A stretch of 64,000 bases of DNA from an uncultured Holophagaceae bacterium (lineage in GTDB: Bacteria; Acidobacteriota; Holophagae; Holophagales; Holophagaceae), in contig CAIOFF010000017.1 in NCBI GenBank assembly GCA_903857495.1, forward strand, positions 62,001 to 126,000, read 5' to 3'. Position numbers and translations under genes: made by a program. Shown here piece by piece: positions 1 to 64,000 of this stretch. The number at the start of each line of letters is the position of its first letter. Positions within the stretch are counted from its first letter, which is position 1. Under the pieces are notes generated by a model that was not told the origin of the DNA, did not search any database, and was given only the letters and a program-made list of their open reading frames with translations.

Positions 1-202
1 CATCGGTGGAGGCTTCCCCGCCCTGCTCGAACAGGCTGCGGGCATCGGAGCGCGAGTCCGTCTGGTAGTCCTGAGCGTAGGTCAGGCGCTGGCCCGCCTT
101 GAGCGCGTAGCGAAGGGATGTCGCGCTCCCCGCCAGCCCCGAACGGGTGAGCAGCAGGGCCATGGACAGGAAGAGCGCAGGCAGCACAGCGGGTAAGCGC
201 AC
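1..202 (-). CDS. Exported protein of unknown function, N-terminal fragment
   Basis: This minus-strand reading frame starts at a GTG at 202 and runs off the left edge of the window, so only about 67 residues are visible. The first 20 or so residues form a hydrophobic signal peptide (RLPAVLPALFLSMALLLT). The mature part opens with polar sequence around the stretch YALKAGQRLTYAQ. I do not recognise a family. The start is uncertain because no strong Shine-Dalgarno sequence precedes the GTG. The next gene on the same strand ends about 120 bases from this start, and the gap between them shows nothing recognisable. Confidence 0.55.
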   Translation of the reverse strand, partial: MRLPAVLPALFLSMALLLTRSGLAGSATSLRYALKAGQRLTYAQDYQTDSRSDARSLFEQGGEASTD

Positions 203-321
203 GGTTGTATCTCACAGAAGGGAAGGGCGTGAGCAGGCAGGATGGCGCAGTGTCGCCTTCCTGGGTCCTGGGTTCAAGCCTTCCCTGCATCCAGCGCTCC
301 AGGATGCGCCCTCGGCCTGCG

Positions 322-3207
322 TCAGCGCCCGGGATGCTCGGTGGCGGACTGAGCCAGCCCTCGGGCTGAGAGCACCTGGAGCCTCTGTCCCGGGCGGTGG
401 GGGACCTTGGCCTGGCGGTGCTCTCCCAGGAGCACGGCCAGCACCTCAAAGGTGTCCGGGTCCTGGACCAGGGTGAAGCCGCCGCCGTTGGAGTCCAGCA
501 CCTTGACCCCTTCTGAGGAAGAGGCCAGTTCCGGGGGAGCGGCGAAGTCCTCGCCCTCCAGGCGGAAGACCTGCTGGCCCTTGGCGTCCCTCAGGACGAT
601 GGCGCCCAGAGGCTCGCGCGGGGCCGGAAGGTTGGCCCCGAACAGCCGCTCGCCGAAGGCCTTGTCGGAGAACTCACCCAGCCTTAGCTGCGTGGTGAAG
701 ATGACCTCCTGGCGCCGGTTCAGGAGCTCCACCCGCAGCCACTCCCCATCCCGTCCCTTCGGGTTCAGGAGGGCGCCGGCATCCGTCGGAATGGACTTGA
801 TCTTCAGCGGCGGGAACAGGGTGTAGGCTTGGCCGTTCCGGCTTCCCAGCAGCATCAGTACGTCCTGACGCTGCGAGGGCTGCAGCGGCGCATCATTCTG
901 CTGGAGCAGGCCTTCGGGCTCATCCTGGTTGGCGATGGCCGCCGTGCTCGAGGCCGCCCGCGCCGCGATGAGCACGTCCCAGAAACGATCCGAGATCCCC
1001 TGGGGCCAGCAGTAGGACATCAGGTCCCGGCCGGCCTTGAGGCCGAGGTAGCTCGCTTTCAGGTCCCCGGCGATGGAACAGAAGTGGGCATGGGTGGAGC
1101 CGTCAGGGTAGAGCCTGGTGTCGATTCCCGACGGTCCCCCGCAGTCCGCGTGACCAAACCCCAGGCAGTGGCCTAGCTCATGGGGGAGCGTGCCCATGTC
1201 ATCAAGGCCGATGGCCTCGCGGCCGGTGGTGTTCCCGGGGTCCCCCAGATTCGCCAAGCCGGAAAAGCCACCCACTGTCGCTGTCAGGGCCCCGTAATAG
1301 TAGGCGGCTGGATCTTCCGCCAGGCGCTTGGCTATCAGCCCGGTGAAGAGACCCTCAACCCAGGAGGTGCTGTAGATGTCCTGAGTTGGCGAGGGCCAGA
1401 CCGGGGTTTTCTCCACGGTCAGGTCAGCCACCGGGAGATACCTGGCGATCCAGCCGGTATCCAGCACAAGGTCGATGCTCGGGGTTCCCGCATTGGTCTG
1501 GACCGGGACCAGCTTGACCCGGAGGGGTTTGATCCTTCGGCTCTCCCAGACGGGTGCGTAGCCCTTCACGCCCGAGAGGGAGGAGACCCCCGTCGGCCAG
1601 AGGTTGTTGTCGTGTTGATCTTCTTCGGCCTCGTTGAGCCGGTTGAGCTCGACGGTGTAGCGGTTCCCCGCCTTCATGTAGGTTCCAGGAATCCGGGTCA
1701 GCGCCACCCGCGTCGAGTCCTCGGTGGTGGCATCCTGCCCCGCTTTGGCCGCCTCCTCCTCGGTGGAGGTGTAGAGCAGCTGATCGGTGGAGCTGAATGC
1801 CCTGACGGTGGCCTTGATGGCGTTGGGCGTGGTGTGGCTCGACAGGGGCCAGATGGCGAAGACCGCTGCGCGATTCTCGATGAGGGGAATCGAGTTGTCC
1901 TCCCGCTGGGGCCCCTGGCTGACGATCACCTTGGCGATGGAGTAGTCAGGGTTGGCGGTGGTGACGCTCAGGGTGGCCTCGGCTGTCATCACCGACACCA
2001 GGCTGCCGTTCACCACGGCTTGGGCCTCGCACCTGAACTTGGCTTGGTCATCCTCTGCCCGGGCAGTGAAGAGCAGCTCAGAGGAAGGCCGGAGTCCATA
2101 GGCTGTCTGGTAGTACTCGAAGGGAGCGCCATTCTTGTACCACTGGAATCCAATGGGTCGGGTGGCCGGTTCCTCGGCCATGGCTGCTGTGAAAACCACC
2201 ATGGAGCCGACCTTGCCCACCTGATTGGACGGCTGGGTGGCCACGACGGGCGCTGTGGTGGGCATGGTGACCGTGAGGGTCGACGTGAACTTCCGCGTGG
2301 GGTCCGCCATGCTGGTTGCCACGAGGTGATAGATGCCGGTGGCATAGACACCGTTTGCGGAGGGGGTCCGGTAGCTCGCCCAGTTCTGGTTGGTGCCCTC
2401 AGGGTCGGGAAGGGTCAGGCTGCCGCCACCGGGTTCGGTCAGGCTCCAGGACACCCGGGTGTTCTCCACCCCTGTGACATAGGAGGTGAAAAAGGAGGAT
2501 TGCCCCGCCTGCAGGGTGAGGTGGTAGGGGCTGATGGTCACCGTGGCGACACCACTCGGAACCACGGTCTGCCTCGCCGAGTCGCTGGTGGTGGACCCGT
2601 AGGTGTTGGTGGCGACCACGTAGTAGACCAGCCCCGTGTCGGCCATCGTCAGAGGTCTCGTATCGAAATAGGTCCCAGGGCCCTTCTGGCCGAGTATCCC
2701 CCCCACGTACCAGGCGTAGGTCACGGGGGTCGTCGAGAGGGTCTCCACGGTGTAGAGCAGCCAGTTGCCGATGCTGGCGGTCTGGCTCTGGGGGTGGAGG
2801 GTGAACACCGGGGCCTGCCCCGGGGGGTCGTTGACCGTCAGCCTGGCGGCAGCACTGGTCACGGTGCCGGCGAGGTTCGTCACCGTGGCCTTGAAGGTGC
2901 TGCCACTGTCCGCCTTCACGGTGGCGGGGAGCGTGTAGGTCTCCGCCGTGGCACCAGCCAGGGCGCTGGTGCCGCGATACCACTGGATGGTCATCGGGTC
3001 CGCAGAGCTTGCCTTGATGGAGAAGGAAACGGGGGAGCCCACGAAGGCGGCGGCGTCCTGGGGCTGTTGCAGAAGCACCGGAAGGACCTGGGCGGGTGGC
3101 GTGGCTTGGGGGGTCGTCCCTCCCCCGGAGCCGCCGCCGCAGCCTGCCAGGACACCCAGCAGGGCCGCCGTGGCCAGGGAGAGGAACTCGGAGCGGAGGG
3201 ATGCCAT
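322..3207 (-). CDS. Ig-like-domain lipoprotein with metzincin-type zinc protease motif
   Basis: This is a surface or periplasmic lipoprotein of 961 residues. The signal peptide ends in the lipobox LAGC, followed by a Gly/Ser linker. The N-terminal half contains repeated Ig-like beta-sandwich modules, recognisable by WY-G and tyrosine-corner patterns such as IQWYRGTSALAGA and FQWYKNGAPFE. The C-terminal half carries the metzincin zinc signature HELGHCLGFGH at about residues 676-686: three zinc histidines and the general-base Glu. It is therefore probably an exported metalloprotease. The Met that normally follows in metzincins may be the one in LMSYCWP about 60 residues later. I chose the ATG at 3207 (GAGG five bases upstream). 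A GTG at 3231 behind AAGGAG is a good alternative and would lengthen the n-region by 8 residues. The substrate is unknown. Confidence 0.8.
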   Translation of the reverse strand: MASLRSEFLSLATAALLGVLAGCGGGSGGGTTPQATPPAQVLPVLLQQPQDAAAFVGSPVSFSIKASSADPMTIQWYRGTSALAGATAETYTLPATVKADSGSTFKATVTNLAGTVTSAAARLTVNDPPGQAPVFTLHPQSQTASIGNWLLYTVETLSTTPVTYAWYVGGILGQKGPGTYFDTRPLTMADTGLVYYVVATNTYGSTTSDSARQTVVPSGVATVTISPYHLTLQAGQSSFFTSYVTGVENTRVSWSLTEPGGGSLTLPDPEGTNQNWASYRTPSANGVYATGIYHLVATSMADPTRKFTSTLTVTMPTTAPVVATQPSNQVGKVGSMVVFTAAMAEEPATRPIGFQWYKNGAPFEYYQTAYGLRPSSELLFTARAEDDQAKFRCEAQAVVNGSLVSVMTAEATLSVTTANPDYSIAKVIVSQGPQREDNSIPLIENRAAVFAIWPLSSHTTPNAIKATVRAFSSTDQLLYTSTEEEAAKAGQDATTEDSTRVALTRIPGTYMKAGNRYTVELNRLNEAEEDQHDNNLWPTGVSSLSGVKGYAPVWESRRIKPLRVKLVPVQTNAGTPSIDLVLDTGWIARYLPVADLTVEKTPVWPSPTQDIYSTSWVEGLFTGLIAKRLAEDPAAYYYGALTATVGGFSGLANLGDPGNTTGREAIGLDDMGTLPHELGHCLGFGHADCGGPSGIDTRLYPDGSTHAHFCSIAGDLKASYLGLKAGRDLMSYCWPQGISDRFWDVLIAARAASSTAAIANQDEPEGLLQQNDAPLQPSQRQDVLMLLGSRNGQAYTLFPPLKIKSIPTDAGALLNPKGRDGEWLRVELLNRRQEVIFTTQLRLGEFSDKAFGERLFGANLPAPREPLGAIVLRDAKGQQVFRLEGEDFAAPPELASSSEGVKVLDSNGGGFTLVQDPDTFEVLAVLLGEHRQAKVPHRPGQRLQVLSARGLAQSATEHPGR

Positions 3208-3380
3208 GGCGACCTCGCAGGGGCTTTCCACGGGAGTATCTCCTTTGCCATGAAGAAAAAACATAAGCTTGATGCTGTAGTCATCGGGTTCCGGACGGCT
3301 GCTCTTGACCCTCTGCCCGCGAGGCGATGGGCTCCCGGCCGGGAGTCGGGTCGCGCCAACCCTTGCCCTGGCTCTTCTCG

Positions 3381-3419
3381 TACGCAGAGAGGCCCGGCAG
3401 CGCCGGGCCTCTCTGCGTA
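3381..3419. terminator. Perfect 18-bp hairpin between convergent contexts
   Basis: Bases 3381-3398 are exactly complementary to 3402-3419, with a 3-base loop (AGC). The stem is GC-rich. It lies just past the stop of the small minus-strand gene ending at 3430 and upstream of the lipoprotein gene. No T-run follows on either strand, so it may be a rho-independent terminator of weak type, an mRNA-stabilising hairpin, or a REP-like element. Confidence 0.5.
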
Positions 3420-3429
3420 GGAAACCGCT

Positions 3430-3627
3430 TCAGGCGGCGACGCACCGACTCCGGTGCATCACCTCGGCCTCGAACTCGGCCTCGAGGGCCTGGACCTGGC
3501 GCAGCACGGCGAGGCCGCGAGGGGAGACGCTCATCTGGCGCTCCAGCTGGTTGAACACTTCGTGCAGCCGCTCGGCGGTGGTCCAGAAAGCCGGGTTGTG
3601 CGATCGAACGGCGGTGTCCATGTGCAT
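3430..3627 (-). CDS. Small helical protein of unknown function (65 aa)
   Basis: This short gene begins at the ATG at 3627, preceded by GGAG at a good distance. An upstream in-frame start at 3669 lacks a comparable ribosome binding site. The protein is predicted mostly alpha-helical. It contains a heptad-like stretch from about residue 18 (AERLHEVFNQLERQM) to residue 58 (LRQVQALEAEFEAEV), so a small coiled coil or dimeric helical hairpin is likely. It has no signal peptide or cofactor motif. A strong inverted repeat lies about 95 bases upstream and a hairpin immediately downstream, so it looks like a monocistronic, regulated gene. No family is recognised. Confidence 0.6.
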   Translation of the reverse strand: MHMDTAVRSHNPAFWTTAERLHEVFNQLERQMSVSPRGLAVLRQVQALEAEFEAEVMHRSRCVAA

Positions 3628-3721
3628 GGCTGCTCCGTGTGCTACTCGACCATCATTGCCAGGTGTCATGACCTAGGCTAGTGATAGGCATCACAAGAAA
3701 TGTCACGAGTTACGAGCATTT

Positions 3722-3742
3722 TTGTCACGCGGTCCGTGACAA
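3722..3742. promoter_or_regulatory. Palindromic operator candidate (TTGTCACG-N5-CGTGACAA)
   Basis: There is a perfect 8-bp inverted repeat, TTGTCACG (3722-3729) and CGTGACAA (3735-3742), separated by 5 bases. A second half-site TGTCACG lies just upstream of it and a GTGAT/ATCAC pair a little further along the AT-richer stretch 3675-3745. This stretch separates ruvC from the small gene at 3430-3627. The arrangement fits a dimeric regulator binding in the promoter of the small gene. The regulator is not identified. Confidence 0.4.
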
Positions 3743-3770
3743 TTCGCAAAGCCCTTGAAAAACAAGACCT

Positions 3771-4307
3771 TCAGGTCCTCGATGGCCTCGCCGGGGGCTT
3801 GGGCAGGGCTGCCACAAAGCTGCGTGTGGCCAGCAGGTGGCCGATGGCCACGGCCGCCGCATCCGCCGCGTCGGCGGCCAGGGGTTCCTTCAGGTTGAGG
3901 AGGGTCATCACCATCTTCCCCACCTGGGTCTTGTCCGCCCAGCCGTAGCCGCTGACGGCCTTCTTCACCTGCATGGGGTTGTAGTCGCCCACGGGCAGGC
4001 CGTGCAGGGCCGCTGTCAGCAGGATGCCGCCGCGGATCTGGCCCAGCTTCAGGGCCGTGGCGGCGTTCTTCTCCACGAAGGGCGACTCCACGGCCATGAA
4101 CCCCGGCGCGTGGGCCGCGATGGCCTCGGTCAGGCGCAGGTGGATGCCGTGGATGCGCTGGTCGAAGTCGGCGCCCCGGGGGCTCCGGATCACGCCGGCC
4201 TCCACGAGGGTCAGGCGGGAGCCGCAGCGCTCCACCACGGCCCAGCCGCAGGCCAGGGAGCCCGGGTCCACCCCGAGGCAGCGGGCGGGCGCGGGGGGAA
4301 CGATCAC
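3771..4307 (-). CDS. ruvC: Holliday junction resolvase RuvC
   Basis: RuvC is the nuclease that cuts four-way junctions during recombinational repair, working with RuvAB. The 178-residue protein starts LGVDPGSLACGW, with the first catalytic Asp at residue 14. The conserved VESPFVEKN block carries the catalytic Glu, and a C-terminal DAADAAAVAIGH block carries the last acidic residues and His. Length matches the family. The start is the GTG at 4307, which overlaps the TGA of rnr (GTGA) and sits behind GGAAGG, so the two genes are translationally coupled. ruvA and ruvB are not in the window. Confidence 0.93.
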   Translation of the reverse strand: MIVPPAPARCLGVDPGSLACGWAVVERCGSRLTLVEAGVIRSPRGADFDQRIHGIHLRLTEAIAAHAPGFMAVESPFVEKNAATALKLGQIRGGILLTAALHGLPVGDYNPMQVKKAVSGYGWADKTQVGKMVMTLLNLKEPLAADAADAAAVAIGHLLATRSFVAALPKPPARPSRT

Positions 4308-6625
4308 CGGGCCTTCCGCTTGCCCGTGCCGCGCACGGAGCCCTTGGGTGGCTTGGGGCTGGCCTCCCGGGTCGGGCCGCCACCGCCAGCCTTCCGGCCG
4401 CCGACCTGGGCCTTCTTCGGGGGGCGGCCCTTCGGCGCGGCCTCTCGCCGGCCGCGGGGGCCGCGCTCCGGGGCACCGCCGCGTGTCTGGGCACCGCGGC
4501 GCTTGGGCGGCTCCAGGTCGCCTTCCTTCAGCAGGGCGGGGGCGGCCAGGGTCGGCACGAACAGGAAGGGCTTGCCATGGGCATCCTGGGACTTGGCTTC
4601 CAGCACCCAGGCGCTGATCCGGCGCAGGTCCTCGTCCACGGCGGTGATCTCCACCTGCACGGCGTCGCCGATGGTGAGCACCACGGCCCCGCGCTGGCCC
4701 GTGGCCTTGGTGCGGTGCTCGTCCACCCAGAAGTCCCCGCCCAGGGCCGCCAGGGGCACGCCGACCTCCACGAAGGGCGACTCCAGCGTGATGAACACCA
4801 CCTTGGCGGAGTAGCCCTGGATGCGGCCCTGGAACCGCTGCCCGATGCGGGGCTTCATGAGCAGGCAGGACTTCCACTTGGCGTTCTCGCGCTCGGCCTC
4901 GGTGGCCTTCTGCTCCGAGTCGCTGGCGCCCTTGGCCAGCACCGCGAGGTGGCTGTGCAGCCCCTCGGGCAGCGGCTGGCCCCGGAGCACCTGCCGCAGC
5001 ACGCGGTGCACGATCAAGTCGGGGTAGCGGCGGATGGGGCTGGTGAAGTGCAGATAGTCTTGCAGGGCCAGGCCCGAGTGCCCGATGTTCTCGACGCTGT
5101 ACTCGGCCTTCTTCAGGCTGCGCAGCAGCAGCACGTTGATCATGGCCTCCAGGGGGCCGCCCCGGATCTTGTCGAGCATGGCGTTGAGGTGCTCGGGCGT
5201 GGGCACCTCTTTTGGCTTGAGCAGGCCGAAGGTGCGGGCCACTTCCGCGAAGACTTCCAGCTTCAGCGGGTCGGGCTCGTCGTGGATGCGGTAGATGGAC
5301 GGGATCTTCTTCCGGGTGAAGAAGCTCGCCACGGCCTCGTTGGCCAGCAGCATGAACTCCTCGATCATGCGGTGGGCGTCGTGGCGCGGGTAGCGGCGGG
5401 CGTCCACGGGGCGGCCCTCTTCGTCGAAGATGAACTCCGCTTCCTCCGTATCCAGGTTCATGGCGCCCCGGCCCAGGCGCAGCTTGGTCAGCCGGCGGGA
5501 GACCACCAGGGCCTCCTCCAGCAGGGCGCAGAGGGGCTCGCCCAGCTCCGCCCGCTTGCGGGGGGACAGGTCCAGGCAGGCCTCCTTCACCTCGTCGTAG
5601 GTGAGGCGCTTGGCGCTGCGGATGACGCTCTCGGTGAGCCGGGTCTCCACCACGTCCAGGTCCGGCGAGAGGGTCATCCAGGCGGTCATGGTGAGCCGGT
5701 CCACGCCCTCCCGCAGGCTGCACAGGTCGCCGCTGAGGCGCTCGGGGATCATGGGGATGGCCTCGTCCGGGAAATACACCGAGGTGCCCCGCAGGCGCGC
5801 CTCCTCGTCCAGGGGACCACCGTCGGCGACGTAGTGGCTCACGTCCGCGATGTGGACTCCCAGCAGCCAGCCGCCGCCTTCCGAGGGCGGCAGGATCTCC
5901 AGGCTGATGGCGTCATCGAAGTCCTTGGCGGTCGGAGGATCCACCGTGCAGGTGAGGGTCTCCCGCAGGTCCTCCCTGCCTGCCACCCACTCGGCCGGAA
6001 TGGAGGTGGGGAAGGGCGCCAGCTCCTGCATCACCGCGTCCGGGAAGGTGGTGCGCAGGTTGAAGAGGGCCGCCGTGAGGCGGTTCTCGATCTTCAGGTC
6101 CGTCTTCTTGCCCAGCCGCGCCACCACGGTGCCCCGCAGCTGCTTGGCCTCCGGGTCCGGGTCGAGGCGCACGCTGACCAGCTCGCCATCCTCGGCCAGG
6201 TCCGTGGGCGGCACGGTGATGATCTGGGACAGCCGCGGCTCCAGGGGCACCACGCGCCAGCCCCAGGGCTGCTGCTGCAGGGTGCCGGGCAGGGGCACTT
6301 CCCCCCGGGCCTTGATCTCGGTCACCCGGGCCTTGGGCCGGCCATCCCAGCCCTCACCAGTGACCTCGGCCACCACCCGGTCGCCGTGGATGGCGCCGTG
6401 GGCGTCCCGCCAGTCCACCAGCACGTCGCGGCCGGGGCCCTTGGGCGCCCCGGTGACCCTCAGGAAGCCGCCAGCCCCCTCGGGGTGGCCCAGGAAGGTG
6501 GCCTCGAAGGTCTCGTAGAGGCGCAGGCCCGGGGTCGATGGCTTCGCTGGCCGGGGCGGCTCGCGCCGGTCAGGGGGACGCGAGGGCGCGCGGTTGGGGA
6601 TGCGGGGGGCGGAGCGACGGGCCAT
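4304..6625 (-). CDS. rnr: Ribonuclease R (RNB-family 3'-5' exoribonuclease)
   Basis: This 773-residue exoribonuclease degrades structured RNA from the 3' end in the cytoplasm. A basic N-terminus is followed by cold-shock-type OB folds. The RNB catalytic core carries the four metal-binding aspartates at about D229, D235, D237 and D238 in VDPPTAKDFDDAIS, a spacing typical of RNase R. An S1 domain (GQRFQGRIQGYSAKVVF) lies near residue 600, and the C-terminal tail is very basic (KGRPPKKAQVGGRKAGG), as in other RNase R proteins. The gene overlaps ruvC by four bases. Exported protein genes of unrelated function lie upstream. Confidence 0.93.
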   Translation of the reverse strand: MARRSAPRIPNRAPSRPPDRREPPRPAKPSTPGLRLYETFEATFLGHPEGAGGFLRVTGAPKGPGRDVLVDWRDAHGAIHGDRVVAEVTGEGWDGRPKARVTEIKARGEVPLPGTLQQQPWGWRVVPLEPRLSQIITVPPTDLAEDGELVSVRLDPDPEAKQLRGTVVARLGKKTDLKIENRLTAALFNLRTTFPDAVMQELAPFPTSIPAEWVAGREDLRETLTCTVDPPTAKDFDDAISLEILPPSEGGGWLLGVHIADVSHYVADGGPLDEEARLRGTSVYFPDEAIPMIPERLSGDLCSLREGVDRLTMTAWMTLSPDLDVVETRLTESVIRSAKRLTYDEVKEACLDLSPRKRAELGEPLCALLEEALVVSRRLTKLRLGRGAMNLDTEEAEFIFDEEGRPVDARRYPRHDAHRMIEEFMLLANEAVASFFTRKKIPSIYRIHDEPDPLKLEVFAEVARTFGLLKPKEVPTPEHLNAMLDKIRGGPLEAMINVLLLRSLKKAEYSVENIGHSGLALQDYLHFTSPIRRYPDLIVHRVLRQVLRGQPLPEGLHSHLAVLAKGASDSEQKATEAERENAKWKSCLLMKPRIGQRFQGRIQGYSAKVVFITLESPFVEVGVPLAALGGDFWVDEHRTKATGQRGAVVLTIGDAVQVEITAVDEDLRRISAWVLEAKSQDAHGKPFLFVPTLAAPALLKEGDLEPPKRRGAQTRGGAPERGPRGRREAAPKGRPPKKAQVGGRKAGGGGPTREASPKPPKGSVRGTGKRKAR

Positions 6626-6655
6626 GCCCTGAGGTTACAACCTGCCCGGCAGGGA

Positions 6656-7534
6656 TCAGCCCTTCTTTCCCTTTTTGGCGGGCTTGGCCGGAGCGGCCAC
6701 GGCCTTGCCGTGCAGGATGTCGAGCTGGTGCTGGACCTTCTTGCTCTCGGGATCAAGCGCGGCCAGCCGATAGAGCCAGCGGGCCCGGCCCGCCTTGTCC
6801 CCCTGGGCTTCCAGGTAGGCGGGGGTCGAGATGACCGCCTCCACCCACTTGAGCACGTCGCCGTTGCCGGCCTTGTACTCGGCCACCTGATCGGCCTCGC
6901 CCTTGAGCTTCTCCTGCATGACCTTGACCAGGGGGTCGTAGGCCACGCTCTCGCGCTTGCTGACGTCCAGGTAGGTCTGGAAGAACGTCACCCACTTGGC
7001 GCTGTCCACGACCTCCTTCTCCACGCTGAGGGCCAGGTCCAGCTCCTGGCGCTCGCCGGGATCGAGGTTGGTCTTGGCTTTCAGCTCCTTGATGCGGGCG
7101 TCGTTCTCCTCCAGCACCTGCTTGGCCCGGACACCCGCCTGCTTGTAGTAGGCGACCATGTTGGCGAAGGGATCCTTCAGGCCCGCATAGCACTCGGCGG
7201 CCAGCCCCTGGGCGGCCTTGGCGTAGTCCAGGGCCTTCTCCCAGGCCCCAGCCGAGTCCGCGGCTTCCGTGGCCAGCCGGTAGGCCTCGGCCGAGTCCAG
7301 GAACGTCGAGCAGCTCTGGATGAGGGTGGTGTTGTCGGTCTTGTTGAAGGTCGGGCGGGCGGCGGGCAGCAGGGCCTCGGCCCGGGTCTTGGCTTCGGGG
7401 TAGTCGAAGCTGGCCAGCAGCTTCTCGACCGCGGGCCGTTCCGCCTTCACCTTGTCGCCCAGCGAGGGGGCCGGCGCCTGGGCCAGCAGGGCCACCGTGA
7501 GGAGCGGGAAGGTCAGGAAGGCAGGTAGGCGCAT
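6656..7534 (-). CDS. Exported protein of unknown function, helical, Lys-rich tail
   Basis: The 292-residue protein starts with a clear signal peptide (MRLPAFLTFPLLTVALLAQA) at the ATG at 7534. An in-frame extension to 7582 would put 16 residues in front of the signal peptide and is less likely. The mature protein is alpha-helical and rich in Ala, Lys and Glu. Segments such as AYRLATEAADSAGAWEKAL and ARWLYRLAALDPESKKVQ resemble TPR-like helical pairs. The C-terminus ends in AKPAKKGKKG. It probably acts in the periplasm as a protein-binding scaffold, but that is inference and no family is assigned. It lies 30 bases from rnr on the same strand. Confidence 0.75.
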   Translation of the reverse strand: MRLPAFLTFPLLTVALLAQAPAPSLGDKVKAERPAVEKLLASFDYPEAKTRAEALLPAARPTFNKTDNTTLIQSCSTFLDSAEAYRLATEAADSAGAWEKALDYAKAAQGLAAECYAGLKDPFANMVAYYKQAGVRAKQVLEENDARIKELKAKTNLDPGERQELDLALSVEKEVVDSAKWVTFFQTYLDVSKRESVAYDPLVKVMQEKLKGEADQVAEYKAGNGDVLKWVEAVISTPAYLEAQGDKAGRARWLYRLAALDPESKKVQHQLDILHGKAVAAPAKPAKKGKKG

Positions 7535-7626
7535 GGCATCAACCGCAAAGGAAAGGGGATAGCCCCAGGGAGAAACGACCATTGTCCCGGGATCGGCCTG
7601 GATTGACTAGTGATCCTGCGAGGACC

Positions 7627-7805
7627 CTACCCCGTGGTTTCGGACAGCCCCCGGATCTCGGCCTTGATGTGGTCCATCTCGTGGCGCTCGATCCTTCGCG
7701 CGGGGACGCCGCCCCGCGAGCCCCGCCGGGTGGCGAAGCAGGCTCCGGGGGAGTCTGCGCAGCCGGGACCCGGCGAGCGGCGAGCATCACAGACCGTAGG
7801 CGGCG
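7627..7805 (-). pseudogene. Duplicated 3' tail of the downstream acyltransferase gene
   Basis: The 87 bases at 7629-7715 repeat 7808-7894 with one mismatch (7660 versus 7839). Both copies encode the same C-terminal end, GGVPARRIERHEMDHIKAEI and so on, and both are in frame with a stop. The unit between the copies (7716-7807) does not look like the rest of the acyltransferase. This is most simply a leftover of a tandem duplication or of a replaced second acyltransferase copy. It has no start codon context of its own and is not expected to make a working protein. Confidence 0.6.
7629..7715. repeat. 87-bp direct repeat, copy 1
   Basis: Identical to 7808-7894 except for one base. The offset between copies is 179 bases. 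It covers the last 28 codons of the acyltransferase gene. Confidence 0.9.
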
Positions 7806-8627
7806 TCACCCCGTGGTTTCGGACAGCCCCCGGATCTCAGCCTTGATGTGGTCCATCTCGTGGCGCTCGATCCTTCGCGCGGGGACGCCGCCCCAGGTCT
7901 CCCCCGCCCCCACCCGGCTGCCCGGCAGCAGCACGCTCTGGGGCAGGATGGTGGCGTCGTCGCCCACCACCACATCCCCCATGACGCAGCAGCCCAGGCC
8001 CAGGGTGGCCCGGTCGCCGATGGTGACCGGGGCGATGACGAAGCTGCCGCCGCCCCCGTAGTGGGCGAAGATGCGCACGCTGCCGCCCAGGGCCGCGTCC
8101 TCGCCGACGGTGATGAGCTGCGGGTCGCTGATGTATTCCGTGTTGATGAAGGCGTGGCGGCCGATCTTCATGCCCATGGCCTTGAGGAACCAGATGCCGA
8201 AGGGCGTCAGGGTCACGAAGGGCAGGAAGGTGAAGCGCACCAGGTAGAAGAGCCCGTTGTGCAGGAACCAGGGCAGGGCGGCCAGGGTGTAGTAGCCGCC
8301 CTTGAAGGGCTTCACCCGGGTCGGCAGCACCCAGTTGTAGAGCGGCACCACCACCAGGAGGACCAGGCCGAACAGGAAGAACCCCAGCGCCAGGGCGAAG
8401 CCGGCGACGATCCAGGACAGGGCGCCCGGCAGGTGCACGGACCAGGCGTGCACGCGGGTCCAGAGCCAGATGGCCGGGGCCAGGGCCAGGCCCAGGGCGG
8501 TGGAGGCCAGGGTGTACATGAGCAGGACCGCCACGCCGTAGGCCGCCCGCGAGAAGCGGCGCAGCAGCCGATCCAGCCAGTTGGTGGGCGGCGGATTCTT
8601 CGACTGGTCCTTGGCGAAGGGTTTCAT
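7806..8627 (-). CDS. Membrane-associated acyltransferase with left-handed beta-helix
   Basis: This 273-residue protein has two hydrophobic helical segments in its first half (around residues 30-60 and 70-100). The C-terminal half consists of hexapeptide repeats (ITVGEDAALGGSVRIFAH, VTIGDRATLGLGCCVMGDVV), typical of left-handed beta-helix acetyl/acyltransferases. It resembles the membrane plus hexapeptide domain found at the C-terminus of some peptide synthetase-like proteins (TIGR02353 type). The acyl acceptor is unknown. Divergent from it, 38 bases away, is a family 9 glycosyltransferase, so a role in envelope polysaccharide modification is plausible. The final 28 codons are duplicated just downstream. 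Confidence 0.75.
   Translation of the reverse strand: MKPFAKDQSKNPPPTNWLDRLLRRFSRAAYGVAVLLMYTLASTALGLALAPAIWLWTRVHAWSVHLPGALSWIVAGFALALGFFLFGLVLLVVVPLYNWVLPTRVKPFKGGYYTLAALPWFLHNGLFYLVRFTFLPFVTLTPFGIWFLKAMGMKIGRHAFINTEYISDPQLITVGEDAALGGSVRIFAHYGGGGSFVIAPVTIGDRATLGLGCCVMGDVVVGDDATILPQSVLLPGSRVGAGETWGGVPARRIERHEMDHIKAEIRGLSETTG
7808..7894. repeat. 87-bp direct repeat, copy 2 (inside the intact gene)
   Basis: Partner of 7629-7715. This copy is the authentic 3' end of the acyltransferase gene at 7806-8627. Confidence 0.9.
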
Positions 8628-8665
8628 GCCTCCAGCCTACCCAAACCCACGGGTAGCATGGAGGG

Positions 8666-9661
8666 ATGGATCTGGTGCTGCTCCGCCTCTCGGCCCTCGG
8701 GGACATCCTCCGGGTGCTGCCGGCCTGGGCCAACCTGCGGGCGGCCTTCCCGGAGTCCCGGTTCCGGGCGGTGGTGGAAGACCGCCACGCCTTCCTGCTG
8801 GAGCCGCTGCCCTGGCTGGAGCCGGTGCTGGTGCGGCGCAAGCGCCTGTCGAACCCCCTGACGGCCCTGTCCGAGCTGCGCCGGGTGGCGGCCCTGGTGC
8901 GCGACGCGGAGCTGAGCCTGGACTTCCACGGCATCCTCAAGGCCGCCCTGATTCCCAAGCTGGCGGCCCTGCCTGAGCGCTGGGGCGATGGCGTCACCAA
9001 GGAGTTCGCGGGGAAGCTGCAGACCCACCCGCTGCCCTTCCGGCACCAGACCCGCTACAACCAGGCCCTGGGTCTGGCGGAAGCCTTCGGCCGCAGCCGG
9101 GGCCAGGCGGGGCTGGGCCGCTTCGAGCCCGTGCTGAGCACCGTGGCGCTGCCGGACCCGGGCGCCATCTGGGCGCCGGGCGCGCGGCCCCGAGTGGTGC
9201 TGGTGCCCGGCGCCTCCCGCCGGGGCGCCATCAAGCGCTGGCCCCTGCGGCACTGCCTCAGCCTGGCGGCGCTGCTCAAGGACCGCTGTGACCTGCGGTG
9301 GAGCCTCGGCCCCGAAGAAGAGGACCTGCGCGCCTGGCTGCCGGAAGCCAGCGGCGTCGAGGCCCTGCCGCGCCTCGGCTTCTGGCAGCTGGCCGCGGCC
9401 CTGCGCCAGGCCCAGGCCGTGGTGGCCCCGGACACGGGTCTGCTGCACCTCGCCGTGGTCCTGGGTGTGCCCGCCCTGGGCCTCTACGGATCGAGCGACC
9501 CGATGGTGGCGGGCCTCCCCGAAGGCGCCGGCCGCGTCCTGAGAACCGGCATCGCCTGCTCCCCCTGCCGCGAACGCGCCTGCCAGCGACGGCAGTGCCT
9601 TGAAGAGCTGGCGCCTGGTTCTGTTGCCGAGGCGCTTATGGGATTGCTGGCCGCGCGGTGA
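8666..9661 (+). CDS. Family 9 glycosyltransferase, LPS heptosyltransferase-like
   Basis: This 331-residue cytoplasmic or peripheral membrane enzyme should transfer heptose (or a similar sugar) from an ADP-sugar to the LPS core. It begins RLSALGDILRVLPAW, the classic GT9 N-terminal loop. The C-terminal half carries VLVPGASRRGAIKRWPL and the nucleotide-sugar region VAPDTGLLHLAVVLGVPALGL. It ends with the cysteine cluster CSPCRERACQRRQCLEEL seen in WaaC/WaaF-type proteins. The start is fixed by the proximity of the conserved N-terminal strand. Which heptosyltransferase it is cannot be decided from sequence alone. Confidence 0.85.
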   Translation: MDLVLLRLSALGDILRVLPAWANLRAAFPESRFRAVVEDRHAFLLEPLPWLEPVLVRRKRLSNPLTALSELRRVAALVRDAELSLDFHGILKAALIPKLAALPERWGDGVTKEFAGKLQTHPLPFRHQTRYNQALGLAEAFGRSRGQAGLGRFEPVLSTVALPDPGAIWAPGARPRVVLVPGASRRGAIKRWPLRHCLSLAALLKDRCDLRWSLGPEEEDLRAWLPEASGVEALPRLGFWQLAAALRQAQAVVAPDTGLLHLAVVLGVPALGLYGSSDPMVAGLPEGAGRVLRTGIACSPCRERACQRRQCLEELAPGSVAEALMGLLAAR

Positions 9662-9765
9662 ACCGGGCGTTGCGCTGGGGTCTCGCGAAAAGACGAGATG
9701 GAAGCGGAGGAAGGCCGAAGCGCGGAGGAAAGCGGAGAAAGGCAGCAGGCCCAGGGCTCCTTTGT

Positions 9766-10026
9766 CCTTATCACCGTTCATCCCCGTTCATCCCCGGCTA
9801 ATAATCCCTGACACTGAAATCCGAACGGCCCATCCCGTTCATCTCCTGTATCCCTGTAAAAATTGCTTTTTGACGGGGATAAAAGGGATGATTGGGATAA
9901 CAAAAAAGCTTATGTGGGCTTTTAGCCGTGGGTTCGCCGGATGGCCTGGGGCCGATCCTTTAGCTCCAGCAGTCTTGTTGAAACTGATTTTTAACCGGTG
10001 ATGAACGGGGATGAACGGTGATAAGG
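9766..10026. repeat. 261-bp element with perfect 27-bp terminal inverted repeats
   Basis: Bases 9766-9792 are the exact reverse complement of 10000-10026. The repeat is built from the motif CCGTTCATCCC. Inside lies another imperfect palindrome at 9831-9900 of a family also found at 11570-11639. There is no coding capacity worth reporting. The whole looks like nested non-autonomous palindromic elements. Confidence 0.75.
9831..9900. repeat. ~70-bp imperfect palindromic repeat, family A copy 1
   Basis: Left arm CATCCCGTTCATCTCCTG then TATCCCTGT, centre around AATTGCTTTTT, right arm ACGGGGATAAAAGGGATG. It aligns along its length with 11570-11639, and half of it with 14270-14310. Confidence 0.7.
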
Positions 10027-10384
10027 GATTCGGAGTGCCGAATTCCGTGCGGGAGGTTCCAACTGTGGAGTCTCTTGGTGGCGGCCTGAGGTCGACTATC
10101 CGCACATCCCAAGTGTCCTTTGTGGAGGGTAGGGGCGCCCTCACCGGACCTCGAGGGGTAGAGAATAATTCTGGACAAGCCTTACCGTCATTCGTAAGTG
10201 GTGAAAGAATTTGGAGGCAAACCTAAGGTATGTAAATTCCCGCTAAATGGCCTCTAATCCGATAAGTCTTACGTTTGGATAACGGACGCTTCAAAAAGGA
10301 AGATCAGCATTTGCGGGAGTTACTGCGTCGTCATTACCTGCTTATACGGCAATTACACAAACATCCTTGTCGCAGAAGTCCTAG

Positions 10385-10774
10385 TTAGGCGGCTCCCGAA
10401 TCGAGATCCTGCATGATTGCTCGTTACAACAAGGTCAGTCTCTACGTTGGAATTGTTGGGGTGATTCTCCAGTATGGCGGTGCCGTCTTCGTGTGGGATT
10501 TTCCAGGAGTCGCCTTCCCCATAGTCCTCTTTGGCACTTTGCTTATTGCCATTGGCCTTGCGTTCTATCTCAAGGCAAAAGCCCGAAGTCTCGGATTCTT
10601 GGCTATCGGTATCATCCCAGTGCTTGGGCTGGTCGTCTTGGCCCTGCTCAATGATTATTCAAAGCAATGCTCTACGGGATCCACCTAACCCTCCGCTCAA
10701 CCGGGACCCAACCGTGACCATTCGTCCTCAATCCGCTTCCCTCGGCCCACGGTTGGGCCGGTTAGCCTGTTTCG
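10385..10774 (+). mobile_element. Candidate orphan integron gene cassette (390 bp)
   Basis: The unit starts after the G of a GTTAGGC core at 10384-10390 and ends at the G of a second GTTAGGC core at 10774-10780. Between the cores lie a single small gene and a full attC-type recombination site, as in integron cassettes. The gene's stop codon overlaps the attC, which is typical of cassettes. No integrase gene lies in the window, so this would be a solo or relic cassette. Base composition is visibly lower in GC than in the flanking genes. Confidence 0.65.
10413..10688 (+). CDS. Cassette-borne small membrane protein (91 aa)
   Basis: This is a short integral membrane protein with three predicted hydrophobic segments: about residues 9-28 (VSLYVGIVGVILQYGGAVFV), 32-52 (GVAFPIVLFGTLLIAIGLAF) and 58-78 (SLGFLAIGIIPVLGLVVLAL). 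It has a polar Cys-containing C-terminus. No family is recognised. It begins 28 bases after the cassette's left core and its stop TAA lies within the attC R'' box. Codon use and GC are unlike the neighbouring housekeeping genes, consistent with transfer. No clear Shine-Dalgarno sequence is seen, which is common in cassettes. Confidence 0.65.
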   Translation: MIARYNKVSLYVGIVGVILQYGGAVFVWDFPGVAFPIVLFGTLLIAIGLAFYLKAKARSLGFLAIGIIPVLGLVVLALLNDYSKQCSTGST

Positions 10775-10780
10775 TTAGGC
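10683..10780 (+). other. attC recombination site
   Basis: R'' box ACCTAAC at 10683-10689 fits RYYYAAC. R' box GTTAGGC at 10774-10780 fits GTTRRRY. The inner boxes pair as well (AACCGG near 10699 with CCGGTT near 10759). They are followed by the perfectly complementary stretches CCCAACCGTG and CACGGTTGGG around a variable loop. The spacers between the boxes are unpaired, as in real attC hairpins. Orientation matches the gene upstream. Confidence 0.7.
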
Positions 10781-11290
10781 GCGGTCCTGGGGCTTCAGTC
10801 CCAATTCGCCAACGCCTATTGGGGTAACCCATGCTCTCGGATGATGCGGTGGGAGTACGCGGCTAGGTGATGGATTGGATTGGAAAGGAAACTCTGCCCG
10901 CGCTTTCCCCTTGCCCCGGGCGATAACCCGCGGCAGGGCCAGGGCGAAGCCGGTCACGAGGGTGATCATCCACAGGGCCCAGACGGCCAGGCTGAAGGTA
11001 TGGAACTGGCGCATGAGCTTTGCCTGCTTCAGGGCCAGCACGACGGTGGCCCAGGTGGAGTGCCCCAGCATGACGAGGATGGCCCCGACCCCGAGCACCC
11101 CGTGGAGGTTCAGGCTGAACCCGCCGGAGATCATGGTCATGAGGGTGGTGGCGATCACATCCACGACGAAGCCAGACCAGAAGAGCCTCAGGTGGCTGGC
11201 CTTCAGGATCCGGGCCCGCCGCTCCGCGAAGGTGGCCGTGGTGTAGAGGGCCGCCGCCAGGAGGATCCCAACCACAGCAGCAAGGGTCAT
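10775..11290 (-). CDS. Small integral membrane protein, HsmA/TIGR03987-like
   Basis: The 171-residue frame starts at the ATG at 11290 and has four hydrophobic helices: LAAVVGILLAAALYTTA near the N-terminus, LFWSGFVVDVIATTLMTM, VLGVGAILVMLGHSTWATVV and AVWALWMITLVTGFALAL. These match my recollection of the TIGR03987/HsmA family, whose members are about 125-130 residues. The last 45 or so residues here (after GKGKAR) are polar and low in quality. The stop TAA is supplied by the attC core of the adjacent cassette, so the original 3' end may have been lost or replaced. Function is unknown. Confidence 0.6.
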   Translation of the reverse strand: MTLAAVVGILLAAALYTTATFAERRARILKASHLRLFWSGFVVDVIATTLMTMISGGFSLNLHGVLGVGAILVMLGHSTWATVVLALKQAKLMRQFHTFSLAVWALWMITLVTGFALALPRVIARGKGKARAEFPFQSNPSPSRVLPPHHPRAWVTPIGVGELGLKPQDRA

Positions 11291-11474
11291 GGGCTTCACG
11301 GCGGGGCCTCTCGTTCCGGTAAACAGGAGTGACGATCCTAACTCTACCGGCTTGGCGGCCTTCCACTGCACGGGGGCCCTTCAGGGATCACCCCGAAGCC
11401 CTCCTCCCGGTTGTGTGCAGGGGTAACCACACAACTTCCAAGAAATTCCGGGGCTGCTCTTCTTTATGCCCTTT

Positions 11475-11546
11475 GTGCCCTTTGTGTTCTTTGTGGTTCG
11501 ACTTTTCTTGAAAAGATGGATTAACCACAAAGAACACAAAGGGCAC
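11475..11546. repeat. Palindromic repeat with perfect 24-bp arms (family B, copy 1)
   Basis: Bases 11475-11498 are the exact reverse complement of 11523-11546. The arm contains the motif CACAAAGAACACAAAGGGCAC. The same motif forms the palindrome at 51962-52054. Translations of it give HKEHKGHKE-type peptides, a known artefact of this kind of dispersed repeat, not a real protein. Confidence 0.85.
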
Positions 11547-11569
11547 AGAGAACAGATAGAAGGCTCTAC

Positions 11570-11639
11570 ATCCCCTTCATCCGCTATTATCCCTGTCAAA
11601 AGTGCTTTTGAAACAGGGATGCAGGGGATGAAGGGGATA
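11570..11639. repeat. ~70-bp imperfect palindromic repeat, family A copy 2
   Basis: Left arm ATCCCCTTCATCC then TATCCCTGT, centre AAAAGTGCTTTT, right arm AACAGGGAT then GGATGAAGGGGAT. It is similar in sequence and length to 9831-9900. Confidence 0.75.
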
Positions 11640-11676
11640 AGGAAAAGATCAATCCGTGTGTGGTAGGTCCCTCCGC

Positions 11677-13131
11677 CTAGCCCCGCCGCCACCCGGTGCT
11701 GCCGTCTTTGCGGTCTTCCAGGATGATGCCCAGCTCCTTGAGGCGGTCGCGGACGCGGTCGGCTTCGGGCCAGTTCTTGGCGGCCTTGGCGGCGCGGCGG
11801 GCCTCGATGAGGGCCTCGACCTCGGCGTCGAGGGTGGCCTCGGTCTCGTGGGGCCAGGCGGCGAAGATGGCGTCGGCCTCGTCCAGGAAGGCCAGCACGG
11901 CGTCGCGCTCTTCGCGGGTGAGGGCCACGTGGTCGTCCTGGGCGTTGAGATCGCTGATGAGCGTGAAGAGCTCGGCCAGGGCCTCGGGGGTGTTCAGGTC
12001 ATCCGCCAGAGCGTTCCAGAAGGCGTTCCGCGCCTGCTCCAGCCGGGTCAGGGGCTCCAGGCCCTCCTTCCAGGGGCCGGCCCCGGGCTGGCCCTCGCCT
12101 TCCATGCGCTTGCGGAAGACGCGGATGCGCTTGAGTGAGTTCTCCGCGGCGCGCAGGCCCTCGAAGCTGAAGTTGAGTACCTTGCGGTAGTGGTTGCTCT
12201 GGATGGTGTAGCGCAGGGCGAGAGGATCCACGCCCTTCTCCACGAGGTCACGCAGCGTGAAGAAGTTGCCAGCGCTCTTGGCCATCTTCTGCCCTTCCAC
12301 CATGAGGAACTCGCCGTGGACCCAGTGGTTCACCCAGCGGTGGCCGAGGCAGCCGTCGCTCTGGGCGATCTCGTTCTCGTGGTGCGGGAAGATCAGGTCC
12401 ACCCCGCCGCTGTGGATGTCCACGCGGTCCCCCAGCAGCTCCATGCCCATGGCCGAGCACTCGATATGCCAGCCGGGGCGGCCGGGTCCCCAGGGGCTGT
12501 CCCACCAGGGCTCACCGGGCTTGGCGGCCTTCCACAGCACGAAGTCGGTGACCGAGTCCCGCTCGTACTCGTCGGCGTCCACGGAGGCCCCGGACTGCAT
12601 GCCTTCCCGGTCCAGGTGGGCCAGGCAGCCATACTCGGGCAGGCCCGAGATGCGGTAGTAGACGCTGCCGTCCCGCTCGTAGGCGAGGTGCTTGGTCTCC
12701 AGCTCCTGCACCAGCCGGATCATGCCGGGGATGTACTCCGTGGCCTTGGGCAGGTGGTCCGCCTTCTGGATCCGCAGGGTCTCCAGATCCTCCAGGAAGA
12801 TGGCCGTGAAGCGCTCGGTGAGCGCCCGCATGGCCTCATGCCGGGCCTCGTTGGTGGCATCTGCCGGCAGCCCCCCCTGGGAGTCGCGGATGATCTTGTC
12901 CTCGACGTCGGTGATGTTCATGCAGTGGGTGACCGTGTAGGCCGCGGCCCGGAAGGTCCGCTTTAACAGGTCCTGAAAGAGAAAAGTTCGCAAATTTCCT
13001 ATGTGAGCATAGTTGTAGACAGTGGGTCCACAGGTGTAGAAGGATATGTAACCCTCCTTCACCGGGAGCACGGGCTCGACCCGCCGCGTCAGGGTGTTGA
13101 ACAGGGAGAGGACTCGTCGGCTCTTCGTCAT
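11677..13131 (-). CDS. cysS: Cysteinyl-tRNA synthetase
   Basis: This 484-residue class I aminoacyl-tRNA synthetase charges tRNA-Cys in the cytoplasm. The N-terminus reads LFNTLTRR, then CGPTVYNYAHIGN. C34 is the first zinc ligand and HIGN (43-46) is the HIGH motif. The KMSKS loop appears as KMAKSAGNF near residue 280. Other conserved blocks are MNITDVEDKI and WHIECSAM, which contributes another zinc Cys. Length matches the family. The start at 13131 places the conserved LFNTLTR strand at the usual distance. A longer in-frame extension upstream overlaps the opposite gene and was rejected. Confidence 0.95.
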   Translation of the reverse strand: MTKSRRVLSLFNTLTRRVEPVLPVKEGYISFYTCGPTVYNYAHIGNLRTFLFQDLLKRTFRAAAYTVTHCMNITDVEDKIIRDSQGGLPADATNEARHEAMRALTERFTAIFLEDLETLRIQKADHLPKATEYIPGMIRLVQELETKHLAYERDGSVYYRISGLPEYGCLAHLDREGMQSGASVDADEYERDSVTDFVLWKAAKPGEPWWDSPWGPGRPGWHIECSAMGMELLGDRVDIHSGGVDLIFPHHENEIAQSDGCLGHRWVNHWVHGEFLMVEGQKMAKSAGNFFTLRDLVEKGVDPLALRYTIQSNHYRKVLNFSFEGLRAAENSLKRIRVFRKRMEGEGQPGAGPWKEGLEPLTRLEQARNAFWNALADDLNTPEALAELFTLISDLNAQDDHVALTREERDAVLAFLDEADAIFAAWPHETEATLDAEVEALIEARRAAKAAKNWPEADRVRDRLKELGIILEDRKDGSTGWRRG

Positions 13132-13182
13132 GGTTCTAGGAAACCACCTTTTCCCCCGCTTTCCAAAGCCCTCCGGTGTCTC

Positions 13183-13818
13183 ATGGGCCTCTTCACCCCA
13201 AACAAGCAGGATCCAGCCCTGGCAGAGCGCGATGACCGCCTGCAGCGGATGGAGCTTGAATACCGGGAGGTGAAGGCTCAGGTGGAGGACCTCCAGGAGC
13301 TGGTGCGGCACCTGGACGAGGACCGGGACCTGCTGCTGGGCGCCCTGGCGTGCCTGCGCCCCGGGGAGGATCCCGAGGTGCTGGCCCAGACCCTGCTGGA
13401 CCTCTGCTTCAAGCCCATGGAGCTGGCCTGCTTCTACGTGGCGCTGGCGGACTGGGACCAGGACGAGCTGCGCTTCGTGCTCTATCAGGAAGGGGGCCGG
13501 ACCCGCAGCCACCCCCCCCGGCGCCTGTCCGAAGGGCGCGGGCTCTCCGAGAAGGTGCTGGCCGGTCGCCAGTCCATCTACATCCGGACCCTGGAGGCCG
13601 GCCGGGCCGCCGGGAGCCTCCTGACCGCTGCGGAGGAGGCCACGGGCCTCATTCCCCACTCCTGGTACGGCGTCCCGCTAGGCTGGGGTCCGCGCCCCGC
13701 GGGGCTGGTGAGCTTCCAGAGCTTCCACACAGATGCCTTCAGCGAGAGCCGCCGCCGGGTCATGGATGCCCTGGGCGCGCTGATCTCCACCTGCATGAGC
13801 GCCCGTCAGGCGCCCTGA
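13183..13818 (+). CDS. GAF-domain protein with N-terminal coiled coil
   Basis: This 211-residue cytoplasmic protein has a charged coiled coil at residues 12-50 (RDDRLQRMELEYREVKAQVE) followed by a GAF-like sensory fold from about residue 60 to the end. Conserved-looking elements include the Pro/Trp strand HSWYGVPLGW and the closing helix MDALGALISTCM. It has no output domain, so it may sense a small ligand and act through a partner. It starts at the ATG at 13183, 51 bases from the divergent cysS start, so the two may share a promoter region. It overlaps the convergent thioesterase gene by 13 bases. Confidence 0.75.
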   Translation: MGLFTPNKQDPALAERDDRLQRMELEYREVKAQVEDLQELVRHLDEDRDLLLGALACLRPGEDPEVLAQTLLDLCFKPMELACFYVALADWDQDELRFVLYQEGGRTRSHPPRRLSEGRGLSEKVLAGRQSIYIRTLEAGRAAGSLLTAAEEATGLIPHSWYGVPLGWGPRPAGLVSFQSFHTDAFSESRRRVMDALGALISTCMSARQAP

Positions 13819-14198
13819 ACCAGGGCCAGCAGGTCGTCGGGCAGCACCCGGGCGCGGTTGTCGGTGCCCGCCACCAGGTGGATGCTCTCGCCCTCGGCCA
13901 GCAGGGTGCCCGCCCGCTCGATGCGGTAGGCGAACACGACGCGTCGCCGCCCGGTCTCCTTCAGCCAAGTGTGCACCTGCACCAGCTCGTCGTAGCGGGC
14001 CGGGGACCGGAAGCGCACGCGGATCTCGTTGACCACCAGGCGCACGCCCCGGGCCTCCCACTCGGCGTAGCTCTGCCCCAGCCCGCGCAGGAAGTCGCTG
14101 CGGCCCAGCTCCATCCAGACCGGGTAGGTGGCGTGGTGCACGATGCCCATGGCATCGGTCTCGGCGTAGCGCACGCGGAGTTCAGTCAGGGATTCCAT
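13806..14198 (-). CDS. Hotdog-fold acyl-CoA thioesterase (YbgC/4HBT family)
   Basis: This 130-residue hotdog thioesterase probably hydrolyses acyl-CoA or acyl-ACP thioesters in the cytoplasm. The active-site segment YAETDAMGIVHHATYPVW has the catalytic Asp at residue 15 and the following His pair. The helix MELGRSDFLRGLG matches the YbgC/4-hydroxybenzoyl-CoA thioesterase pattern, and length is normal. The ATG at 14198 is preceded by GAGG five bases upstream. Longer in-frame starts would add a poorly conserved tail. The exact substrate cannot be told. Confidence 0.85.
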   Translation of the reverse strand: MESLTELRVRYAETDAMGIVHHATYPVWMELGRSDFLRGLGQSYAEWEARGVRLVVNEIRVRFRSPARYDELVQVHTWLKETGRRRVVFAYRIERAGTLLAEGESIHLVAGTDNRARVLPDDLLALVQGA

Positions 14199-14269
14199 GG
14201 TGTCCTCGGTCGCGCGCCTATTCCGCAATTCTTCTCGTGCTGGAGTCCTGGATGAACCACCCGAAAAAT

Positions 14270-14310
14270 GCACGGAAACAGGGATAAAAGCGGATGAAGG
14301 GGATCATAGC
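14270..14310. repeat. Half copy of the family A palindromic repeat
   Basis: The sequence ACAGGGATAAAAGC then GGATGAAGGGGATCAT matches the right arm of the elements at 9831 and 11570. The left arm is missing. Confidence 0.5.
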
Positions 14311-14360
14311 AGCCTGCCTCGACCCCATGCCCACGGGCTGTTTTCGGCCTGGGCAGAAAA

Positions 14361-14481
14361 GAAAACAACTCTCGCCGAGGATGCGGAGAGGGCGGAGGTT
14401 TGCAGAGAACACCGGGTAATCCGAAGTCCTCAGCGCCCCTCCGCTCCCCTCGTCTTTTCTCTGCGTGAGTGGTTGCTTTTC
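14361..14481. repeat. ~120-bp imperfect palindromic intergenic repeat (family C)
   Basis: The ends GAAAACAACTCTCGCC and CGTGAGTGGTTGCTTTTC are imperfect inverted copies of each other. The interior has GCGGAGAGGGCGGAGG-type and CCTCCGCTCCCCTCG-type arms. Fragments with a similar purine-rich look occur at 9690-9745. The 14200-14557 gap holds these repeats and no gene. Confidence 0.5.
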
Positions 14482-14557
14482 CCTGGGCGCACGGAGAACA
14501 CACACAGGGGTGGGGTTGACGTGTCTTGGCTCTTCCCCTGAAATGCCGGATGGACCC

Positions 14558-14584
14558 AAAAAAAGCCCCGCGGGTGCGGGGCTT
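14558..14584 (-). terminator. Rho-independent terminator
   Basis: A 9-bp perfect GC-rich stem (14563-14571 with 14576-14584, loop GGGT) is followed on the minus strand by a run of seven T. It lies 25 bases past the stop of the 14609-14956 gene and clearly ends that transcript. Confidence 0.9.
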
Positions 14585-14608
14585 GGGGTGCACGGACCGG
14601 GCTCCCGG

Positions 14609-14956
14609 CTACTCGACGGTGACGCGGATGTGATCGCCCTTGTCCGTGGTGATTTCCAGCAACATGTCGCCGGGCTTCGAGTCGGCGAGCAGCTTCTGGA
14701 GCTGGTCGGGCTTCAGGCCCTTGCGGGTCTTGCCATGGACCTTGATCTCGCCGCCGCCGGCCATGTCCAGGACGCCACTGGCCAGGCTGATGGGCATGCG
14801 GATGTGGACCTCGGTGGGGCCGTCCACGCCCTTCTGCTTGGCGTGCTGCAGCATGGTCTTGGAGACGATGTCGACCTTGATGAACTTGGCGGTCTGGGCG
14901 GCCAGCGGGAAGCTGAGGGTGGCCACCAGGGCCAGGGGAAGCAGGATGGCGCGCAT
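14609..14956 (-). CDS. Small exported protein of unknown function
   Basis: The 115-residue protein has a signal peptide (MRAILLPLALVATLSFPLAAQ). The short mature domain contains a predicted beta strand/helix alternation: FIKVDIVSKTML, TEVHIRMPISLASGVLDM, KPDQLQKLLAD, DMLLEITTDKGDHIRVTVE. The start at 14956 follows GGAG at an ideal distance. The gene is monocistronic with its own terminator. No family is recognised. A periplasmic single-domain role is all that can be inferred. Confidence 0.75.
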   Translation of the reverse strand: MRAILLPLALVATLSFPLAAQTAKFIKVDIVSKTMLQHAKQKGVDGPTEVHIRMPISLASGVLDMAGGGEIKVHGKTRKGLKPDQLQKLLADSKPGDMLLEITTDKGDHIRVTVE

Positions 14957-15122
14957 GGGGACTCCTGGTTGGGATAAGGGCTGCGGCACTGGCCGGGTCG
15001 AATGGGATTACGGAGCGGAGGGGCCGGGGATTAGTCCCCTCGGGTATCCTGAAAGTTGGAACGAAACGCCCCCCGGCCCCATCCAACTCCCTGCGGCCTG
15101 TCCGCATCTCCGGAGCCTCTGC

Positions 15123-15527
15123 ATGAAGATCCTCGCCTCTCTGTTGCTCGTTGCCGCCTCGCTGTCCGCCCAGGGCGCGGTGAAGTGGGAGCATGACTAC
15201 TCGTCCGCCCTGAAGCGGGCCAAGGCCGAGAAGAAGCTCATCTTCATGGACCTCTGGACCGAGTGGTGCGGCCCCTGCCTGCACCTCCAGAAGAATGTCT
15301 TTCCCACGCCCGAGGCCCAGGCGGCCCTGGCCAAGTACGTGCCCTACTCCGCCCTGGTGGAGAAGCGGGACCGCACGCCGGTGCCCGAAGGCACCAAGCT
15401 GGCCGAGCAGTTCCGGCTGAACGCCTACCCGACCATGATCATCCTCGATGCCGAGGGCAAGGAAGTCCGCCGCCAGGTGGGCGCCTTCCGCAGCGGCGCC
15501 GAGTTTGCGGGGTGGTTGAAGCAGTAG
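15123..15527 (+). CDS. Exported thioredoxin-fold protein
   Basis: This 134-residue protein has a signal peptide (MKILASLLLVAASLSAQG) and a thioredoxin domain with the redox motif WCGPC at residues 48-52 in LWTEWCGPCLHLQ. The cis-Pro loop lies in NAYPTMIILDAEGKEV. The layout resembles DsbD-gamma or thioredoxin_7 proteins that pass electrons or make and reduce disulphides in the periplasm. GGAG precedes the ATG. It is divergent from the small exported protein at 14609-14956, about 165 bases away. The partner is unknown. Confidence 0.85.
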   Translation: MKILASLLLVAASLSAQGAVKWEHDYSSALKRAKAEKKLIFMDLWTEWCGPCLHLQKNVFPTPEAQAALAKYVPYSALVEKRDRTPVPEGTKLAEQFRLNAYPTMIILDAEGKEVRRQVGAFRSGAEFAGWLKQ

Positions 15528-15532
15528 CGTTT

Positions 15533-15656
15533 AGCTGTCGGCTGTCAGCTCTCAGCACTCGGTCAAGAAGGGCCGGGCTGGGGTTGGTGGGCTGTGCCGC
15601 GGCCTTGCTGGGGTGGGTCGAGCTTCATCTTGAGCTGACAGCTGACAGCCGAGAGC
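15533..15656. repeat. Inverted AGCTGACAGC repeats (family D)
   Basis: The left arm AGCTGTCGGCTGTCAGCTCT (15533-15552) and the right arm GAGCTGACAGCTGACAGCCG (15632-15651) are near-complementary and flank about 75 bases. Related short copies occur at 23225-23245 and 24928-24955. Confidence 0.6.
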
Positions 15657-15660
15657 CCCC

Positions 15661-17175
15661 TCACACATCCCTCACGCCGCCCGATGTCTTCGGCGGCTTG
15701 GGCAGGCGCTGCTTGAGGCCTTCCAGCTCGTCCTGCTGGGCGCCCCTGCTGGGGCGCGGCGGCGGGGGCGGGGGTGGCTTCCGGGGGTTCGGCGGGGGCG
15801 GCGGGGTGGCGTCCTGGACCAGGGTCTGGAGGTCGTGGCTGGCCTCGGGCTGGCCCGGCTGCTCCAGTAGCAGGCGCTCCAGCAGGAGCCGGGCCTCTTC
15901 GGGGCGCCGGGCCTCGAGGTGGGCCCGGGCCGCCAGCAGCAGGGCGGGCGCCCGCCAGGCGGGCAGCGGCCGGGGGCTGCCCTGACCGACCAGCGGGGTC
16001 AGGGCCTTGAGGGCGTCCTCGGGGAAGCCCGTGCGCAGGTCGATCTGCGCGGCCAGCAGCAGGTGGCTGGGCCGGGCATCCGCCGGGCGCCAGCGGCGGG
16101 CGCCGATCAGGTCTCCGCCTTCGATGGCCCGTTGGGCCAGCCAGGCGCGGACGCTGGGCGGGGTCCAGGCCGGGAGGCCGCGGTCCTGAGCCCGCAGCCC
16201 CGGGGCCGCGCAGGCCAGCACGAAGAGCAGGATGGGCCGCCAGCGGACCATGGGCTTCCCCGAAAAGGCCAGCCACAGCGCCAGACCCGCCAGGGCCAGC
16301 CAGGCACCGACTTCCGGGTGGGCCGGCTGGAGGCTGCGCTGGGCGGGCAGGGGGGCGTGGCCGGCGGCCAGGGCCAGGAGTCCCGCGGCGGCGGCTTCCC
16401 CGTCCTTGAACACCTGGCCCCCCGTGGCCTGGGCGAGGCGCGCCAGGAAGTCCGGGTGCGCGATGCTGACCGCAGGCTCTTGGCTGGAGACCTCGGCTCC
16501 GGCCCGAGGCGGCACAGCGTGGGAGTGCCCATCCCCGAAAGCCAACACAAAGACCGGCAGCCGGGCCTGCTTGAGGGGCTCCACGGCCCGCTGCAGAGCC
16601 GCCTCGGGCTCCTCCCAGGTCTCCTCGCCATCGCTGAGCAGCAGCAGCACCGCCGGCGCGTCGCGGTCCACCTGGGCCGCCACCTGGGGCAGGCCCCGGC
16701 CCAGGCTGGTGCCCGGAGAGCCCACCTCGCCCGGGGTCACCACCCGCAGGGCCTCCCGCAGCAGGGTGCGGTCCTCCCCGGGGGGCAGCACGGGGATGGC
16801 GTCCCCGGTGAGCAGGTCGAGGCTCCAGCGCAGACCGGACTCCGGGCGGGACCAGAGGCGGTCCAGGGCCGCCCCCGCGGCGTCCCAGCGGCTGCGGCCG
16901 TCCGCATCGGTCACCGCCATGGAGCGGCTGGCATCCAGCACCACGTGCACCGTGAGGCGCGGGAACTCGGGCAGGCCCCAGCGGGGTTCCGCCAGACCCA
17001 GGCCGAGGCCCGCCGCGAGGAGCGCCAGGCCCAGCCCCTGCCAGAGGGGGCGCTGGCCCACCACCTGGACACCCAGGCCCGGCCGCAGGTGGGCGCGCAG
17101 GGCCAGGCCCAGGATGACCAGGATCAGGAAGGCCGCAGGCAGCAGCACCCAGGGATGGGAGAAGGGCAGGCTCAT
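15661..17175 (-). CDS. BatB-like VWA membrane protein with C-terminal TPR region
   Basis: This 504-residue protein has two N-terminal transmembrane helices. A von Willebrand A domain follows, with the MIDAS triad in VLDASRSM (D81, S83, S85). Another membrane segment (WLALAGLALWLAFSG) lies near residue 310. The helical C-terminal region carries TPR-like pairs (APALLLAARAHLEARRPEEA) and a Pro-rich stretch before a charged tail. This looks like BatB joined to a BatC-like part. Bat proteins are linked to oxygen tolerance and envelope integrity; the biochemical role is unsettled. The start overlaps the upstream stop as ATGA. Confidence 0.8.
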   Translation of the reverse strand: MSLPFSHPWVLLPAAFLILVILGLALRAHLRPGLGVQVVGQRPLWQGLGLALLAAGLGLGLAEPRWGLPEFPRLTVHVVLDASRSMAVTDADGRSRWDAAGAALDRLWSRPESGLRWSLDLLTGDAIPVLPPGEDRTLLREALRVVTPGEVGSPGTSLGRGLPQVAAQVDRDAPAVLLLLSDGEETWEEPEAALQRAVEPLKQARLPVFVLAFGDGHSHAVPPRAGAEVSSQEPAVSIAHPDFLARLAQATGGQVFKDGEAAAAGLLALAAGHAPLPAQRSLQPAHPEVGAWLALAGLALWLAFSGKPMVRWRPILLFVLACAAPGLRAQDRGLPAWTPPSVRAWLAQRAIEGGDLIGARRWRPADARPSHLLLAAQIDLRTGFPEDALKALTPLVGQGSPRPLPAWRAPALLLAARAHLEARRPEEARLLLERLLLEQPGQPEASHDLQTLVQDATPPPPPNPRKPPPPPPPRPSRGAQQDELEGLKQRLPKPPKTSGGVRDV

Positions 17176-18128
17176 GGGCCCTCCACCCAGGCGGGCCGGC
17201 GGCGGCCGCGCTTGAAGGCGAGGTCGGCGGCCAGGGGCAGGGCCAGCAGGGCCGCGGCCAGCAGGCACCAGCCGGCCAGGGGCTGGCCTTCCGTGGGCGG
17301 GTCCACGGGCAGGAGGGTCTTCTCCAGCTGATCCACGGCGGCGAGGCTGCGGGCGAGCCCCCCGGGATCCTCGGCGCTGAAGGCCTCGCCGCCGGTGAGA
17401 CCCGCGACCTCCTTCAGCGTGGCGTGGTCCACTTCGACGTGCAGCCGTGCAAAGCCGCCGCCTTCGAGGGGCACGAGGCTCTCCCCGCCAGCGCCCAGCG
17501 CCACGGCGTGGATGCGGATGCCGTTGCGGCGGGCTTCCTCGGCGGCTTCCGTGGGCGTGACCCGGCCCCGGTTCTGGACGCCGTCGGTGATGAGCAGGAT
17601 CACGCGGCTGCGGGCGGGGCTGTCCTCCAGGCGCCGCACGGCGGTCATCAGCGCCGAGCCGATGGCGGTGCCGTCATCGCGGCTGTCGAGGTCCAGGCGG
17701 GCCAGCATCCGGAGCAGCCGCAGGTGGTCGTTGGTCAGCGGGCTCAGGGTGACCGGGTGCGCGCTGAACAGGATGAGGGCGAAGCGGTCGTCCGGGCGGT
17801 GCAGGACGAACTGGGCCAGGAGCCGCCGGGCCGCGTGCCAGCGGTCCTCGTCGGGCCGGTCCAGGATCTTCATGCTGCTGCTGCCGTCCAGCACCACGGC
17901 GAAGTCCACCACGGGGGCGCTGCCCCGCAGGGGGGTGCGCCACTCGGGACCGGCGGCGGCGAGGCCCAGGGCCAGGGCCAGCAGCACCGGCAGCCAGTGG
18001 GAGGTGGCGCGGGCCAGGCGGCTGGAAGGCCGCGAGGCGGGGATGCCCCAGCGGTAGACCACCCGCCAGGCCCAGATCAGCAGGGGCACCGCCGCCAGCA
18101 GCAGCAGGGGATGGCGCAGGGCGATCAC
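17172..18128 (-). CDS. BatA-like VWA membrane protein
   Basis: The 318-residue protein begins with a membrane helix (LLLLAAVPLLIWAWRVV), a second helix at 45-60, and a VWA domain whose MIDAS motif is DGSSS (81-85). A closing membrane helix (WCLLAAALLALPLAADLAF) and basic tail complete the BatA arrangement. It starts with GTG overlapping the TGA of the previous gene (GTGA) and is followed by BatB through ATGA, so the four genes form one coupled operon. BatA and BatB are expected to form a membrane complex with the VWA domains outside the cytoplasmic membrane. Confidence 0.85.
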   Translation of the reverse strand: MIALRHPLLLLAAVPLLIWAWRVVYRWGIPASRPSSRLARATSHWLPVLLALALGLAAAGPEWRTPLRGSAPVVDFAVVLDGSSSMKILDRPDEDRWHAARRLLAQFVLHRPDDRFALILFSAHPVTLSPLTNDHLRLLRMLARLDLDSRDDGTAIGSALMTAVRRLEDSPARSRVILLITDGVQNRGRVTPTEAAEEARRNGIRIHAVALGAGGESLVPLEGGGFARLHVEVDHATLKEVAGLTGGEAFSAEDPGGLARSLAAVDQLEKTLLPVDPPTEGQPLAGWCLLAAALLALPLAADLAFKRGRRRPAWVEGP

Positions 18129-18970
18129 CGGCCCCCCTGCCCGCGCGGTCGTTCCTCACGGAGGGCGGCCACCAGCTCCTCTGCCGAGGGGAAGGGCGGC
18201 TCCGCGTGGCCGAAGCGGGCGGCGTCCAGGCTGCGGGACCACTGCTCCCAGACGGCGAGCTGCTGCGCCTGGAACTCGGCGGCCCCCCAGGCCCGGGCGG
18301 CCTCGCCGAAGCGCGCGGCCAGCAGGTTCCGGCCCTGGCCGTGAGCCGCGTCCAGGGTGACCCGATCGCAGCTCGCGGGGGGCCACTGGTGGCGAAACGC
18401 ATGAACCGCCTGGTGCAGCTGCCGGGCGCCCGAGCCCCGACGCCAGCGCTGCCAGGCCCAGCCGAGCAGGCCCAGGGGGGGCAGCAGCAGCAGGCTGGCC
18501 CAGGCCCAGGGGAAGGGGATCGCCGGCAGCTGGTCCTCGTTGCCCCCGCCGAAGCCCACCCAGGGCCCGCCGTAGGGGATGCTGCGCGGCACCGGCAGGC
18601 GCAGCTCCGGGGCGCGCTGGCCGTTGCCGAGGTCCAGGGCCGGGATCACCGCGAGGCCCGGGCTGAGCGCCTGCACCTGGAAGCGCCAGCCGCGGCCATC
18701 AGGCAGGGGCTCCATGGCCCGCAGGCGCAGCGGCCCCAGGCGGTCCTCCACCGTGGGTCGCGGCAGCGCGGGCTTCAGCGGATCGGCTTCAGCCAGCTCC
18801 AGCACCTGCAGCTCCCCCAGCTTGAGCGAAGCCGGAGCTTTCCAAACCGGCGCACCGCTGACGGATATTCCCGCCATCAGCAGCAGCCCCATCTTTTCGA
18901 ATCTCGGATTCCGCAAGCGGAATCCGAGCCCGCACGGCCGACCGTGGGAACCCACCCGATCGTCGTTCAC
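18125..18970 (-). CDS. BatD-like accessory membrane protein of the Bat operon
   Basis: The protein has an exported N-terminal beta-rich part, a transmembrane helix (PWAWASLLLLPPLGLLGWAW) near residue 170, and a cytoplasmic helical C-terminus. This topology fits BatD or a DUF4381-type protein of VWA operons, but the sequence match is weak. The GTG at 18970 overlaps the TGA of the DUF58 gene. A second start, ATG at 18892, would place the signal-like MGLLLMAGISVSG at the N-terminus and would fall just after a perfect hairpin (18903-18928). Which start is used is open. Confidence 0.6.
   Translation of the reverse strand: MNDDRVGSHGRPCGLGFRLRNPRFEKMGLLLMAGISVSGAPVWKAPASLKLGELQVLELAEADPLKPALPRPTVEDRLGPLRLRAMEPLPDGRGWRFQVQALSPGLAVIPALDLGNGQRAPELRLPVPRSIPYGGPWVGFGGGNEDQLPAIPFPWAWASLLLLPPLGLLGWAWQRWRRGSGARQLHQAVHAFRHQWPPASCDRVTLDAAHGQGRNLLAARFGEAARAWGAAEFQAQQLAVWEQWSRSLDAARFGHAEPPFPSAEELVAALREERPRGQGGR
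18903..18928. repeat. Perfect 12-bp inverted repeat inside or before a gene start
   Basis: CTCGGATTCCGC and GCGGAATCCGAG are separated only by AA. It lies between the two possible starts of the BatD-like gene. It could act as an intra-operon hairpin or processing site, or it could be a small inserted palindrome read through in frame. Confidence 0.7.
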
Positions 18971-19731
18971 GCGCCCCCCGCCCGCAGCCAGGCGTTCAGC
19001 TTCAGCACGGGGTCGGTCTGGACCTCCCAGCGCTGGCGCTCCACGGCGGCGCTGAAGCCGGGGTCGGGCCAGGTCATGGCCCCGCGGGCTTCCGGGTCGT
19101 CCGGCTGGAACCACACTACCCGGTGGCGGGTGGCCAGGGGCTTGAGCAGCGGGGCCAGGCCTTGCAGCCCGGCGCCATTGCTGAAGAGCCACAGCCGGTG
19201 GCCCTTGCCGTGCTGGCCCCAGTGGCCCAGGGCCTCCCGCCAGGCGGCCTCCGTGGGGATGCAGGGTCCGCGCTCGGCCAGCAGCTCCAGGAGGCGCAGG
19301 CCGTGGATGCGTCCCCGCTTGGGGGCGAGGCGCAGGGCCGGGGTGCGGCCATCGCCGGGCACCACCAGGCCCAGGCGGTCACCACTGGCCTGCAGGGTGG
19401 CGAAGGCCGCGCCGCACAGCTCCAGGGCCCAGCGCAGGGGCGAGACGGGATCGCCCAGGAACATCGACGGCGAGGGATCCACCACCAGCCACAGCACCAG
19501 GTCACGGCTGCTCTCGAAGCGCTTCATGATGGGCTCGCCCGTGCGGGCGGTCAGGGGCCAGTTGATGTAGCGCGGGTCATCCCCGGGCTCGTAGGGGCGG
19601 TTCTCCACGAAGGTGAGGCCCGCGCCCTTGAACCGCGAGGGGTGCTGTCCTTCCGTGCCGCCCGTCAGGCGCCCGCGCAGCCGCAGCGGCAGGCGCCGCA
19701 GGCGGGCGAGGAAGCGGGCGGGCAGGGGCAT
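18967..19731 (-). CDS. DUF58-domain protein
   Basis: This 254-residue protein carries the DUF58 signature ENRPYEPGDDPRYINWPLTA with the following ARTGEP and KRF elements. A VWA-like fold comes next, with VVDPSPSM in the MIDAS position. DUF58 proteins are encoded with MoxR ATPases and VWA proteins and are thought to assist metal- or chaperone-type complex assembly. It is the first gene of the Bat operon here. The MoxR AAA ATPase usually found upstream is absent from this neighbourhood; a DUF4139 gene lies there instead, 46 bases away. Confidence 0.88.
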   Translation of the reverse strand: MPLPARFLARLRRLPLRLRGRLTGGTEGQHPSRFKGAGLTFVENRPYEPGDDPRYINWPLTARTGEPIMKRFESSRDLVLWLVVDPSPSMFLGDPVSPLRWALELCGAAFATLQASGDRLGLVVPGDGRTPALRLAPKRGRIHGLRLLELLAERGPCIPTEAAWREALGHWGQHGKGHRLWLFSNGAGLQGLAPLLKPLATRHRVVWFQPDDPEARGAMTWPDPGFSAAVERQRWEVQTDPVLKLNAWLRAGGA

Positions 19732-19776
19732 GGCCCCAGTATGGATCAGTTGCGCGGCGCGGACGGAGACCCGCTG

Positions 19777-21210
19777 CTACCACCGCACGCGGACCCGGTA
19801 GGTCAGGGTCGCGCTGCCTTCGGCGGGCACGGTGACCCGGAACTTCGCGGTGCCGGCGGCCTCCTTGGTGTGGGGGTGGCTCTCCTGGAGCACCTCCCAG
19901 TCGCCGGGCAGGGGCTCCAGCAGGCTCACGGTGACGGCTTCCTTCTTGGCGTTCTTCAGCTCCACCTGGAAGGCGGACTCGTGCACGGAGCCGAACTTGC
20001 CCTGGCGACCGAGGCTCTTGTAGTCGGTCTGCTTGCGCCGGGCGGTGACGTCGAAGGCGTCGCCCAGCTTCAGGCGGACCAGCTCGTTCTTGGGGGTGTG
20101 GTCCAGGCTGTCCTCGCCCACGAACTGGGCGCGGCCTTCGCTGTCGCGCTTGTAGACCCGCAGGATCCCCTTGGGCAGGGGCATGCCCAGCCGGCTCGAC
20201 TCCTTGTTGTCGAACTCGAGGAAGACGCCGACCTTCTGCTTCTCGCCCAGGTCGCCGTAGCTGCCGGAGTAGTAGTAGTTCTGGCCCTGGAGCAGGTAGT
20301 CCTTGCGCACGGGCACCGAGCTGGCGGTGAGCAGGGCCACCTGCTTGGTCTGGTTCACGGCCAGGGTGGTGGGCCGGTCCAGGGTGTAGAGGTGGTATTC
20401 GAACAGGCTCTCCTCGGCCATCTTCGGCGCCGCGGCGGCCAGCATGGGCCGGGCCATGTCGGAGCGTTCCATGATCCGCTCCGGGCGCTGCCGGGCCCGG
20501 TTCACATCGCCCGCCACCAGCTGCAGGGTCGCGTTGGGATACGCGGCGCCGCTCTGGTTGGTGAGGGTCACCCAGCCGCTGAGGTCCAGGGTCTTCTCGT
20601 CCGGAGCCAGGTTCGCCACGTAATCGGCGCGCCAGGAGAGGCCGCCCGTGAGGTAGCTCAGCTCCAGCTGCTGGGCCTTCTCCACACCGCTGTGGAGGCT
20701 GATGACCAGGGTGGGGCGGGCTCGCAGGTTGCCTGGCACCTTGGGGAAGATGATGCGCCCCGGGAAGCTGGTCTCGATGCGGTCCGCAAACTGCAGGACG
20801 GTGCCGGCGTTGGTGGCCAGGACGGTGGCGTCCTCGCGGACCTCCTTCGCACCGGAGCCGTCAGCCCCAGGGAGGCTCCGCACCACGGTCACTTGCTCGC
20901 CCACGTATTTCTCCAGGAGCTTCTGGGGCGTGAGCAGGTCGAAGTCGAAGTTCTGCTCGGCCACCCAGAAATCGCGGGGCGCCGTGAGGTTGCGTAGGGA
21001 GGCGGTCTCGGGCCGGATCTGGGCTGAGACCTCCTGGAAGGCCAGCCTCGCCGTGCCCTTCGGCAGCCGCACCTCCCGGGTGTCCTTCACCAGGGCCAGG
21101 TTGTCGTTGTAGATGGTCACCGCCAGGGCCTTCTGGTCCTTCAGCGTGGTGGCGGTCTCCTGGGCGAGCAGGAGCGAGGGGAAGGCGGCGAGGAGCAGGG
21201 TGGGGCGCAT
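19777..21210 (-). CDS. Exported DUF4139-domain protein
   Basis: This 477-residue protein has a signal peptide (MRPTLLLAAFPSLLLAQ). It has the mucoidy-inhibitor-A-like layout seen in DUF4139 proteins: YNDNLALVKDTREVRLPKG near the N-terminus, the core segment LSWRADYVANLAPDEKTLDL, and a C-terminal beta-rich part ending TLTYRVRVRW. It is probably periplasmic or surface exposed; function is unknown. CGGAGG precedes the ATG at 21210. It sits 46 bases upstream of the Bat operon on the same strand and could be co-transcribed. Confidence 0.8.
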   Translation of the reverse strand: MRPTLLLAAFPSLLLAQETATTLKDQKALAVTIYNDNLALVKDTREVRLPKGTARLAFQEVSAQIRPETASLRNLTAPRDFWVAEQNFDFDLLTPQKLLEKYVGEQVTVVRSLPGADGSGAKEVREDATVLATNAGTVLQFADRIETSFPGRIIFPKVPGNLRARPTLVISLHSGVEKAQQLELSYLTGGLSWRADYVANLAPDEKTLDLSGWVTLTNQSGAAYPNATLQLVAGDVNRARQRPERIMERSDMARPMLAAAAPKMAEESLFEYHLYTLDRPTTLAVNQTKQVALLTASSVPVRKDYLLQGQNYYYSGSYGDLGEKQKVGVFLEFDNKESSRLGMPLPKGILRVYKRDSEGRAQFVGEDSLDHTPKNELVRLKLGDAFDVTARRKQTDYKSLGRQGKFGSVHESAFQVELKNAKKEAVTVSLLEPLPGDWEVLQESHPHTKEAAGTAKFRVTVPAEGSATLTYRVRVRW

Positions 21211-21360
21211 GGTGCCTCCGGTGGGGTGGGACGGGAAGGGGGAACCGCAAGCCCGATGTGCAACCGGGTCCGCTACCTGGAGATGCCGCAAGGGCACCCT
21301 TCCTTTCAGGAATTCTTCCCAACCCGCTGGCTGCAGGCTAAGCCCGCCGCCCTTCCAGCG

Positions 21361-22032
21361 CTAGGGCCAGGTCCGGCGCTCGCCGAAGAAGGCCGTGCCG
21401 ATGCGGATCTGGTCCGAGCCTGCGGCGATGGCCGTCTCGAGGTCGCCGCTCATGCCCATGCTCAGGCGCAGGGGCTGGCCCAGGTCCTGCTGCAGGCGCT
21501 CCCGCAGGTCTGCCAGCTGCCCGAAGGCGGCCGCCTCGTCGGGCGGCGGGATGGCCATGAGGCCCTGGAGAGGCAGCCGGGGGTCTCCCGCCAGGGCTTC
21601 GAACAGGGCGGGGAGATCGGCCTCGGAGCAGCCTCCCAACTTGGTGGTCTCGTCCCAGAGGTCCACCTGAATCCAGACCGGGCAGGTCACCTCAAGCTCG
21701 GCGGCCAGGCGGCGGAGGCGCTCGGCGAGGTCCGGCCGGTCGAGGCTCTGGAGCTCGCGGAAGTGCTGGAGGGCGGGCTTGGCCTTGTTGCGCTGCAGGG
21801 GCCCCAGCAGCACGAAGGCGAGGTCCGGAGCGGCCAGAGCCTTCTCGACCCCTTCCTGGACGTAGTTCTCGCCGAAGCGCGAAAAGCCCAGGCTGGCGGC
21901 CTCGCGGATGAGCGCCAGAGGCTGCCGCTTGGAGACGGGCAGCAGCTCGACCGTGTCCGGCTCGCGACCGGCAAGCTCACAGGCCCGCAGGATGCGGTTC
22001 TGCAGCGTGGTGATCCGGTCCTGCAGGCTCAC
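21361..22032 (-). CDS. yggS: YggS-family PLP homeostasis protein
   Basis: This 223-residue member of the YggS/PROSC family (TIM-barrel, alanine racemase N-terminal fold) binds pyridoxal phosphate and buffers the free pool; it is not known to be an enzyme. The PLP lysine is K35 in LLPVSKRQ. Other conserved blocks are SRFGENYVQEG, FVLLGPLQRNKAK, VDLWDETTKLGG and the C-terminal SMGMSGDLETAIAAG. The GTG at 22032 overlaps the TGA of the upstream zinc-ribbon gene (GTGA). Confidence 0.93.
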   Translation of the reverse strand: MSLQDRITTLQNRILRACELAGREPDTVELLPVSKRQPLALIREAASLGFSRFGENYVQEGVEKALAAPDLAFVLLGPLQRNKAKPALQHFRELQSLDRPDLAERLRRLAAELEVTCPVWIQVDLWDETTKLGGCSEADLPALFEALAGDPRLPLQGLMAIPPPDEAAAFGQLADLRERLQQDLGQPLRLSMGMSGDLETAIAAGSDQIRIGTAFFGERRTWP

Positions 22033-22727
22033 GGCAGGAAGAGGGTCCGCTGGCAGGACTCGCAGGCAACGAGGGTCTTGCCCTCCTTTAGCTCCGCCAT
22101 GAGCGGGCCGCGCAGCTTGACCCGGCAGCCGGTGCACGCGCCACCCTCCACGGGGACGACCACCCGGCCCTGCCGGGCGGCGGCCATGCGGTGGAAGCGG
22201 GCGACGTCGAGGGGGGGCAGCTTCGCTTCCAGCTTGGCCTGCTTGGTCTGCAGCAGCTTCCGGCCTTCCACCTGGTTGGCGTGTTCTTCCAGGAAGACCG
22301 CGTGGAGTTCGTCGAACTGGGTCTGGGCGGCAGACCGCTCGGCTTCCAGCCCGGCCAGGGCCTTCTCGAGGACCTGCACGGTGGCCTCCAGGGCCTTGAG
22401 GGGGCGGGCGATGCTGGCCTTGACGCGCTCCTTCTCGTCCAGCTCGCGGATGGCGGAGGCGTAGTGGACCTTCTGGCTCGTGGCCTTCACGGCCTCGCGG
22501 GCCCGATCCTCTTCCTTCTGGGCCAGAGTCAGATCCTTCGTTTTCGACTCGATCTGAAGCCGGGCTGTCTCCAGCGCCTTGGTCTTCTCGGCGATGAACT
22601 TGGTGGCGGTCTTGACCCTGCCATCCAGGACGGCCAGATCGGGCGGAAGGGCTGACAACTCGCGCTGGATGGTGCCCAGATCTCTCAGAGTGGCTTGGAG
22701 GTCGCGGAGGGTTGCCAGTGTTTCCAT
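22029..22727 (-). CDS. Coiled-coil zinc-ribbon protein (C4-type, DUF164/CT398-like)
   Basis: This 232-residue protein is a long antiparallel coiled coil (residues 1-180, for example RVKTATKFIAEKTKALETA). It is followed by a C4 zinc ribbon with CTGC and CESC. The layout matches the CT398/DUF164 family (zf-RING_7), of uncertain function, sometimes linked to flagellar or secretion proteins or to nucleic acid binding. It is translationally coupled to yggS. Its start is 208 bases from groES on the opposite strand, and the shared gap contains the CIRCE-controlled promoter. Confidence 0.85.
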   Translation of the reverse strand: METLATLRDLQATLRDLGTIQRELSALPPDLAVLDGRVKTATKFIAEKTKALETARLQIESKTKDLTLAQKEEDRAREAVKATSQKVHYASAIRELDEKERVKASIARPLKALEATVQVLEKALAGLEAERSAAQTQFDELHAVFLEEHANQVEGRKLLQTKQAKLEAKLPPLDVARFHRMAAARQGRVVVPVEGGACTGCRVKLRGPLMAELKEGKTLVACESCQRTLFLP

Positions 22728-22840
22728 GTTTTGAGGCTACACCCTCTTGGCCATGACGCGGTTCTTTAGGACATGATGGCTAACAAGAAGAAAATATGTT
22801 TCAAAATACTAAGATGTTGGAGGTCTTAGGGAAATTGGCC

Positions 22841-22869
22841 TTGACCCTCTTCGCCCGGGATGCCAGAAT
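22841..22869 (+). promoter_or_regulatory. Sigma-70-type promoter of groESL
   Basis: -35 TTGACC at 22841-22846, 17-base spacer, -10 CAGAAT at 22864-22869. The -10 abuts the CIRCE operator, as expected for HrcA control. Confidence 0.65.
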
Positions 22870-22895
22870 TAGCACTCACTGTTGGTGAGTGCTAA
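22869..22895. promoter_or_regulatory. CIRCE operator (HrcA binding site)
   Basis: TTAGCACTC (22869-22877), 9 bases, then GAGTGCTAA (22887-22895): a perfect match to the CIRCE consensus. It lies 41 bases before the groES start and indicates heat-shock control by HrcA, whose gene is not in the window. Confidence 0.97.
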
Positions 22896-22936
22896 CAGCT
22901 CCACCCGTCCCCTTTTCTTCAACCTCAGGAGGTTCC

Positions 22937-23224
22937 ATGGCCATCCAGCCCCTTTCCGACCGCGTTGTGCTGAAGCGCGTCGACCCCGCCGAAACCGTCA
23001 AGGGCGGCATCATCATCCCCGACACCGCCAAGGAGAAGCCCATGGAGGCTGAAGTGGTGGCCGTCGGCGAAGGCAAGATCAACGAGAACGGCACCCGCAA
23101 TCCGATGTCCGTCAAGGCCGGCCAGAAGGTGCTGATCGGCAAGTACAGCGGCACGGAAGTGAAGATCGACGGCATCGACCACGTCATCGTCCGCGAGGAC
23201 GAGATCCTGGCGATCATGGCCTAG
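22937..23224 (+). CDS. groES: Co-chaperonin GroES
   Basis: This 95-residue lid of the GroEL chaperonin shows the family landmarks: IQPLSDRVVLKR at the start, the mobile loop region ETVKGGIIIPDTAKEKP, and VKAGQKVLIGKYSGTEV. The start codon follows a near-perfect AGGAGG. The gene is under the CIRCE element and is followed 67 bases later by groEL, so it forms the standard heat-shock operon. Length is normal. Confidence 0.98.
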   Translation: MAIQPLSDRVVLKRVDPAETVKGGIIIPDTAKEKPMEAEVVAVGEGKINENGTRNPMSVKAGQKVLIGKYSGTEVKIDGIDHVIVREDEILAIMA

Positions 23225-24923
<1,699 letters not shown>

Positions 24924-24927
24924 GGAC

Positions 24928-24955
24928 CTGTCAGCTAGCGGCTATCAGCTCTCAG
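24928..24955. repeat. Family D repeat after groEL
   Basis: CTGTCAGCTAGCGGCTATCA and following bases are related to the AGCTGACAGC arms at 15533-15656. It lies between the groEL stop and its terminator. Confidence 0.45.
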
Positions 24956-24981
24956 TTGGTGGTTGAAAGTTGCCAGAGTGT

Positions 24982-25013
24982 AAAGCGCCCCGCCTCGGCG
25001 GGGCGCTTTCTTT
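24982..25013 (+). terminator. Rho-independent terminator of groESL
   Basis: A 13-bp perfect stem (24982-24994 with 24997-25009), GC-rich in the middle, ends in TTT and is followed by CTTTG. Confidence 0.85.
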
Positions 25014-25395
25014 GTCCAGGTCCCGGGCGCCGAGAGGGTTCCTTTGCCGGGGTGGTTGTGATCAATTCCCACTCCCCGGGCCAGATAATCAGGCCTACGC
25101 GGCCTCAGGGGGCCGCGGGTCCAACCCCCGGACCTACCCACACGGATGAAGAACTGCCGCAAACAGGGCGATTGCAAAAAGTCCGGGGCCGTATGAGTTG
25201 AGCCGTTCGGAAAAAGATAAATTCCCTGGTGATCTTTTGAGAGCTCTGAATCGGCGCGAGCCCTACGTTAATCGTGGCACCAGAGTCATTTTTTAATTGC
25301 TACCAAAGGGTTGACTATGCGGAATACAGGGCGCATGCTACCAGCCAAATACCCCGGGAATTCCTCTCGAGGGTGATTGATTGACAGGAGAACCC
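25014..25395. other. Gene-free interval
   Basis: About 380 bases hold no convincing gene. The first half contains several GC-rich partial hairpins (around 25048-25085 and 25096-25130) that do not fold into a tRNA or a riboswitch I can name. The second half is AT-richer and holds a weak promoter candidate, TTGACT at 25311-25316 with CATGCT at 25334-25339, for the redox operon that begins at 25396. Confidence 0.5.
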
Positions 25396-26148
25396 ATGGG
25401 TATGGGCCTTCTCTTTGATGCCACACGCTGCGTTGGTTGCGGCGCATGCAGCTCCGCCTGTAAGGAGCAGAACAAGCTCCCGGGGCCGGTGGAGGAGGTG
25501 CTCACGGCGTATACCTGGACGACGGTCCAGCCCCGGGAGGGGCTGAACGTCCGGCGCATGTGCATGCACTGCGAGGTGCCGACCTGCGCCTCAGTCTGCC
25601 CTGTGGCCGCCCTGACCAAGACGCCCGAAGGCCCCGTGGTCTACGACGCCGAGCGCTGCATGGGCTGCCGCTACTGCATGATGGCCTGCCCCTTCGAGAT
25701 CCCGAAGTACCAGTGGGATCGACCTGTCCCCATCGTCGGGAAGTGCATCCTCTGTTCCGGCCGCATCAAGGAAGGCAAGCAGACCGCCTGCGCCGAAGCC
25801 TGCGCCTATGAGGCCACCGTCTTCGGCAAGAAGGAGGACCTCGTCTGGGAAGCCCGGACCCGCCTCCGCCAGAAGCCCGGCGAATACGTCAACCACATCT
25901 ACGGCCTCACGGAAGCGGGCGGCACGTCGGTGATGGCGATCTCCAGCGTGCCCTTCGACAAGCTGGGCCTGAAGACCAAGCTGCCGGGCGAGCCGCCGGC
26001 CATGCGCACCTGGCAGGTGCTGTCCAACATCCCCGACTTCGTGGCGGTGTGGGGCGTCCTGCTCTATGGCGTCCACTGGATCACCGCGCGGCGCGAGGAT
26101 GTCGCCCACGCGGAAGCCAAGGACAACGGACGGGAGAACCGGTCATGA
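25396..26148 (+). CDS. HybA-like four-cluster ferredoxin subunit
   Basis: This 250-residue electron-transfer protein has the cysteine spacing for four [4Fe-4S] clusters: CVGCGACSSACKEQNK, CMHCEVPTCASVCP, CMGCRYCMMACPFEIP and CILCSG with a later CAEAC. It resembles HybA/DmsB-type subunits that sit between a catalytic subunit and a quinone-reactive membrane partner. A C-terminal hydrophobic segment (FVAVWGVLLYGVHWI) could anchor it. No Tat signal is visible with the chosen start (ATG at 25396 behind AGGAG), so it may face the cytoplasm. It overlaps the next gene by ATGA. No catalytic subunit is nearby. Confidence 0.88.
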   Translation: MGMGLLFDATRCVGCGACSSACKEQNKLPGPVEEVLTAYTWTTVQPREGLNVRRMCMHCEVPTCASVCPVAALTKTPEGPVVYDAERCMGCRYCMMACPFEIPKYQWDRPVPIVGKCILCSGRIKEGKQTACAEACAYEATVFGKKEDLVWEARTRLRQKPGEYVNHIYGLTEAGGTSVMAISSVPFDKLGLKTKLPGEPPAMRTWQVLSNIPDFVAVWGVLLYGVHWITARREDVAHAEAKDNGRENRS

Positions 26149-27311
26149 CTGATACCGCCACGCTCGCTTCCCGCCGCTTTCGCCCGGGCTTCTGGACCTT
26201 CGTCGCCGGCATCCTCTTCCTGGCCTTCCTGACCGTCACCGTGATCCGGTTCACCAAGGGCCTGGGCGCGGTCACCAACCTCAGCGACAAGTTCCCCTGG
26301 GGCATCTGGATCGGCTTTGATCTGCTCTGCGGCGTGGGCCTGGCGGCCGGCGCCTTCACGCTGACGGCGGTGGTCCACCTCTTCAACCTCAAGAAGTTCG
26401 AACCCATTGTCCGTCCGACCATCCTCACGGGCTTCCTGGGCTACTCCTTCGTGATCGTGGCCCTGCTGCTGGATCTAGGGCAGCCCTGGCGCATCTGGCA
26501 CGCCATCATCTACTGGAATCCCCACTCCGTCATGTTCGAGGTGGCCTGGTGCGTGATGCTCTACACCACGGTGCTCGCCGTGGAGTTTGCCCCCGTGGTC
26601 CTGGAGCGCTTCGGGTTCAACGCCCCGGCGCGGTTCATCCACCGCCTCATCACGCCCCTCGTGATCCTGGGCGTGATGCTCTCCACCCTGCACCAGTCCT
26701 CCCTTGGCACCCTCTACCTGATCGTGCCCAGCAAGCTGCACCCCCTGTGGTATTCGCCCATGCTGCCGGTCCAGTTCTACATCTCGGCCATCGGCGCCGG
26801 CATCGGCATGGTGGTCCTGGAGTCCTACCTCAGCAAGCGCGCCTTCCACCGCCACCTGGAGATGGACCTGCTCGAGCCGCTGGCCCGGGGCATGGTCGTG
26901 GCGCTGGGCATCTACGGCCTCATGCGCCTCCAGGCCATTCAGCGGAACCACGCCTTCGGCTCCATCCTGGAGTTCGGCTATGAGGGACGGATGTTCCTGC
27001 TGGAGTTCACCCTGGGCGTGATCCTGCCCGTGGCGCTGATGTCCTTCCGCCGCCTGCGCTCGGATCCCAACTGGCTGGTGGCCGGCGCGTTCATGGCGGT
27101 GCTCGGCTTCGTCATGAACCGGCTGAATGTCAGCATCACCGGCATGGAGGCCGCTTCCGGCACCCGCTACATTCCCTCGGCCATGGAGATCATTGTCTCC
27201 GTGGGCCTGGTGGCCACCGGCATGGCGGTCTTCGCCTTCGCGGTGCGGAACTTCAGCATCTTCCCCGGAGGCCCCATCGGGGCTGGCCCGGATCCGAAAC
27301 CCGGAGCCTGA
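26145..27311 (+). CDS. HybB/NrfD-family quinone-reactive membrane protein
   Basis: This 388-residue protein has about ten hydrophobic helices (for example FWTFVAGILFLAFLTVTVI, FDLLCGVGLAAGAFTLTAVV, FLGYSFVIVALLLDLGQPW). Features include GIWIGFDLLCGVGLAAGAF and the LGQPWRIW segment common to NrfD/HybB/PsrC proteins. These exchange electrons between quinones and iron-sulphur partners. It is translationally coupled to the ferredoxin, so the two should form a membrane complex. It is followed three bases later by a haem-bearing histidine kinase, suggesting that electron flow or quinone state is sensed by that kinase. Confidence 0.9.
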   Translation: MTDTATLASRRFRPGFWTFVAGILFLAFLTVTVIRFTKGLGAVTNLSDKFPWGIWIGFDLLCGVGLAAGAFTLTAVVHLFNLKKFEPIVRPTILTGFLGYSFVIVALLLDLGQPWRIWHAIIYWNPHSVMFEVAWCVMLYTTVLAVEFAPVVLERFGFNAPARFIHRLITPLVILGVMLSTLHQSSLGTLYLIVPSKLHPLWYSPMLPVQFYISAIGAGIGMVVLESYLSKRAFHRHLEMDLLEPLARGMVVALGIYGLMRLQAIQRNHAFGSILEFGYEGRMFLLEFTLGVILPVALMSFRRLRSDPNWLVAGAFMAVLGFVMNRLNVSITGMEAASGTRYIPSAMEIIVSVGLVATGMAVFAFAVRNFSIFPGGPIGAGPDPKPGA

Positions 27312-27314
27312 ACC

Positions 27315-28841
27315 ATGCGCAGCCGCATCGGTACCCGTCTGATCCTCGGCGCCGGCCTCGCGACGGCGCTGGCGATCGGCGGTATGGCCGTGGCAGTGCT
27401 GCGGACCCACTCCGCCCAGCTCATGGCCGAGCGCACCCGCAGCGCCGATCAGCTGAGCGAGACCATCAAGAGCGCCACCCACTTCGACATGATGGAGAAC
27501 CGCCGGGACAACCTGCACCGCCAGATCCAGGCCGTGGGGGGGCTCTCGGAGCAGGGCATCCGCAAGGTCCGCGTGTTCAACAAGGAGGGGCGCGTCATGT
27601 TCTCCTCCTCGGCCGAGGAGATCGGGACCAGCCTCGATATCCGCGGGGAGGCCTGCTATGTCTGCCATGCGGAGGGCAAGCCCCTGGAGCACCTGGATAT
27701 CCAGGCACGGGCCCGGACCTTCCGCGCCCCGGACGGCACCAGGCTGCTGGGCGTGATCAACCCCATTCCCAACTCGCCTTCCTGCTCCACGGCCGACTGT
27801 CATGCCCACAGCGCCAAGCAGCGCCTGCTGGGCGTGCTCGATGTGAACGTCTCCCTGGCCCAGGTGGACCAGGAGATCACCCGCAGTCGCAATGTGATCA
27901 TCGGCTCGGCCATCCTGGCGATCCTCGCGGGCAGCCTCATGCTCTGGTGGCTCAACCGCCGCCTGGTGGTGCGGCCGGTGGCAGAACTCGTGGCCGGGAC
28001 CGAGCGGGTCACCGCCGGGGACCTGAGCACCTCCATCCCCTACCTTGGACGGCATGAGCTGGGGCATCTGGCCAAGTCGTTCAACGAGATGACCAAGAAC
28101 CTCTCGGACACCCAGCGACAGCTCGCCCAGGCGGACAAGCTCGCCTCCGTTGGTCGCCTGGCCGCCGGGGTTGCCCATGAGATCAACAACCCGCTCACGG
28201 GCGTCCTCAGCTATGCCTCCCTGCTCCGCAAGCGCCTGGATCAGGATGCGGAGGCCTGCGAGGACCTGGATGTCATCGTCCGGGAGACCGTCCGCTGCCG
28301 GGGGATCATCCGCGGCCTGCTGGACTTCGCCCGGCCCACGGCGCCGGCGCGGAAGCTCATCGACCTGAACGAGGTGATCCGCCGGTCGGTCTCGGTGGTC
28401 ATGACCCAGCTGAGCATGAACAAGGTGGACCTCTCCCTGCACCTGACCCCGGACCTGCCGGAGGTCATGGCGGATGCGAACCAGATCCAGCAGGTGGTGG
28501 TGAACCTCATCCTGAACGCGGCCGACGCCATCGGCCCCGAGGGCGGCACCATCCGCGCCACCACGCGGCCGGGCGCCGAGGGCACCATTGACGTGCTCCT
28601 GGAGGACAGCGGGAAGGGCATCGCCCCCGAGGACCTGCCCCGCATCTTCGAACCCTTCTTCACCACCAAGGGAAACCACGGCACAGGCCTGGGTCTGGCG
28701 GTCAGCTGGGGCATCGTCGAGGCCCACGGCGGATCCCTGACAGTCCAGAGTGAAACAGGGAAGGGCACTTGTTTTACTCTAGTCCTGCCCCTGTCCGCCG
28801 AACCCCGGGGCGGAGAGCCCTCTCTTACCACCGTCACCTAG
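27315..28841 (+). CDS. Membrane histidine kinase with c-type haem motifs in the sensor domain
   Basis: The 508-residue sensor kinase has a first membrane helix at residues 9-28 and an extracytoplasmic domain of about 30-192. A second helix (IIGSAILAILAGSLMLWWL) lies near 195-213, followed by HAMP, a HisKA helix with the phospho-acceptor H288 in GVAHEINNPLTG, and an HATPase domain (VNLILNAADAI, DSGKGIAPED, GTGLGLAV). The sensor domain contains CYVCH at 114-118, a standard c-haem site, and CSTADCH at 157-163, a CX4CH variant. It therefore probably binds one or two haems and senses redox state or a gas. It is third in the operon. Confidence 0.9.
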   Translation: MRSRIGTRLILGAGLATALAIGGMAVAVLRTHSAQLMAERTRSADQLSETIKSATHFDMMENRRDNLHRQIQAVGGLSEQGIRKVRVFNKEGRVMFSSSAEEIGTSLDIRGEACYVCHAEGKPLEHLDIQARARTFRAPDGTRLLGVINPIPNSPSCSTADCHAHSAKQRLLGVLDVNVSLAQVDQEITRSRNVIIGSAILAILAGSLMLWWLNRRLVVRPVAELVAGTERVTAGDLSTSIPYLGRHELGHLAKSFNEMTKNLSDTQRQLAQADKLASVGRLAAGVAHEINNPLTGVLSYASLLRKRLDQDAEACEDLDVIVRETVRCRGIIRGLLDFARPTAPARKLIDLNEVIRRSVSVVMTQLSMNKVDLSLHLTPDLPEVMADANQIQQVVVNLILNAADAIGPEGGTIRATTRPGAEGTIDVLLEDSGKGIAPEDLPRIFEPFFTTKGNHGTGLGLAVSWGIVEAHGGSLTVQSETGKGTCFTLVLPLSAEPRGGEPSLTTVT

Positions 28842-28850
28842 GAGGTCTTC

Positions 28851-29960
28851 ATGGCCGCAATTCTGATCATTTTCATGTTCGTGGCCTTTGTGGGCATCGA
28901 CTTCCTGGTGCGCACCAGCCTCCACAAGATGCGGGATGCCAAGGAGCGCGAGGCCCGGGAGAAGGTGCTCAATACGTCCGTCAAGCTGGACTTCACCCAC
29001 GAGGCCAAGAGCCTGAAGCGGGTCGAGGTGCCGAATCCCAAGGCCCGCATCCTCGCCGTGGACGACGAGGGCGTGGTGCTCGACTCCTTCCGCCGCATCC
29101 TGGTGCTGGAAGGCTTCAGCGTGGACACCGTGGAGCACGGCCCCGAGGCCCTGGGCTTGGTGCAGCGCAATGACTACGACTTCGTCTTCACCGACCTCAA
29201 GATGCCGGACATGGATGGTGTCGAGGTGGTGAAGGCCGTGAAGCACCTGCGGCCTGACGTGGACGTGGTCGTCGTCACCGGCTACGGCAGCATCGAGACC
29301 GCCGTCCAGACCCTGCAGCACGGCGCCTGCGAATACGTCCAGAAGCCCTTCACCGCCGACGAGCTGGGCGAGTTCGCCAAGAACCTGCTCATCAAGCGCC
29401 AGGCCCGCATCGCCTTCGCCCAGCGCCCCAGCGTCCGCGTGGTGACCCCGGAGATGGCCGAAGTCGTTCCCGCCTCGGAGTTCTGTGTGCCCGGCGGCGC
29501 CTTCCTCTCCCCCGGCCATGCCTGGGTTCGCCTTGAGCCCGAAGGCCAGGTCCGGGTCGGCATCGATGACTTCATGCGCAAGGCCCTCGGCGAAGTGAAG
29601 GAAGTGATCCTGCCCGAGCGGGGCAAGGTTGTCCGCCAGGGCGACGTCCTCTTCACGCTCAAGGGCAAGCTGGGCATGGTCAATGTGGCCTCGCCGATGT
29701 CCGGCAAGGTGGAGCACGACAACGCCGGCCTGAAGTCGGATCCGGGCGAGCTCATCGCGAGCCCCTACGACCGTGGCTGGGTGTGCCTGATGACCCCCAG
29801 CGATCTCGCCACGGAGCTGGGCACCCTGAAGATCGGCAAGCCTGTCATCGACTGGTACCAGGACGAGATCGCCCTCCTGCGGAGCGAGAATGGCCCCCTG
29901 GCCAGCGGCAACCTGGACTGGACGGCCTTCCAGCAGAAGTTCCTGAACCTCAACGCCTAG
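28851..29960 (+). CDS. Membrane-anchored response regulator fused to a GcvH-like domain
   Basis: The 369-residue protein opens with a transmembrane helix (residues 3-21, ILIIFMFVAFVGIDFLV) and a charged linker. A receiver domain follows (residues 66-182; acidic pair D71/D72, phospho-acceptor D115 in FTDLKMPDMDG, K165 in VQKPF). The C-terminal part (about 208-345) resembles glycine cleavage H protein (PGHAWVRLEPEGQVRVGIDD, GDVLFTLKGK, ASPMSGKV). The residue aligned with the lipoyl lysine is Leu274, next to Lys273, so lipoylation is doubtful. There is no DNA-binding domain. It lies ten bases after the haem kinase and is its likely partner. Confidence 0.85.
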   Translation: MAAILIIFMFVAFVGIDFLVRTSLHKMRDAKEREAREKVLNTSVKLDFTHEAKSLKRVEVPNPKARILAVDDEGVVLDSFRRILVLEGFSVDTVEHGPEALGLVQRNDYDFVFTDLKMPDMDGVEVVKAVKHLRPDVDVVVVTGYGSIETAVQTLQHGACEYVQKPFTADELGEFAKNLLIKRQARIAFAQRPSVRVVTPEMAEVVPASEFCVPGGAFLSPGHAWVRLEPEGQVRVGIDDFMRKALGEVKEVILPERGKVVRQGDVLFTLKGKLGMVNVASPMSGKVEHDNAGLKSDPGELIASPYDRGWVCLMTPSDLATELGTLKIGKPVIDWYQDEIALLRSENGPLASGNLDWTAFQQKFLNLNA

Positions 29961-29996
29961 GCGCGAGGTCACGCAACACCCGAAGGGTTCGGAGCC

Positions 29997-30881
29997 TCAG
30001 GCTTCGAACCCTTCGCCTGCGTGATAGCTGGAGCGCACCAGGGGGGCGGACTCCACCCGCTGGAAGCCCATCTCCAGGCCCTTCTGGCGGTACATCTCGA
30101 ACTCTGCCGGCTCCACGAAGCGCTCCAGGGGCAGGTGCAGCTCGGAGGGCGGCAGGTACTGGCCGAGGGTGGCGATGTCCACCCGGCTGTCCCGCCAGTC
30201 GGCCATGAGCTCCAGCACCTGTTCCGGCGTCTCGCCCAGGCCCACCATGATGCCGCTCTTCACCCGCATGGCCGGGGCGTTCTCGTCGCGCCAGTCCGCG
30301 GCGCGCTGGAGCACCTCCTGGCTCTGGGCGTAGTCCGCGTCGGGACGCACCCGCCGGTAGAGGTGGGGCACCGTCTCGACGTTGTGGTTCAGCACGTCGG
30401 GTCGCGCCTCCAGCACCGTGAGCAGGGCCGTGGCGCTGCCGCCGAAGTCCGGGATGAGCACCTCCACGCCGCAGCGGGGGGACAGGGACCGGATCCAGCG
30501 GATGGTCTCCGCGAAGTGCACCGAGCCCCCATCGTGCAGGTCGTCGCGGTTCACGGAGGTCACCACGGCGAACTTCAGCGCCAGGCGGGCGACAGCCTCG
30601 GCCACCCGCTGGGGCTCCTCGGCGTCCAGCTCCCCGGGGCGGCCCTTGCCCACATTGCAGAAGCCGCAGTGCCGGGTGCAGATCGCCCCCATGAGCATGA
30701 AGGTGGCGGTGCGATGTACCCCCCAGCACTCGGGCAGGTTGGGGCAGCGGGCCTCCTCGCAGACCGTGACCAGCTTCTGCTCCCGCATCAGGCGCTCGAG
30801 CTCGGCCACCCCCTCCGGGGCCGGGAGGCGGATCTTGAGCCAATCGGGGCGGGCGCCGGGGAGGACTGGTGGTCTGACCAT
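29997..30881 (-). CDS. lipA: Lipoyl synthase
   Basis: This 294-residue radical-SAM enzyme inserts two sulphurs into protein-bound octanoyl groups to make lipoyl cofactors. Auxiliary cluster ligands are C41, C46 and C52 (CEEARCPNLPEC). Radical-SAM ligands are C68, C72 and C75 (CTRHCGFC). The C-terminal RSSYHAGE motif, whose Ser binds the auxiliary cluster, is present. Length is normal. It is convergent with the receiver-GcvH gene, 36 bases apart, and divergent from scpA. The octanoyltransferase lipB is not in the window. Confidence 0.96.
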   Translation of the reverse strand: MVRPPVLPGARPDWLKIRLPAPEGVAELERLMREQKLVTVCEEARCPNLPECWGVHRTATFMLMGAICTRHCGFCNVGKGRPGELDAEEPQRVAEAVARLALKFAVVTSVNRDDLHDGGSVHFAETIRWIRSLSPRCGVEVLIPDFGGSATALLTVLEARPDVLNHNVETVPHLYRRVRPDADYAQSQEVLQRAADWRDENAPAMRVKSGIMVGLGETPEQVLELMADWRDSRVDIATLGQYLPPSELHLPLERFVEPAEFEMYRQKGLEMGFQRVESAPLVRSSYHAGEGFEA

Positions 30882-30997
30882 AGCCGTCCATTGTGCCTGG
30901 GGGTCTCGACAGGGTCACCCTTCCAGAACCGGCCGGCCCCCAGGTGTGACGGATTTCCCTTTTCAGCCGCCGGGGAGGCCCCGGGTAGAATGGGGAC

Positions 30998-31813
30998 ATG
31001 TCTGATGCCCCCCAGGAAGTCCCCACGATCCCCGCCGAGCCGGCACCCGCCGTTGCGGCCCCGACGGTGTTCGAGCCCCCGAAAGGGTTCGAGACCAAGT
31101 TCCGTGGCCTGGCCCTGCACCTGGCGACCTTTGACGGGCCCCTGGACCTGCTGCTTTACCTCATCCAGGAACAGAAGCTGGACCTCCTGAACCTGCCCAT
31201 GGCCGAGGTTACGCAGCAGTACATGGAATACCTCCACGTCATGGAGGAGCTCAACCTGGAGATCGCCGCGGAATACGTGGCCATGGCGGCCCAGCTGCTG
31301 CAGATCAAGTCCCGCCTGATGCTGCCCCGGCCGCCCGAGGCCTGCGGCGAGGAGGATCCCCGCGAGTCCCTGGTGCAGCGGCTGCTGGACTACCAGCAGG
31401 TCAAGGCCGCGGCCCGGGTGCTCTCCGAGCGCGAGTCCGACTGGCAGAAGATCGCCTTCGCGCCGGGCATCGACCTGGAGGACCATAAGCGCGTGGAGGA
31501 AGAGCCGATCAAGGCCACCCTCTTCGACCTGCTCGGCGCCTACCGGGAGGCCCTGAAGAACCTGCTGCCCCCGCCTCCGGTGGAGGTGCGCACCCAGCCC
31601 AAGACCCTGGAGCAGCGCGTGGCCGAGGTGCTCCGCGACCTGCAGGATGGGTTCTGGAAGCCCTTCCAGGGCCTGCTGAGCCAGGCCCGCACCCGGGAAG
31701 AGCTGGTGCTCACGTTCCTGGCGCTGCTGGAGCTGGTTCGCACGGGCCGCATCGCCCTGGTGCAGGGCGAGACCTTCGGCGAGATTCGGGTCAAGGCTGC
31801 CGAGGCCGCGTGA
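30998..31813 (+). CDS. scpA: Segregation and condensation protein A
   Basis: This 271-residue kleisin subunit of the SMC-ScpAB chromosome condensation complex shows FDGPLDLLLYLIQEQKLDLL, a family hallmark. The middle helix EYVAMAAQLLQIKSRLMLP and the C-terminal winged-helix (LVLTFLALLELVRTGRIAL) are also present. About 35 Pro/Ala-rich residues precede the conserved core. It overlaps the next gene by GTGA. scpB is not adjacent within the window; two small genes follow instead. Confidence 0.94.
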   Translation: MSDAPQEVPTIPAEPAPAVAAPTVFEPPKGFETKFRGLALHLATFDGPLDLLLYLIQEQKLDLLNLPMAEVTQQYMEYLHVMEELNLEIAAEYVAMAAQLLQIKSRLMLPRPPEACGEEDPRESLVQRLLDYQQVKAAARVLSERESDWQKIAFAPGIDLEDHKRVEEEPIKATLFDLLGAYREALKNLLPPPPVEVRTQPKTLEQRVAEVLRDLQDGFWKPFQGLLSQARTREELVLTFLALLELVRTGRIALVQGETFGEIRVKAAEAA

Positions 31814-32265
31814 GCGACGCCGCCGATCCCCTCCGCACCGCCCACCGGCGGGCCTACGGTCTGGGCCTGGCGCTCTGCTGCGGAACCCCCGGCGTGATCG
31901 CGATCCTGCTCCTGGCGGGCGTGATCCCGCCGGGCACCGAGCCGCCGGAGGGGATCCACCAGCAGATCGGCTACCTCTTCACCGGCCTGGTCTTCCTGTC
32001 GGCGGCCTGGGTGCTCTGGCGCAGCGGGCAGGCGCTGCGGGAGTTCCCGGGAGTGGCCGAAGCCCAGCGTCCCCTGGTGCTCCTTCGGGAGTGCCTCCTC
32101 TACGCGGCGGTGCTCGACCTGAGCAGCCTCTGCGGTCTGGTCTACTGGACCCAGGTAGGCAGCCAGGCCAGCCGGCACGCCTGGAGCTTCATCCTGCTCA
32201 CCCCGGCCCTCTTCCTGGCCCTGGTTCCCCGTGAAGCCCGCTGGCGGAAAGCCTTGGAAGGATGA
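31810..32265 (+). CDS. Integral membrane protein of unknown function
   Basis: This 151-residue protein starts with GTG overlapping the scpA stop (GTGA). It has four hydrophobic helices: LGLALCCGTPGVIAILLLAG, IGYLFTGLVFLSAAWVLW, LLYAAVLDLSSLCGLVYW and FILLTPALFLALVP. No catalytic or binding motif is visible. Its coupling to scpA suggests only shared expression. No family is recognised. Confidence 0.75.
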   Translation: MSDAADPLRTAHRRAYGLGLALCCGTPGVIAILLLAGVIPPGTEPPEGIHQQIGYLFTGLVFLSAAWVLWRSGQALREFPGVAEAQRPLVLLRECLLYAAVLDLSSLCGLVYWTQVGSQASRHAWSFILLTPALFLALVPREARWRKALEG

Positions 32266-32307
32266 CGCCAGCAGGTATGCTTGCCTTTCCCGTGCCTTGG
32301 AGGACCC

Positions 32308-33096
32308 ATGCGTGATCCCGAGCAGCCTGATCCCGCGCTGGACGCCACCGTGCGCCTGAGGATCGGGGAGCCGCTGGCGCCCTCCTCCGAGGTCACCCAG
32401 AAGCTGCCGGTCGGGGAGCCCGTGGACCCTGCCCGCACCCAGCAGCTGGGCCTGCCCGTGGAGGCAACGCGGCCCCTGCTGGCCGGGGAGCCTGTGAGCC
32501 CTGAGATCACCCAAAAGCTGCAGCTCCCGCTTGAGGCGACCCAGCAACTGACGGCTGGGGAGCCCACGGACCCCGCCCGGACCCAGCGGATGGCCCTCCC
32601 CATCGAGCCGACCGTGAAGGGGCTCCTGCCGCGCCATGAGGGTGATGTTGGGCAGGCCCCGGACCGCACCCTCCTGAATCCGGGCATTCCACCGATTCTG
32701 GTGCCGGCCTCGACCCCCCCGGTTCCGCCGACGCCCAACCCTTTTTCCTGGAAGCTTCCGGCCGCACTCGTGGGGCTGGTCGCGCTGGGGGTGGTCGTCT
32801 ACCCGATCCTCTCCCGATTGCCCGTGCCTCCCCCCTCCGCGTCGACGCCGTCGCCTCGGCCTGCGGTGGTGGTCCCCCACGCCGGCGAGGTCCTCCCGCC
32901 GTCGGTTCAGGGCTACGTCGACAAGGCCCAGGCCGGAGATGTCAACGCCATGCGGATGCTGGGAGCCATGTACTACAACGGCTTGAACGTGCCCCGGGAC
33001 CCGGTCAAGGGCCTTGCCTGGTACCGGAAGGCCGCGGAGCATGGCAGCATGGCCGCCCGGGCCGAGCTCGAAAAGCTGGAACAGTCCGGGAAATAA
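32308..33096 (+). CDS. TM protein with repeated Thr-rich cytoplasmic motifs and Sel1-like tail
   Basis: The 262-residue protein starts at the ATG at 32308 behind GGAGG. Its first 115 residues repeat a unit of the form GEP-D/S-P-x-x-TQ-[KQ]L-x-LP-EAT (for example PVDPARTQQLGLPVEATRP and PTDPARTQRMALPIEPT). A Pro-rich segment and a single membrane helix (LPAALVGLVALGVVVYPIL) near residue 150 follow. The C-terminal outside part carries a Sel1-like repeat (MRMLGAMYYNGLNVPRDPVK). The regularly spaced threonines look like kinase or FHA targets, but this is inference. Its stop lies 3 bases from the convergent uvrC stop. Confidence 0.7.
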   Translation: MRDPEQPDPALDATVRLRIGEPLAPSSEVTQKLPVGEPVDPARTQQLGLPVEATRPLLAGEPVSPEITQKLQLPLEATQQLTAGEPTDPARTQRMALPIEPTVKGLLPRHEGDVGQAPDRTLLNPGIPPILVPASTPPVPPTPNPFSWKLPAALVGLVALGVVVYPILSRLPVPPPSASTPSPRPAVVVPHAGEVLPPSVQGYVDKAQAGDVNAMRMLGAMYYNGLNVPRDPVKGLAWYRKAAEHGSMAARAELEKLEQSGK

Positions 33097-33099
33097 CCC

Positions 33100-34908
33100 C
33101 TAGGCCCTCCGCCAGGCGAGGACCTTGGCGGTGGCGGCCAGACCTACGGCGGCGACCAGGGCCGCGTCCTCGGCCTCGCGCACCTGGGTGACGCTGCCGA
33201 AGGCCAGCAGCAGCTTCTTGGCGGTGGCGGGGCCGATCCCTGGGATCTGGGTCAGCTCCGTCTGCAGCGTCCGCTTGGCGCGCAGGGCCCGGTGGTAGCT
33301 GATGGCGAAGCGGTGGGCCTCGTCCCGGATGCGCTGGAGCAGCTGCAGCACCGGCGAGGACTTGGGAATCTTCAGCGGCGTGGCGGCGCCGGGTCGGAAG
33401 ACGAGCTCTTCCTTCTTGGCGAGGCTGGCCAGCTCCAGCTGTTCTAGGCCCAGCTCCTTCAGCGCGGCCTCGGCGGCGTGCAGCTGGCCCAGGCCGCCGT
33501 CGATGAGGACGAGGTCCGGGAAGTCCTGGCCTTCGTCTTTCATGCGCTTGTAGCGGCGGGTCACGGCCTCCTGCATGTTGGCGAAGTCGTCGTTCTGCTC
33601 GTTGGTCATCTTGAAGCGCCGGTAGCGCGCCTTGTCGGGGCTGCCGTCGCTGAACACCACACAGCTGGCCACCACCTCGCGGCCCTGGCCGTGGCTGATG
33701 TCGAAGCACTCCAGGCGGCGGGGCAGGTGGCTGAGGCCCAGGAAGGCCTGGAGCCCCTCCAGCACGGCCTCGTTGAGGCGGGCCGGCTCGAACTTGCGCT
33801 CCAGTGCCAGGCGGGCGTTCTCCTGGGCCATGCTCAGCAGGTCCACCTTCTCGCCCTTCTGGGGCACGTGGATGCGGACCTTGGTGCCCCGCAGGCCCGA
33901 GAGCCACTCGCGCAGCAGCTCCGATTCCTCGGGGTCCACCTCGGCGAGGATCCGGGCCGGGGGCGCATCGGCGCTGTAGACCCGCTGCAGCACGCCCGCC
34001 AGCACCTTGGCGTCGAAGGTCTCCACGTCGTCCAGCAGGTATTCCTGGCGACCCACCATGCGGCCCTCCCGCATGAGCAGCCGGTGCACGCAGCCCTGGC
34101 CATCCAGGACGGCGCTGCCGAAGATGTCCGTGTCGTCGAGGTCGGCGCTGGCGGCCTTCTGTCGCGTGAACCAGGCGTCCACCTGCTGCAGCGCGTCCCG
34201 GTGCTGGGCCGCCTGCTCGAAGGCGGCGGCCTCGGCGGCCATCCACATGGCGGCCTCCAGCCGGGCCTTCAGCTCCTCGCGCTTGCCCTCCAGGAACAGC
34301 CGGGCCTCCCGGGCCTGCTCGCGGTAGGCCTCCTGGCTGACGGCGGCGATGCAGGGCGCGGTGCAGCGGTGCAGCTGATACTTCAGGCAGGCCCGGCCCC
34401 GCTTGCCGTCGATCTCGATGTCGCAGTCGCGGATCTGGAAGAAGCGGGTGACCAGCTCCGCCGTGCGGTAGGCGGTGCTGGCGGGAAAGAAGGGGCCGAA
34501 GTAGAGGCTGCCGTCCTTGCGGAGCTTGCGGGTGACATAGACCTTGGGGAAGGCCTCCTTCCAGGTGAGCTTCACGTAGGGGTAGCTCTTGTCATCCCGC
34601 AGCAGGATGTTGAAGGGCGGGAAGTGCTCCTTGATGAGGTTGTTCTCGAGGACCAGGGCTTCCAGCTCGGTCTCGCAGACGATGAGTTCGATGTCCCAGA
34701 TCCGGGCCACCAGCCGGCGCGTCTTGGCGTCCAGGGACTTGTTCTGGAAGTAGGACTTCACGCGGTTCCGCAGCACCTTCGCCTTGCCCACGTAGAGCAG
34801 GTTTCCGCCCTCGTCCCGGTAGAGGTAGCAGCCGGGTCGCTGGGGCAGGTCCCCCAGCTTCCGCTTCAGGAAGGGGGACTTCTCCAGGTTGGTGCGGATC
34901 ACGGCCAT
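33100..34908 (-). CDS. uvrC: Excinuclease ABC subunit C
   Basis: This 602-residue nucleotide-excision repair nuclease makes the two incisions around a lesion loaded by UvrAB. The N-terminal GIY-YIG domain (PGCYLYRDEGGNLLYVGKAK) is followed by a Cys-containing segment (ACLKYQLHRCTAPC), a UVR-type helix around residue 200, the RNase H-like second nuclease domain (CFDISHGQG, DLVLIDGGLGQL) and tandem helix-hairpin-helix motifs at the C-terminus (LTQIPGIGPATAKKLLLAFG). Length and order match the family. It is followed on the same strand by no co-directional partner. Confidence 0.96.
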   Translation of the reverse strand: MAVIRTNLEKSPFLKRKLGDLPQRPGCYLYRDEGGNLLYVGKAKVLRNRVKSYFQNKSLDAKTRRLVARIWDIELIVCETELEALVLENNLIKEHFPPFNILLRDDKSYPYVKLTWKEAFPKVYVTRKLRKDGSLYFGPFFPASTAYRTAELVTRFFQIRDCDIEIDGKRGRACLKYQLHRCTAPCIAAVSQEAYREQAREARLFLEGKREELKARLEAAMWMAAEAAAFEQAAQHRDALQQVDAWFTRQKAASADLDDTDIFGSAVLDGQGCVHRLLMREGRMVGRQEYLLDDVETFDAKVLAGVLQRVYSADAPPARILAEVDPEESELLREWLSGLRGTKVRIHVPQKGEKVDLLSMAQENARLALERKFEPARLNEAVLEGLQAFLGLSHLPRRLECFDISHGQGREVVASCVVFSDGSPDKARYRRFKMTNEQNDDFANMQEAVTRRYKRMKDEGQDFPDLVLIDGGLGQLHAAEAALKELGLEQLELASLAKKEELVFRPGAATPLKIPKSSPVLQLLQRIRDEAHRFAISYHRALRAKRTLQTELTQIPGIGPATAKKLLLAFGSVTQVREAEDAALVAAVGLAATAKVLAWRRA

Positions 34909-34917
34909 GGCTCCGCC

Positions 34918-35019
34918 TCAGGACGGCTGGCCGGGCTTCTTGTCCTTCTTCAGGAAGATGAAGCCGAAGACCACCGCCGGGCCGAGCAGCATGAGGGCGA
35001 GCACGAGACTGTCAGGCAT
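34918..35019 (-). CDS. Very small single-pass membrane protein (33 aa)
   Basis: Between uvrC and the DUF1648 gene lies a 33-codon frame beginning MPDSLVLALMLLGPAVVF. It has one hydrophobic helix followed by a lysine-rich tail (FLKKDKKPGQPS), the expected form of a small membrane protein. It fits neatly in the gap, with 9 bases to uvrC and 11 to the upstream stop. A clear Shine-Dalgarno sequence is lacking, so translation is not certain. No family is recognised. Confidence 0.45.
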   Translation of the reverse strand: MPDSLVLALMLLGPAVVFGFIFLKKDKKPGQPS

Positions 35020-35030
35020 GGATCACACCA

Positions 35031-35678
35031 TCATCGAAGGCGGGGCAGGAGCGCCAGGAGCAGCAGGGGAAGGAGCAGCAGCCCCATGATGAGCCAGCTT
35101 GCGCCGTGGGCGAAATTAAGCGTCCAGCCCAGGCCCAGCGGCTTGGGCACCCAGAGCGCGGGATCGTCCGGATTCACGTAGAAGAGCCCCCACCGGTAGT
35201 GCCGGGTATCGATGGGCCCCAGGCCGTTCCGCTTCAGGTCCCAGAGCATGAGCCCCACGCCCACGGCCAGGAAGAGGAAGAACACGGCGAGGAGCAACCA
35301 CAGGCCCACCATGCCGACCCGGAGGATGGCCACCGGCGCCAGCATCAGCAGCTCCATGCCGGCGGTGACCAGGCCCCGAAGGGGCGCCATGGCCGCGCCC
35401 TTCCGGCCATCCGGATCCTGCTCCGTGCCAGTGAAGGCGTTGCCCGACACCAGCAGTAGCCCCCAGGCAAAGGCCGGAATCCCGAAAACCAGATAGGGGA
35501 GGCCGCGCAGAGGGGTCCAGCCGTTGGCGTGCCCGTGGCGGTCGAAGTGGCTGGGCAGGGGGTCGGGCAGGCCCTTCAGCAGCGTCGGCAGGAGCAGGAG
35601 CAGAACCACCGCCACCCCCAGGGGGAGCAGGTCCCAGCGGGAGAACCAGCGGGTGCGCGGGGGCTCGATCGGCGGCAT
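35031..35678 (-). CDS. DUF1648-domain membrane protein
   Basis: The 215-residue protein has the DUF1648 signature PSHFDRHGHANGW after a first membrane helix (LLPLGVAVVLLLLLPTLL). Further helices follow (YLVFGIPAFAWGLLLV, LLLAVFFLFLAVGVGLML and a hydrophobic C-terminal helix WLIMGLLLLPLLLLALL). DUF1648 proteins are membrane proteins of unclear role, some linked to immunity or signalling. The ATG at 35678 gives the N-terminal helix in the normal place. No operon partner is obvious beyond the 33-residue frame downstream. Confidence 0.8.
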   Translation of the reverse strand: MPPIEPPRTRWFSRWDLLPLGVAVVLLLLLPTLLKGLPDPLPSHFDRHGHANGWTPLRGLPYLVFGIPAFAWGLLLVSGNAFTGTEQDPDGRKGAAMAPLRGLVTAGMELLMLAPVAILRVGMVGLWLLLAVFFLFLAVGVGLMLWDLKRNGLGPIDTRHYRWGLFYVNPDDPALWVPKPLGLGWTLNFAHGASWLIMGLLLLPLLLLALLPRLR

Positions 35679-35792
35679 GCCCCCAGGTTATCCGGTCCGA
35701 GACAGCTTGGCCTCCTGAGCCGCCTGACCCCGCAGCCCTTGACTGCTTGCATAAAATAGGATTAATGAAATAAATTTCCTTGGAGTTCCTTC

Positions 35793-36338
35793 TTGAAGGG
35801 CAAGCCGTTTTCACCAGAGGCCCAGGCCGAAGTCTGGGGCGGTGCCGTCCTCGGCGTGGCCGAGGGGCTGGCTGCCCACGGCATCCCGTGGCAGGGCGTC
35901 CTGCAGCTGCTGGGGGAAGCGGGCCTCGGCCTGCCAAAGGCCGAGGCTTGGGTGCCGCTCGAGGCGAACCTTGCCTTCCACGCGGCCGTGGAGCGGGCCC
36001 ATGGCCGTCCTGCCCTGAGGGTCATGGGGCGGGCGATTCCGGACACCGCCCGCTTCGCGCCAGACATGGACACCCTCGACCGGGCGCTCCGGGTGCTTGC
36101 CATCGCCTACCAGGTGAACCACCGGGGTGCGGGCATCGGCGGCTACTACTGCACCATGGACCGGCCGCAGCGCGCGGAAGTGGTCTGCGAGAACCCCTAT
36201 CCCTGTGACCTGGACTGGGGCATTCTCGAGCGCCTGGCGGAGCACTATGGCGGGTCTCGCGCCGTGGTCAGTCACCGGCCAGGCGCGGACTGCCGCCGCC
36301 AGGGCGCCAAGGCCTGCGTGTTTGATCTACGCTGGTAG
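35793..36338 (+). CDS. Hypothetical cytoplasmic protein with TTG start
   Basis: The 181-residue protein starts most likely at a TTG at 35793, nine bases after GGAG. No ATG occurs at a comparable position. It is alpha/beta with a middle helix (DTLDRALRVLAIAYQVNHRG) and a C-terminal part rich in Cys and aromatic residues (GGYYCTMDRP, VVCENPYPCDLDWG, PGADCRRQGAKACVF). The five cysteines and the late helices recall small-ligand-binding V4R/haem-NO-like domains, but I cannot claim that relation. The stop is followed two bases later by the metallo-beta-lactamase gene, so they are likely co-transcribed. Confidence 0.65.
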   Translation: MKGKPFSPEAQAEVWGGAVLGVAEGLAAHGIPWQGVLQLLGEAGLGLPKAEAWVPLEANLAFHAAVERAHGRPALRVMGRAIPDTARFAPDMDTLDRALRVLAIAYQVNHRGAGIGGYYCTMDRPQRAEVVCENPYPCDLDWGILERLAEHYGGSRAVVSHRPGADCRRQGAKACVFDLRW

Positions 36339-36339
36339 G

Positions 36340-36963
36340 ATGCTGCGCCTCGAATCCTTCCCCGTCGGCCCCCTGGGCTGCAACTGCACCCTGCTCTGGG
36401 AGCCCGCCACGGGGCTCGGGCTGGTGGTGGACCCCGGCGGTGATGGGGCCAAGATCCGCAAGCGGGTCGAGACCCTGGGCTTCCGGGTCACGGCCCTGCT
36501 CCACACCCACGCCCATTTCGATCATGTGGGCGCCACGCGGGAGCTGCAGGACCTCTGGCAGTGTCCGGCGCACCTGCACGGCGACGATGGGTTCCTGATC
36601 GAGGCCCTGCCCCAGCAGACGGCGCGGTTCGGGATGCCTGCCATCCCGCAGCCGGACATGGTGGACCTTGGCGCGGGCGATCGGCACCTGGACCTCACCA
36701 CCCTGCACACGCCGGGCCACACGCCCGGCTCCTGCTGCTTCCACGGCGCCTTCGAGCAGGGCCAGGTGGTGCTGGCGGGAGACACCCTCTTCCGCGGCGG
36801 CGTCGGTCGGACTGACCTGTGGGGCGGCAGTTGGGAGCTGCTGGAGCAGAGCATCCGCCGGGAGCTCTATGTGCTCGACGGTGGGACCCTCGTCATTCCC
36901 GGCCACGGGCCTGCCACCACCATCGGCGAAGAGGCGGAGACAAATCCCTACGTCAGGCGCTAG
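36340..36963 (+). CDS. Metallo-beta-lactamase-fold hydrolase (glyoxalase II-like)
   Basis: This 207-residue binuclear-zinc hydrolase has the motif HTHAHFDH (residues 55-62), then LHTPGHTPGS, the bridging Asp in VVLAGDTLF, and the last His in VIPGHGPATT. Size and motif order fit the YcbL/glyoxalase II-like branch, which cleaves thioesters such as S-lactoylglutathione or similar. The substrate is not established. The start ATG follows the stop of the previous gene after one base. The partner in front may help define the substrate. Confidence 0.9.
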   Translation: MLRLESFPVGPLGCNCTLLWEPATGLGLVVDPGGDGAKIRKRVETLGFRVTALLHTHAHFDHVGATRELQDLWQCPAHLHGDDGFLIEALPQQTARFGMPAIPQPDMVDLGAGDRHLDLTTLHTPGHTPGSCCFHGAFEQGQVVLAGDTLFRGGVGRTDLWGGSWELLEQSIRRELYVLDGGTLVIPGHGPATTIGEEAETNPYVRR

Positions 36964-37013
36964 CGGCGCCCCAGGAGCCGTCCGGCCGAAGCTTGGCCAG
37001 GCTTGAGAGGCCC

Positions 37014-39707
37014 CTACCTCTCAGACGCGGCTGCCAGCTCGCTCCAGAGGGAGGCCTGCCAGTAGGAGGCCAGGGCGGCGAGCTTCTCTTCGTCGTTGCC
37101 TTCCCGGCGGGCGTTGGCGATCTGGTAGGCCAGACGCGCGGGCGTGGGCACGAACCCCGCTGAAGCCTTGGCCCGGGCGGCGGCCTCCCGGGCATTCCGC
37201 CGGGCCAGGTCCAACTGGGCGGTGAGCGCCCGGCGGTTCTCCAGCACCACGCCTCCGCGAGCGTCGAATCCGGCCCCGAGCGAGTACCACTTGTTGACCA
37301 GCTTGGCCCCGTCCAGGAAGGCATAGCCGGCCGCGGCGAGGCGGATGAGCTTGGCGCCATCGCTGGACCTGTCCTGGCTTTCGGCCAGCATCTTGGCCTT
37401 CTGGGCGAGGTAATAGTCCGCTTCGCGGTTGGCGATCAGGGCCTTGGCCTCCTCGATGGAGAGCCCCTTGCCCTTGGCCACTTCCTCCGTGATCAGCGCA
37501 TCGAAGTAGGCGAGCACGGCCGTGGCCAGCGAGGCGTAGCTGGTGACGGCCCGGCTCACGGATCGGGTGCTGAGGGACTTGGCCTCGCCTTCCTCCGCGA
37601 TGAAATCCTGCATGTCCCGGGTGAACTCAAGCTGGACCTTCGACAGGTCGTAGTAGATCAGGGGCAGGGTGATCCGGGTCATGAGGGACTCGACGTTCTC
37701 GCCCTTGAGCTGACCCTTCTTTTCCTGGATCTTCTTGAGCACGGCCACGGCGGGAGTGGCGAAGTCATCGGCGATCAGGGCGGCCGCCCGCGCCTTCACA
37801 TAGGTGGCGCAGACACTTGAGCTGGTCAGCTGCCCGCCGCGGGTCTGGCGCAGGGCCTTGATCTCCAGCTGCTGCCCGTAGGCCGTGACCTCGCTGCTGA
37901 TGGAGGCAGCGCTCTGGATGGCCGCGACCAGGCCGCCCTGGTCGCCCTTGAACATGTGGGCGTAGGCCGAGACGGTCTGGGTGGCACCCGCGAAGGCGCT
38001 CACCGTGTGGACATAGCCCTGCAGGGCGGGCATGAGGAAGCCGTTGCGCTCATCGCGCTTGGCGGTCTCGAAGGCCTTCTCTGCTTCGGCCATGAGGTGG
38101 GCGTAGATCGGGGCAGGAACCCCAGTGGCCTTGACCTCATTCCGGAGCCGGGCCGCCTCGCGCTCGACCTGGGACTTCCAGCTCGCCAGCTTCGTGCGGA
38201 GGAGGGTCTGGGTCGCCAGAGCCGGCTCCATCTCAGCCTCGGCGATGGGCTCGGTGCGGGGCAGCTTGTCCCGGGTGAGGAACTCGTAGGCCTCGTGGAT
38301 GTCCCCGATCTCCTTGACCTCCAGGCCCAGCTTCTGGCCCACCAGCAGGAGGTCCACATCCTGCCCGGTCTTCTGGTCCTTGTGGTTGCGGCAGCCCAGG
38401 GGGAAGCCGAAGCGCTTGATGCCCGCCTGCTTGGCGCCCTCCATCTTCTGGACAATGCCGGTCACGGGGCCCGCGGTGCCGTCCGGGTTGATGGTCCCGG
38501 TCATGGTGGTGTCCTGGGGGATGGACTTCCCCCTCAGGAGGGCCAGCATTGCGGCGGTGGTCAGCATGCCGGCGGAAGGACCGTCCGTATGCCCGGACAC
38601 ATGGACATTGAACTCGCAGTCCGAGATGGAGGCTCCCAGCGTCCGGGTCGCGTTGAAGGCGGCCAGCCAGACGGCGGTGCGCCACTGGTTTCCGCCGCCA
38701 CCGGCGAACTCCTCGGAGACGCCGACCGAGACGGTTCCGGTGCGGTTGGGGCTCACGCGGATGCGGGCGGGGGCGGTCCCTCCGGTGGCGTTGGCTCCCG
38801 GCTGCCCGGAATACCAGACGAACTGGACGGTGGCCTCCCGGGTCTCCGAGAGGATGGTGCTGCCGCCCCCCGGGAGGTCGGGAAGCTCCCAGCCAAAGGC
38901 CTTGGTGAGGCCCCACAGGGCCAGCCCACAGAGTCCCACCAGGGCGGCACCCCGAAGGGCGAGTGTCCGCCGCGTCGTCCCTTTTGGCTTGGCTGTAACT
39001 TCGGCAGGGGGGGCTTCGGCGACGGGCGGGAGTATGGCCTGGGCTCTCGTGCGGATCTCGCGCAGCTCAAGCTTGAAGGAGGCGATCTCCAGCACGTCAC
39101 CGGGCTGCCAGAGCCACTCCGTGATGCGGTCCTGGCCATGCTTGGTTCCGTTGGTGCTGCCGAGATCCTTCAGCCGGACCTCGGCCCCGTCGAAGAGGAT
39201 CTCTGCGTGGGTCGAGGAGCACCGGACATCCGGCAGGACGATGTCCCCCTCGGCCCGGCCGATCACCGTGCGCGCCCGGAAGATCTCCTCGGTGCGGGGG
39301 GGCTGGTCTGGCGCATGAATGATCAGGAAGTAGGACGGCTCGGGTGCCGCGGCCATGACCTCCTTGTCGACGACCAGGGTGCCCTTGGGTCCCAGCAGCG
39401 GGGCGGCACTGAGATCCTCGAGGGTCAGCTCGTGACCTCCGATCTGCACCTTGGTCCCCGGCAGCCAGACCAGGTCGGTCACGGGCTTCCCCTCCAGCAG
39501 GGTGCCATTGGTGCTGCCAAGATCCCGGAGGCGCAGGGTCGCCCCCTCCAGGAGCAGCTCCGCATGGGTAGAGGAGCAGAGCGGGTCCTGCAGCAGGATG
39601 TCCCCATTCACGCGGCCGATCATCGTGCGCGGCTTGAGGATCGCCTGAGTGCTCGGGGGCACGCCGCCCGGCGTGTGGATGGTGACAACGAAGGCCGCAG
39701 CAGTCAT
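37014..39707 (-). CDS. FHA-FHA-transmembrane-Lon protease fusion
   Basis: The 897-residue protein has two N-terminal FHA domains (residues 5-97 and 125-217), each with the phosphothreonine-binding pattern GR, SSTHAE and GSTNGT. A basic linker and one membrane helix (LALRGAALVGLCGLALWGL) follow at about 251-270. Next comes a Lon-type (S16) proteolytic domain: catalytic S378 in DGPSAG and K421 in IVQKMEG, exactly 43 residues apart as in E. coli Lon S679/K722. The last 400 residues are helical. The AAA ATPase module of normal Lon is absent. Topology would put FHA inside and the protease outside. It is last gene of the caspase operon. Confidence 0.88.
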   Translation of the reverse strand: MTAAAFVVTIHTPGGVPPSTQAILKPRTMIGRVNGDILLQDPLCSSTHAELLLEGATLRLRDLGSTNGTLLEGKPVTDLVWLPGTKVQIGGHELTLEDLSAAPLLGPKGTLVVDKEVMAAAPEPSYFLIIHAPDQPPRTEEIFRARTVIGRAEGDIVLPDVRCSSTHAEILFDGAEVRLKDLGSTNGTKHGQDRITEWLWQPGDVLEIASFKLELREIRTRAQAILPPVAEAPPAEVTAKPKGTTRRTLALRGAALVGLCGLALWGLTKAFGWELPDLPGGGSTILSETREATVQFVWYSGQPGANATGGTAPARIRVSPNRTGTVSVGVSEEFAGGGGNQWRTAVWLAAFNATRTLGASISDCEFNVHVSGHTDGPSAGMLTTAAMLALLRGKSIPQDTTMTGTINPDGTAGPVTGIVQKMEGAKQAGIKRFGFPLGCRNHKDQKTGQDVDLLLVGQKLGLEVKEIGDIHEAYEFLTRDKLPRTEPIAEAEMEPALATQTLLRTKLASWKSQVEREAARLRNEVKATGVPAPIYAHLMAEAEKAFETAKRDERNGFLMPALQGYVHTVSAFAGATQTVSAYAHMFKGDQGGLVAAIQSAASISSEVTAYGQQLEIKALRQTRGGQLTSSSVCATYVKARAAALIADDFATPAVAVLKKIQEKKGQLKGENVESLMTRITLPLIYYDLSKVQLEFTRDMQDFIAEEGEAKSLSTRSVSRAVTSYASLATAVLAYFDALITEEVAKGKGLSIEEAKALIANREADYYLAQKAKMLAESQDRSSDGAKLIRLAAAGYAFLDGAKLVNKWYSLGAGFDARGGVVLENRRALTAQLDLARRNAREAAARAKASAGFVPTPARLAYQIANARREGNDEEKLAALASYWQASLWSELAAASER

Positions 39708-39834
39708 GCCTCTTCCTTGGGGTCTCGGCTCGCGCCGTCAATGGGGGTGGATCCTGCAAGATTAGCGCGAGAGGGCCACCCTCAGGGAAGGCGCGTTCCG
39801 GGACAGCGTCTTAAACCTGGCGGGACTGCGGCGA

Positions 39835-42800
39835 TCAGAGCTCCGAGAAGGCCAGGGGGAAATCAGAGACCTCGGTGCTCTTCTGGGTGGCCGGGGCCTG
39901 GGTTCCCTTGGTCAGTTCCTTCACCCTCTGGGTGATGTAGGCATCTAGCGCCGTGAAAGTGATGAAGCCCTGCCGGTCCTTCCCGGCCTTGCCCTTCAGG
40001 CCCTCCACCAGGGCCTTGGTGAAGGCCCCGTTGTTCCAGGCGGGGTGCTCCTGGGACTTCTGGCCGGGGCGGGAGGAGGTGATGACCACCAGCCCCTGGC
40101 CGCCATCCTTGAGGTCCTGGAGGAACTGCCGCAGGTCGGGGACGCCCCGCATGGCGGTCCCGGTGACATTCCCGGCGTGGCACGTGTCCATGAAGAGGAT
40201 GCGGGTGCCGGTGAGCCGCGCCAGCGTGGAGTGGATCTCCGAGCCCGGGATCATGGTCCGCTTCACCGCCTCGATGCTGGCGTCGTAGGGCAGGTAGTAG
40301 TAGTTCCCGGTGACGGCGTCGTTGATGCCGTGACCCGCCAGGAACACGATGACCATGTCCCGCTGGGTGGCCTGCCGCTGGATCCACTCCAGGTCGTCCA
40401 TGATGTTGTCGCGGGTGGCCTGGTCATCGGTGCGGACCCTGACGACCACGTCCCGGTACAGCTTGCCCTTCTGCAGGCTCATGGCCTCGGCGAAGTCCTT
40501 GGCGTCCTTCGAGGGATAGGTGAGCGTGATGTTCTTGTCCTTGTAGTTGCTCACGCCCACGGCCAGGAGGTAGAGGGTGGGCGGGCCTGCCGCCGCGGCG
40601 GTGGCGCCCTTCGCGGGTGTCTCCCAGTGCAGCTTCACCAGGGAGGGGTCGCTGGTGGCGTAGGGCGTCTCGGCATAGGCCATGACCGTGCAGTCCTTGG
40701 AGGGCAGGGTCAGGCTGAAATACTGGGTGTCCTCGGCCAGTCCCCGAGCGCCAGCGCCCGGAGTCACGGCTGGCGTCACTCTCTCGGCCTTCACCTCCTG
40801 GGCGTCCACGAGGATCCGGATGGCCGGCGGCGGGCTCTTGGGATCCCCGGTCACCCTCACGCCGAGCTGCACCACATTGGCGCGGATGAGGGCATTGTGC
40901 TGGGGCTCGATGATCGAGATCCGGGGCTTCGCCGCCTGGACCACCGAGCCGCGGGTCGCAGCCACCGGGGTGCTGGCCCCATCGAACCTGAGCCGGAGCA
41001 GCGCGGGCTTGCCCGCTCCGGAAGAGCCTTCGGGGAGCACCGAGATCTGACAGTCCCGAGGCGGCAGGGGCAGGCTGACCTCGAGCACCTGGCCCACGGG
41101 GTAGGGCGGGCTGAGGGGGCCCCCTGCGGGAGACTGGGGGACAACGTCGACGGGAGCGCCAGCCACGAAGACCTGCAGCCGCGTGACCTCTGTGCCGGGA
41201 GTGCCACCAACCTTCACGGAGAGCTGGACCTCCGGCCCCTTGAAACGTGACCCATCCCCAGGCGAGAGAACTTGCAGGCTGGGGAGGCCGGGCTGTGCAG
41301 GACGGGAGGCTGTCGCGGGCGAAGCCGTGCCTGCATTTCGAGGGGCCGCCTTGCGGGCGGAGTCAGCAGCGGGATCCCGCCAGCGGAGGCGCCCCTTGGC
41401 ATCCACCTCCATGGCCGCCGCGGATCCCTGGGGACTGCCTTCAAGGATCCGGCTCGTCTGCTCCCCGGCCCTCACCTTGCCGAATTCCGTTCCCACCGTG
41501 CCTCCTGCGAGGGGTGCCTCGCCTGGCACCAGGCCGGCATGGGCCGGGGCAGGGGACTTGGTGGAGGGCGTGAGCTGGCTCTTCCACTGGAGCTTCGCCA
41601 CCGCGGGGGCACTGCTGGCATGGTCCGTGTCGGCGACCAGCATCAGGGTGCTGTCCCAGCCTGGCACCTCGATGCGGCAGTGGTAGGTCTCGCCGTTGAC
41701 CCAGCCCAGGGCGGAATCGAAGGGCGCGCCATTGGCGCGGGTGATGTTCCGGAAAGCGACGGGCACGCCATCCAGCAGGGCGTGGACGAGGGTGACCGGC
41801 TGGCCGGGCGGGGAGCTGACCCGGAAGGACACGACGAGGGAAGGCGACTGGAGGAACACCTTCCCCGCAGGACTCAGCAGGGTGACCGTGGGAGGGATCA
41901 CCTTCAGGTCCTGGGCGGTCTTCGAGCTCCTCTGCAGCGACAAGAGGGCCGGTTCACTGGAGCCGCCCGGGCTGTCTGCCTGCAGCAGGATGGTCGTATC
42001 CCGGTCCGACAGCTGGACCCTGCAGGTGTAGCGGCGGCCACTCTGGAAGCTCGCACCGATGGAGCCTTCCGAGGGTGTGGCAGCGGCGCCGGGGGAGGGT
42101 GTAAAGGTGAGGTGCGCGGGGTGGCCCCCGGCCAGGATCCGGATCCGGGACACGGGTCGCTCGGGCGGGAAGGTCACCTGAAAGGCCAGGTCCACGCCGC
42201 CCGACGCCACCTTGGCGCCCTGCCCCGGGCTCAGGATGGTGAGGACCGGCAGCTCCTCGAGGGGTCTCGACGCTAGCCGTGGCGGAACCGCGACGGACCA
42301 GCGGGCCAGGGCCCTGCCGCCTTCGGTGACGGCCAGCAGGGCCCCGCTGCTCATGGAGAACGCCAGCGAGAGGATGGGTTCGTCCACCGTGAGCGTGCGG
42401 GAGGCGGGGGTGCTCCGCTCCAGTCCCGAAAAGGCCTGCAGCGTCCGTCCCGAAGCGACCAGCAGTCCAGAGGCATCCGAGGCGAAGGTCAGCAGCGCGA
42501 CCTCCCGGCCCGCGAGATCGGGATCCAGCTGCTTGAGGGTCTGCCCATCGGAAAGCCGCTTCAGCAGCAGTCTGCCGTTCTTTCCGCCCACCGCCAGGGA
42601 CCGGGCATCGGGAGCATAGGCGAGGGCCGAAACCTGAAAGTCCAAGGTCCACGTCTGCTTCAGGGCGAAGCCGGGGACCTCGCGGACCTCCAGGGTCTTT
42701 CCCGCGGCCAGGACAACGGTATTCCCCGCGGGGGCGAACCGGATGGACGTGCCGGGGGATCCCGCTGCTGACCAGACGGTGGCGCCCGTGCGGGGGTTCA

Positions 42801-43266
42801 GCACGTACATCCCTTTGGAGGTGGCCACCGCCAGTAGATCCAGGTCCGGAGACAGGCTCAGATCCTGGATGCTGCCCTCGGTCACCCAGAGTCGCCTCGG
42901 GGCATCCTCCTGGTCCACCGAGGCCGACCAGACCTCCCGTTCGGTGGCCACCAGGGCGACCCCCGCTCGCCCTTCCAGGGCCAGGGCCGTGACCTTCCCG
43001 GGGAGGGGGCCGAAGGTCCGGAGGGTCCGCCCGGAGGCCAGCGCCACCGTCCGGAGCGTGTTGCCCTGCTGCAGGAGCAGGGCCGTGCTCCCGTCCGGGG
43101 AGAGGGCGAGCCGCTGCTGGGCCTCGGAGCTGGGCATGGCCCGTTCCGGCACGGTCACCGTGAGCAGCTCCTGGCCGGTCATGGCGCCGGCAAGAAGGAA
43201 CAGCAGGGCCAGGATTGCCCGGCGCCTGCCATGCACGGCAGCTCCCTTGGAGACAGAGGACGGCAT
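39835..43266 (-). CDS. Exported beta-propeller protein with C-terminal caspase-like domain
   Basis: The 1143-residue protein has an N-terminal signal sequence (ILALLFLLAGAMTGQ). WD40/PQQ-like propeller repeats fill roughly residues 40-330 (LALSPDGSTALLLQQGN, LSLSPDLDLLAVATSKG, LAYAPDARSLAVGGKNG). Beta-sandwich modules separated by Pro-rich linkers extend to about 920. The peptidase C14 domain (935-1110) has H979 in VFLAGHGIND and C1029 in FMDTCHAGN, the caspase dyad. It is probably periplasmic. The ATG at 43266 is used here, but a GTG at 43236 behind AAGGGAG is just as good. A 24-base gap separates it from the previous gene; FHA-Lon follows after 127 bases. Confidence 0.88.
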   Translation of the reverse strand: MPSSVSKGAAVHGRRRAILALLFLLAGAMTGQELLTVTVPERAMPSSEAQQRLALSPDGSTALLLQQGNTLRTVALASGRTLRTFGPLPGKVTALALEGRAGVALVATEREVWSASVDQEDAPRRLWVTEGSIQDLSLSPDLDLLAVATSKGMYVLNPRTGATVWSAAGSPGTSIRFAPAGNTVVLAAGKTLEVREVPGFALKQTWTLDFQVSALAYAPDARSLAVGGKNGRLLLKRLSDGQTLKQLDPDLAGREVALLTFASDASGLLVASGRTLQAFSGLERSTPASRTLTVDEPILSLAFSMSSGALLAVTEGGRALARWSVAVPPRLASRPLEELPVLTILSPGQGAKVASGGVDLAFQVTFPPERPVSRIRILAGGHPAHLTFTPSPGAAATPSEGSIGASFQSGRRYTCRVQLSDRDTTILLQADSPGGSSEPALLSLQRSSKTAQDLKVIPPTVTLLSPAGKVFLQSPSLVVSFRVSSPPGQPVTLVHALLDGVPVAFRNITRANGAPFDSALGWVNGETYHCRIEVPGWDSTLMLVADTDHASSAPAVAKLQWKSQLTPSTKSPAPAHAGLVPGEAPLAGGTVGTEFGKVRAGEQTSRILEGSPQGSAAAMEVDAKGRLRWRDPAADSARKAAPRNAGTASPATASRPAQPGLPSLQVLSPGDGSRFKGPEVQLSVKVGGTPGTEVTRLQVFVAGAPVDVVPQSPAGGPLSPPYPVGQVLEVSLPLPPRDCQISVLPEGSSGAGKPALLRLRFDGASTPVAATRGSVVQAAKPRISIIEPQHNALIRANVVQLGVRVTGDPKSPPPAIRILVDAQEVKAERVTPAVTPGAGARGLAEDTQYFSLTLPSKDCTVMAYAETPYATSDPSLVKLHWETPAKGATAAAAGPPTLYLLAVGVSNYKDKNITLTYPSKDAKDFAEAMSLQKGKLYRDVVVRVRTDDQATRDNIMDDLEWIQRQATQRDMVIVFLAGHGINDAVTGNYYYLPYDASIEAVKRTMIPGSEIHSTLARLTGTRILFMDTCHAGNVTGTAMRGVPDLRQFLQDLKDGGQGLVVITSSRPGQKSQEHPAWNNGAFTKALVEGLKGKAGKDRQGFITFTALDAYITQRVKELTKGTQAPATQKSTEVSDFPLAFSEL

Positions 43267-43290
43267 CTCGGTAGCAGCTCCAGGAAAGAC

Positions 43291-43992
43291 TCAGGACATT
43301 CCGGGGGGGGGAGAGGGCGGAATCACGGGGGAGGCCGCGGCCGGTGGCGCGCTGGGGGGCTCCATGGGAGGCGGTGGCGGCGGGGCCTGGGGCGGCGGCG
43401 CGGAGGGTGCCATGGCTCCGAACTCTGAGGGCGAGCGCCAGCGCTGGGTGCCGAGCTCCGCCGCGCGCTGGTCCTTGATGGCCCTGTTGCCGGAGAGCCA
43501 GCCATCGAGGAGCGTGCGGCTCCTGTCCAGGAGGGCCGCGGTGATGAGCGGCAGGAGGATCGGCAGGAAGCGGTTGCTGGCGCCTTCACAGGTGGTGCCC
43601 TGGATGTACTTGTCGAGTTCCTGGGAGCTGGTGTTGACGGCCTGCATGAGCTGCTTGAATTTTTCCGGCGGCGTCTTGTCGCTGTATTTGAGCTCGGCGA
43701 TCACCATATCGATCAGCTGGTTGGCCTTGCTCTTCAGCGAGAGGTAGCGGGAGTAGGTGCCCGCGTATTTCACGGAGTTGGCCTGGCACTCGTTCTGCAC
43801 TTTGATGAGCTGGTCCTGCCAGTACTCCCGCTTGGCATTAAGGCAAACAAAGTACTGCATCTTGTTCTTCAGGTTCGCATTTTCGGACAGGCAGTCGCCC
43901 TCCTCCACGGCAGGCGGAGCCTGGGATGCAACCGGGACCCCCGCCGCCAGGAAGAGCAACGCTGCTGAAAGCAATGAGACTCCACGGCGCAT
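43291..43992 (-). CDS. Exported Cys-containing helical protein with Pro-rich tail
   Basis: The 233-residue protein has a signal peptide (MRRGVSLLSAALLFLAAGVP) and a helical mature domain with four cysteines (GDCLSENAN, YFVCLNAKR, NECQANS, TTCEGAS) that could form two disulphides. A hydrophobic segment near residue 146 (FLPILLPLITAALL) and a long proline-rich tail (PPPQAPPPPPPMEPPSAPP) follow. The ATG at 43992 is chosen because GAGG lies eight bases upstream. It is first in the operon with the caspase and FHA-Lon genes. No family is recognised. Confidence 0.75.
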   Translation of the reverse strand: MRRGVSLLSAALLFLAAGVPVASQAPPAVEEGDCLSENANLKNKMQYFVCLNAKREYWQDQLIKVQNECQANSVKYAGTYSRYLSLKSKANQLIDMVIAELKYSDKTPPEKFKQLMQAVNTSSQELDKYIQGTTCEGASNRFLPILLPLITAALLDRSRTLLDGWLSGNRAIKDQRAAELGTQRWRSPSEFGAMAPSAPPPQAPPPPPPMEPPSAPPAAASPVIPPSPPPGMS

Positions 43993-44044
43993 ATCCATCA
44001 CCTCTCTCTTCTCTCTGGCTTGTTCGTTGGAATGGGTATCTGGC

Positions 44045-44057
44045 GATCATTATGATC
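44045..44057 (-). promoter_or_regulatory. Possible promoter/operator of the caspase operon
   Basis: A 13-bp palindrome, GATCATTATGATC, contains the minus-strand -10-like hexamer CATAAT (44049-44054). A CTGACT-like -35 lies about 15 bases further. It is 53 bases before the start of the operon's first gene. Confidence 0.35.
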
Positions 44058-44176
44058 CCTGGGTGCGAAAGTCAGGCCAGATGATTTCTATGGACTGCCC
44101 GCTATCGCGAGGCCAGGACCCGCTGGGCCCCGCCAATCAGGCGTAGACTGAAGCCGTCTTTCTCTGGAGGTCCTCC

Positions 44177-44947
44177 ATGGACACCTTGATCACTTCCCTC
44201 GGCTGCTTCGGCCCCGCGGCCCTCTTCGTGGTGATCTACCTGTTCTCCTGCCTCAAGGTGGTGAACGAATACGAGCGGCTGGTGGTCTTCACCCTGGGCA
44301 AGGTGGAGGACAAGCCCAAGGGACCAGGCCTCTGCTTTGTCTGGCGCCCCTTCCAGACTGCCATGACCGTGAGCCTTCGCACGGGCGTGCTGGAGGTGCC
44401 GAGCCAGGACGTCATCACCCGCGACAACGTCAGCCTGAAGGTCAGCGCCGTGGTCTACTCCCGGGTGCTGGATCCCAAGCAGGCCATCATCGGCGTCGAG
44501 AACTACTACTACGCCACCAGCCAGATCGCCCAGACTACCCTGCGCTCCATCCTGGGCGAGGTCAGCCTCGATGAGCTGCTGGCGGACCGGGAGAAGCTCA
44601 GCGCCCGCCTGCGGGAGATCATCGACCGCTCCACCGAGCCCTGGGGCGTGGAAGTGAGCAGCGTGGAGCTCAAGAGCGTCGACCTGCCCGAGCAGATCCA
44701 GCGCGCCATGGGCAAGCAGGCCGAGGCCGAGCGCGAGAAGCGGGCCAAGGTCATCGCGGCCGAGGGCGAGCTGCTGGCCTCCGAGCAGCTGCTGGAAGCC
44801 GCCAACAAGATCAGCCAGAACCCCACGGCCATCCAGATGCGCTACCTGCAGACCCTCACGGAGATCGCCGTGGAGAAGAACAGCACCATCGTCTTCCCGC
44901 TGCCCATGGAGCTCATGAAGGCCTTCGAGAAGTTCACCCAGAAGTAG
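44177..44947 (+). CDS. Slipin/stomatin (SPFH-domain) membrane protein
   Basis: The 256-residue protein has an N-terminal membrane segment (LGCFGPAALFVVIYLFSCL), the SPFH core (VVNEYERLVVFTLGKVEDKP, GLCFVWRPF, VDLPEQIQRAMGKQAEAER) and a C-terminal coiled-coil tail. Slipins scaffold membrane microdomains and usually pair with an NfeD-type partner, which is not next to it here. GGAGG precedes the ATG. It is convergent with the transglutaminase gene, overlapping it by 14 bases. Confidence 0.92.
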   Translation: MDTLITSLGCFGPAALFVVIYLFSCLKVVNEYERLVVFTLGKVEDKPKGPGLCFVWRPFQTAMTVSLRTGVLEVPSQDVITRDNVSLKVSAVVYSRVLDPKQAIIGVENYYYATSQIAQTTLRSILGEVSLDELLADREKLSARLREIIDRSTEPWGVEVSSVELKSVDLPEQIQRAMGKQAEAEREKRAKVIAAEGELLASEQLLEAANKISQNPTAIQMRYLQTLTEIAVEKNSTIVFPLPMELMKAFEKFTQK

Positions 44948-46907
44948 GCTTCCAGCCACGCCAGGCGCGGGCTTCGGCCCTCGCTAGGGCGGTGGCTGCG
45001 CCGCGGTTGCCAGAGTAGGCCTCGGCGTCCACGGCCTCGGCCAGGGCGGCGAGGGCCTCCCGGCGGTCGGGGCGCAGCTCGCCCAGGCGCAGCAGCCAGG
45101 CCCGGGCCGTCTCGCCCACCCGGGGCGCGGCAAAACGCCGGGTGCGCGCCAGCAAGGGGGCCAGGGCCCGGATGCGGCCGGGTCCTTCGGGGGCCGTCCG
45201 CCAGCGGGCGCGGGTGCGCCAGAGCAGCCAGGCGAGGGCTGCGAGGCCCAGGGCTCCGAGCAGGGGCCGGGACGGCGCGCGCCAGTGCCACTCCCAGCCC
45301 TGGGCGCGGGCCTGGAGCCAGGCCAGACCGCTCTGCTGGTCCTGGTCCGAGAAGCGCACCACGTAGCGCTCCCAGCGGTAGCGGACGGCATCCAGCCAGC
45401 GCGCCAGAGGGCCAAAGCCCTGGGCTTCCCCCGCGGCGCCCGCGGCGCCCGCCGGGGTCGGATCCACCGTGAACCAGCGGCCCTCGTGCCAGTACTCCAC
45501 CCAGCTGTGGGCCTCGTTCTGGCTCACGCGGAAGTAGCCCCCCTCGGGAATCCAGGGCCCCAGCCGGTAGCCGTTCACCACCCGGGCCGGAACCCCCCGG
45601 GCCCGCAGCATCAGCGCCAGGGCGGAGGCGAAATACTCGCAGTGGCCGGCCTGGGTCTGCTCAAGGAAGGCCTCGAGGGGATTGGCGGCCGGCCCGGCTG
45701 GGTTCTCCAGGGTGTAGCGGAAGCGGCCCAGGGCCGCAGCCAGCGTCTGGACCAGCTGTGGCGCGGGCAGGATGCCCGGGGCAAAGCGCAGACTGGCCCG
45801 GCGGGCGGCGTCGTGCTCCGGCTCCAGAGTGGTCAGCAGCTCCAGGCGGCGCGGGGTCAGGCGCCGCTCCGCAACCCCCGGCTCCCGGGGATCCCAGGTC
45901 ACGGTGACCGGGGCGGTGCGGGTCCGCGGGTAGCGCCACCGGAGGCTGGCACCGGGACCCGCCACCAGGGGCAGCTCGGCGGGCTCCAGGGAGGCCAGGC
46001 CGGCCGGCAGGGCCAGGATGCCGTGGGCGCTCGGGGTGTAGAGGATCTCGGCCCGGTGCGGTTCAGAGCCGGTGGCCCGGGCGCGCGCCAGGGCCGGCGT
46101 CAGGGCCGCGGGCTCCCAGCGGGGACCTCGGACCACCTCCAGGGTGATGCCGCGCAGCAGCGCCAGCCCCTGGGCCCAGTCGGGGTTCCGGTGGGGGTCG
46201 ACCCCCTCGGGCGGGAGGATGCGCAGGGCCACCTCGGGATTGGGTTCGAGGGGCCCCCCGCCGGACAGGTCCAGGCGCTCACTGAGGCCGGCCTGGCCGA
46301 TGCCGGTGCCAGCCCCTGCCAGGAGGGCCGGCCGCAGGCCCAGGCTCAGCCGCGGCAGGATCACGAAGAACCCGGCGCCAAAGAGGGCGGCCGCGCCCAC
46401 CCAGAGGGGCACCCGGGCCAGCGGCGGACGGGGCGGGGGGCCGGGCCGCAGGGCCGCGGAGGGCTCCCAGGCCTGCTGCACCAGGGCCAAGGTGGCGACG
46501 CAGGCCCAGGCCAGCGTCCAGAGGAAGAAGAGGAGGTCCGTGCCCGCGATGGCCGTGGTCAGGTAGAGCAGGAAGCCGATCAACAGCAGCTGGCGTCGCT
46601 GGGGCAGCTCGCGGGGCAGGGCCAGGCGGGCGCCGGCCAGGACGAAGAGGGTCTGGATGGCCACGGGAAAGATCCCGTGGCCGCGGGCCAGATTTCCGAG
46701 AAAGAACACCAGGGCGCCGATCTCCACCCAGCGGCGCCGCCGCTCGAGGTCCCAGCGCAACGCCTGCACCGCCGCCGCCGCGACCAAGGGCAGCACCATC
46801 AGCGCCAGCTCCCCGCTCTCGTAGATCCCCGTGGCCACCGTGGCTCCAAGGGCCACCCAGAGCGGCAGGTGATCGCTCCAGGGGGCCCACCGGAGCCTCA
46901 GGCCCAC
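44934..46907 (-). CDS. TgpA-like membrane transglutaminase
   Basis: This 657-residue protein has six or so membrane helices in its first 200 residues. A large extracytoplasmic part holds a transglutaminase-like domain with the catalytic triad Cys in HCEYFASALALML (about residue 420), His in NEAHSWVEYWHEG (about 465) and Asp in VDPTPAG (about 481). A last membrane helix (LLGALGLAALAWLLW) and a cytoplasmic DUF4129-like tail follow. This matches TgpA/DUF3488 proteins, often encoded with MoxR and DUF58; here it stands alone. It starts with GTG overlapping the anmK stop by ten bases. Confidence 0.88.
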   Translation of the reverse strand: MGLRLRWAPWSDHLPLWVALGATVATGIYESGELALMVLPLVAAAAVQALRWDLERRRRWVEIGALVFFLGNLARGHGIFPVAIQTLFVLAGARLALPRELPQRRQLLLIGFLLYLTTAIAGTDLLFFLWTLAWACVATLALVQQAWEPSAALRPGPPPRPPLARVPLWVGAAALFGAGFFVILPRLSLGLRPALLAGAGTGIGQAGLSERLDLSGGGPLEPNPEVALRILPPEGVDPHRNPDWAQGLALLRGITLEVVRGPRWEPAALTPALARARATGSEPHRAEILYTPSAHGILALPAGLASLEPAELPLVAGPGASLRWRYPRTRTAPVTVTWDPREPGVAERRLTPRRLELLTTLEPEHDAARRASLRFAPGILPAPQLVQTLAAALGRFRYTLENPAGPAANPLEAFLEQTQAGHCEYFASALALMLRARGVPARVVNGYRLGPWIPEGGYFRVSQNEAHSWVEYWHEGRWFTVDPTPAGAAGAAGEAQGFGPLARWLDAVRYRWERYVVRFSDQDQQSGLAWLQARAQGWEWHWRAPSRPLLGALGLAALAWLLWRTRARWRTAPEGPGRIRALAPLLARTRRFAAPRVGETARAWLLRLGELRPDRREALAALAEAVDAEAYSGNRGAATALARAEARAWRGWKPTSG

Positions 46908-48019
46908 ACCCAGCTCCCCAGCACCACGGGGCGGGCGGCCCCGGTGACTTCCGGCAGGTTCCCGGGCAGGCCCAGGGCGCTGGCGGCGCCCAGCAGGGCC
47001 CAGCTCACGGCTTCCCGCGCCCCGGAGGGAAACGCGGTGTCATCTTCCAGCGGCAGGGGCAGCCGCTCCGCCAGCTCCTGGCGTATTCGCTGGTGGCGGG
47101 CACCGCCGCCGCTGACCAGCCCCCGCAGGCCCACGGGCCAGGGAGCCACGCGGGTGGCCTCCTGGGCCACGGCGGCGGCAGTGAAGGCCGCCAGGGTGGC
47201 CAGGCGGTCCGCCAGGGGCAGCGCCTCCAGAGCCGGGGCCTCTTCGGCCAGCCAGGCTTCCCCGAAGACCTCGCGACCTGTGGACTTCGGCGGAACCGCC
47301 AGGAAGTAGGGATGCAGGAGCCACCGCGCCAGCCGTGGCTCGGCCACCTGGCCTGTGGCCGTGGCGCCCTCGGGATCGAAGGGGAGGCCCAGCCAGCGCT
47401 GAGCGGCGAGGTCCAGCAGGGACATGCCGGGCCCCGTGTCCCAGGCCCGGGTCCGCTGGCCGTCCCAGAGGGCCAGGTTCGCGATGCCGCCGAGGTTCAG
47501 GGCCAGCCAGGGGCCGGCGCCATGCAGCCAGCGCTCCGGCAGGGGCACCAGCGGGGCGCCCTGGCCGCCCAGGGCCAAGTCCCGGCGGCGGAGGTCCCAC
47601 ACCACGGGGCACGCGAGCGCCTCGGCCAGCACGTAGGGATCCGCCAGCTGCAGGCTCGCGCCCTGGCCGGGATGGTGCTGCACGGTCTGGCCATGCAGGG
47701 CGGCCAGGTCCGGCCGAAGGTCCAGCTTGGCGCAGAGGTCGTAGGCCGCGCGGGCATGGTGGTTGCCGAGGCGCCGCTGGAGGATGCAGAGCCCTGCCGG
47801 ATCCAGGGCGTTGGAGGCGGCGGCCAGCACCTGCTGCCGCACGGGCGCGGGATAGGCGGCGCTGTGGTGGCCCAGGAGGGCGCGGAAGGGCTGCCCGGCC
47901 TGGAAGCCGCCGGGGTCCACCTCGATGACCACGACGTCCACGCCGTCGGCGCTGGTGCCCGACATCAGGCCCAGCACGCGCCAGGGACGGTCCTCCGGGA
48001 GCGGGACGCGGGTTCGCAT
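46898..48019 (-). CDS. anmK: Anhydro-N-acetylmuramic acid kinase
   Basis: The 373-residue sugar kinase recycles 1,6-anhydro-MurNAc from peptidoglycan turnover to MurNAc-6-phosphate. It shows the family signature GLMSGTSADGVDVV at the start, LHGQTVQHHPG, LNLGGIANLAL and the C-terminal SGGGARHQRI and PSGAREAVSWALLG. Length is normal. It is followed by the transglutaminase gene with overlap. The other recycling genes are not in the window. Confidence 0.95.
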   Translation of the reverse strand: MRTRVPLPEDRPWRVLGLMSGTSADGVDVVVIEVDPGGFQAGQPFRALLGHHSAAYPAPVRQQVLAAASNALDPAGLCILQRRLGNHHARAAYDLCAKLDLRPDLAALHGQTVQHHPGQGASLQLADPYVLAEALACPVVWDLRRRDLALGGQGAPLVPLPERWLHGAGPWLALNLGGIANLALWDGQRTRAWDTGPGMSLLDLAAQRWLGLPFDPEGATATGQVAEPRLARWLLHPYFLAVPPKSTGREVFGEAWLAEEAPALEALPLADRLATLAAFTAAAVAQEATRVAPWPVGLRGLVSGGGARHQRIRQELAERLPLPLEDDTAFPSGAREAVSWALLGAASALGLPGNLPEVTGAARPVVLGSWVWA

Positions 48020-48087
48020 GCTGCTGATGATGCCAGCAAGTACTGTTGGCTGTGGATGCGGATACCCTTGGGGCGTCGGGGGTACCC

Positions 48088-48663
48088 ATGACCACCATCA
48101 TCGTCCTCATCATCATCGGCGCTGTCCTCTACCTCGTGCTGCGGGGCCGGCAGGACCAGCCTGAGCAGCTGGGCGCCTCGCGCCGGGCGCTGCCCACGGG
48201 CCCGCTGGAGCCCCACACCTTCGCCTGTCCCTATCCCAAGTGCCCCACCTGCGGCGCCTCCGGCGACAAGATGAAGCAGGAGTGGGACGGGCTCCGCTCC
48301 GTCAAGTGGTCCTGCGGCTACTGCAGCGCCGTGGCTGGAGTGCAGTCTCTCAAGGACGAGGAGCTGCCCCCTTCGGCCCGTCGGCAGCTGGGCATGGATG
48401 CGCCGGCTCAGGGCTCCATGCCCATGCAGCCAGGCGGCTACGGGCAGGGTGGCGGCATGGGCGGGCTGCTGACAGGCATGATGCTCGGCAGCATGATGGG
48501 CGGCGGGAGCCACCATGAGCACCGCAACCAGGACGGCGATGGCTTCGGCGGCGACAGCTCCGGGGGCTCCTCCAGCGACTGGGGCGACTCCGGGGGCGGC
48601 GACTCGGGAGGTGGTGACTGGGGTGATTCCGGCGGCGGCGACTCCGGCGGCGGAGACTGGTAA
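48088..48663 (+). CDS. Single-TM zinc-ribbon protein with Gly/Asp/Ser repeat tail
   Basis: The 191-residue protein has an N-terminal membrane helix (TTIIVLIIIGAVLYLVL) and a cysteine-rich segment that looks like a zinc ribbon (CPYPKCPTCG, CGYCS). A Gly/Met/Gln-rich stretch and a repeated tail of the form DSGGGDSGGGDWG ending in Trp follow. The tail is similar in composition to secreted membrane proteins that end in GGG repeats, but no family is assigned. The ATG at 48088 is favoured over upstream starts because the helix then begins at residue 2. It is divergent from anmK. Confidence 0.7.
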   Translation: MTTIIVLIIIGAVLYLVLRGRQDQPEQLGASRRALPTGPLEPHTFACPYPKCPTCGASGDKMKQEWDGLRSVKWSCGYCSAVAGVQSLKDEELPPSARRQLGMDAPAQGSMPMQPGGYGQGGGMGGLLTGMMLGSMMGGGSHHEHRNQDGDGFGGDSSGGSSSDWGDSGGGDSGGGDWGDSGGGDSGGGDW

Positions 48664-48812
48664 CAACCGCTGCGAGGCCGTAGCCGAGGGCTTCCGGCGC
48701 CAGGCTGCGACGGCTACGAGAATCCACGTAAGCGACGATAAATGATGATCGAATCGTCGTTTATCCGTGTGGACATTTGTCTTGATTCGTCAGTCTTTCT
48801 GCCCATGATGGA

Positions 48813-48859
48813 CGCAATCGCCTTTTGATTGCGGCCATCCGATGGTGGCCTTTCTTTTT
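48813..48859 (+). promoter_or_regulatory. Leader hairpins with T-run before the TonB receptor gene (attenuator candidate)
   Basis: A stem CGCAATC (48813-48819) pairs with GATTGCG (48827-48833). A second GC-rich hairpin, GGCCA at 48833-48837 with TGGCC at 48846-48850 and a CC/GG extension, is followed at once by TTTCTTTTT (48851-48859). The Shine-Dalgarno AGGAGC of the receptor comes directly after. This looks like an intrinsic terminator placed to control entry into the gene. Confidence 0.45.
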
Positions 48860-48869
48860 AGGAGCGGCC

Positions 48870-51587
48870 ATGTCGAGCCGTCGCTTGCGCTATCTCTCCC
48901 TGGTGTTGGCCGCCGGTGCCGTGCTCTCCGCCCAGACCACGGGCGGGGTGCAGGGCCGGGTGCTGGATCCGAAGGGGCGGCCCGTGGCCGGTGCGCGAAT
49001 CACACTGACGGGTGCGGGCCTGCAGGGGGGGCGGAACACCACCACGGATGAGTCCGGCGCCTACCGGTTCGGCCTCATTCCGCCGGGCGTCTGTTCCATC
49101 ACCGCCGTGAAGGAGGGCCTGAACACCGCCAAGGCGCAGGTGCAGATCGGACTGGACCGCGTCGCCACCGTGGACCTCACCCTGAACGCTGTGGCCACCG
49201 CCACGGTGGAGGTCTTCGAGACGAACGAGTCCATGGACTTGAAGGCCACCACGGTGGGGGCAAACTTCACCAGTGAGGCGATCCTGAAGCTCCCCACCTC
49301 GCGGGACTTCGCCAACATCGCCCTGCTGTCCCCGGGCGTCACACAGGACAACGCCGGGTTCAAGGTCTACGGCTCCTCGGGCGCCGAGAACAACTTCATG
49401 GTGGACGGCATCAACACGACCAACGTGGAGTTCGGCACCCAGGGCAAGAAGATCCCCCAGGAATTCGTGCAGGAATTCCAGGTCAAGACAGGCGGCTACG
49501 AGGCCGAGTACGGCAAGGCCACCGGCGGCATCATCAACGTCATCACCAAGTCCGGCGGCAACGAGTTCACCGGGGACATCTTCGCCTACACCGAAGGCAG
49601 CATCTTCAAGAGCGGCAACCAGCACGCGAACGACGCCAACCTAAAGCAGAAGCCCCTGCTCATGGAGAACAAGACGTCTGAGTTCGGCTTCGATGTGGGC
49701 GGCCCGATCATCAAGGACAAGCTCTGGTTCTTCGCGGCCTACGACCGGCGCAGCGCCAGCCAGATCAACCAGGTGCGCGTGCCGGGGCCGGACCTCGGGC
49801 TGAAGGCTCCCACGGACTCCTCGCGGGACCTGTATGCGGTGAAGCTCACGTGGCACCTGGCCGAGAACCAGAGCCTCATCGCCTCCATCCTGGGCGATCC
49901 CCAGAAGGTGACCGGCGCGGTCAAGGACCCGCAGGGCGCGGCCTCCACCTGGGAAGGCACCAACAAGGTGGGCGGCACGGATCTCAGCCTGCGCTACGAG
50001 CTGACGGGCCCGGCGTGGTTCCTCCAACTCCAGGGCAGCCAGCACAACGAGAAGAACTCCATCCTCGCCGGCGCCGCTGGCGCCACAGTTGTCCAGACCA
50101 TTGACAACACCACCCAGCAGGCCACGGGTGGCTTCGGCCGCTTCGACGACAAGGACTTCACGCGCACGAACCTGACGGGATCCTTCACCTACTACGCCGG
50201 CACCCACGAGCTCAAGGCCGGCTTCGACTTCCAGACCGACAAGGCGACCATCAGCCGCGGCTACTCCGGCGGGCAGCAGGTGACCGACTACGGTGACGGC
50301 AGCTACTCCCACTACTACTGGACCGTGGCCGGGGCCGACGTGAACAACGCGCCCAGCATCATCTTCCACGCCTCGCCCAAGCACGAGAGCTCCGGCTACT
50401 TCCTGCAGGACAAGTGGTCCCTCCGCCCAAGCGTCACGCTCAACCTCGGCGTGCGCCTCGACACCACCAACATCAAGGACCAGCACGGGGCCACCAAGAT
50501 CTCCCTCAAGGATCAGTGGGCCCCGCGGCTCGGACTGGTCTGGGACTGGGCCGGCAAGGGCCAGGACAAGGTCTACCTGAGCCTCTCGCGTTTCTACGAA
50601 CAGGTGCCCCTCGATCTGGTCATCCGCTCCTTCAGCGACGAGAGCAATCCCACCATCTTCAACTTCAGCCGCACCAGCCTCACGCCTAACCCCGCCGCGG
50701 GCACCAGTGCCATCGTGGGCTCCTACATCGAGCCGGTGGACCCGGACTTGAAGGGCCAGTATTCCGACGAGTTCATCCTGGGTGCGGAGACCACCGTGGC
50801 TCCCAACCTGGTGCTGGGAGCCAAGTACATCCGCCGCTACATGGGCCGGGCCATCGAGGATTCCCTGGATGTCAACAGCACCTCCGGCGACTACTTCATC
50901 ATGAACCCCGGCTTCAGCGTGACGGGCAAGCAGTATCCCCGCGCCTACCGCGACTACCAGGGCGTGGAGGTGAGTGCCCAGAAGAAGTACGCGGATCACT
51001 ACACCTGGCAGGCCTCCTACCTGTGGAGCCGGCTCGAGGGCAACTACGAGGGCGCCTACCAGGGGGCGGGCGGCGCGGACGGCTCAGGCCAACTTGATCC
51101 CAACATCAACTCTGCCTTTGATGAGCCAGCCTTCATGGTGAACAGCTACGGCAAGCTCAGCGGGGACCGGACCCACCAGGTGAAGTTCAACGGCTACTAC
51201 GAGTGGGACTTCGGCCTCACCGCTGGCGCCTCTTTCAGCTATGCGACGGGCACGCCCGTGAATCGCCTGGGCTTCGCCGATCAGGTGCTGCCCTTCCCTT
51301 ACACCCGCTACGAGCTGTTCCTCAAGACCCGGGGCTCGGAAGGACGCACCCCGGACAGCACTCGTCTGGATCTGAACCTGGGCTACGCCTTCAAGGTGGC
51401 CGGAAGGAAGCAAGTCCGCCTGATGCTGGACGTCACCAACGTGCTGAACAGCCAGTCCGCCACGGCGCTGGACCAGCGCTACAACTTCAGCGGACTGGAT
51501 GTGGGCCAGACCAACCCCTACTACAAGGCTCCCACCACCTTCCAGGCTCCCCGCTCCATCCGCCTGGGGCTCCGCTACAGCTTCTGA
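48870..51587 (+). CDS. Oar-like TonB-dependent receptor
   Basis: The 905-residue outer-membrane receptor has a signal peptide (YLSLVLAAGAVLSAQ). A carboxypeptidase regulatory-like domain follows (residues 25-105; GGVQGRVLDPKGRPVAGARI). The plug contains the DGINTTNVEFGTQG and GGIINVITKSGGN strands. A long beta-barrel with many aromatic strands ends in LRLGLRYSF, with a terminal Phe as expected for outer-membrane assembly. Such Oar-type receptors import large substrates or act in adhesion; the substrate is unknown. AGGAGC precedes the ATG at 48870. It is monocistronic with a structured leader. Confidence 0.9.
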   Translation: MSSRRLRYLSLVLAAGAVLSAQTTGGVQGRVLDPKGRPVAGARITLTGAGLQGGRNTTTDESGAYRFGLIPPGVCSITAVKEGLNTAKAQVQIGLDRVATVDLTLNAVATATVEVFETNESMDLKATTVGANFTSEAILKLPTSRDFANIALLSPGVTQDNAGFKVYGSSGAENNFMVDGINTTNVEFGTQGKKIPQEFVQEFQVKTGGYEAEYGKATGGIINVITKSGGNEFTGDIFAYTEGSIFKSGNQHANDANLKQKPLLMENKTSEFGFDVGGPIIKDKLWFFAAYDRRSASQINQVRVPGPDLGLKAPTDSSRDLYAVKLTWHLAENQSLIASILGDPQKVTGAVKDPQGAASTWEGTNKVGGTDLSLRYELTGPAWFLQLQGSQHNEKNSILAGAAGATVVQTIDNTTQQATGGFGRFDDKDFTRTNLTGSFTYYAGTHELKAGFDFQTDKATISRGYSGGQQVTDYGDGSYSHYYWTVAGADVNNAPSIIFHASPKHESSGYFLQDKWSLRPSVTLNLGVRLDTTNIKDQHGATKISLKDQWAPRLGLVWDWAGKGQDKVYLSLSRFYEQVPLDLVIRSFSDESNPTIFNFSRTSLTPNPAAGTSAIVGSYIEPVDPDLKGQYSDEFILGAETTVAPNLVLGAKYIRRYMGRAIEDSLDVNSTSGDYFIMNPGFSVTGKQYPRAYRDYQGVEVSAQKKYADHYTWQASYLWSRLEGNYEGAYQGAGGADGSGQLDPNINSAFDEPAFMVNSYGKLSGDRTHQVKFNGYYEWDFGLTAGASFSYATGTPVNRLGFADQVLPFPYTRYELFLKTRGSEGRTPDSTRLDLNLGYAFKVAGRKQVRLMLDVTNVLNSQSATALDQRYNFSGLDVGQTNPYYKAPTTFQAPRSIRLGLRYSF

Positions 51588-51608
51588 GCCAACCCCAACC
51601 CTGCAGAG

Positions 51609-51628
51609 GCGGCCCCAACCGGGGCCGC
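51609..51628. terminator. Hairpin between convergent TonB receptor and gatC genes
   Basis: GCGGCCCC (51609-51616) pairs with GGGGCCGC (51621-51628), loop AACC. No T-run follows on either strand, so it is a weak or factor-assisted terminator. Confidence 0.5.
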
Positions 51629-51636
51629 TGCTGCGC

Positions 51637-51921
51637 CTACAGGACCTTCGGCACCACGAACATGCCCCGGTCCTGCTGCGGAGCGTTGGCCAGGGCCTCC
51701 GCCTGGCTGAAGGAGCTGCCGGGCTCGTCCGCCCGTCGCGGCAGGGGCCGGTCCAGGCTCGTGAGCAGGGGCTCGATGGCTTCCAGCGGCAGCTCATCCA
51801 GGCTGGCGGCGTGGCTCAGCATCCGCGCCATGGCCTCGCGCATGGGCTCCACCTCGTCCTCCCGCAAGCTCAAGTGCGCCAGCTGCGCACACCGCAAGAC
51901 ATCCTCACGCGTGACTTCCAC
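51637..51921 (-). CDS. gatC: Aspartyl/glutamyl-tRNA amidotransferase subunit C
   Basis: The 94-residue GatC stabilises GatAB, which converts Glu-tRNA-Gln or Asp-tRNA-Asn to the amide. It shows the conserved N-terminus VTREDVLRCAQLAHLSL and the C-terminal Pro/Arg-rich strand. Length is normal. gatA and gatB are not in the window. Repeats fill the gap behind it. Confidence 0.9.
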   Translation of the reverse strand: MEVTREDVLRCAQLAHLSLREDEVEPMREAMARMLSHAASLDELPLEAIEPLLTSLDRPLPRRADEPGSSFSQAEALANAPQQDRGMFVVPKVL

Positions 51922-51961
51922 ATCGGCTCCTTAGCAACCACAGAAAACAAGAAAAAACAAA

Positions 51962-52054
51962 TTAACCACAAAGAACACAAAGGGCACAAAGAAAAGCAGG
52001 TAATGCCGACACGCCAGTTGTGGGCTTTGTGTTCTTTGTGTTCTTTGTGGTTAA
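51962..52054. repeat. Palindromic repeat of family B, copy 2
   Basis: The left arm begins TTAACCACAAAGAACACAAA (51962-51981) and the right arm is TTTGTGTTCTTTGTGGTTAA (52035-52054). The loop is about 30 bases. The same motif forms 11475-11546. It ends 15 bases from the stop of the GxxExxY gene. Confidence 0.8.
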
Positions 52055-52068
52055 AAAATCTTTTTCAG

Positions 52069-52446
52069 TTATTTCGGTTCCCAAATGAATTTGCGGATCT
52101 CAAACCGGGGAGATCCGAAGTTGATCAAGAGCCCATGTTCGAAACGCGAGGCCTTGAGGTAACCGAGGATCTGGGCTTCGTGCTCGGGGGCTAGGCTCTT
52201 TGCGGTTTTCAGCTCCACGATCAGAACATCCTCCACGACCAGATCGGCCAGATAGTCGCCAATCAGGGTGCCATCTTCATCGAACACCTTGAGAGACTGC
52301 TGTTGGATCACCTTCAGCCCGGCCTTCTGTAGCCGGTGGGCCAGGGCATTCTCATAGACTTTCTCCAGGTGCCCGTGGCCCAGGTAGGCATGGACCTGGA
52401 AGGCCGTCTGCCGAACCTGGTCGCAGAGAACCTTGACGTCGGACAT
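52069..52446 (-). CDS. GxxExxY-family protein
   Basis: This 125-residue protein has the diagnostic motif in GHGHLEKVYENALAHRL (G-x-x-E-x-x-Y) and a PD-(D/E)XK-like core with IGDYLADLVVEDVLIVELKT. Members are small nuclease-fold proteins of unknown function, often multi-copy in a genome. The ATG follows the tsaD stop by about 20 bases. The palindromic repeat beside it may travel with it. Activity on nucleic acid is inferred from the fold only. Confidence 0.85.
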   Translation of the reverse strand: MSDVKVLCDQVRQTAFQVHAYLGHGHLEKVYENALAHRLQKAGLKVIQQQSLKVFDEDGTLIGDYLADLVVEDVLIVELKTAKSLAPEHEAQILGYLKASRFEHGLLINFGSPRFEIRKFIWEPK

Positions 52447-52466
52447 GCCACCTCCCTGTGGTGGGG

Positions 52467-53486
52467 TTAGACAAGTTTCAGGTCGGCGTCGGCGTTCTGG
52501 GACCAGGGGTCGGGATCGGGTTTCAGCAGGGCGCCGGCGGCGGCGATCATGGCGCCGTTGTCGGTGCAGAGGCGGGGCTCGGGGATGGCCAGCACCAGAC
52601 CATGCCGGGCCGCGAGCAGGGCGGCCTCGGCGCGGAGCCGGGAGTTGCAGGCCACGCCGCCGCTGAGCACCAGGCTGCGGGCGTCGTGCTCCTCGGCCAG
52701 GGCGGGGATGGGCTTCAGCAGCCAGGTGGCGATGGCCTCCTGCAGGCTGCGGCAGAGGCCCTGGACCTCGGGATCCGCCGCGCCCGCGGTGGCCAGGCGG
52801 GGGTTCCGCTCCACCCGCAGCTTCACGCCGGTCTTGAGGCCCGAGAAGCTCCAGGAGGCCTTGCCGTCGCGGAACTTCGGCGGCGTGAAGGGCTCGGCGG
52901 CCCGGCCTGCGGTCTGGGCGCAGGCGTCCACCACGGGACCCCCGGGGTAGCCCAGGTTCAGCATGCGGGCGGTCTTGTCGAAGGCCTCGCCGGCGGCGTC
53001 ATCCCGGGTCTTCTGCAGCAGCTGGAGGGAGGTCCAGTCCGCGGCCCGGTAGAGGTGGGTGTGGCCCCCGGAGACCAGCAGCACCAGGGCCGGGAAGGGC
53101 AGGTCCGGGGATGCGAAGCGGGCCGCGTTCAGGTGGCCCAGCAGGTGGTGGACGCCCACCCAGGGGAGCCCGTGCCGCCAGGCCGCGGCCTTGCTGGCGC
53201 TGAAGGTGGCCAGGAGGCTCCCGACCAGGCCCGGCCCCCGGGTGACCGCGATGCGGTCGAGGTCCGCCCAGCCGACACCTGCCTGGGCCAGGGCACCCGC
53301 CATGACCGCGCGCACCTGCAGCAGGTGCTCCCGGGCCGCCAGCTCAGGGACCACGCCCCCGAAGGGGCCGTGGATGGCGTCCTGGCTCTCCCGCACCAGG
53401 GAGCGGAGCCGCGGACCTGCGGCGGCCTCCTCCACCACCGCGGCGGAGCAGTCGTCGCAGGAGGATTCAAGGCCCAGGACCAGCAT
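52467..53486 (-). CDS. tsaD: tRNA N6-adenosine threonylcarbamoyltransferase TsaD
   Basis: This 339-residue enzyme makes the t6A37 modification of ANN-reading tRNAs with TsaB/C/E. It starts LGLESSCDDCSAAV and contains GVVPELAAREHL, a metal-binding segment GVHHLLGHLN (two His three apart; the usual Glu between them is Leu here), VSGGHTHLY, GEAFDKTARMLNLGYPGGP, SFSGLKTGV and the C-terminal CTDNGAMIA with the metal Asp. Length is normal. The next gene on this strand is the GxxExxY frame. Confidence 0.95.
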   Translation of the reverse strand: MLVLGLESSCDDCSAAVVEEAAAGPRLRSLVRESQDAIHGPFGGVVPELAAREHLLQVRAVMAGALAQAGVGWADLDRIAVTRGPGLVGSLLATFSASKAAAWRHGLPWVGVHHLLGHLNAARFASPDLPFPALVLLVSGGHTHLYRAADWTSLQLLQKTRDDAAGEAFDKTARMLNLGYPGGPVVDACAQTAGRAAEPFTPPKFRDGKASWSFSGLKTGVKLRVERNPRLATAGAADPEVQGLCRSLQEAIATWLLKPIPALAEEHDARSLVLSGGVACNSRLRAEAALLAARHGLVLAIPEPRLCTDNGAMIAAAGALLKPDPDPWSQNADADLKLV

Positions 53487-53530
53487 CCGCCAAGTGTATC
53501 CTGGGGGTCAGTCGCTGACGGAGTCCTGAG

Positions 53531-54787
53531 ATGCGCCGCTTCCTGGCCGCCCTGCTGATGTGTGGCGCCGTGATGGGTCAGACCACCATCGTCATGTCCA
53601 AGCCCCCCAAGGCGCCCGAGACCATTGTGCAGCTGGCCAAGAAGCTGAAGCGCAGCCAGGGCGCGGCGTGGCTCCTCCTGGATGCGCCCAAGGCCGACTG
53701 GGTGGCTGGCTTCAGAGGCCTGCTCGGCCAGGACGAGGACCTCATGGTGCTGGGACTCCCACTGGAGTCCTATGGGCCGAAGACGCCGCTGGCCGCCGAG
53801 CTGCGGACCCAGCAGGGCTGGGGCCCGGAGGCCGCGTGGGCCCTGCTGGGGCCTGGGGCCCGGGTGCTGGGCAGCGGCAAGACCCTGCCAACGGCCCGGC
53901 AGCTGCTGGACCTGGCAGAGGGCAACGGCATCCGGGGGGAGCTGAGGGACCTGGAGAGCTTCGTGGCCAGCCACCCCGACCACCTGCAGGCCCAACGTCA
54001 GCTGCTGGTGCGGCACCTCAACCTGGCTGCCCGACGCACGTTCCGGCTGGTGAAGACCCTCCCGAGGAAGGATGCGGAGGGCAGCCTGCTGCCTTCGGTG
54101 GTTGAGAAGCCGCTGACGGAAGCCGAGGACGAGCGGGTGTGGGGCCGGGCCGCGGCGCTGCTGACGCGCCATGTCCAGAGTGGCGACTTCCGGCTGGGCC
54201 GGGGCACCCTGCCCGTCGCCCTTCAGGAGGTCGGGCAGGCCTCGCCCCGGCTGAGGGGGGCTGCCCTGAGGTGCCTGCCCACGGTGGAGGAGGCCCTGCG
54301 GCAGGACCCGGGGGACTTCGCCACCTGGAGCCTCTGGCAGAGCCTCGCAGAGGCGGCGGGCGGGCGTCCCCTGCGGCCCCTCCTGGACGCTCTCGTGCTG
54401 CCCCCGGGGGACCAGCTGGGCATCCCCGAGACTGTGTTCACGGCCTTCATCCGCGGGGCCCGGGCCCGGGAAGACTGGACCGGCATCCTCGATGTCCTGG
54501 GACCGCGCTGGGACCAGAAGAAGGACCAGGAGCTGGAGATCCTCTTCATCGGCGACGATGGGGCGCGTCAGGACGGCCTCAAGAGCACCTGGGACTCCCT
54601 GCTGAAGCCCATCGTGGAAGCCCAGCTGCGCCTGGGCCGCACCCTGGATGCGGATCAGGTCATCCGGGATGCCATGGTCTGGATGCCCTCCAAGGGCCTG
54701 CCGGGCTGGGCCGCGGCCCTGGCCCAGGCCTGCGGGCAGCCCTCCCTGGCGACCCAGTGGGCCGCCCTGACCGTGCCCAAGGGGTGA
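53531..54787 (+). CDS. Exported protein, paralogue 1 of a tandem pair
   Basis: The 418-residue protein has a signal peptide (MRRFLAALLMCGAVMG). It alternates alpha/beta and helical segments. The N-terminal part resembles a thioredoxin-like or receiver-like sandwich without its cysteines (AWLLLDAPKADWVAGF, LMVLGLPLESYG). The rest is a helical array (LRDLESFVASHPDHLQAQRQL, LPTVEEALRQDPGDFATWSLW). It shares layout and several segments with the next gene, so they are a tandem duplication. It is divergent from tsaD, 44 bases away. Function is unknown. Confidence 0.75.
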   Translation: MRRFLAALLMCGAVMGQTTIVMSKPPKAPETIVQLAKKLKRSQGAAWLLLDAPKADWVAGFRGLLGQDEDLMVLGLPLESYGPKTPLAAELRTQQGWGPEAAWALLGPGARVLGSGKTLPTARQLLDLAEGNGIRGELRDLESFVASHPDHLQAQRQLLVRHLNLAARRTFRLVKTLPRKDAEGSLLPSVVEKPLTEAEDERVWGRAAALLTRHVQSGDFRLGRGTLPVALQEVGQASPRLRGAALRCLPTVEEALRQDPGDFATWSLWQSLAEAAGGRPLRPLLDALVLPPGDQLGIPETVFTAFIRGARAREDWTGILDVLGPRWDQKKDQELEILFIGDDGARQDGLKSTWDSLLKPIVEAQLRLGRTLDADQVIRDAMVWMPSKGLPGWAAALAQACGQPSLATQWAALTVPKG

Positions 54788-54789
54788 GC

Positions 54790-56061
54790 ATGCGCCGCCC
54801 CCTGGTCGCCCTCCTGCTCGTCCTGCCTGCGGCCCTGGCGGCCCAGGGCCGGCCCGGCGGCCCACCGGGCTCCATGGGCATGCGGGGCTCCGCTTCCCCG
54901 GCGGACGCCTTCGAGCGCCAGCTGAAGCAGAACCGCCTGGGCCTGTGGCTGGTGCTGGAGGACGAGGGTGCCACCTGGGGGGCTCCGGCCCGGGCGGCCC
55001 TGCAGGACGACGCCCTGCTCGCGCTGAACCTGCCGCTGCTGCTGGTGGGCGGCAAGAAGCCCGACGCCGTGTCGACCTACGTCCGGGAGCGCTATGGCTG
55101 GCTGCGTGGCGGGCACTGGGCCCTGGTCGATGCCGACGGGCGCGTGCTGGCGGAGGGGGCCACCTCGCCCGATGCCGCGAAGCTGGCCGCGGCGGCGGAG
55201 CGTGCGGGCCTGAAGACCCGGGCCCAGGAACTGACCGAGTTCCTCACCCGGAACGCGGACCACCTGGAGGCCCAGGCGGCGTTGCTCCGCGAGCGCACCC
55301 TCGTCGCCTGCCGCCGCACCCAGCGGGCGCTGGGCCCCGAGATCCTGAAGAAGACCGCCGAGGAGGCGGCCGGAAAGCCCGGCGAGCCCCTGCTGCTGAG
55401 CACCGAGCAGGACGCGAAGATCTGGTCCGAGACCGCGCGGCTGCTGGACCGCCTGTTCCAGGGCGCCTGGATCGAAGTCGCCTCGGACCTGCCCTGGGCC
55501 CTCACCGGGGCCGAGGCCACCCACTCGCCCACCATGCGGGCCCTCTGGGCGCAGCGCCTGCCCCTGGTCGAGGACGCCCTGCGCCGCCAGCCCAACGCCT
55601 GGGACCTCTGGCGGATCTGGATTCTGGGCGCGGACATCTCCGGTGGGCGGGCCCTCTCGCCGCTGCTGGCCAGCCTGGAGCCCCTCCCGGGCACCGCACC
55701 CGAGGACTGGCCCCCGGCGGCCGTGCTTGAGGCCTTCGTGCGGGATGCCAAGAAGCGGGGCGACTGGCGCGCCATCCGGGAGGCCATGGAGCCCCGCTGG
55801 GACGAGTGGCGCCGGGATGCCCGGCGGGCGGCCATGGGGCAGGGGCCCGGCGAGCGCATCTGGTCCCGGATCCTGCAGCCGCTGGTGGAGTCCCTCATCA
55901 GCCTGGGGGACGCGGGCGCCGCGGACCAGGTGGTGCAGCAGGCCCTGGAGACGCTGCGCTGGGAAGGGGTGGCGGCCCAGGCCCGGGACCTGGCCCAGCG
56001 GCTCAACCGCAGCGACCTCGCGGTGCGGTGGGGCGCCCTGTCCCAGGCCCCGCCCCGATGA
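54790..56061 (+). CDS. Exported protein, paralogue 2 of a tandem pair
   Basis: The 423-residue protein has a signal peptide (RRPLVALLLVLPAALAAQG) and the same layout as its neighbour: an N-terminal alpha/beta domain (LGLWLVLEDEGATWG, LNLPLLLVGG, WALVDADGRVLAEG) then helices such as ELTEFLTRNADHLEAQAALL and VEDALRRQPNAWDLWRIW. These correspond to ESFVASHPDHLQAQRQLL and VEEALRQDPGDFATWSLW in paralogue 1. It starts two bases after the previous stop and its own stop overlaps the priA start (ATGA). Function is unknown. Confidence 0.75.
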   Translation: MRRPLVALLLVLPAALAAQGRPGGPPGSMGMRGSASPADAFERQLKQNRLGLWLVLEDEGATWGAPARAALQDDALLALNLPLLLVGGKKPDAVSTYVRERYGWLRGGHWALVDADGRVLAEGATSPDAAKLAAAAERAGLKTRAQELTEFLTRNADHLEAQAALLRERTLVACRRTQRALGPEILKKTAEEAAGKPGEPLLLSTEQDAKIWSETARLLDRLFQGAWIEVASDLPWALTGAEATHSPTMRALWAQRLPLVEDALRRQPNAWDLWRIWILGADISGGRALSPLLASLEPLPGTAPEDWPPAAVLEAFVRDAKKRGDWRAIREAMEPRWDEWRRDARRAAMGQGPGERIWSRILQPLVESLISLGDAGAADQVVQQALETLRWEGVAAQARDLAQRLNRSDLAVRWGALSQAPPR

Positions 56062-58343
56062 GTGATGCCTCTCCCAACCTGGTGCCGACGCGGGTCCAGC
56101 TGAACCGGCCCCTGCCGCCGCTCACCTACCTGGCGCCGGAGGATCTCCCCGCCGGCGTGCGGGTGCGGGTGAAGCTGCGCAACAGCCTGGCCTTCGGGCT
56201 GGCCATGGGGCCGGAGCCCGCCCCGCCCGCCGCGAAGCTGCGGCCCCTCGAGCTGGTGCTGGATCCCTTCCCCCTGCTGCCGCCCAAGCTGCGGGAGCTG
56301 CACACCTTCGCCGCCCGCTACTACGGCTGCCTGGAGGCCAACCTGCTGCCCCTCAGCCTGCCCCAGGCGCTGCTCCCGAACTGGGAGGCCGATGAGGATG
56401 GCCAGCGGCTGTCCTTCCACCGGGACCGCGGGGCCTGGGGCGTCCTGGCGGACCTCGGGGACGCCTGGCACCGCGATCCTACGCTGCTGCCGACGCTGCT
56501 GCACCGCGCGCTGCGGCGCGGGGCCGGCTTCACGGAAGTGCGCCTCACCGGGGCTCCCCATCCCCCCCGGGTGACCCCGGCCCAGGCCAAGCTGCTGCTT
56601 GCCCTGGAGGAGGCCGGGGGGTCGCTCATGGAGCCGGAGCTGCTCGAAGCCGCCGGCGTGGGCGCCTCGGTGCTGAACACCCTGGAGAAGCGGGGCCTGG
56701 TCACGCGCATGAAGCGGGTCGACCTGCTGGCCCAGCGCCGGGAGGCGGGCACGGACCGCACCGTGGTCCTGAACGACGAGCAGCAGACGGCCCTGGATGC
56801 TGTCGCCCTGGGAGCCTTCGGCGTCCACCTGCTGCAGGGGGTCACCGGGTCCGGCAAGACCGAGGTCTACCTGGCCCTGGCCGAGCGGGTGCTGGCCGCG
56901 GGCCGCCGCGTGCTGTGGCTGGTGCCGGAGATCGGCCTCACGGGCAGCCTCCTGGATCGGCTGGAGGCCCGCTTCCCGGGCCGGGTCGCCGTGGGTCACG
57001 CGGGGCTCAACGCGGGTGAGAAGCACGGCGATGTGGTGCGCCTGCTGTTCAACGGGGCAGACCTCTTCGTGGGGGTGCGGAACGCGGTGCTGGCGCCCCT
57101 GCGCGACATCGGCCTCATCGTCGTGGACGAGGAACAGGAGGGCTCCTACAAGTCCGAGGAGCACCCCCGCGTCAACGCCCGGGACCTGGCCATCAAGCGC
57201 GCCCAGTTGGAGGACTGCCCCATCGTGCTGGGCAGCGCCACGCCCAGCCTGGAGAGCTGGCAGGCCGCTCAGACCGGGCGCTACCGGCTGCTGCGCCTTA
57301 CTCAGCGACCCGCAGGCGTCACGCTGCCCACGGTGGAGATCGTGGACCTGCGCGATGCCTACCGGCAGGCCCGGCGGAAGGTGATCTTCGCGCCGCCCCT
57401 GCTGCAGGCGCTCACCGAGACCGTGGCCCGGGGCGAGCAGTCGCTGCTGCTGCTGAACCGCCGCGGCTATGAGAACTTCTGGATGTGCCGCGCCTGCGGC
57501 AAGAACCTCGGCTGCCCGCACTGCGCCATCTCCCTGACCTACCACCGGGGCGACTTCCGCCTGCGCTGCCACCTCTGCGGCCACGAGACCGTGCCGCCCG
57601 AGGCCTGTCCCGACTGCGGCGCCGAGCACCTGCGGGGCGTGGGCGAGGGCACGGAGCAGGTGGAGGAGCACCTGCGGCAGCTGTTCCCCGCGGCCCGGAT
57701 CCTGCGCCTGGACCGCGACACCACCCGGCGGCGCGGCTCCCTTGAGGCGGGCCTGCTGGCCGCCGAGGCCGGCGAGGTGGACATCCTGGTGGGCACCCAG
57801 ATGCTGGCCAAGGGGCACACCTTCCCCAGGCTCACGCTGGTGGGCGTGATCAATGCAGACCAGGGCCTCAAGGTCGCGGACTTCCGGGCCTCGGAGCGCA
57901 CCTTCCAGCTGCTCACCCAGGTGGCCGGCCGGGCCGGGCGGGCAGAGCTGCAGGGCCGCGTGATCCTCCAGACCTACTCGCCGGACCATCCCGCCATCAG
58001 CTTCGCCCTGGCCCAGGACTTCGAGGGCTTCGCTGCCTCGGAGCTGCCCTTCCGCCAGGGCCTGGGCTATCCCCCCTTCACGGCGCTCTCGCTCTACCGC
58101 GCCGAGGCGGACACGCCCCAGGCGGCCCGGGAGGCCCTGGAGGCCTTCCGGCAGCGGCTCACCGTGCCGGGGCTGCGCGTCCTCGGCCCCCTGGAGGCCC
58201 CCGTGCCCCGGGTGAAGGACCGCTGGCGCATGCACCTGCTGCTGAAGGCCAGCCGCGGCGCCCTGAGCGAGGTCCTCGCCCGCCACCCCCTGGAACCAGC
58301 TGGCCTGATCCACGTGGATCGGGACCCGCTGCAGTTCGGGTAG
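56058..58343 (+). CDS. priA: Primosomal helicase PriA
   Basis: The 761-residue 3'-5' superfamily 2 helicase restarts stalled replication forks. The N-terminal DNA-binding domain is followed by Walker A GVTGSGKTEVYL (about residue 260), a DEEQ box in VVDEEQEGSYK (most PriA have DEEH) and GSATPSLESWQ. The zinc-binding segment has eight cysteines (CRACGKNLGCPHC, CHLCGHE, CPDCG). The C-terminal helicase motifs include ILVGTQMLAKGHTFP and QVAGRAGRAE. Length and order match the family. The start overlaps the stop of the previous gene. Confidence 0.95.
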   Translation: MSDASPNLVPTRVQLNRPLPPLTYLAPEDLPAGVRVRVKLRNSLAFGLAMGPEPAPPAAKLRPLELVLDPFPLLPPKLRELHTFAARYYGCLEANLLPLSLPQALLPNWEADEDGQRLSFHRDRGAWGVLADLGDAWHRDPTLLPTLLHRALRRGAGFTEVRLTGAPHPPRVTPAQAKLLLALEEAGGSLMEPELLEAAGVGASVLNTLEKRGLVTRMKRVDLLAQRREAGTDRTVVLNDEQQTALDAVALGAFGVHLLQGVTGSGKTEVYLALAERVLAAGRRVLWLVPEIGLTGSLLDRLEARFPGRVAVGHAGLNAGEKHGDVVRLLFNGADLFVGVRNAVLAPLRDIGLIVVDEEQEGSYKSEEHPRVNARDLAIKRAQLEDCPIVLGSATPSLESWQAAQTGRYRLLRLTQRPAGVTLPTVEIVDLRDAYRQARRKVIFAPPLLQALTETVARGEQSLLLLNRRGYENFWMCRACGKNLGCPHCAISLTYHRGDFRLRCHLCGHETVPPEACPDCGAEHLRGVGEGTEQVEEHLRQLFPAARILRLDRDTTRRRGSLEAGLLAAEAGEVDILVGTQMLAKGHTFPRLTLVGVINADQGLKVADFRASERTFQLLTQVAGRAGRAELQGRVILQTYSPDHPAISFALAQDFEGFAASELPFRQGLGYPPFTALSLYRAEADTPQAAREALEAFRQRLTVPGLRVLGPLEAPVPRVKDRWRMHLLLKASRGALSEVLARHPLEPAGLIHVDRDPLQFG

Positions 58344-58370
58344 TGTATAAAATTTATGCATTTATCGTAT

Positions 58371-58399
58371 TTGACCCAGTTGTCGGATTTGTCTAGATT
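58371..58399 (+). promoter_or_regulatory. Promoter candidate of the minor-pilin operon
   Basis: TTGACC (58371-58376), 17 bases, then TAGATT (58394-58399), in a strongly AT-rich gap. The -10 overlaps the first copy of a 13-bp direct repeat. Confidence 0.55.
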
Positions 58400-58455
58400 T
58401 TTCAACCTGTTTTTAATGAGATAGTTGGCCAGATTTCACTAAATTTGTCTAGATT
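58387..58455. repeat. 13-bp direct repeat, ATTTGTCTAGATT, twice
   Basis: Copies at 58387-58399 and 58443-58455, 56 bases apart, lie in the leader of the pilin operon. They may be binding sites for an activator or repressor. Confidence 0.55.
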
Positions 58456-58487
58456 CTCGATTCTTAATTCAGAGACTCGAGGTCGGC

Positions 58488-59270
58488 ATGGGCCCATTCC
58501 ACACACCACAGCGCAAGAATGGCGGGTATTCACTCATCGAGATGTTGGTGGTGCTGGCCATCATCGGGGTTCTGGCGATTGCAGGTGTGGCCACCCTGGG
58601 GAATCGCGGCGGCAATTCAGTGAGAGGGACCCTGGACCAGCTCGAGGGCGCCATCATGGACGCTCACAAATATGCGGTAAGCACGGGCAAAGACGTGGCC
58701 ATCGTCACCTGGGGCCCCTACAGTGCCACGAGTACGACTCCCAGCATGTACATGGCCCGGGGCCTTACGACCACGACTACGGTCGCGCAGACTGATTTTG
58801 CTCTGGCCATCAAGGATGTGGTCCTCAATCCGCCAGCCACCCCCAGTGCCACACAGCAGTCTGTTGCGACGATTTTTGCGCCTTCCCTTGCACGGGAATA
58901 CATGAACGTGGGCATTGTGATCCCCGGGACCACTGGGTGGGCCACCGCCATGCAGGCCAACAGCAGCGGGAAGCAGAACCCCAACATCACTAGCGTGGTG
59001 CCTTTCAGTACGGATGCAGGCTTCAAGTTGGCCTACCCTGCCGCTGCCAACAACCTTTTCCAGAATGCGCTTAACTCGGTGACCATCAGCGGTGCCAACA
59101 AGCGGTTCAACAACAGCTTCTTCATCCAGGTGGTCAGCACCTCAAGCGGCGGCTTTGCCGTTGCGGGCGGAGCCATGGGATTGATCGTGGTGCTGAACAA
59201 CGGTGCCACGGTCTACAAGTTCTACAACTCTGGTGTGAACAACGGGGATGGCCAGTGGAGGAGGGTCTGA
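58488..59270 (+). CDS. Type IV pilus minor pilin, FimT/GspH-like
   Basis: The 260-residue prepilin has a short leader ending GG, with cleavage G13/Y14 and mature YSLIEMLVVLAIIGVLAIAG: Glu at +5 as required for assembly. A pilin beta-fold follows, with low-complexity Ser/Thr/Gly-rich stretches. It should prime pilus assembly in the inner membrane after processing by PilD. It is the first gene of an operon with PilV-, PilW-, PilX- and PilY1-like genes, overlapping the next by TGATG. The coding sequence has visibly lower GC than priA before it. Confidence 0.88.
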   Translation: MGPFHTPQRKNGGYSLIEMLVVLAIIGVLAIAGVATLGNRGGNSVRGTLDQLEGAIMDAHKYAVSTGKDVAIVTWGPYSATSTTPSMYMARGLTTTTTVAQTDFALAIKDVVLNPPATPSATQQSVATIFAPSLAREYMNVGIVIPGTTGWATAMQANSSGKQNPNITSVVPFSTDAGFKLAYPAAANNLFQNALNSVTISGANKRFNNSFFIQVVSTSSGGFAVAGGAMGLIVVLNNGATVYKFYNSGVNNGDGQWRRV

Positions 59271-59785
59271 TGCGGCGCCTGCGATCTAGCACCTTTGACC
59301 ATGCCCAGCGGGGCTTCAGCTTGGTGGAGCTGCTTCTGACCGCATTCATCATGGCGGTAGGGATCATGGGCCTGACTCTGCTCCAGGTCATGGCGCTCCG
59401 GGGTGCCCGTGGAGGCCAGAGCCTCGCCACTGGCGTACAGGTGGCTGAAATGGTCATGGATCAGATCGAGATGGAGGGGCGCCTCTCCTGGCTTAACCTC
59501 ACCGCCAGTCAAGCTGCGACTCCGGCTGCTCTGACCACGTTGAAATACATCAACAAGGTGCCCCTGGCCGACCCACTGCCATTCACCATCAAGGGGCAGG
59601 TGCCAGTGGCTGGTGCTACTGATCCAGCTGATGCGGCGACTTTTTACACGGCAGTTATTGGGCAGGCCAACATTGGCACCGCTGGGAATGGGGTCATCTC
59701 CAACTTCACCGTCATCGTGAGTTTCTCGGATCAGGCTAATGCCCCTCGGCAAGTGCGGATATCCAGGAGCATTCTCCATGGCTAA
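59270..59785 (+). CDS. Type IV pilus minor pilin, PilV-like
   Basis: The 171-residue prepilin has cleavage site G15/F16 and a mature N-terminus FSLVELLLTAFIMAVGIMG with Glu at +5. The PilV-type pattern follows (LTLLQVMALRGARGGQSLA). The ATG shares a base with the upstream TGA and follows GGAGGAGG. It is a membrane-held minor pilin of the priming complex. It overlaps the PilW-like start by eight bases, consistent with translational coupling. Confidence 0.85.
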   Translation: MRRLRSSTFDHAQRGFSLVELLLTAFIMAVGIMGLTLLQVMALRGARGGQSLATGVQVAEMVMDQIEMEGRLSWLNLTASQAATPAALTTLKYINKVPLADPLPFTIKGQVPVAGATDPADAATFYTAVIGQANIGTAGNGVISNFTVIVSFSDQANAPRQVRISRSILHG

Positions 59786-61010
59786 GCGGAATCAATGCCC
59801 ACGGGCGGGGTTCTCCCTCGTCGAGCTGCTGGTCGCCGTGCTGTTCATTGGCATCCTGATGGCTGGCATGGCCAATGTCTTCAAGTCCAGCGTCAACACC
59901 ATGGCCACCTCCAGCGAAGGAATATCCAGTAACCGCCGGAATCGCATGTCCATCGATCTGCTCTACGATGATCTCAACATTGCTGGCCTGTATATTACGG
60001 ATCTAGTCAATCTGCCCCCGCTATCGAGCGCCAATCCAGCCCTCTACATCCTACCCAACGTGGCTGTGGTTGGTGCTGGATCGGATGATCCTCAGACGGC
60101 GGACCAGCTGTTTTTCTACCTGGATCAGCCCCTCTCCTTCGAAGGCACCTTGGTTGGCACCGGTGGCGGGGTGGGAACCAATACCGCACGAAGCGCCAGC
60201 CAGCTGGTGATGGCCCAAGCTGCATCGACGGCAGGCGCCGACAACGTCTACACCGTCGATTGCGGGAATACCGCCTACGCCAGCATGGTGCAGGCCGGGT
60301 ATTCGGTGGTCATCAAGGACTCATGGGAAATCTTGGCTATTCAGGGTACCCCCACTGTCGCAGGAACGAAGGTGACCTTTACACTCGGCACCAGCCCGAC
60401 AGTCGCCATGACCGGATCGGGCCCATCGGACGGGCCATCCAGGAGTAGTCACATTCTGAACAGCGCCGTGTTGTTCTACCAGCCCGCCCAGGTGGTCTGC
60501 TACAGCGTGCAGATGAAACAGTTTGATCCCCAGAACGCCACTGGCATCCCCTGCCTTGTGAGGGATCAGGGCACCTATGGTGCCGCTGGATTTGTGGCTG
60601 TTCCCGCCCTGCAGACCCTCGTCACCGAAAATGTCGCAGGCTTCAAAGTCTACCTGAGTGCCAACTCGGGCCAAGGCTGGGCGGGGCTCAACGCAGCCTA
60701 CTCGGGCGCCCCAGGCTACGGTTCCGCAGGTTACCCAAGTTCTGCAGGCCTATCCGCTGGATGGACCAACGGGGTGCAGGCTGATCTCAATATTCAGCTA
60801 ACTGCTGCAGGCCGCCCCAATTTCACAACGACCACGGGAAACCCGAACTGGTTCCGCGACATACCCACCCTGGTACGCCTTGACATCACCACCCGGACAG
60901 CGACGAAGCGGTCCGAGTACTCTGCCACACCCCTCACGACTGTCGCCTACAGGAACTTCACCCAGAGCCTCGTGATGGTGCCCCGGCACTCCGGCCTGAC
61001 GATGAACTGA
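59778..61010 (+). CDS. Type IV pilus assembly protein, PilW-like
   Basis: This 410-residue protein has leader cleavage at G11/F12 and mature FSLVELLVAVLFIGILMAG with Glu at +5. The PilW-type helix NRRNRMSIDLLYDDLNIAGLY follows, then a long beta-rich region with Gly/Ala/Ser repeats (NAAYSGAPGYGSAGYPSSA). It is longer than the usual PilW by loop insertions. AGGAG lies ten bases before the ATG at 59778. Confidence 0.85.
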   Translation: MAKRNQCPRAGFSLVELLVAVLFIGILMAGMANVFKSSVNTMATSSEGISSNRRNRMSIDLLYDDLNIAGLYITDLVNLPPLSSANPALYILPNVAVVGAGSDDPQTADQLFFYLDQPLSFEGTLVGTGGGVGTNTARSASQLVMAQAASTAGADNVYTVDCGNTAYASMVQAGYSVVIKDSWEILAIQGTPTVAGTKVTFTLGTSPTVAMTGSGPSDGPSRSSHILNSAVLFYQPAQVVCYSVQMKQFDPQNATGIPCLVRDQGTYGAAGFVAVPALQTLVTENVAGFKVYLSANSGQGWAGLNAAYSGAPGYGSAGYPSSAGLSAGWTNGVQADLNIQLTAAGRPNFTTTTGNPNWFRDIPTLVRLDITTRTATKRSEYSATPLTTVAYRNFTQSLVMVPRHSGLTMN

Positions 61011-61021
61011 TGGGAGCAATC

Positions 61022-61666
61022 ATGCGCTGCCGAACAGACCGCTCTTTCCGAGATCCCCAGACGGGAGGGATCACCATCCTCGTCACCCTCATGCTGCTGG
61101 TGCTGATCACCGTCGCCGCCATGAGTATGTCCAAGAATGCCCTGCGCGAACTGATGATCTCCGGCACCAGCCGTCAGGGCTCGATGGCCCGCAACGTTGC
61201 TGACTCCGGCATTGAATGGGCTACTTATTGGGTGGATCAGTACAACTCGCCCGCCGCTACCGGTACTGCTCAGATGTTGAACAACCTGAAAGTGTACCTG
61301 GGCCAGAATCCCAACATGGCAGGCATCGCCTGGGACCCCACCAGTGCCCCCCCCTACACGAAATACAATCCGGCGGCTCTGGCGCCGCCTCCTGGGGACA
61401 CGACCGTTAGCGTTACGACGAATGGCACCACCCAAACCACCCAAGGGTTCACGGTGGCCCTGACCCGAATGGGCAAGCTGCCCATCACCAACATGAGCCA
61501 GGGGATCAGCCAGGGCTCCTATACACCCGCCGCGGGTGCCGTTCCCCTGCAGGCTCCCGACCTCTGGGCTTTCCGGTCCGACAGCCAGGTCACGGTCGGC
61601 ACCGGTCCCTTGGCCATGACTTTCTTCCATGCCAAGGAAGCCTGGATCAGCACTCCCGCCCAATAA
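61022..61666 (+). CDS. Type IV pilus assembly protein, PilX-like
   Basis: This 214-residue protein has an N-terminal membrane segment of PilX_N type (GGITILVTLMLLVLITVAAM), without the +5 Glu that is usual in pilins, as in PilX proteins. Extracytoplasmic beta-rich sequence with long Gly/Thr loops follows. The ATG at 61022 is preferred because GGGAG stands at the right distance. An in-frame ATG at 61010 overlaps the previous stop. Confidence 0.8.
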   Translation: MRCRTDRSFRDPQTGGITILVTLMLLVLITVAAMSMSKNALRELMISGTSRQGSMARNVADSGIEWATYWVDQYNSPAATGTAQMLNNLKVYLGQNPNMAGIAWDPTSAPPYTKYNPAALAPPPGDTTVSVTTNGTTQTTQGFTVALTRMGKLPITNMSQGISQGSYTPAAGAVPLQAPDLWAFRSDSQVTVGTGPLAMTFFHAKEAWISTPAQ

Positions 61667-61691
61667 GCCCTTTCAGCGACAGGAATCCCGC

Positions 61692-64000
61692 ATGAGCCGA
61701 CCCCTGAAATCCTCGATGGGCGCTTCCCTTGCCTTCTTCGCAGGTCTCCTGCTCGCCTGCCTGCCCCTGCAGGCCCAGCTCAATCCGCAGCTGCAGAATA
61801 GTCCAACGGATTTCCTGAATCTTTACCAGCAAGCGAACAACGTGAAACCACCGCCAGAGATCGTAACCGTGTTCGACTTCTCCGGGTCCATGTCGGCCCT
61901 CATGTTCCACCCGCTCTATGTGAACCTGGATAGGCCCGACAGCACTACTCACAACAACATGACGTTTGTGCTTTCGGGATCCGCCGGTTCGCGCAAGGTG
62001 ACTGCCACTATTAAGGGTTCCACCGTAGGGACTTTGACCAGCACAATACTAGTTCGGCCTGATGGTTCCCAGGTCACGGAGACGATGGCTGGGACAGTCA
62101 GTCCGACAGGAAAGTTGGCTGGTGACGCGAATGGCGCTGCAGATGTCCGGAATTGGTTGCGTGCCGCAAGCCATGTTCGTTTCAAATACACCGGCGTTTC
62201 TCCGAATCGGACCGTGGATATACCGATTCCCTGGAAAATTACAGATCACACATCCCACGGCAATCCGTTGTCCTCAATGTACTTGACGGATCAACAGGTC
62301 AAAATCAACCCCGATGGCACCACCACCACCTACGGCAGTTCATCCCCCACCGTGGAAGTGGATCTGTGCTACCAAATTGGTGGCACTACTGGTTCTTATA
62401 TTTTCAGTACTTCTAGCGCAGACACGTCACTTCTTTCGACTTCGACTGCACTAACCAGCACTACACTGACATATGGGCCGGCCACAGGGAATGGCACGGG
62501 CATGTATACCAATGCATATATCGATTGGCTCTTCCTTGGGAAGTACGGCACAGGACAACCTTACGCTGGCCAATACATCGTCTTTGACGCGACCACGACT
62601 GGCTTAGCTGGAGGCCAAACATCAACCACGGACCCCAATGCTGATTGGGGCCGAGGCTATGGCTACGGACCTGGCTCCAACCTTACTAGCCCCTACACCG
62701 CTACTTCTACTATTACTGCAAGTACTATCCAGGTCCCCCGATTCGATGGTTCAGGTGTTTACACGGGTTACATCACCAACTTCGCCACAGCGAACGTGGT
62801 TCCGGCCTACACTCGCTGTCAGGCCGTCAAGCGTGCCGCCATTCAGGCCTGGATCCAGAATCAGGGCAATGTCCTTTGGGCTTTCCGGTTCCTGGATACG
62901 GTTACGGAGGCTACTTCCCCCAGCCAAACCAAGATTGACAACAATTCCGCCACCACCATGAACGTCAGTTCCGGCACCCCCCCAACTGTTCCAACCACTC
63001 AGAAGAATGGATCCGATAGCGGCTGGACAATCCTGAACAATTCAGCCGCGCAGGGAAATCAAGCTGCGAACGGCAATTCCGTTAATGGCATGAAGCGCAT
63101 TGCCAGCCTGTTCCCGAACAACGGCACCCCTCTGACCTATGCGGTGGCCAACGCCCTGGCCCAGTTCAACGATCCCAACAACGTGTTCAGCACAGCGGAG
63201 ACGGGGGCCGCCGCTCCCTCGGCGTGTATGAATCACTTCCTGATCGTGTTCACGGATGGCGTCGACAACAACAATTCTAACAACGTAAATCCAAACGGCA
63301 CGACGCCCTACATTGATTATGTTTCCGGGGTGCCAACTGCTCTAAATGCACTGGCTGGCAACCAGTATGTCCTCGGAAACAACTCAAGCATTAATACAAC
63401 CGGCTCGTATTGGAACATCTTCACCTTTGCCGGCATGGCGGCTCACCTCACAGACAGCAATCTCGGCAGTTTGAGTAACCCCAATATGGGACACACGACG
63501 GTTGCCCAGCCAGTTGCAGGCACTTCGGACGTGCCAAGTAAGTTCCTCCCCTTTGCCATCAAGAATCGCGGGTCTGTCGATTTCGGGTCATACGGTCACA
63601 GGATTACCACCATGACGGTGGGCGTGAGCCTGGGGGGCTATTACACAGACCCCACGTCAATAACGTCCAGCCCCAAGCGGAACCTGTTCCTGGCTGCAGT
63701 TGTTGGAGATGTGCAAACCACCTCGGGGGCTTATAGTACTTTCCATGCCTTCGTTCCCCCAGTAAGAAATGCGGATGGCACTTACACCTACAACGATTGG
63801 CTGCCGAATCCCATTGACAAGGGCGATTACCCAGCCGTCGGCCTTAGGAATCCCGGAGCCACTTATTTCTTCGACGGCAGCGACCCCGAGGCTCTTGCCA
63901 CGGACCTTCAATACGCACTGCTGGCGGCCCTTGGCTCACCGAATATCAACTCCACGGTGCCTCCGAACATTCCCTTCATCGGCACCAGCTTCAGCAATGA
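61692..64000 (+). CDS. PilY1-like adhesin/tip protein, N-terminal part
   Basis: This open frame runs without a stop from the ATG at 61692 past the right edge, so at least 769 residues are visible. It has a signal peptide (LAFFAGLLLACLPLQAQ) and an immediate VWA-type MIDAS motif in VFDFSGSMSALM (D62, S64, S66). Later comes FLIVFTDGVDNNN, the second strand of the VWA fold. Between them lie Ser/Thr/Gly-rich inserts. This fits PilY1-type proteins that sit at the pilus tip and modulate retraction and adhesion. It is last visible gene of the pilin operon. The C-terminal propeller is outside the window. Confidence 0.82.
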   Translation, partial: MSRPLKSSMGASLAFFAGLLLACLPLQAQLNPQLQNSPTDFLNLYQQANNVKPPPEIVTVFDFSGSMSALMFHPLYVNLDRPDSTTHNNMTFVLSGSAGSRKVTATIKGSTVGTLTSTILVRPDGSQVTETMAGTVSPTGKLAGDANGAADVRNWLRAASHVRFKYTGVSPNRTVDIPIPWKITDHTSHGNPLSSMYLTDQQVKINPDGTTTTYGSSSPTVEVDLCYQIGGTTGSYIFSTSSADTSLLSTSTALTSTTLTYGPATGNGTGMYTNAYIDWLFLGKYGTGQPYAGQYIVFDATTTGLAGGQTSTTDPNADWGRGYGYGPGSNLTSPYTATSTITASTIQVPRFDGSGVYTGYITNFATANVVPAYTRCQAVKRAAIQAWIQNQGNVLWAFRFLDTVTEATSPSQTKIDNNSATTMNVSSGTPPTVPTTQKNGSDSGWTILNNSAAQGNQAANGNSVNGMKRIASLFPNNGTPLTYAVANALAQFNDPNNVFSTAETGAAAPSACMNHFLIVFTDGVDNNNSNNVNPNGTTPYIDYVSGVPTALNALAGNQYVLGNNSSINTTGSYWNIFTFAGMAAHLTDSNLGSLSNPNMGHTTVAQPVAGTSDVPSKFLPFAIKNRGSVDFGSYGHRITTMTVGVSLGGYYTDPTSITSSPKRNLFLAAVVGDVQTTSGAYSTFHAFVPPVRNADGTYTYNDWLPNPIDKGDYPAVGLRNPGATYFFDGSDPEALATDLQYALLAALGSPNINSTVPPNIPFIGTSFSN

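Follow-up and report, generated by a model that had tools for sequence, protein, structure and literature searches.

A conserved three-gene unit of Holophagaceae encoding a predicted membrane-spanning FHA-Lon protein, an exported propeller-Ig-caspase and a small exported protein

The window analysed here, a stretch of 64,000 nucleotides from an uncultured Holophagaceae bacterium, carries on its minus strand three genes that by the ORF calls span 43992-43291 (a small gene), 43266-39835 (a caspase gene) and 39707-37014 (an FHA-Lon gene). The open reading frames, their strand and the two gaps are just as a preliminary description of this DNA had given them. The features of the locus are as follows:

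43291..43992, minus strand: small exported protein, 233 aa, with a predicted signal peptide, a helix-rich core (by sequence) and a Pro-rich tail
43267..43290, minus strand: gap of 24 bases between the small gene and the caspase gene
39835..43266, minus strand: exported propeller - 4 Ig - C14 caspase protein, 1143 aa (Pfam, model, alignment)
41380..41460, minus strand: conserved motif RILEG..Q......EVDAKGRLRW, residues 603-629 of the caspase protein, within the disordered linker 563-658
39847..40581, minus strand: caspase (C14) domain, residues ~896-1140, dyad H979/C1029
39708..39834, minus strand: gap of 127 bases between the caspase gene and the FHA-Lon gene
37014..39707, minus strand: FHA-FHA-TM-S16(Lon)-helical tail protein, 897 aa (Pfam, structure model, orthologue alignment)
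38898..38969, minus strand: single TM helix, residues 247-270, positive on its N-side and acidic on its C-side
38259..38840, minus strand: S16 (Lon) proteolytic domain, residues ~290-483, dyad S378/K421, without an AAA+ domain
37017..38219, minus strand: helical tail, residues ~497-897, ~400 residues, highly conserved

A search of the 127-base gap for a terminator-like site found none, and in orthologous loci the gap between the caspase and FHA-Lon genes measures 106-203 bases.

In the FHA-Lon protein Pfam detects two FHA domains (E 3.6e-24) and a Lon_C domain (1.3e-9), the only other match over the cut-off being the FHA-like YscD. In a structure model of modest confidence (mean pLDDT 59, tail not resolved) both FHA folds are seen, a single TM helix follows and the S16 fold is complete. 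The modelled S16 domain superimposes on 8dvh_A with a VIA Z of 19.0 and 2.5 A over 172 residues, and its best Foldseek match is the proteolytic domain of E. coli Lon (TMt 0.76), so that this fold assignment can be considered firm at the level of the model. The S378/K421 dyad is invariant in nine aligned rows and has the same spacing of 43 as S679/K722 of E. coli Lon; the combination of a Ser-Lys dyad with a Lon proteolytic fold places the domain among the S16 peptidases. Pfam finds no AAA+ domain in this protein, and the Lon equivalog models score 25-46 bits against cut-offs above 500; the absence of the ATPase domain from the chain rules out an ATP-dependent Lon of the LonA/LonB kind. Likewise, there is no PDZ match in Pfam (the SepM model reaches 19 bits against a cut-off of 200) and no SAVED/CARF sensor domain in the 897 residues in Pfam or NCBIfam. 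The ~400-residue helical tail, which the preliminary description had passed over along with the four Ig domains and the linker motif of the caspase protein, has no family match in Pfam and probably mediates oligomerisation.

Both FHA domains match the GarA/OdhI/FhaB structures and carry GRxxGD, SSTHAE and GSTNGT, leaving the phosphopeptide motifs intact; thus each unites the FHA fold with the GR, S-x-x-H and NG motifs of a phosphothreonine reader. The presence of one TM helix with the positive charge on its FHA side yields a well supported prediction, in line with what had been proposed for this gene, that the FHA domains lie in the cytoplasm and the Lon domain in the periplasm.

The 1143-residue protein has an N-terminal segment resembling a signal peptide (mean hydropathy 1.82 at residue 17), and its Pfam matches comprise Peptidase_C14 (5e-20; PF00656 at 72.6 bits against a cut-off of 21.4), a WD40 propeller and Big_7. 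The export signal, the Pfam matches and the propeller of the structure model agree with the earlier view of this protein as a secreted propeller-caspase, its export being predicted. In the model (mean pLDDT 74), whose domain bounds are our reading of its secondary-structure elements, a propeller (~35-330) is followed by Ig domains at ~340-450, 458-562, 662-762 and 780-882 and by the caspase domain at 896-1140, with the disordered linker 563-658 predicted between Ig2 and Ig3. Because propellers filled the Foldseek rows, Pfam and the secondary structure of the model are the basis for the caspase and Ig folds. H979 and C1029 are invariant in eight orthologues, and this His-Cys dyad in a C14 domain establishes membership of that family; the locus accordingly encodes two different protease folds, C14 and S16, as first reported, each with an invariant dyad. 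These dyads (S378/K421; H979/C1029) make it unlikely that either protein is a dead enzyme. Cleavage by the caspase probably shows an Arg/Lys preference, by analogy with ortho- and metacaspases; such a preference is reported for orthocaspases (PMC6426788).

Conservation along this protein is uneven: 75% of the columns are invariant among the eight orthologues in the caspase domain, versus 1% in the propeller. As the caspase of genome G056 is devoid of the propeller, the latter is not essential to the unit. Within the linker, 11 of the 27 columns of the motif region are invariant versus 1 of 69 in the remainder, i.e. 11 of the linker's 12 invariant columns; as the bounds of the motif were drawn after inspection of the alignment, a Fisher value on its conservation is descriptive only. 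The motif is present in all eight operon caspases; when nine caspases encoded elsewhere were scanned for the pattern, none contained a RILxG...GRLRW pair.

The small protein matches nothing over the cut-off in Pfam. Its original characterization as secreted accords with the signal peptide predicted by sequence; of the "Cys/Pro-rich" label, the proline half holds (20 of the last 40 residues) and the cysteine half does not, there being 4 Cys, all of them invariant. A second hydrophobic stretch occupies residues 137-155. A profile search for the small gene in 396 genomes gave matches only in Holophagaceae. In G037, G038 and G024 a distant version of the domain (hhalign 97.2%, E 3.7e-11) forms the N-terminal part of a WD40-caspase; in view of these natural fusions, the small protein in all likelihood partners physically with the caspase. 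C69 and C135 are also retained in the fused forms (as C50/C116), which suggests a possible C69-C135 disulfide in an oxidising compartment.

FHA-Lon orthologues are present in 9 of the 77 genomes of the order, one of which has two copies; G056, in which the first FHA domain lies at a contig end, is a tenth carrier, bringing the FHA-Lon loci of the order to 11. The order small gene - caspase - FHA-Lon is retained in all eight Holophagaceae loci in which it can be viewed (the window, L042, L044, L046, L047, L048, L049 and L135); at a ninth, G040:C302, the caspase - FHA-Lon pair is seen, and the contig in G030 is too short for judging gene order. The flanks, on the other hand, are of at least three kinds: the window, G040 and G048 have UvrC/metallo-hydrolase and SPFH genes, L046, L047, L049 and L135 have a papain gene, and L048 has a CARDB protein. 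The retention of gene order against changing flanks supports the three genes as a real, conserved unit. dN/dS values across the three genes are 0.09-0.17 between the window and G048 and 0.19-0.29 between the window and G031, and all three are under purifying selection. The trio is more than a chance association, because dN/dS is 0.09-0.29 in every gene and the order recurs in distant genomes; the same selection and the order kept in eight loci rule out chance neighbours. The Lon protein is 73% identical to that of G063 and 62-63% identical to those of the g6 genomes, against UvrC values of 80% and 81-82%, which is only a hint of horizontal transfer; blastn recovered no plasmid copies. On contig C150 of G040 the identity with the window jumps from ~87% to 100% inside the caspase gene, reflecting either recombination or chimeric assembly. 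Every carrier that has a named record is a metagenome-assembled genome.

In some relatives the unit has a further proteolytic neighbor. A divergent secreted papain (C1A) adjoins the small gene in L046, L047, L049 and L135 and lies 3' of Lon in G040:C302, i.e. beside 5 of the 11 FHA-Lon loci of the order; in L046, L047 and L049 it is followed by a chagasin-type (I42) inhibitor, detected by Pfam in L047 and L046 and by similarity in L049. A papain occurs in 6/10 operon carriers and in 15/67 of the remaining genomes of the order, an enrichment (p 0.02) that is uncorrected for phylogeny; the genome of the window has no papain. The papain, with or without the inhibitor, may be part of the same proteolytic island in some relatives. 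Related propeller-caspases at other loci adjoin CHASE2-cyclases or a CHASE2-kinase.

Named FHA-Lon records come from Holophagaceae, one 'Acidobacteria' groundwater MAG and one Polyangiaceae MAG, and a search of 184 Polyangiales genomes added two more members of the family. The homolog at locus L160 has a single FHA domain and is devoid of caspase and small-gene neighbors; the one at L161, whose contig begins within the Lon domain, is followed by two Ser/Thr kinases, the first 15 bases downstream. At L102 the contig begins before the TM helix, leaving the FHA region out of view. A wider spread of the family in the phylum received no support, as 396 sampled genomes beyond Holophagaceae gave only short Lon-region matches, in ORFs mostly of ordinary Lon length as judged by length and coordinates. 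Within Holophagaceae, G052 has a solitary FHA-Lon. The anticipated co-occurrence of the three genes thus holds for the eight viewable Holophagaceae loci and fails in G052 and Polyangiales; because FHA-Lon is found there without the caspase and small gene, it must have some use besides the caspase. A nearby kinase, the other expectation of the preliminary description, is absent from the window's contig, although the window's genome gives 20 kinase matches, or about 18 kinases, and is found directly downstream of the distant Polyangiales homolog.

With high confidence we regard the trio as a functional unit of the anatomy described above. Its best explanation as a whole, which we advance tentatively, is that of a trans-envelope protease module. 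The two FHA domains would be cytoplasmic and the ATPase-free S16 Ser-Lys protease domain periplasmic; a Thr-phosphorylated protein, or a Ser/Thr kinase itself, would bind the FHA domains, and the resulting clustering or re-arrangement would turn the Lon domain on, a step with a precedent in CalpL, an ATPase-free Lon activated by ligand-driven oligomerisation (PMC11417357). The exported caspase would be held with the small Pro-tailed protein. Lon would then cut it mid-linker at the RILEG..Q..EVDxxGRLRW motif, parting the propeller/Ig1-Ig2 portion from Ig3-Ig4-caspase, and the caspase, unleashed or re-targeted, would process envelope or extracellular substrates. The topology and the pairing of caspase and small protein are supported by the sequence and genome evidence; FHA-driven activation, the linker cut and the final substrates are what we infer. 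Control of the Lon protein through FHA and kinases seems to us evenly poised. That Lon acts on the caspase is rather doubtful, the linker motif may serve for docking and not for cleavage, and an inside-out switch, in which cytoplasmic kinase signals pass through a membrane-spanning FHA protein to a periplasmic Lon and on to an exported, partner-bound caspase, is a possibility to be held with similar reserve.

It is conceivable, though unlikely, that the cascade runs the other way, with the exported caspase and small protein serving as an envelope sensor: the caspase, activated by stress or a ligand, would cut the Lon protein or the tail of the latter, whereupon the FHA domains would relay the event outside-in to cytoplasmic phosphoproteins. 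Propeller and Ig domains commonly serve in ligand binding or adhesion, the Arg sites in the linker motif suit self-processing by the caspase, and the CHASE2 proteins near related propeller-caspases are predicted envelope sensors; yet the propeller is dispensable in G056, the invariant Lon dyad points to an enzyme and not a receptor only, and FHA-Lon occurs elsewhere without the caspase. This last occurrence, in G052 and Polyangiales, and the membrane-tethered ATPase-free S16 architecture would also suit a role in envelope quality control, whereby an FHA-tethered analog of YlbL/SepM-type Lon clears exported proteins or carries out their maturation, the caspase being one substrate among several and not a dedicated partner; the strict co-location with the caspase and small genes in Holophagaceae despite changing flanks renders this improbable.

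The papain next to the operon, with its chagasin-type inhibitor in three loci, and selection that is purifying and not diversifying would fit a digestive or scavenging island, in which caspase, papain and Lon serve nutrient uptake or the turnover of proteins in the envelope or outside the cell and FHA merely couples their activity to growth state. This is rather improbable, given that the window's genome is without a papain, that a caspase domain with 75% invariant columns is more conserved than bulk digestion requires, and that FHA control over a digestive enzyme would be odd. A cell-death or anti-phage defence module like the caspase-based systems is quite improbable. In its favor, the distribution is patchy, Lon- and caspase-type effectors are known in type III CRISPR systems (PMC11417357), and PADLOC matches the caspase (1.5e-10); but this match is to a generic domain, as are the kinase/cyclase matches of the relatives, PADLOC has none for Lon or the small protein, and it yields no complete component set beyond that generic caspase and a marginal HEC-07 (E 0.021). 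Moreover, dN/dS is low, the flanks are housekeeping genes (uvrC, anmK, tsaD), and the protease parts are predicted to lie in the periplasm, at a distance from phage DNA and most targets of a death effector.

If the trans-envelope module is real, a cytoplasmic phosphorylation signal would elicit protein cleavage beyond the inner membrane, carried out by a caspase. Exported bacterial caspases would thereby gain a regulator, and the Lon proteins would gain an FHA-controlled, ATPase-free family in two phyla. Through the linker motif, the main step of the mechanism is open to a direct test.

In YlbL and SepM the S16 domain lies outside the membrane on an N-terminal TM tether, and the present protein resembles them in having an ATPase-free S16 domain tethered beyond the membrane. 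However, their architecture is PDZ-Lon (PMC6411480), with SepM cutting a peptide signal (PMC11197336), whereas here the PDZ domain is absent and there are two predicted cytoplasmic FHA domains and a large helical tail. The FHA fold and phosphopeptide motifs are shared with GarA, OdhI and FhaB, but here a transmembrane protease carries a pair of such domains. In a survey covering the serine proteases of prokaryotes, Lon_C is listed in combination with AAA, sigma54, Mg_chelatase and PDZ, and trypsin is the only partner given for FHA (PMC2605481); a survey of prokaryotic caspases nowhere mentions FHA (PMC3501461). The contention that no described system has this composition stands, in that we found none in the open-access literature.

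On the caspase side, WD40-bearing prokaryotic metacaspases and orthocaspases (PMC3501461) likewise combine WD40 with a caspase domain and are in some cases exported, unlike the present protein in that it has four Ig domains and a conserved linker motif. The EACC1-caspase two-gene system (PMC7159879) also pairs a small 5' gene with a 3' caspase gene and is membrane-proximal, but here the caspase domain is C-terminal and exported; the protein falls outside the EACC1-associated type (NF047832, 81.6 bits against a cut-off of 140), and the small protein had no EACC1 match in the Pfam/NCBIfam copies used, which may hold no EACC1 model. Finally, the type III CRISPR Lon-SAVED system CalpL/CalpT/CalpS resembles the trio in being a three-part system with an ATPase-free Lon attached to a sensory domain. 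CalpL is activated through ligand-driven oligomerisation and cuts one specific partner (PMC11417357), the equivalent cut of the caspase by Lon being a step that we propose. In contrast to that system, the sensor here is FHA and not SAVED, the protease domain is predicted to be periplasmic, and the putative partner is a caspase in place of an anti-sigma factor.

Genes for divergent secreted papains (C1A) adjoin the operon at four Holophagaceae loci:

L046:566-3304, papain
L047:3558-6112, papain
L049:320-2124, papain
L135:66-1475, papain

A chagasin-type inhibitor gene (I42) lies on the far side of the papain at L046, L047 and L049, and at the locus L043 a papain is located 3' of FHA-Lon. Immediately downstream of a Polyangiales FHA-Lon homologue, two Ser/Thr kinases occur in tandem (L161:1667-4971), both with C-terminal EB-like modules.

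Between the window and contig C150 of genome G040, identity rises abruptly from about 87% to 100% in the 3' part of the caspase gene (around 14900 of locus L042), and the complete identity extends across FHA-Lon and the genes downstream; this jump reflects either recombination or a chimeric MAG contig.

Other genes of the window include:

44934-46907, TgpA-type transglutaminase membrane protein, neighbouring the SPFH gene that lies 5' of the operon
58488-63998, minor pilin genes (Type IV pilus-like) and a large PilY1-like ORF, named from sequence features only

The latter region falls at least partly within a stretch of lower G+C (57.5% at 60-64 kb against 64-75% elsewhere).

Among the related propeller-caspases, the following genes were found at or close to their loci:

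L131:6293-9031 (genome G038), exported-looking fusion of a caspase with about 15 Sel1 repeats
L131:13750-15534, L132:11785-13629 and L133:4372-7101, CHASE2-cyclases and one CHASE2-kinase

The Sel1-repeat fusion adjoins two further caspase genes. The CHASE2 genes near the propeller-caspases constitute a further pairing of a caspase with a predicted envelope sensor.
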